DNA of 12,511 nt. Source: Bacteroidetes bacterium SW_11_45_7 (lineage in GTDB: Bacteria; Bacteroidota; Bacteroidia; Chitinophagales; SW-11-45-7). Shown piece by piece: positions 1-12,511 of this stretch. The notes under the pieces were generated by a model. It had not been told where the DNA came from and made no database searches. It saw nothing but the letters and a program-made list of their open reading frames with translations. The stretch covers positions 1 to 12,511 of the forward strand of contig PXTV01000214.1 in assembly GCA_003022985.1 (NCBI GenBank), read 5' to 3'. How positions within the stretch are numbered: position 1 is the stretch's first letter; every line of letters starts with the position of its first letter. A program made the position numbers and the translations under genes.

Positions 1-1
1 C

Positions 2-241
2 GGATGCCTTCCATACACGCGGGTGCATAAAAATTGCTGTGTCAACACCCACAATGTCTTCATTCAATTGCACCATGGCCTTCCACCAGTAATCCTTGAC
101 GTTCCGTTTCAATTGGGCGCCATAAGGGCCGTAATCATAAACAGCGCTAAGCCCCTCGTAAATCTCGCTGGATTGAAATACAAAGCCGTATTCCTTGCAG
201 TGGGAGATAACCTTCTTAAATATGTCTTGTTGCTTTGCCAT
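2..241 (-). CDS. glyQS: Glycyl-tRNA synthetase, N-terminal part (runs off left edge)
   Basis: This is the 5' end of a class II glycyl-tRNA synthetase, which charges tRNA-Gly with glycine in the cytoplasm using ATP. The minus strand reads 80 open codons from the ATG at 241-239 to the window edge. The protein starts MAKQQDIFKKVISHCKEYGF and continues with the family motifs FQSSEIYEG (residues 22-30), YDYGPYGAQLKRN (35-47) and DYWWKAMVQ (50-58), then a segment ending FMHPRVWKAS. These match the dimeric single-chain (alpha2) form used by Bacteroidota, not the alpha2beta2 enzyme. The in-frame codons upstream of the ATG do not look coding, which supports this start. No Shine-Dalgarno site is visible. 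It is transcribed divergently from the gldA cluster. The catalytic core lies outside the window. Confidence 0.95.
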   Translation of the reverse strand, partial: MAKQQDIFKKVISHCKEYGFVFQSSEIYEGLSAVYDYGPYGAQLKRNVKDYWWKAMVQLNEDIVGVDTAIFMHPRVWKAS

Positions 242-246
242 ACGGG

Positions 247-279
247 CAAATATAAAGGGAATCTGCAACTCTTGACAAA
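247..279 (-). promoter_or_regulatory. Possible Bacteroidota-type promoter for glycyl-tRNA synthetase
   Basis: On the minus strand TATATTTG (254-247) matches the Bacteroidota -7 consensus TAnnTTTG exactly. A TTTG (279-276) lies 21 bases upstream, where the -33 element is expected. The -7 box ends only 5 bases before the ATG at 241, so a transcript from it would have almost no leader. The match is good but short motifs arise by chance. Confidence 0.4.
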
Positions 280-340
280 TTCCTGTATACGGATAGAAAC
301 AACAAGAAACCGGGCCATATTTTCTACCATGAGCAGGTCT

Positions 341-502
341 TTACACATGAACCACTCCCCCCCACTGCACTCGTCTCAAGATGCTTGCCATTTTGTGGCG
401 ATCTTTAGAAGTATCTACCGGATCAGTGGATTCGATATATAGTGTCTTAATATTTCCCTTTACCTTCCAGAAATGATCATAAAATCTTGTACTAAACCGG
501 AG
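341..502 (-). pseudogene. Possible gene remnant or tiny ORF, unrecognised
   Basis: The minus strand is open for 53 codons between a TGA at 505-503 and a TAA at 343-341. The middle reads YDHFWKVKGNIKTLYIES and the end reads KMASILRRVQWGGVVHV. The balanced, charged and aromatic composition looks more like real protein than a chance frame, but the only ATG (391-389) would give just 16 residues. It could be the tail of a decayed gene upstream of glyQS. An open frame of this length by chance is not rare. I do not recognise a family. Confidence 0.2.
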
Positions 503-584
503 TCATGACCGTTACGTCTCCAAAACAACCAATTTTGTTACATTCGCTCACTCTTTTTGAAGGGTTGTTGAGGATTCCTCGTCT

Positions 585-1501
585 ATGTCAGTAAAGGTTG
601 AGCATCTTACCAAGATCTACGGTGAGCAACGTGCCGTTGATGATATCTCATTTGAGCTGAACCCGGGTCATGTGCTCGGCTTTCTGGGGCCCAACGGGGC
701 TGGCAAAACAACAACGATGAAGATCATCAGCTGTTTTATTCCGCCCACAGAAGGAGAAGTCAATGTGTGCGGTTACGACATCCGTCATGATTCGCGGGCC
801 GTTCGGAAAAACATCGGTTATCTGCCTGAACACAACCCGCTCTATCCAGAAATGTATGTAAGGGAATACCTTGAATTTGTTGCCGGCCTTCACAACCGGG
901 CCAACGTTCACAGGCAACGGATTGATGAGATGATCGATCTAACGGGCCTTGGCGCTGAGCAAAACAAAAAAATCGGCCAACTTTCCAAAGGGTATAAACA
1001 GCGGTTGGGATTGGCTCAGGCAATGCTCCACGATCCGAAAGTTCTAATTCTGGACGAGCCGGCCTTGACCCGAACCAGCTTACGGAAATCCGCAACCTAA
1101 TAAGGCGCGTTGGCCGCGAGAAGACGGTTATCTTTTCCACTCACATCATGCAGGAAGTGCAGGCCGTCAGTGACCGTGTCCTCATCATCAACGATGGGAA
1201 ACTCGTTGCTGACGATACCACAACAGAACTCCAGCAACGCCTGGCAGCTGAATTGTTCATAACCGTTGGTTTTCAAGAAGATATCAACACGAGTCGCCTT
1301 AACGGGATAGAAGGTATCCGCAACATCACTTACCTGGGGGATAATACCTGGCAGCTAACGACAGAAGGAAACCGCGACATCAGAGAGGAAATTTACCGGT
1401 TTGCAAAAGATAACGATCTAACGCTCCTTACTTTGCACAAAGAGGAACGAAGCCTCGAGGATGTTTTTCATCAATTGACTGTGGAAGATAGTAGTAAGTA
1501 A
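585..1501 (+). pseudogene. gldA: GldA-like ABC transporter ATPase, frameshifted
   Basis: This is the ATP-binding subunit of a GldAFG-type ABC exporter, associated with gliding motility in flavobacteria and widespread in Bacteroidota. The first frame (585 to about 1061) carries Walker A GPNGAGKT (residues 35-42), YLPEHNPLYPEM (79-90), the signature LSKGYKQR (133-140) and Walker B VLILDEP (153-159). It then runs out of frame and stops at 1100. The second frame, from 1061 to 1501, resumes at GLDPNQLTEI and includes the H-loop FSTHIMQE. The family sequence at the join is DEP-TT-GLDP. The two threonines are missing and the frame moves as expected for a 7-base deletion. Rejoined, the protein is about 307 residues, normal for GldA. 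An 11-base palindrome-like GAGGATTCCTC precedes the ATG and contains the only weak ribosome-binding candidate. A sequencing or assembly error is an alternative to true inactivation. Confidence 0.88.
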
Positions 1502-1583
1502 CCAAGTATCAGGTAGTAAGTAAGGCAGGGCATTGAATTGCTAAGATGATATACTTAATACTTGATACCCAACACCTGATACC
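1491..1583. repeat. Direct and inverted repeat segment between gldA and gldF
   Basis: GTAGTAAGTAA occurs at 1491-1501, where it supplies the gldA stop codon, and again at 1513-1523, 22 bases on. GTATCAGGT (1506-1514) is matched by its exact reverse complement ACCTGATAC (1574-1582). A variant, TACTTGATACC (1559-1569), adds another copy on the inverted side. The whole looks like degenerate seven-base units (AAGTATC/AGGTAGT-like) in opposite orientations around a unique core at about 1524-1548. It may be a dispersed intergenic repeat or a structured leader for gldF. Confidence 0.6.
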
Positions 1584-1589
1584 GACTCA

Positions 1590-2321
1590 ATGTACAGTAT
1601 TTTCAAAAAAGAGGTTAATCTTTTTCTGAGCTCGTTAGTGGGTCAGATTGCACTGATTGTGTTTTTCCTTGCTACGGGCCTGTTCATTTGGGTCTTCCCG
1701 GAAACCAATGTGCTCGACTACGGTTTTGCCACCTTGCAGCAATTATTTGTGACAGGGCCGTGGGTTTTCATGTTCCTGATTCCGGCTATCACTATGCGAT
1801 CGTTTTCAGAGGAGTTAAGCACCGGCACATTTGAATTGCTGGCAACGCGGCCCGTTCGGGACATTGAGATCATTTTTGGCAAATATTTAGCCGCTTTAAT
1901 GCTCGTCCTTTTTTCGCTCATCCCCACCCTCATTTACTTCTACACAGTTTACCAACTCGGCTCGCCACCGGGAAATATGGATATTGGTGCTACCTGGGGA
2001 TCGTACATAGGCCTTTTGCTATTAGGTGGTGTATTTGTGGCCATTGGCCTGTTTGCATCGTCCATTTCGAGTAATCAGATTATAGCTTTTGTCTTAGGCG
2101 TCTTTTTGTGCTTCTTCCTCTATATGGCATTTGATTATTTGAGCCGTCTTGATCTCTTTATTGCATCAATTGACAATCTCATTGCCTCCCTCGGGATCTA
2201 TGAACATTACCAATCCATAAGCAGAGGAGTTGTTGATACGCGCGACCTCGTTTATTTCCTCTCCGTGATAGCACTATTTTTACTGTTAACCAAAACATCG
2301 CTTGAAAGCCGGAAGTGGTAA
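1590..2321 (+). CDS. gldF: GldF-like ABC transporter permease
   Basis: This is the membrane subunit of the exporter that pairs with the GldA ATPase. It is 243 residues, the usual GldF length, and intact. It starts MYSIFKKEVNLFLSSLVG, with a first membrane helix at about residues 17-36, the conserved GPWVFMFLIPAITMRSFSEE (56-75), the TGTFELLATRP motif (78-88), and further hydrophobic helices at about 97-120, 139-160, 163-183 and near the C-terminus. These are typical of ABC-2 permeases of the GldF group. The start follows the repeat segment and no Shine-Dalgarno site is visible. One base separates its TAA from the gldG ATG, so the two are probably co-translated. It is the only undamaged gene of the four-gene cluster, so the transporter as read would lack its ATPase. 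Confidence 0.93.
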   Translation: MYSIFKKEVNLFLSSLVGQIALIVFFLATGLFIWVFPETNVLDYGFATLQQLFVTGPWVFMFLIPAITMRSFSEELSTGTFELLATRPVRDIEIIFGKYLAALMLVLFSLIPTLIYFYTVYQLGSPPGNMDIGATWGSYIGLLLLGGVFVAIGLFASSISSNQIIAFVLGVFLCFFLYMAFDYLSRLDLFIASIDNLIASLGIYEHYQSISRGVVDTRDLVYFLSVIALFLLLTKTSLESRKW

Positions 2322-2322
2322 A

Positions 2323-3952
2323 ATGAATAAGAAGGGCTCATACCGTTGGCAGTCGATTCTGCAGCTCCTGGTTCTGGCAGTTATCATCGTGGCGAACATT
2401 ATTTCCGGCTACGTGTACAGCCGCTATGATCTCACTCAGGAAGGGCGTTACTCATTAACGGAGGCATCCAAAGAATTGGCAACAGACCTCGATGATGTGG
2501 TTTACATCAAGGTGTATCTTAAAGGCGACTTCCCTTCCGGCTTTCAACGGCTCAAGTCATCGACAGAGGATATGCTGAGGGAATTCAAGGCATACGCAGG
2601 GAGCAATATAGAATACGAGTTTTTCAACCCCAATCGGTTTGAAAGCTCAAAAAAGCAGCAGGATTTTTATCAACAGCTATCCAAGAAAGGGCTGGAACCA
2701 ACCAACCTTAAGTCCATGGAAGGCCAGGGCTACTCCGAAAAGATCATTGTACCCGGTGCGTTGGTTTATTACAACGGCAAGGAAATTCCTGTCGATTTGC
2801 TCGAGGGGCAAATTGATCAGGGTCCTCAGCAATCCCTCAATAATTCCATCCAATTGCTGGAATACAAGTTGGCCAATGGCATTCAAAAAGACCAAAACCC
2901 TCCGCCAACTTCAGTACCAGGTCAAAAAACTTGAGCTGCCCGATATCATAAGTATTCCCATGAACTATGACCTGGTCATTGTACCCAAGCCAAGACGTGC
3001 TCTCAACGAAAAGGATAAATTCAAACTTGACCAATACCTGATGAATGGGGGGCGTCTTTTATGGCTTATCGATAAGGTCAATGCCAACATGGACAGTTTG
3101 CGGAATGGGGGCTTTCAATTTACAAGGGCCAACCGCCTCAATTTGCGCGATCAGTTGTTTACATATGGCGCTCGTATTAACGAAGATTTGGTCATGGACC
3201 TCCAATGCAACAAAATTCCCCTGGTTACAGGGCAGCGGGGTAATCAACCGCAAACCCAGATGTTTCCGTGGTATTACTTTCCTGTGGTAACCACCCATAA
3301 CAATCACCCTATCAATCGAAACATATCGCCTGTGTCCTTGAAGTTTGCCAATACCATTGACACAGTAGGTGCACCGGATATCGAAAAAACTGTGCTGCTC
3401 AAGAGTTCGCAAAACAGCAAAGCTGTAAAAGCGCCAACCCGTCTGCATTTTTCCATGCTTAAATCAAAGCCTGACCCGCGTCAATTTCCCAATTCCGGCC
3501 TACCACTTGGTGTGCTTCTCGAAGGCCGTTTTGAATCCGTTTTTAAGGACCGGCTCACCTACAGCACGCGTCAAATGATCGATACGCTTGAGAATGCTTC
3601 TTATCGTGATAGCAGCAAACCAACGAAGCAGATCGTTATTGGCGATGGGGACATCATCCGTAATGAAATGCGTGGACAGAGCGAGCCGTTTCCGCTGGGG
3701 TATTATCGCTATACACAGCAAACATTTGGGAATAAAGATTTTCTATTGAACGCTATTGAATACCTGATCCATGGCAGCGGCTTAATTAAAGCTCGGAACA
3801 AAAATGTGAAGCTGCGACTATTGGATCGCACACAAGCAGAGAAGGAAAAGCGCAAGTGGCAGATCATGAATCTAAGCATACCCATAGGTTTTGTAATTAT
3901 CTTCGGGTTCATATATTCCTATATCCGCAAAAGACGCTATACAGTAAGTTAA
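2323..3952 (+). pseudogene. gldG: GldG-like ABC transporter accessory protein, frameshifted
   Basis: GldG is a membrane-anchored partner of GldF with a large extracytoplasmic ABC-type uncharacterised transport domain. I start it at the ATG at 2323, just after the gldF stop; a TTG at 2302 is in frame but overlaps gldF. Part one (2323 to about 2891) has an N-terminal membrane helix (residues about 11-30), the family motif RYDLTQEGRYSLT and NNSIQLLEYKLANGIQ, then leaves frame and stops at 2934. Part two is open in another frame to 3952. It resumes at about TLRQLQYQVKKLELP and includes YDLVIVPKP, GGRLLWLID and a C-terminal membrane helix (GFVIIFGFIYSYIRKRR). Between the parts the family normally has an IAF..GHGEL-type segment. 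It is absent, so some 20-30 residues seem lost together with the frame. Error in the assembly is possible. Confidence 0.85.
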
Positions 3953-4042
3953 GATGCCATCAAACCAAAAGAGCGAACGTTTCTACACCTCCAATTTGAT
4001 GCAAATCAACACTCAGATAAAGTCTAAAGAAAACACTTACCA

Positions 4043-5048
4043 ATGAAAAAGATTGTAATATCGGTTGGCATTCTCTTCCTGCTTGTTATTGTGGCAGTAG
4101 CAATGATTTGGCAAGACAAACAAGAAGATAAAACGCAATGGCAGAAAAAATTTGCCTTCAAGGATACGGCTAATATTGAGAAAATCTACATGGTGGGCAA
4201 ATCGAATCAAGAGGTCGTGCTCAAACGGGAAAATGGCCATTGGTCGGTGAATGAGCAATACAATGCAATGGATGCCAAAATTGATTTACTCCTCAGCACC
4301 ATTCACGATATGACGATTAAATATCCCGTTTCCAAAAAGAAGCGCGAAAACGTGATTAAAGGCTTATCGACTTCTGCAACAAAGGTGGAAATCTATACAG
4401 ACGCTAATGGCGACCCAGCACGAACTTTTTATGTAGGTAGTCCCACGCAGGGAAAGAAGGGCACCTACATGGTGCGCAGTCAAGATAGTGAAATAGCCAA
4501 GACACCCTATGTAACACATATCCCCGGCTTTATTGGTTATTTAACACCCCGCTTTTTTATAGCGGAGAAGGAATGGCGCGATCTGCGCATGTTTACCTAC
4601 AATTATAACCAGATCGAATCAATAAAGGTCGATTATCCCCTGAATACTCACCATTCATTTCAAGTAACCAAAAATAAAAATGACGATGTTCAGGTCACCA
4701 AACCTCAAGGAGGCCAGAGCAATCAAGATCAACTTATTACCACAGAGGGCAGAAGCCATTGAAACAAAGTACGATAAGCAGGATTCCATTTTGACAACCA
4801 CGCCTTATGCCGTTATTGAAGTAACACCGTTTAGCGGACAATCACAGGTAATGACCATTTATCGCAAACCTGTCACGCCTACCACCAAACAACAATTTAC
4901 TCAAGGAGGCGAAAGAAAAAAATACGATACGGACCGCTATTTTGCAACGCTCAAAAGGGATGATGATTTCTATCTTATTCAGCACCACGTATTTGGCAAG
5001 GTCTTGCGCAAGTACAACGACTTTTTTGCTGACAAGCAGCCCACCTGA
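4043..5048 (+). pseudogene. DUF4340-type membrane-anchored protein, frameshifted
   Basis: This gene belongs with the exporter: DUF4340 proteins are commonly encoded just after GldG-type genes, and their function is not established. Part one (from 4043) starts with a membrane helix (residues about 3-21, IVISVGILFLLVIVAVAMIW) and has WSVNEQYNAMDAKIDLLL and TFYVGSPTQGKKGTYMVR. It goes out of frame near 4735 and stops at 4762. Part two resumes one frame over at about RAEAIETKYDKQDSILTTTP and runs to 5048, ending with DDDFYLIQHHVFGKVLRKYN. The residues expected at the join, usually a Y-L-x-x-F-like helix, look shortened, so a small deletion of unknown size is likely. This is the third break in this cluster. 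The gap from gldG is 90 bases. Confidence 0.8.
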
Positions 5049-5349
5049 TTAATCATTCATAAAAATGAATGACCCTTTTCAGTTTATAACTTACCATAGA
5101 CAGCACTTATAGACAATATCATCTTTATTTTTTTATAAAGTTTTGATTATCAATACTTTTCAACACATTATTTATCGATACGCCACCCCCGCCACTCCGC
5201 CCTTTCCTCCCTTCAGTAGGGACATGTAGCGGATTTTAGCTCAGGCCGGATTTGGTTTTCAGAACGATATTTCTCATCTTTGCCCATTCAATTTGCCCGG
5301 TAGGTTGTGTGAAGGGCAATTGATAATTTGTAAATAAAAAAGCAAACAA
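5049..5349. other. Intergenic region upstream of the betaine genes
   Basis: This 301-base gap holds no convincing gene. It contains the weak hairpin at 5053-5072, a second AT-rich hairpin (CTTTAT at 5123-5128 with ATAAAG at 5135-5140, loop of six T), a C-rich stretch near 5185-5213, and presumably the promoter of the methyltransferase pair. The best promoter-like match, TAATTTG a short way before the start, is missing one base of the Bacteroidota -7 consensus, so I do not call it. Confidence 0.5.
5053..5072 (+). terminator. Weak hairpin after the gld cluster
   Basis: TCATTCAT (5053-5060) and ATGAATGA (5065-5072) form an 8-bp perfect but AT-rich stem with an AAAA loop, 5 bases after the last stop codon of the cluster. 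The following sequence is CCCTTTTC, a poor U-tract, so termination may be weak. Confidence 0.35.
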
Positions 5350-6168
5350 ATGACATTAGAAGACGAAAGAAATTATCAATCTCAAGGGGATGTAGCAGAA
5401 AAACCCCCGGAAACGGACGATTATCAAGCGGAATACGTAGAGGGATTTGTCGATAAATGGGATGATCTCATCGATTGGGACGCCCGCGGCAAAGGGGAAG
5501 GCGATTTCTTCATCAAAGAACTCAAGGAACGCGGGAAAAACCGCATCCTGGATGTAGCCACAGGAACCGGCTACCATTCCGTCAAGCTGCAACAAAACGG
5601 CTTTGAGGTTGACAGTGCCGATGGCAGCCCCAACATGCTTGCCAAGGCATTTAACAATGCCAAAAGTCAAGGCCTCATTCTTCGTACCATTCATGCTGAT
5701 TGGCGCTGGCTCAACCGCGATGTGCACAATAAGTATGACGCTATCATTTGCCTGGGCAACTCATTTACTCACCTTTTCTCGGAAAACGACAGGCGCAAAG
5801 CATTAGCGGAGTTCTACTCGGCCCTGCGCCACGATGGCATCCTCATCCTTGACCAGCGCAATTACGATGTCATTTTGGATCAGGGTTTTAAAACCAAACA
5901 TACATTTTACTATGCAGGGGAAAATGTAAAAGCGGAACCCGATATCATTAAGGATAACCTGGTACGCTTTTCATATGAATTTCCCGATGGTGAAAAATAT
6001 CACCTGAAGTTTTTCCCGCTCAGAAAGGAATATACCACAAAGCTCATGAAGGAAGTAGGGTTCCAGCAAGTGACAACTTATGGTGATTTCAAGGAAACCT
6101 ACGGGCAAGATGATCCGGATTATTACATCCATATTGCCGAAAAGGCATATATACCAGAAGATGACTAA
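5350..6168 (+). CDS. Glycine/sarcosine N-methyltransferase (betaine synthesis step 1)
   Basis: This cytoplasmic enzyme (GSMT) uses S-adenosylmethionine to methylate glycine to sarcosine and sarcosine to dimethylglycine, the first two steps of de novo glycine betaine synthesis in halophiles. The 272-residue protein is full length for the family. It shows EYVEGFVDKWDDLIDWDARG (28-47), SAM motif I ILDVATGTGYHS (66-77), the acidic SADGSPNMLAKAF (89-101), DWRWLNRDVHNKYDAIICLG (117-136), NSFTHLF (137-143) and DQRNYD. The C-terminus keeps FPLRKEYT and VGFQQVTTYGDFKETYG. These match the Halorhodospira/Aphanothece GSMT family rather than animal GNMT. No Shine-Dalgarno site precedes the ATG; the leader is A-rich. 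It is paired with the next gene, 38 bases downstream, and the same transcript probably ends at the terminator at 7056-7093. Confidence 0.95.
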   Translation: MTLEDERNYQSQGDVAEKPPETDDYQAEYVEGFVDKWDDLIDWDARGKGEGDFFIKELKERGKNRILDVATGTGYHSVKLQQNGFEVDSADGSPNMLAKAFNNAKSQGLILRTIHADWRWLNRDVHNKYDAIICLGNSFTHLFSENDRRKALAEFYSALRHDGILILDQRNYDVILDQGFKTKHTFYYAGENVKAEPDIIKDNLVRFSYEFPDGEKYHLKFFPLRKEYTTKLMKEVGFQQVTTYGDFKETYGQDDPDYYIHIAEKAYIPEDD

Positions 6169-6193
6169 AACGCGGTTTCTTAATTAACAAAAC

Positions 6194-6202
6194 AAAGGAG
6201 GT
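6194..6202 (+). promoter_or_regulatory. Strong Shine-Dalgarno site
   Basis: AAAGGAGGT lies 4 bases before the ATG at 6207 and is a near-perfect anti-16S match. It fixes the start of the second methyltransferase. Most other genes in the window lack such a site, as is usual in Bacteroidota. Confidence 0.75.
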
Positions 6203-6206
6203 TACC

Positions 6207-7031
6207 ATGGATAACGAAGATCTCGTTAAAACAACCGAAAGCTATTACGACTCCGAAGATGCTGACAATTTTTACTTTACTATTTGGGGTGGTGAAGATA
6301 TCCACGTAGGGCTCTACGAAGAAGGCGACACAATCTACGAAGCCAGCATTAAGACGGTTAAGCGCATGGCCGATAAGCTCAATATCGATCAATATACCAA
6401 GATCATCGATATCGGAGCAGGGTATGGTGGCTCAGCTCGCTACTTAGCTAACCGCTGCGGCTGTCATGTTGAGTGCATCAACATCAGCGAAAAGGAGAAC
6501 GAGCGCAACCGGCAGAAGAACAAGGAGCAGGGTCTCGATCACCTCATTAATGTGCAACACGGCAATTTTGAGGACATCCCCTTCGATGACAACACCTTTG
6601 ATGTGGTTTGGTGCCAGGATTCCATCCTGCATAGCGGCCGTAAGAAGAAGGTTTTTGAAGAAAGCTATCGGATCTTGAAACAAGGGGGCGATTTCATTTT
6701 CTCCGACCCCATGCAAAAGCACGATGCGCCCCGGGATGTTCTTCAGCCCGTACTCAACCGCATCCATCTCGATCACATGGGTTCGGTGACCATGTACAGG
6801 GAGTTTGCTGAGGAACTTGGCCTGGAAGAAGTGGAGATCGAGGAAATTCCGCATCAACTTCCCAATCACTATGGCCGCGTGCTCGAAGAGGTCAAGAAAA
6901 ACGAGGACCAACTTCAGGGCAAGGTGAGCAACGAGTACATTGAGAAGATGAAACAAGGCCTTGAACACTGGGTTGACAAAGGCAACAGGGGCTACCTCAA
7001 CTGGGGTATAGTCCACTTCAGGAAGAAGTAA
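6207..7031 (+). CDS. Sarcosine/dimethylglycine N-methyltransferase (betaine synthesis step 2)
   Basis: This cytoplasmic enzyme (SDMT) uses S-adenosylmethionine to convert sarcosine to dimethylglycine and dimethylglycine to glycine betaine, completing the pathway begun by the preceding gene. The 274-residue protein is of normal length. It shows YYDSEDADNFYFTIWGGEDI (13-32), HVGLYEEG (33-40), SAM motif I IIDIGAGYGGSARYLA (66-81), the GNFEDIPFDDNTFDVVW segment, QDSILHS, and the distal FSDPMQ and LDHMGSV motifs typical of SDMT. Its start is fixed by a strong Shine-Dalgarno site. A strong intrinsic terminator begins 25 bases after the stop. The product protects the cell against osmotic stress, so induction by salt is likely but no operator is visible. 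Confidence 0.95.
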   Translation: MDNEDLVKTTESYYDSEDADNFYFTIWGGEDIHVGLYEEGDTIYEASIKTVKRMADKLNIDQYTKIIDIGAGYGGSARYLANRCGCHVECINISEKENERNRQKNKEQGLDHLINVQHGNFEDIPFDDNTFDVVWCQDSILHSGRKKKVFEESYRILKQGGDFIFSDPMQKHDAPRDVLQPVLNRIHLDHMGSVTMYREFAEELGLEEVEIEEIPHQLPNHYGRVLEEVKKNEDQLQGKVSNEYIEKMKQGLEHWVDKGNRGYLNWGIVHFRKK

Positions 7032-7055
7032 TCATTTCTTTGATTTGTTTTTCGG

Positions 7056-7093
7056 AGCATCATCATGTGTTTGCACATGGTGGTGCTTTTTTT
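7056..7093 (+). terminator. Strong intrinsic terminator of the betaine operon
   Basis: A 14-bp stem pairs 7056-7069 (AGCATCATCATGTG) with 7074-7087 (CACATGGTGGTGCT). All positions pair, two of them as G-U wobble, around a TTTG loop, and seven T follow from 7087 to 7093. It separates the methyltransferase operon from the sigma factor cluster. Confidence 0.92.
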
Positions 7094-7185
7094 ATATTCA
7101 ACGTTTGAATGAAAGAAAGCACTCAGGGAATTGAGCGCCCCGTGGATGTTGCGTTGTATTACTCTTAACTTTTAGGGATAAAAAA

Positions 7186-7217
7186 ACCTTACCATCGGAG
7201 GGTAACCTTTTAGGTAA
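7186..7217 (+). promoter_or_regulatory. Possible structured leader before the sigma factor gene
   Basis: TTACC (7189-7193) can pair with GGTAA at 7201-7205 or with a second GGTAA at 7213-7217. ACCT (7205-7208) can pair with AGGT (7212-7215), which overlaps the AGG nearest the ATG at 7220. The GGAGGG at 7197-7202 sits 17 bases from the start, too far for a normal ribosome site. The stems are short, so this is only suggestive. Confidence 0.25.
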
Positions 7218-7219
7218 AA

Positions 7220-7816
7220 ATGGATAAAGACATGAGAAGTGAACAAACCTATACAGAAAGCGAGCTAATTGAGGGGATTCGAACCGATTCCGAAAATGTG
7301 TATCGCTATTTGTACCGGACGTTGTCTCCTTTAATTTACAAGGATATTGTCAATCATTCCGGTTCACAGCACGAGGCGGAAGATCATTTTCACGATGTGA
7401 TGCTTGTCGTTTCGCAAAATGTAAAGCGAGGGAAGTACGAGCAGGGCAATATCATCGGCTATTGCAGGATGGTGGCCAGAAATCTCTGGCACAAGAAATT
7501 AAGGAAGAAAAATGTGGAAGTTCGTTCAAACGAATTTGACAACATCGATCCTGCCGATGAAGCGAATTACGAGAAATACAAGGCATTGGTGAAATACGAT
7601 CGGGACATCCAGTTAATCCAAAACAAGCTCAAGGCCATGGGTGACACGTGCAGGCAGATTTTAATGGACTTTTATTACACCAAAATCGGTCTTCAGGAGA
7701 TTGCCGACAAATTCGCATGGAGCTATCAATACTGTAAAAAGAAAGTGTATCAGTGTCGGCAAAACCTCAGAGAAAGTATCGAGCAGGATCCATCGTTTGA
7801 GGGTTACATAAGATAA
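7220..7816 (+). CDS. ECF-like RNA polymerase sigma factor
   Basis: This 198-residue protein has the two-domain layout of sigma-70 family ECF factors, which redirect RNA polymerase to a small regulon. Region 2 spans about residues 25-95, with YRYLYRTLSPLIYKDIV, an acidic EAEDHFHDVMLVVSQNV segment of the kind that contacts core polymerase, and IIGYCRMVARNLWHKKLRKK near its end, including the aromatic and basic residues used for -10 recognition. Region 4 spans about residues 130-190, with CRQILMDFYYTKIGLQEIAD followed by a helix-turn-helix continuing FAWSYQYCKKKVYQCRQNLR. The next gene begins 11 bases after its stop and encodes a membrane protein with an anti-sigma-like head, which supports a sigma/anti-sigma pair. 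It is the first gene after the betaine terminator and probably heads its own operon. Its exact ECF group cannot be assigned by eye. Confidence 0.88.
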   Translation: MDKDMRSEQTYTESELIEGIRTDSENVYRYLYRTLSPLIYKDIVNHSGSQHEAEDHFHDVMLVVSQNVKRGKYEQGNIIGYCRMVARNLWHKKLRKKNVEVRSNEFDNIDPADEANYEKYKALVKYDRDIQLIQNKLKAMGDTCRQILMDFYYTKIGLQEIADKFAWSYQYCKKKVYQCRQNLRESIEQDPSFEGYIR

Positions 7817-7827
7817 TTGGTTTGATA

Positions 7828-8658
7828 ATGAGCGATACAGGTAATCAGGAAAATAAGCGCTACCAAGAGGTTGACAAATACCTCCGCAGCCAAATGAATG
7901 CTGACGAGCAGGCAGCATTTGAAGCAGAAATGGAGCAAGATCCTTCTTTACAGGAAGAAGTGGAACAGGGACGCATCTTTCTATGGGCCATGGAATCGCT
8001 GGATGAGGATGAGCTCAGGAAAGACCTCATGAGGACGAATCATGTAATTCATAAAGTAAGGCAAACGAGTGATGTTCAATATGAGTCAACCCACAGGGAC
8101 AATCAGCATATAGAAAAAGGCACAGCTAAGGTGAGGTCTCTGACAAATCTTTATAAAAATGTAGCGGCTGCCGCTGCCATTCTCATTGTGTTCATTATCC
8201 CTGTTTATTTTCTTTTCCTGCAAAATCCGGGGCCAGAAGAACTGGTTGATCGATATTACAAAACGTATCCCAACACTTTGACAGAAATCAAAAGATCGGA
8301 ATCAGAGGCTGACGGACAACTTCAGTCCATTATGGCACTCTATGAAAGTGGTGATTATACAAAGGCAATAGCGCAATCGAACAAGTTATTGCAAGACGAA
8401 CCGGAAAATAATGGACTACGGTTTTACCGGGGCATTATGTACATAGAGGAGGATGCATATAAGAAGGCCATCAAGGATCTGGAAAGGGTGAAGGCACAAG
8501 AAGAGTCTTATCACACACAGGCGGAGTGGTATCTGGCTTTATCCCATTTGGCGCTTCAGCAAACGGAGCAAGCCAAACCCTTGCTCGAAAAATTGGCCCA
8601 AACACCTTCGGACTACCAACAAAAAGCCGATCAGTTACTAGCCCGGCTGGAAGATTGA
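7828..8658 (+). CDS. Membrane anti-sigma-like protein with periplasmic TPR domain
   Basis: This is probably the anti-sigma factor of the preceding gene. I start it at the ATG at 7828; a TTG at 7822 is in frame but less likely. The 276 residues divide into a cytoplasmic head (1-110), one membrane helix (111-132, VAAAAAILIVFIIPVYFLFL) and an outer TPR region (about 161-276). The head begins YQEVDKYLRSQMNADEQAAF followed by an acidic helix, the pattern of small Bacteroidota anti-sigma N-termini. It has no cysteine, so it is not a zinc-type anti-sigma. The TPR part has YESGDYTKAIAQSNKLL, FYRGIMYIEEDAYKKAI and AEWYLALSHLALQQTEQAK. The same arrangement recurs in the next gene. The outer TPRs would bind a protein ligand, perhaps the TPR-CHAT product. 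The sigma-binding role is inferred from gene order and topology. Confidence 0.78.
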   Translation: MSDTGNQENKRYQEVDKYLRSQMNADEQAAFEAEMEQDPSLQEEVEQGRIFLWAMESLDEDELRKDLMRTNHVIHKVRQTSDVQYESTHRDNQHIEKGTAKVRSLTNLYKNVAAAAAILIVFIIPVYFLFLQNPGPEELVDRYYKTYPNTLTEIKRSESEADGQLQSIMALYESGDYTKAIAQSNKLLQDEPENNGLRFYRGIMYIEEDAYKKAIKDLERVKAQEESYHTQAEWYLALSHLALQQTEQAKPLLEKLAQTPSDYQQKADQLLARLED

Positions 8659-8731
8659 AGAGGTTAGGGTCACTTATGACAAATCAAGGTATAGTTAAAT
8701 AGAAGTCATTTATCAGGAAAAACGTCAGGTT

Positions 8732-10279
8732 ATGGTTACCCAAAAGCGTATAGGAATAGCAGCATTGTTAATCATCACCGGATTTGTATTGGTTTATGTG
8801 TTTATATTAAGACAATCCGATGGCACATCCATGTTTGCGGAACATTATGAGCCCTATCCCGATATGATCAACTTAAAAGACCGGGCAGAGCAAGATTCCG
8901 GTACAGTTGAGGCTATTATGGCCAAATATAAAAGTGGTTATTATGAAGACGCCCTTTCCTCGATGAATAACTATTTGGCTCGCCATCCCGCCAATCAAAA
9001 AATACGGTTTTACAGAGGCGTGGTGAATCTGGAGCTCGATCAAGACAAAGATGCGATTGACGATTTCGAAAAGGTTGTCTTAGGGGATGATCAACTTGAT
9101 GTGCAAGCTACCTGGTATTTAGCACTTGCTTATCTGAGATTGGAACAAACTGACAGAGCAGGGATATATTTGGCGGAATTAATACAGAATAACACCAGGT
9201 ACGATCGCAGCGCCCAAAATATGATTGACCGTCTAAATCTTGATGTGGAGCAAATTAACGATGCATTTTATTACAAGATCACGGAGGATAACAAATATCA
9301 TTTGCAACAAACTACAAATGGTAAGGAAGGACCGCAAACAATAGATGAAAGGACTTTATATTTGGAGTGCAGTTATTTGGATAAACTGCCTCAAAACATA
9401 TCCTACCGGCAGTTTAAACCATTAAGACTTGCTCAACAAGACGTGTTGCTTAAATATGGGCAAAAAGAAATATGGAGCGAACAGGCGGACAATCCTGATC
9501 AAGAAACGAAAAACAGGATCGAGGAAAAAGCCGGAGCACTGATAGCCAAATTAACGAATGTAAAAGAAAGCAAAACCACCGCACAAACAGGCGATAAAGC
9601 TGTATTACCGCCAACTTTCCAAAATGAACAAGAAACCGGGAATTTGGTGGAATTGGCCAACAGTATTCAACTGATCAATATGAAAATCGAGCGCCAAAAG
9701 GACAAGGTGGAAGCGAAAAAGAAACGATACAAAAAAACGGCCCATGCTTATCAAAGCGGCTTACAAAAAGTAGGTGAAGGGTTGCAGATGCTGGGCAAGG
9801 ATGAAAAAGCAAAAACAATCATGAACCATGCTCCGGCATTTACGGATGATTTAGAAACATATTTCCGGCAAACCAAGAAAGCGCATTTAGGCAACGATAC
9901 CGTGCCCGAATGGTTTGTGGAGGAAGTGAAGCAAGGATTGAGCACGCTACACATGAATCAAAAACCCGAGGGGATGCCGGAAGAGGTGTTCCTTGCCAGG
10001 AAAAAACTCCACAAAGTGATTCGTACTGTTCTTGAGGGCAGCCAGAAACGATTGATGGCCGACAAGGGCGTGCGCGATGAAGATGCGGGGCAGCATATTG
10101 AAGTTGCGGAATACGAAATCCTCGTGGAGCAATTAGCTGATCTGGCCAATAGCAAAGTTGAGCTTCGGCAGCTAAAAGAACAAAAACGCCAAACTGTCGC
10201 CAATCTCGTAAAATTTGACAAGTTTACATCAGCTCGTCAGGGAGCCAAACCAAAGCATGAACAGCTTACGAGTAAGTAA
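8732..10279 (+). CDS. Membrane-anchored TPR protein with unrecognised helical C-terminal region
   Basis: I do not recognise this 515-residue protein as a named family. Residues about 7-26 (IGIAALLIITGFVLVYVFIL) form a signal anchor, so the rest should lie outside the cytoplasmic membrane. Residues 35-170 repeat the outer domain of the preceding gene: a short EHYEPYPDM lead, then YKSGYYEDALSSMNNYL, IRFYRGVVNLELDQDKDAID and ATWYLALAYLRLEQTDRA, aligned with FYRGI and AEWYLAL there. Residues 171-515 are rich in lysine, glutamate and glutamine. They include a likely coiled coil (about 303-360) and a long final helical part (about 395-495), with no catalytic motif I can see. It lies 73 bases downstream of the anti-sigma-like gene and before the TPR-CHAT gene, so it probably belongs to the same envelope pathway, perhaps as a competitor or scaffold. 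Confidence 0.72.
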   Translation: MVTQKRIGIAALLIITGFVLVYVFILRQSDGTSMFAEHYEPYPDMINLKDRAEQDSGTVEAIMAKYKSGYYEDALSSMNNYLARHPANQKIRFYRGVVNLELDQDKDAIDDFEKVVLGDDQLDVQATWYLALAYLRLEQTDRAGIYLAELIQNNTRYDRSAQNMIDRLNLDVEQINDAFYYKITEDNKYHLQQTTNGKEGPQTIDERTLYLECSYLDKLPQNISYRQFKPLRLAQQDVLLKYGQKEIWSEQADNPDQETKNRIEEKAGALIAKLTNVKESKTTAQTGDKAVLPPTFQNEQETGNLVELANSIQLINMKIERQKDKVEAKKKRYKKTAHAYQSGLQKVGEGLQMLGKDEKAKTIMNHAPAFTDDLETYFRQTKKAHLGNDTVPEWFVEEVKQGLSTLHMNQKPEGMPEEVFLARKKLHKVIRTVLEGSQKRLMADKGVRDEDAGQHIEVAEYEILVEQLADLANSKVELRQLKEQKRQTVANLVKFDKFTSARQGAKPKHEQLTSK

Positions 10280-10544
10280 ATTTACCTTCTGCGAGCGGCC
10301 CATTTAGATCAGTACGTTTTCTTGTACATATGAATGTGCATTTCACTACGATGGAAGCCGATGGCAACGTGTAAGCTGATCGATGAGTGATGATAAGATA
10401 AACCCGTTTTTAAATTGATCTGAAATTTCTTATTATGCAGCACTTCATTGTGTTATTGTTGAAACGTGACGTCAGCTCTTACTAATACCTGTTCCATTGG
10501 ATGTAACAAGCTATAAACCCATCCACTTATAAAAAGCTTTTAGC
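10280..10544. other. Gap between the TPR protein and the TPR-CHAT gene
   Basis: These 265 bases hold no convincing gene, terminator or consensus promoter. A 10-bp palindrome AAAAGCTTTT (10532-10541) lies just before the first possible start of the TPR-CHAT gene. An imperfect hairpin (TGTACAT with ATGTGCA-like bases near 10323-10341) has no U-tract. If the TPR-CHAT gene starts at 10620, the gap extends to 10619 and includes the structured segment at 10576-10601. Confidence 0.5.
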
Positions 10545-12511
10545 ATGGAAAACCACAAAAGGAAGACATTTTCCCCTCTTATAAGAGTGAGTTCTCGCTC
10601 TACACTTATTTGTTCTCATATGGTTAATGGTTTAGGCAAAACTGTATTGTTCGGTTTGCTGCTATTGGCTTGTGCCTTTCCCGCATGCGCATCAAAAACG
10701 GACAGTACACACACTGCAAAATGGGATTCAATAAACCAAAAAATGCTCCAATTCTATTATGAAGGAAAATACATGAAAGCTATTCAAAGGGGCCAACAAG
10801 CTGAAAAAATGGCCAAAGCTCAATTCGGCAAAAAAACGAATACGTATGCTGAAGCTTTGAATAATTTAGGTGTCTTATATAATAAGATAGGAAATTATCA
10901 AAAAGCCGAAAGCTATTATCAGCAAGCAAAAGATCTAAGAGAACAGATCTTAGATGCTCATCATCCGGATTACGCTACAACACTTTCGAACTTAGGCACT
11001 GTTTTAGAACAAAAAGGCGAATATGAGAAAGCAGTTGATTATTTGCACAAGGCCCGGAAGATACGTAAAAAGGTTTTAGGGAAAGATCACCCGGATTATG
11101 CAAAGACAATCAATAATCTCGGAGCTCTCTATCGTACCATGGGTCTTCATGAAAAATCAGAAGCATTCATGCGCCAGGCCAAAAATATCAAGAAAGCCAT
11201 CTACAATGAAAATAATGCCAATTATGCACTATCCCTCAACAACCTCGCTACTCACTATCAGGATATGGAGAATTACAACCGCGCAGAAACATTGTACAAG
11301 AAAGCAAGAGCTATTTATGGGAAAACGCTTGGCAAGAATCATGCACGTTACGCATTGGCTGTTAGTAGCTTAGGTGCATTATACCGCAAAACAGGGCGCT
11401 ATGAAAAATCTGATACACTGCTTCGGCTTGCCTTGAGGATTCGCGCAGAAAGTTTAGGTAAGCAAAGTCCCTTATACGCTCATTCTCTCAATAATCTGGC
11501 TATTCTGTATGAAGAGACCGGCCGTTACAATAAAGCGGACTCACTATACCATGAAGCGTTAACGATCCGCGAAAAAGCTCTTGGCAAAGAACACCCGAAT
11601 TTTACAACAAACCTGCTTAATCTTGCCGGTCTCTATTATCAAACCCGTTCACATGGGAAAGCCCTGGATTATTATCAACGCAGCCGTACCAAAACTCACC
11701 AGCAGATAGAGAAAATGGTCAGCTTCCTTAGCGAAAAAGGCAAGTCTGACTATGTGACAAAAGTTAAGGATCGCTTTGAGCAGTTTGCCTCTTTTGCTGC
11801 GGAAGTCCATGACGCCCTTCCTGTTACGAAAGAGATGGTCTATAATGACCAATTACTCCTGAAAGTACTCGTGCTATCCCATACGCGCGATATGCGCCAG
11901 GCCATCCGACAAAAGGCGGATTCGGCTCTCATGGGTACGTACGATAAATGGCTCGATCTCCGCAAGTTCCTTGCCCAGCAGTATTCACAGCCCAGGGAAA
12001 AGCGTACGCCCAACCTCGACAGTCTGGAAACGGCCGCCAACCGGCTTGAGCAGAAACTTGTGAAAGCCTCCGTTAAATTCCAAAAGGAACGGCAGAAAAC
12101 CAGGATCACCTGGCAGCAAGTGCAGGATACCCTGCGCAAAGACGAGGCCGCCCTGGAGTTCATTACCTACCGCCCCTGGGATGGCACATTCAGCGACACC
12201 ACCCGCTATGCTGCGCTTTTGGTCACGCCCGAAGCGGAGCATCCGCATTTTATTCCCCTGTGTGATGAACACAAAATCGAGCCAGCGCTCGAAAAAGACA
12301 AGGACACCCGCGAGCCCCTCTTCATCAACGACCTATACAGCTACCGGGGCGGAGGCGGTACGCTGTACAGGAACCTATGGGCCAACATCGAGGAGAAACT
12401 TTCCGACCCCCGCACCATCTACTACAGCCCGGCCGGCCGGTTGCATCAGCTCAGTTTGCAGGCTTTTCCTCATCCGGAAAAGCAATATCTCAGCAACAAG
12501 TACAACTTCTT
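10545..12511 (+). CDS. Exported TPR-CHAT protein, C-terminus beyond right edge
   Basis: CHAT is a caspase-like (clan CD) protease fold often fused to TPR repeats. The frame is open from the ATG at 10545 to the edge (655 codons). The ATG at 10620 is also in frame and gives a cleaner signal peptide, MVNGLGKTVLFGLLLLACAF, followed by PACAS. Cleavage could be type I after ACA or lipoprotein-type at a LLAC cysteine. From residue 101 (numbered from 10545), 42-residue TPRs recur exactly every 126 bases (10845, 10971, 11097, 11223, 11349, 11475, 11601) with the kinesin-light-chain-like pattern LNNLGxLYxxxGxYxKAE and LGKxHPxYA. A degenerate unit precedes them. After a helical linker (about 395-520), the CHAT domain begins near residue 525 with EAALEFITYRPWDG, RYAALLVTPEA and IYYSPAGRLHQLSLQAF. 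The catalytic His and Cys lie beyond the window. GC content rises sharply into the CHAT part. Confidence 0.9.
   Translation, partial: MENHKRKTFSPLIRVSSRSTLICSHMVNGLGKTVLFGLLLLACAFPACASKTDSTHTAKWDSINQKMLQFYYEGKYMKAIQRGQQAEKMAKAQFGKKTNTYAEALNNLGVLYNKIGNYQKAESYYQQAKDLREQILDAHHPDYATTLSNLGTVLEQKGEYEKAVDYLHKARKIRKKVLGKDHPDYAKTINNLGALYRTMGLHEKSEAFMRQAKNIKKAIYNENNANYALSLNNLATHYQDMENYNRAETLYKKARAIYGKTLGKNHARYALAVSSLGALYRKTGRYEKSDTLLRLALRIRAESLGKQSPLYAHSLNNLAILYEETGRYNKADSLYHEALTIREKALGKEHPNFTTNLLNLAGLYYQTRSHGKALDYYQRSRTKTHQQIEKMVSFLSEKGKSDYVTKVKDRFEQFASFAAEVHDALPVTKEMVYNDQLLLKVLVLSHTRDMRQAIRQKADSALMGTYDKWLDLRKFLAQQYSQPREKRTPNLDSLETAANRLEQKLVKASVKFQKERQKTRITWQQVQDTLRKDEAALEFITYRPWDGTFSDTTRYAALLVTPEAEHPHFIPLCDEHKIEPALEKDKDTREPLFINDLYSYRGGGGTLYRNLWANIEEKLSDPRTIYYSPAGRLHQLSLQAFPHPEKQYLSNKYNF
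10576..10601 (+). promoter_or_regulatory. Palindrome and hairpin near the TPR-CHAT start
   Basis: CTCTTATAAGAG (10576-10587) is a perfect 12-bp palindrome. It overlaps AGAGTGAG (10584-10591), which pairs with CTCGCTCT (10594-10601) as an 8-bp stem with one G-U. The segment lies between the two candidate ATGs and could be an operator or a leader structure if the gene starts at 10620. Confidence 0.35.

Follow-up and report, generated by a model that had tools for sequence, protein, structure and literature searches.

The gene for an ECF-type sigma factor, followed by genes for an anti-sigma, a second TPR protein (TPR2) and an exported TPR-CHAT protein, raises the question whether the last of these controls the release of the first. 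The window, i.e. the whole stretch of 12,511 nucleotides that was analysed, is an entire contig, and the genome from which it comes is 57.8% complete. The sequence-only reading had claimed a four-gene cluster, and all four open reading frames were found on the + strand where it had placed them:

7220..7816, + strand: ECF-type sigma factor, 198 aa (TIGR02937 and PF04542 above cut-off, family alignments)
7828..8658, + strand: anti-sigma, 276 aa (ORF, hydropathy, structure model, NF052375 in family members)
8161..8217, + strand: predicted membrane helix of the anti-sigma, residues 112-130 (hydropathy)
8293..8295, + strand: codon of anti-sigma Arg156, the P1 position proposed for cleavage by CHAT; the cut would fall between R and S in K-R-S-E (linker alignment)
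8732..10279, + strand: TPR2, 515 aa (ORF, paralogy with the anti-sigma outer domain)
8882..8884, + strand: codon of TPR2 Arg51, aligned with anti-sigma Arg156, in D-R-A (alignment)
10620..12511, + strand: 5' part of the gene for the exported TPR-CHAT protein (ORF open from 10545, start probably at 10620)

The answer considered probable here, on the strength of sequence comparisons, is that the CHAT protein acts as a site-1 protease, which would cut the anti-sigma at an arginine of its linker and release the sigma factor, within a three-protein envelope module. The head of the one-pass anti-sigma would keep the ECF sigma at the inner membrane, and the outer part of this anti-sigma would consist of a short variable linker and a TPR domain. 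The separase-like TPR-CHAT cysteine protease would be exported, and since its own C-terminal helix would tether it to the membrane, its catalytic domain could face the linker. Once the TPR domains met a signal, CHAT would make the site-1 cut on the C-terminal side of the conserved linker Arg, which is Arg156 in the window protein, and site-2 proteolysis, probably by RseP, would free the sigma factor. The gene linkage, the conserved His and Cys, the matching predicted compartments, the conserved Arg and the covariation between this residue and the active-site region of CHAT were computed; that cleavage takes place, at which residue, followed by RseP and in response to a signal, we infer. Hydropathy is the basis of all signal-peptide and membrane-segment calls.

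The four proteins of the cluster

The sigma factor scored 55 bits with TIGR02937 (cut-off 42.9) and 29.1 with PF04542 (cut-off 24), as expected of an ECF sigma. A sigma Cys pair was considered as a mark of CHAT linkage and dropped, being equally common in unlinked sigmas.

For the anti-sigma, the homologue P0001 points to ATG 7828 as the most likely start. The protein comprises a helical head (residues 1-81), one membrane helix (approximately 112-130), a linker and a TPR domain (161-275), and its structure model has a mean pLDDT of 86.2. With a predicted head N-terminal to a single membrane helix and a gene adjoining that of the sigma, its topology and position would fit a class I anti-sigma. 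Its match to the NCBIfam 'anti-sigma factor' family NF052375 is weak (29.2 bits, cut-off 100), and 33 of 53 members of the anti-sigma family matched NF052375 at E<=0.01. A fold search with the model barely probed the head, the 50 matches listed being TPR proteins. At E<=1e-12 the anti-sigma profile had matches in 278 of the 396 genomes of the order, the weaker of which may include other TPR membrane proteins.

TPR2 starts with a hydrophobic segment (signal anchor), followed by the outer domain and a long C-terminal extension. Its TPR region resembles that of the anti-sigma (phmmer 4e-29), and it shares with the latter the outer domain and the Arg, without the sigma-binding head. It had been proposed as a conserved partner in the pathway, a role that the protein search did not bear out: TPR2 alone was returned, and no homologue was found in 5.8 billion proteins (the best 7997 candidates by shared words were scored). 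TPR2 may be a second substrate or a decoy. The core module consists of the sigma factor, the TPR-type anti-sigma and TPR-CHAT, and TPR2 lies outside this conserved core.

The TPR-CHAT piece in the window contains many kinesin-light-chain-like TPRs. The catalytic dyad had been placed beyond the window, and the contig indeed ends inside this gene, 5' of the catalytic His and Cys; PF12770 had no match in the window piece nor anywhere in the source genome. Since the contig ends at 12511, the CHAT domain and its dyad were read from P0033, a full-length homologue with 94% identity over residues 375-655 of the window protein, which also indicated the likely start at 10620. The gene for P0033 lies on a metagenome contig of 39.8 kb. 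P0033 scored 197.8 bits with PF12770 (cut-off 24) and has a signal-like start, His748, Cys827, Asp864 and a C-terminal hydrophobic helix. The search for the CHAT His and Cys, suggested by the earlier reading, thus found both in the homologue, and the combination of PF12770 above cut-off with the His-Cys dyad belongs to P0033 only, not to the window copy. Most linked CHATs share with P0033 a predicted signal-like N-terminal segment and C-terminal hydrophobic helix. The case of a cytoplasmic CHAT, raised as an objection beforehand, found no support: wherever the anti-sigma is membrane-bound, hydropathy predicts export of CHAT.

No Cas genes were noticed among the window ORFs, and no direct repeats were found in the window, whose contig ends within the CHAT gene. 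Rfam at gathering cut-offs gave no match within the window. Of the PADLOC families of known defence systems, the generic TPR family alone was matched when P0033 and the window proteins that are complete (three) were searched. The idea of a CRISPR-free envelope pathway of sigma, anti-sigma and TPR-CHAT is supported by the gene neighbourhood, the dyad in the homologue and the predicted export.

Gene linkage and compartments in related genomes

Sigma genes were found within 8 kb of a CHAT gene in 27 cases, with 2.68 expected by chance. When the sigma matches were divided by score, the source genome itself being excluded, a CHAT lay within 8 kb of 9/14 matches with >=50 bits, 8/12 with 40-50 bits and 1/42 with <25 bits. 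Where a TPR-type anti-sigma adjoined the sigma gene, CHAT was present within 6 kb in 32 of 36 loci (4/36 lacked it), in comparison to 9 of 54 loci with other sigma neighbours. Leaving out 20 loci picked for carrying CHAT gave 26/30 for the TPR-type anti-sigmas, and in the held-out set 5 of 35 were without CHAT despite full flanks. The linked sigma and CHAT genes (n=72) were divergent in 28 cases, convergent in 26 and on the same strand in 18; the linkage outlasts reshuffling of orientation and gene order. The expected co-occurrence of four genes held for the three core genes, which are neighbours in many related genomes; TPR2 had no homologue among the protein candidates scored. Most of these counts drop CHAT ORFs that are open-ended or below a length limit of 300 to 600 aa, and near-duplicates and repeated contigs were kept (L247, L252 and L264 repeat L215, L225 and L245).

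The predicted compartments of the two partners agreed in 38 of 41 pairs, membrane with membrane and soluble with soluble: the anti-sigma TM segment and the C-terminal TM segment of CHAT were both present in 30 pairs and both absent in 8, and 3 pairs were discordant. In the reverse direction, among 80 CHAT-first loci (counting those with full flanks or linked, L202 left out), CHAT was sigma-linked in 29/46 with the C-terminal membrane helix and 3/10 without it, a difference that was not significant (p 0.08). Conservation of Cys at these loci is uninformative since the scan required the Cys motif. Just 28 of 117 CHAT places in 59 relatives had a listed sigma within 8 kb, so many CHATs must act from afar or otherwise.

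The neighbourhood could in principle be an old inherited one without functional coupling. The distances of sigma, anti-sigma and CHAT do correlate, as those of co-inherited genes would, with weak coefficients over all 60 modules (0.11-0.33); the value for the sigma and the catalytic part of CHAT, 0.11, was reached by 12 of 200 permutations. The weakness of these coefficients counts against the protease reading. Linkage by descent only is nevertheless very improbable, because adjacency stays while orientation and order vary, because paralogous copies within one genome gave correlations of 0.47-0.82 (25 pairs), and because weak sigma matches of the same genomes are seldom linked to CHAT.

ECF sigmas often control adjoining genes, and CHAT could be an output of the sigma factor, which would switch it on to cut other envelope proteins, the linkage reflecting a shared regulon. 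The upstream regions of sigma and CHAT are separate in 65 linked pairs. A simple word search over these diverse sigmas detected no promoter motif that the regions upstream of the sigma and CHAT genes had in common more often than control pairings did, which speaks weakly against such an output and leaves autoregulation through a shared promoter motif unsupported. The output explanation accounts neither for the compartment match nor for the residue pairing described below, nor for the one-chain protein DdvA of Myxococcus xanthus, and we regard it as improbable, if less so than linkage by descent only. Among recurrent neighbour families the largest cluster spans 15 loci, and no non-core gene was assigned to the module.

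The linker arginine and the CHAT active site

No residue of the anti-sigma linker is better conserved than the Arg, which is present in 109 of 128 aligned sequences (duplicates kept) and mostly followed by Gly or Ser. In a smaller alignment it was found in 81/94 (duplicates kept, the window protein counted twice). A matching motif occurs in all 7 of 7 soluble anti-sigmas with a non-TPR C-terminal part, the pattern having been written after viewing them.

The linker residue varies together with a conserved Asp of the CHAT active-site region, located 37 residues after the Cys. After removal of exact duplicate anti-sigma sequences, 82 unique pairs of linker and CHAT residues comprised Arg/Asp (71), Met/Glu (5), Lys/Glu (1) and other/Asp (5), i.e. 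the Asp was replaced by Glu in 6/82 pairs and never alongside Arg. On the tree Glu arose three times, each time without the linker Arg, one of the placements having a support of 0.54. The pairing was counted among related sequences and the Fisher values are therefore too optimistic. The Asp column was named after Glu had already been noticed at one Met-type locus (L071); an unguided scan found two CHAT columns common to all five Met-type enzymes and shared by at most 2 of 52 Arg-type ones, and these hold the covarying Asp and a residue located two positions ahead of the catalytic His. A held-out set, from which exact duplicates were likewise removed and in which three loci repeat contigs used before, added no further Met/Glu pair, and its one Lys/Glu pair fell outside the strict prediction. 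Three loci are misfits to the pairing: L153, with Met-Gly-Gly-Gly in the linker and Asp in CHAT, and L225 and L245, without Arg. The covarying Asp may lie near the P1 pocket. Its equation with the Arg-binding Asp of separase was rejected: the residue that binds the substrate Arg is Asp2070 in the human enzyme (PMC10317155), and it lies 41, not 37, residues after Cys2029 (numbered as in the structure entry title).

A non-cutting CHAT would also be compatible with a conserved linker residue. CHAT could serve as a co-sensor or scaffold that attaches to the anti-sigma's outer part and, on a signal, changes the conformation of the anti-sigma or exposes it to another site-1 protease, the linker Arg being a docking residue. 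The anti-sigma DdvA has TPR-CHAT built in, and HtrA-type proteases matched in 40/40 relatives, all under the DegS cut-off; both facts would suit this arrangement. All of the 69/69 linked CHATs (a set partly fetched with the Cys motif) retain the catalytic His and Cys, as do 13/13 not chosen by motif, and the covarying residues adjoin the catalytic His and sit in the loop after the Cys, all of which argues for catalysis. We consider the co-sensor unlikely, albeit the most plausible of the alternatives discussed, and the linked CHATs would rather be proteases.

In the protease reading a second cut would follow. RseP was found above the TIGR00054 cut-off in 36 of 40 relatives, the weakest matches of which may be PDZ domains only, and in the source genome it appears as two neighbouring pieces, each below that cut-off. 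DegS was above the TIGR02038 cut-off in 0/40 genomes, including the 57.8% complete source genome (control, 1/14). In a wider form, to which we give slightly better than even chances, separase-like CHATs would be the dedicated site-1 proteases of a large Bacteroidota family of sigma/anti-sigma pairs, replacing DegS. Enzyme and Arg site would coevolve, the pair would have switched together between envelope and cytoplasm, DdvA and Craspase would be derived or parallel forms, and TPR2 would be a decoy or second substrate.

Significance and known systems

Most bacterial CHAT proteases have, to our knowledge, no known substrate. For one set of CHATs the present comparison points to a class of substrates, one exact candidate site of cleavage and the covarying enzyme residues, and it provides a candidate site-1 protease that would release sigma factors in Bacteroidota. 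The claim is testable with two genes, and the signalling route, if real, would be a common one. A published survey (PMC7406223) reports a recognised class I anti-sigma near only 6% of Bacteroidetes ECF sigmas, and because so few have such a partner nearby, an overlooked type of anti-sigma would go some way towards closing the gap. No published description of the sigma/anti-sigma/TPR-CHAT module was among the matches listed, a weak absence, since the ECF reclassification and DdvA papers lie outside that coverage.

Type III-E CRISPR had been brought in for comparison; it is the closest by fold but not by sequence. The CHAT profile matched DdvA best among PDB sequences (E 3.1e-9; Craspase CHAT, 0.002), whereas Foldseek with the P0033 model ranked Csx29 first and DdvA (PDB 8rot, 8rw5) third and sixth.

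In the DdvS/DdvA system of M. xanthus, as would be the case in the present module, an ECF sigma is held by a transmembrane anti-sigma, and the DdvA chain includes a CHAT domain whose His and Cys positions could be aligned. DdvA is one polypeptide, whereas the present module has the anti-sigma and CHAT as separate proteins, each predicted to be membrane-anchored, and the CHAT dyad looks complete. The DdvA abstract reportedly describes an incomplete active site and possible self-cutting in trans. The DdvA arrangement of head, membrane helix, TPR and CHAT in a single chain does not apply to the window or the annotated linked loci, where the genes are separate. DdvS turns active once DdvA is inactivated (PMC4374960) and controls an antiphage island (PMC12288465).

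The type III-E Craspase (Csx29/Csx30/CASP-sigma) differs in being RNA-activated and without an envelope location, in contrast to the predicted export and conserved Arg site here. Its TPR-CHAT is cytoplasmic, and P0033 departs from this by its signal-like start and C-terminal hydrophobic helix (hydropathy). Since the cut sites of Craspase orthologues are non-conserved (PMC11106740), a strict cut site is no rule among CHAT enzymes. The CHAT module would also share the release of a sigma factor by a protease with CalpL/CalpT/CalpS, the enzyme there being unrelated to CHAT. In that type III CRISPR system the protease reportedly frees the sigma factor from its inhibitor. CalpL belongs to the Lon-type proteases, works in the cytoplasm and is activated by cyclic oligoadenylate.

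DegS is a trypsin-like PDZ protease, unlike the separase-like cysteine protease proposed as the site-1 enzyme here. The DegS/RseP/RseA pathway is similar in that a one-pass anti-sigma receives a site-1 cut outside the inner membrane and is then passed to RseP (PMC10028731).

Separase, a relative of the CHAT enzyme, lets sister chromosomes part. It is eukaryotic and cuts cohesin, and its Arg-binding acid is spaced differently from the Cys, as given above. It resembles the CHAT proteins in the fold match and in combining a helical array with a caspase-like protease that takes Arg at P1 (PMC10317155).

Genes of the window and their products

The source genome of the window is 57.8% complete, and the window is one full contig of it (C214). 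Its Gld genes, together with the named carriers of the module, suggest a member of the Bacteroidota. Gliding genes are followed on the + strand by a methyltransferase pair and by the four genes under study:

585-5048, +, gldA and gldG, both split into overlapping or adjacent frames, and an intact gldF
5350-6168, +, glycine/sarcosine N-methyltransferase, above cut-off
6207-7031, +, sarcosine/dimethylglycine N-methyltransferase, 391 bits, below the cut-off of 550
7220-7816, +, ECF sigma factor
7828-8658, +, predicted anti-sigma
8732-10279, +, TPR2, the second outer TPR protein
about 10620 to contig end, +, TPR-CHAT, truncated by the contig end

RseP of the same genome (contig C35) is likewise in two pieces, and the broken gldA, gldG and RseP genes point to assembly indel errors or decay. 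The two N-methyltransferases, encoded directly upstream of the sigma factor, probably constitute a glycine-betaine synthesis pair.

The sigma factor is clearly of the ECF type, judging from its sequence. Cys144 and Cys179 in its C-terminal part are conserved in 70/73 CHAT-linked and 51/53 unlinked sigmas of the family; a redox or metal role is conceivable and could be tested.

The anti-sigma gene directly follows; its product consists of a head, a single hydrophobic helix and a TPR domain on the outside. An AlphaFold model built with 53 sequences (mean pLDDT 86.2) has four head helices, a membrane helix and a TPR domain, the last well predicted. Confidence was lowest (<50) for the stretch connecting head to membrane helix (residues 84-102) and fell to 69 across residues 151-160, the linker containing Arg156. 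Of 53 family members, 33 matched the NCBIfam anti-sigma model at E<=0.01; the window protein scores below the cut-off of that model. In two other annotated loci (L129 and L138) the gene after sigma encodes a protein of 698 or 969 residues that may be a larger anti-sigma in one chain; a membrane helix lies at about residues 72-96, and CHAT did not match.

In TPR2 a signal anchor precedes a paralogue of the anti-sigma outer domain, and a long extension follows. Since a search of 5.8 billion proteins gave no homologue besides TPR2 itself among the matches listed, its sequence looks like a local addition. It has Arg at the position aligned with the anti-sigma linker Arg and is perhaps a decoy or a second substrate.

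Linkage of sigma, anti-sigma and CHAT in relatives

For 59 genomes of the order, the positions of window-sigma matches were set against every listed PF12770 place, and a distance within 8 kb was counted as linkage. CHAT was linked to 9/14 sigma matches of at least 50 bits, 8/12 of 40-50 bits and 6/19 of 30-40 bits, and to 3/33 and 1/42 of those scoring 25-30 and below 25 bits, respectively. In total, 27 linkages were observed versus 2.68 expected under random placement. The converse relation was weaker, with a listed sigma within 8 kb of 28/117 CHAT places.

Annotation of a further 100 loci showed that CHAT linkage depends on the kind of sigma neighbour. Where sigma precedes a TPR-type anti-sigma (profile score of at least 60 bits), CHAT lay within 6 kb in 32/36 cases, or 26/30 without the 20 annotated loci selected for carrying CHAT, versus 9/54 otherwise. 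In many of the latter cases the sigma neighbour is about 360-390 residues long and CHAT is absent. Carriers of linked CHAT include Aquimarina, Agaribacillus aureus, Kordia, Winogradskyella, Saprospiraceae and Bacteroidales genomes. The sequence-only reading had named conserved co-occurrence of the four genes as a check; neighbourhood in relatives was seen for sigma, TPR-type anti-sigma and CHAT, and TPR2 had no match beyond itself among the candidates scored.

Gene order changes and adjacency persists: among 72 linked cases 28 were divergent, 26 convergent, and 12 and 6 had CHAT downstream and upstream on the same strand, respectively. Between paralogues inside one genome, the divergence of each module part (sigma, head, outer TPR, CHAT) correlates with that of the others at 0.47-0.82 (25 non-independent pairs), and over all 60 modules the between-protein correlations are weak (0.11-0.33). 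Tandem TPR-CHAT paralogues were seen in L170, L187, L203 and L223, with three next to one sigma/anti-sigma pair in L187 (5103-16507).

Compartments, linker site and enzyme covariation

Hydropathy analysis of 41 linked pairs predicted both an anti-sigma membrane helix and a CHAT C-terminal helix in 30, neither in 8 and a discordant arrangement in 3; by this prediction inhibitor and enzyme shift compartment jointly. Seven of the 8 soluble pairs belong to one family (genomes G040 and G027) and hence represent few events. CHATs of all 8 scored without signal sequence, and the 7 anti-sigmas of the family differ in their C-terminal part, which on visual inspection looked beta-rich. The soluble module, with no membrane helix in either protein, was found in L074, L147-L151 and L154.

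Anti-sigmas differ in the length and sequence of the linker joining their membrane helix to the TPR domain, save for one Arg, present in 81/94 of them and in 109/128 of the enlarged set (duplicates retained), where it is followed by Gly in 49 and Ser in 35 of the 109. The candidate site in the window is Arg156, in K-R-S-E, with the putative cut between R and S. All 7 soluble anti-sigmas carry F-x-[PVS]-...-Y-E-...-R-[GSA] after the head, a pattern derived from those same sequences and matched by shuffled ones about 0.3 times in 1000. Conservation of this Arg for TPR packing seems unlikely, since the soluble forms are without the TPR domain.

The catalytic dyad of CHAT, placed by the sequence-only reading beyond the window end, was seen in homologues. 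In L071, a locus with Met at the linker site, Glu was noticed first in place of the Asp found elsewhere 37 residues past the catalytic Cys; the pairing test was then fixed before counting. Comparison of 62 linked pairs (linker/CHAT residue) gave 53 Arg/Asp, 5 Met/Glu and 4 with Gly, Lys or Ser and Asp. When every CHAT column was scanned, unguided, for a residue common to all five Met-type enzymes and present in at most 2/52 Arg-type ones, just two columns qualified: this Asp to Glu change and Ala/Ser to Gly two residues before the catalytic His. Forty new loci, taken from 120 chosen by a search of 396 genomes, provided 24 further pairs, some on contigs used before: 20 Arg/Asp, 2 Ser/Asp, 1 Lys/Asp and 1 Lys/Glu, the last outside the strict prediction, with no new Met/Glu among them. 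After removal of exact duplicates, the 82 pairs comprised 71 Arg/Asp, 5 Met/Glu, 1 Lys/Glu and 5 others with Asp; Glu never accompanied linker Arg (0/82; Fisher 1.3e-6, ignoring relatedness). Three separate gains of Glu map to the CHAT tree, every one next to a non-Arg site (placement support of the third, L276, is 0.54), and the linker site itself changed about six times. Three loci (L153, L225 and L245) do not fit the pairing. At the level of sequence, enzyme and linker site covary.

According to an excerpt of PMC10317155, human separase Asp2070 binds the P1 Arg. It lies 41 residues past the Cys (2029) versus 37 for the covarying CHAT Asp, which would therefore neighbour the separase position; a role for it by analogy is a guess.

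Proposed mechanism and known systems

Most likely, as far as sequences indicate, CHAT tethered beside the anti-sigma would cut the linker at Arg when the TPR domains sense some signal, and RseP would then complete sigma release. RseP scored above cut-off in 36/40 relatives and DegS in 0/40.

The best PDB match of the CHAT profile alone was the transmembrane anti-sigma DdvA (E 3.1e-9), with His and Cys aligned; Craspase CHATs ranked behind it (E 0.002 to 0.006). DdvA combines anti-sigma and CHAT in a single chain, whereas here they are separate proteins; it has reportedly been proposed to cut itself in trans upon a signal, with RseP acting next. A fusion of anti-sigma and CHAT is a classic sign that the split proteins may act together. 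The sigma partner of DdvA, DdvS, controls a Myxococcus antiphage island, according to an excerpt of PMC12288465. The literature matches listed contained no prior description of the split envelope module.
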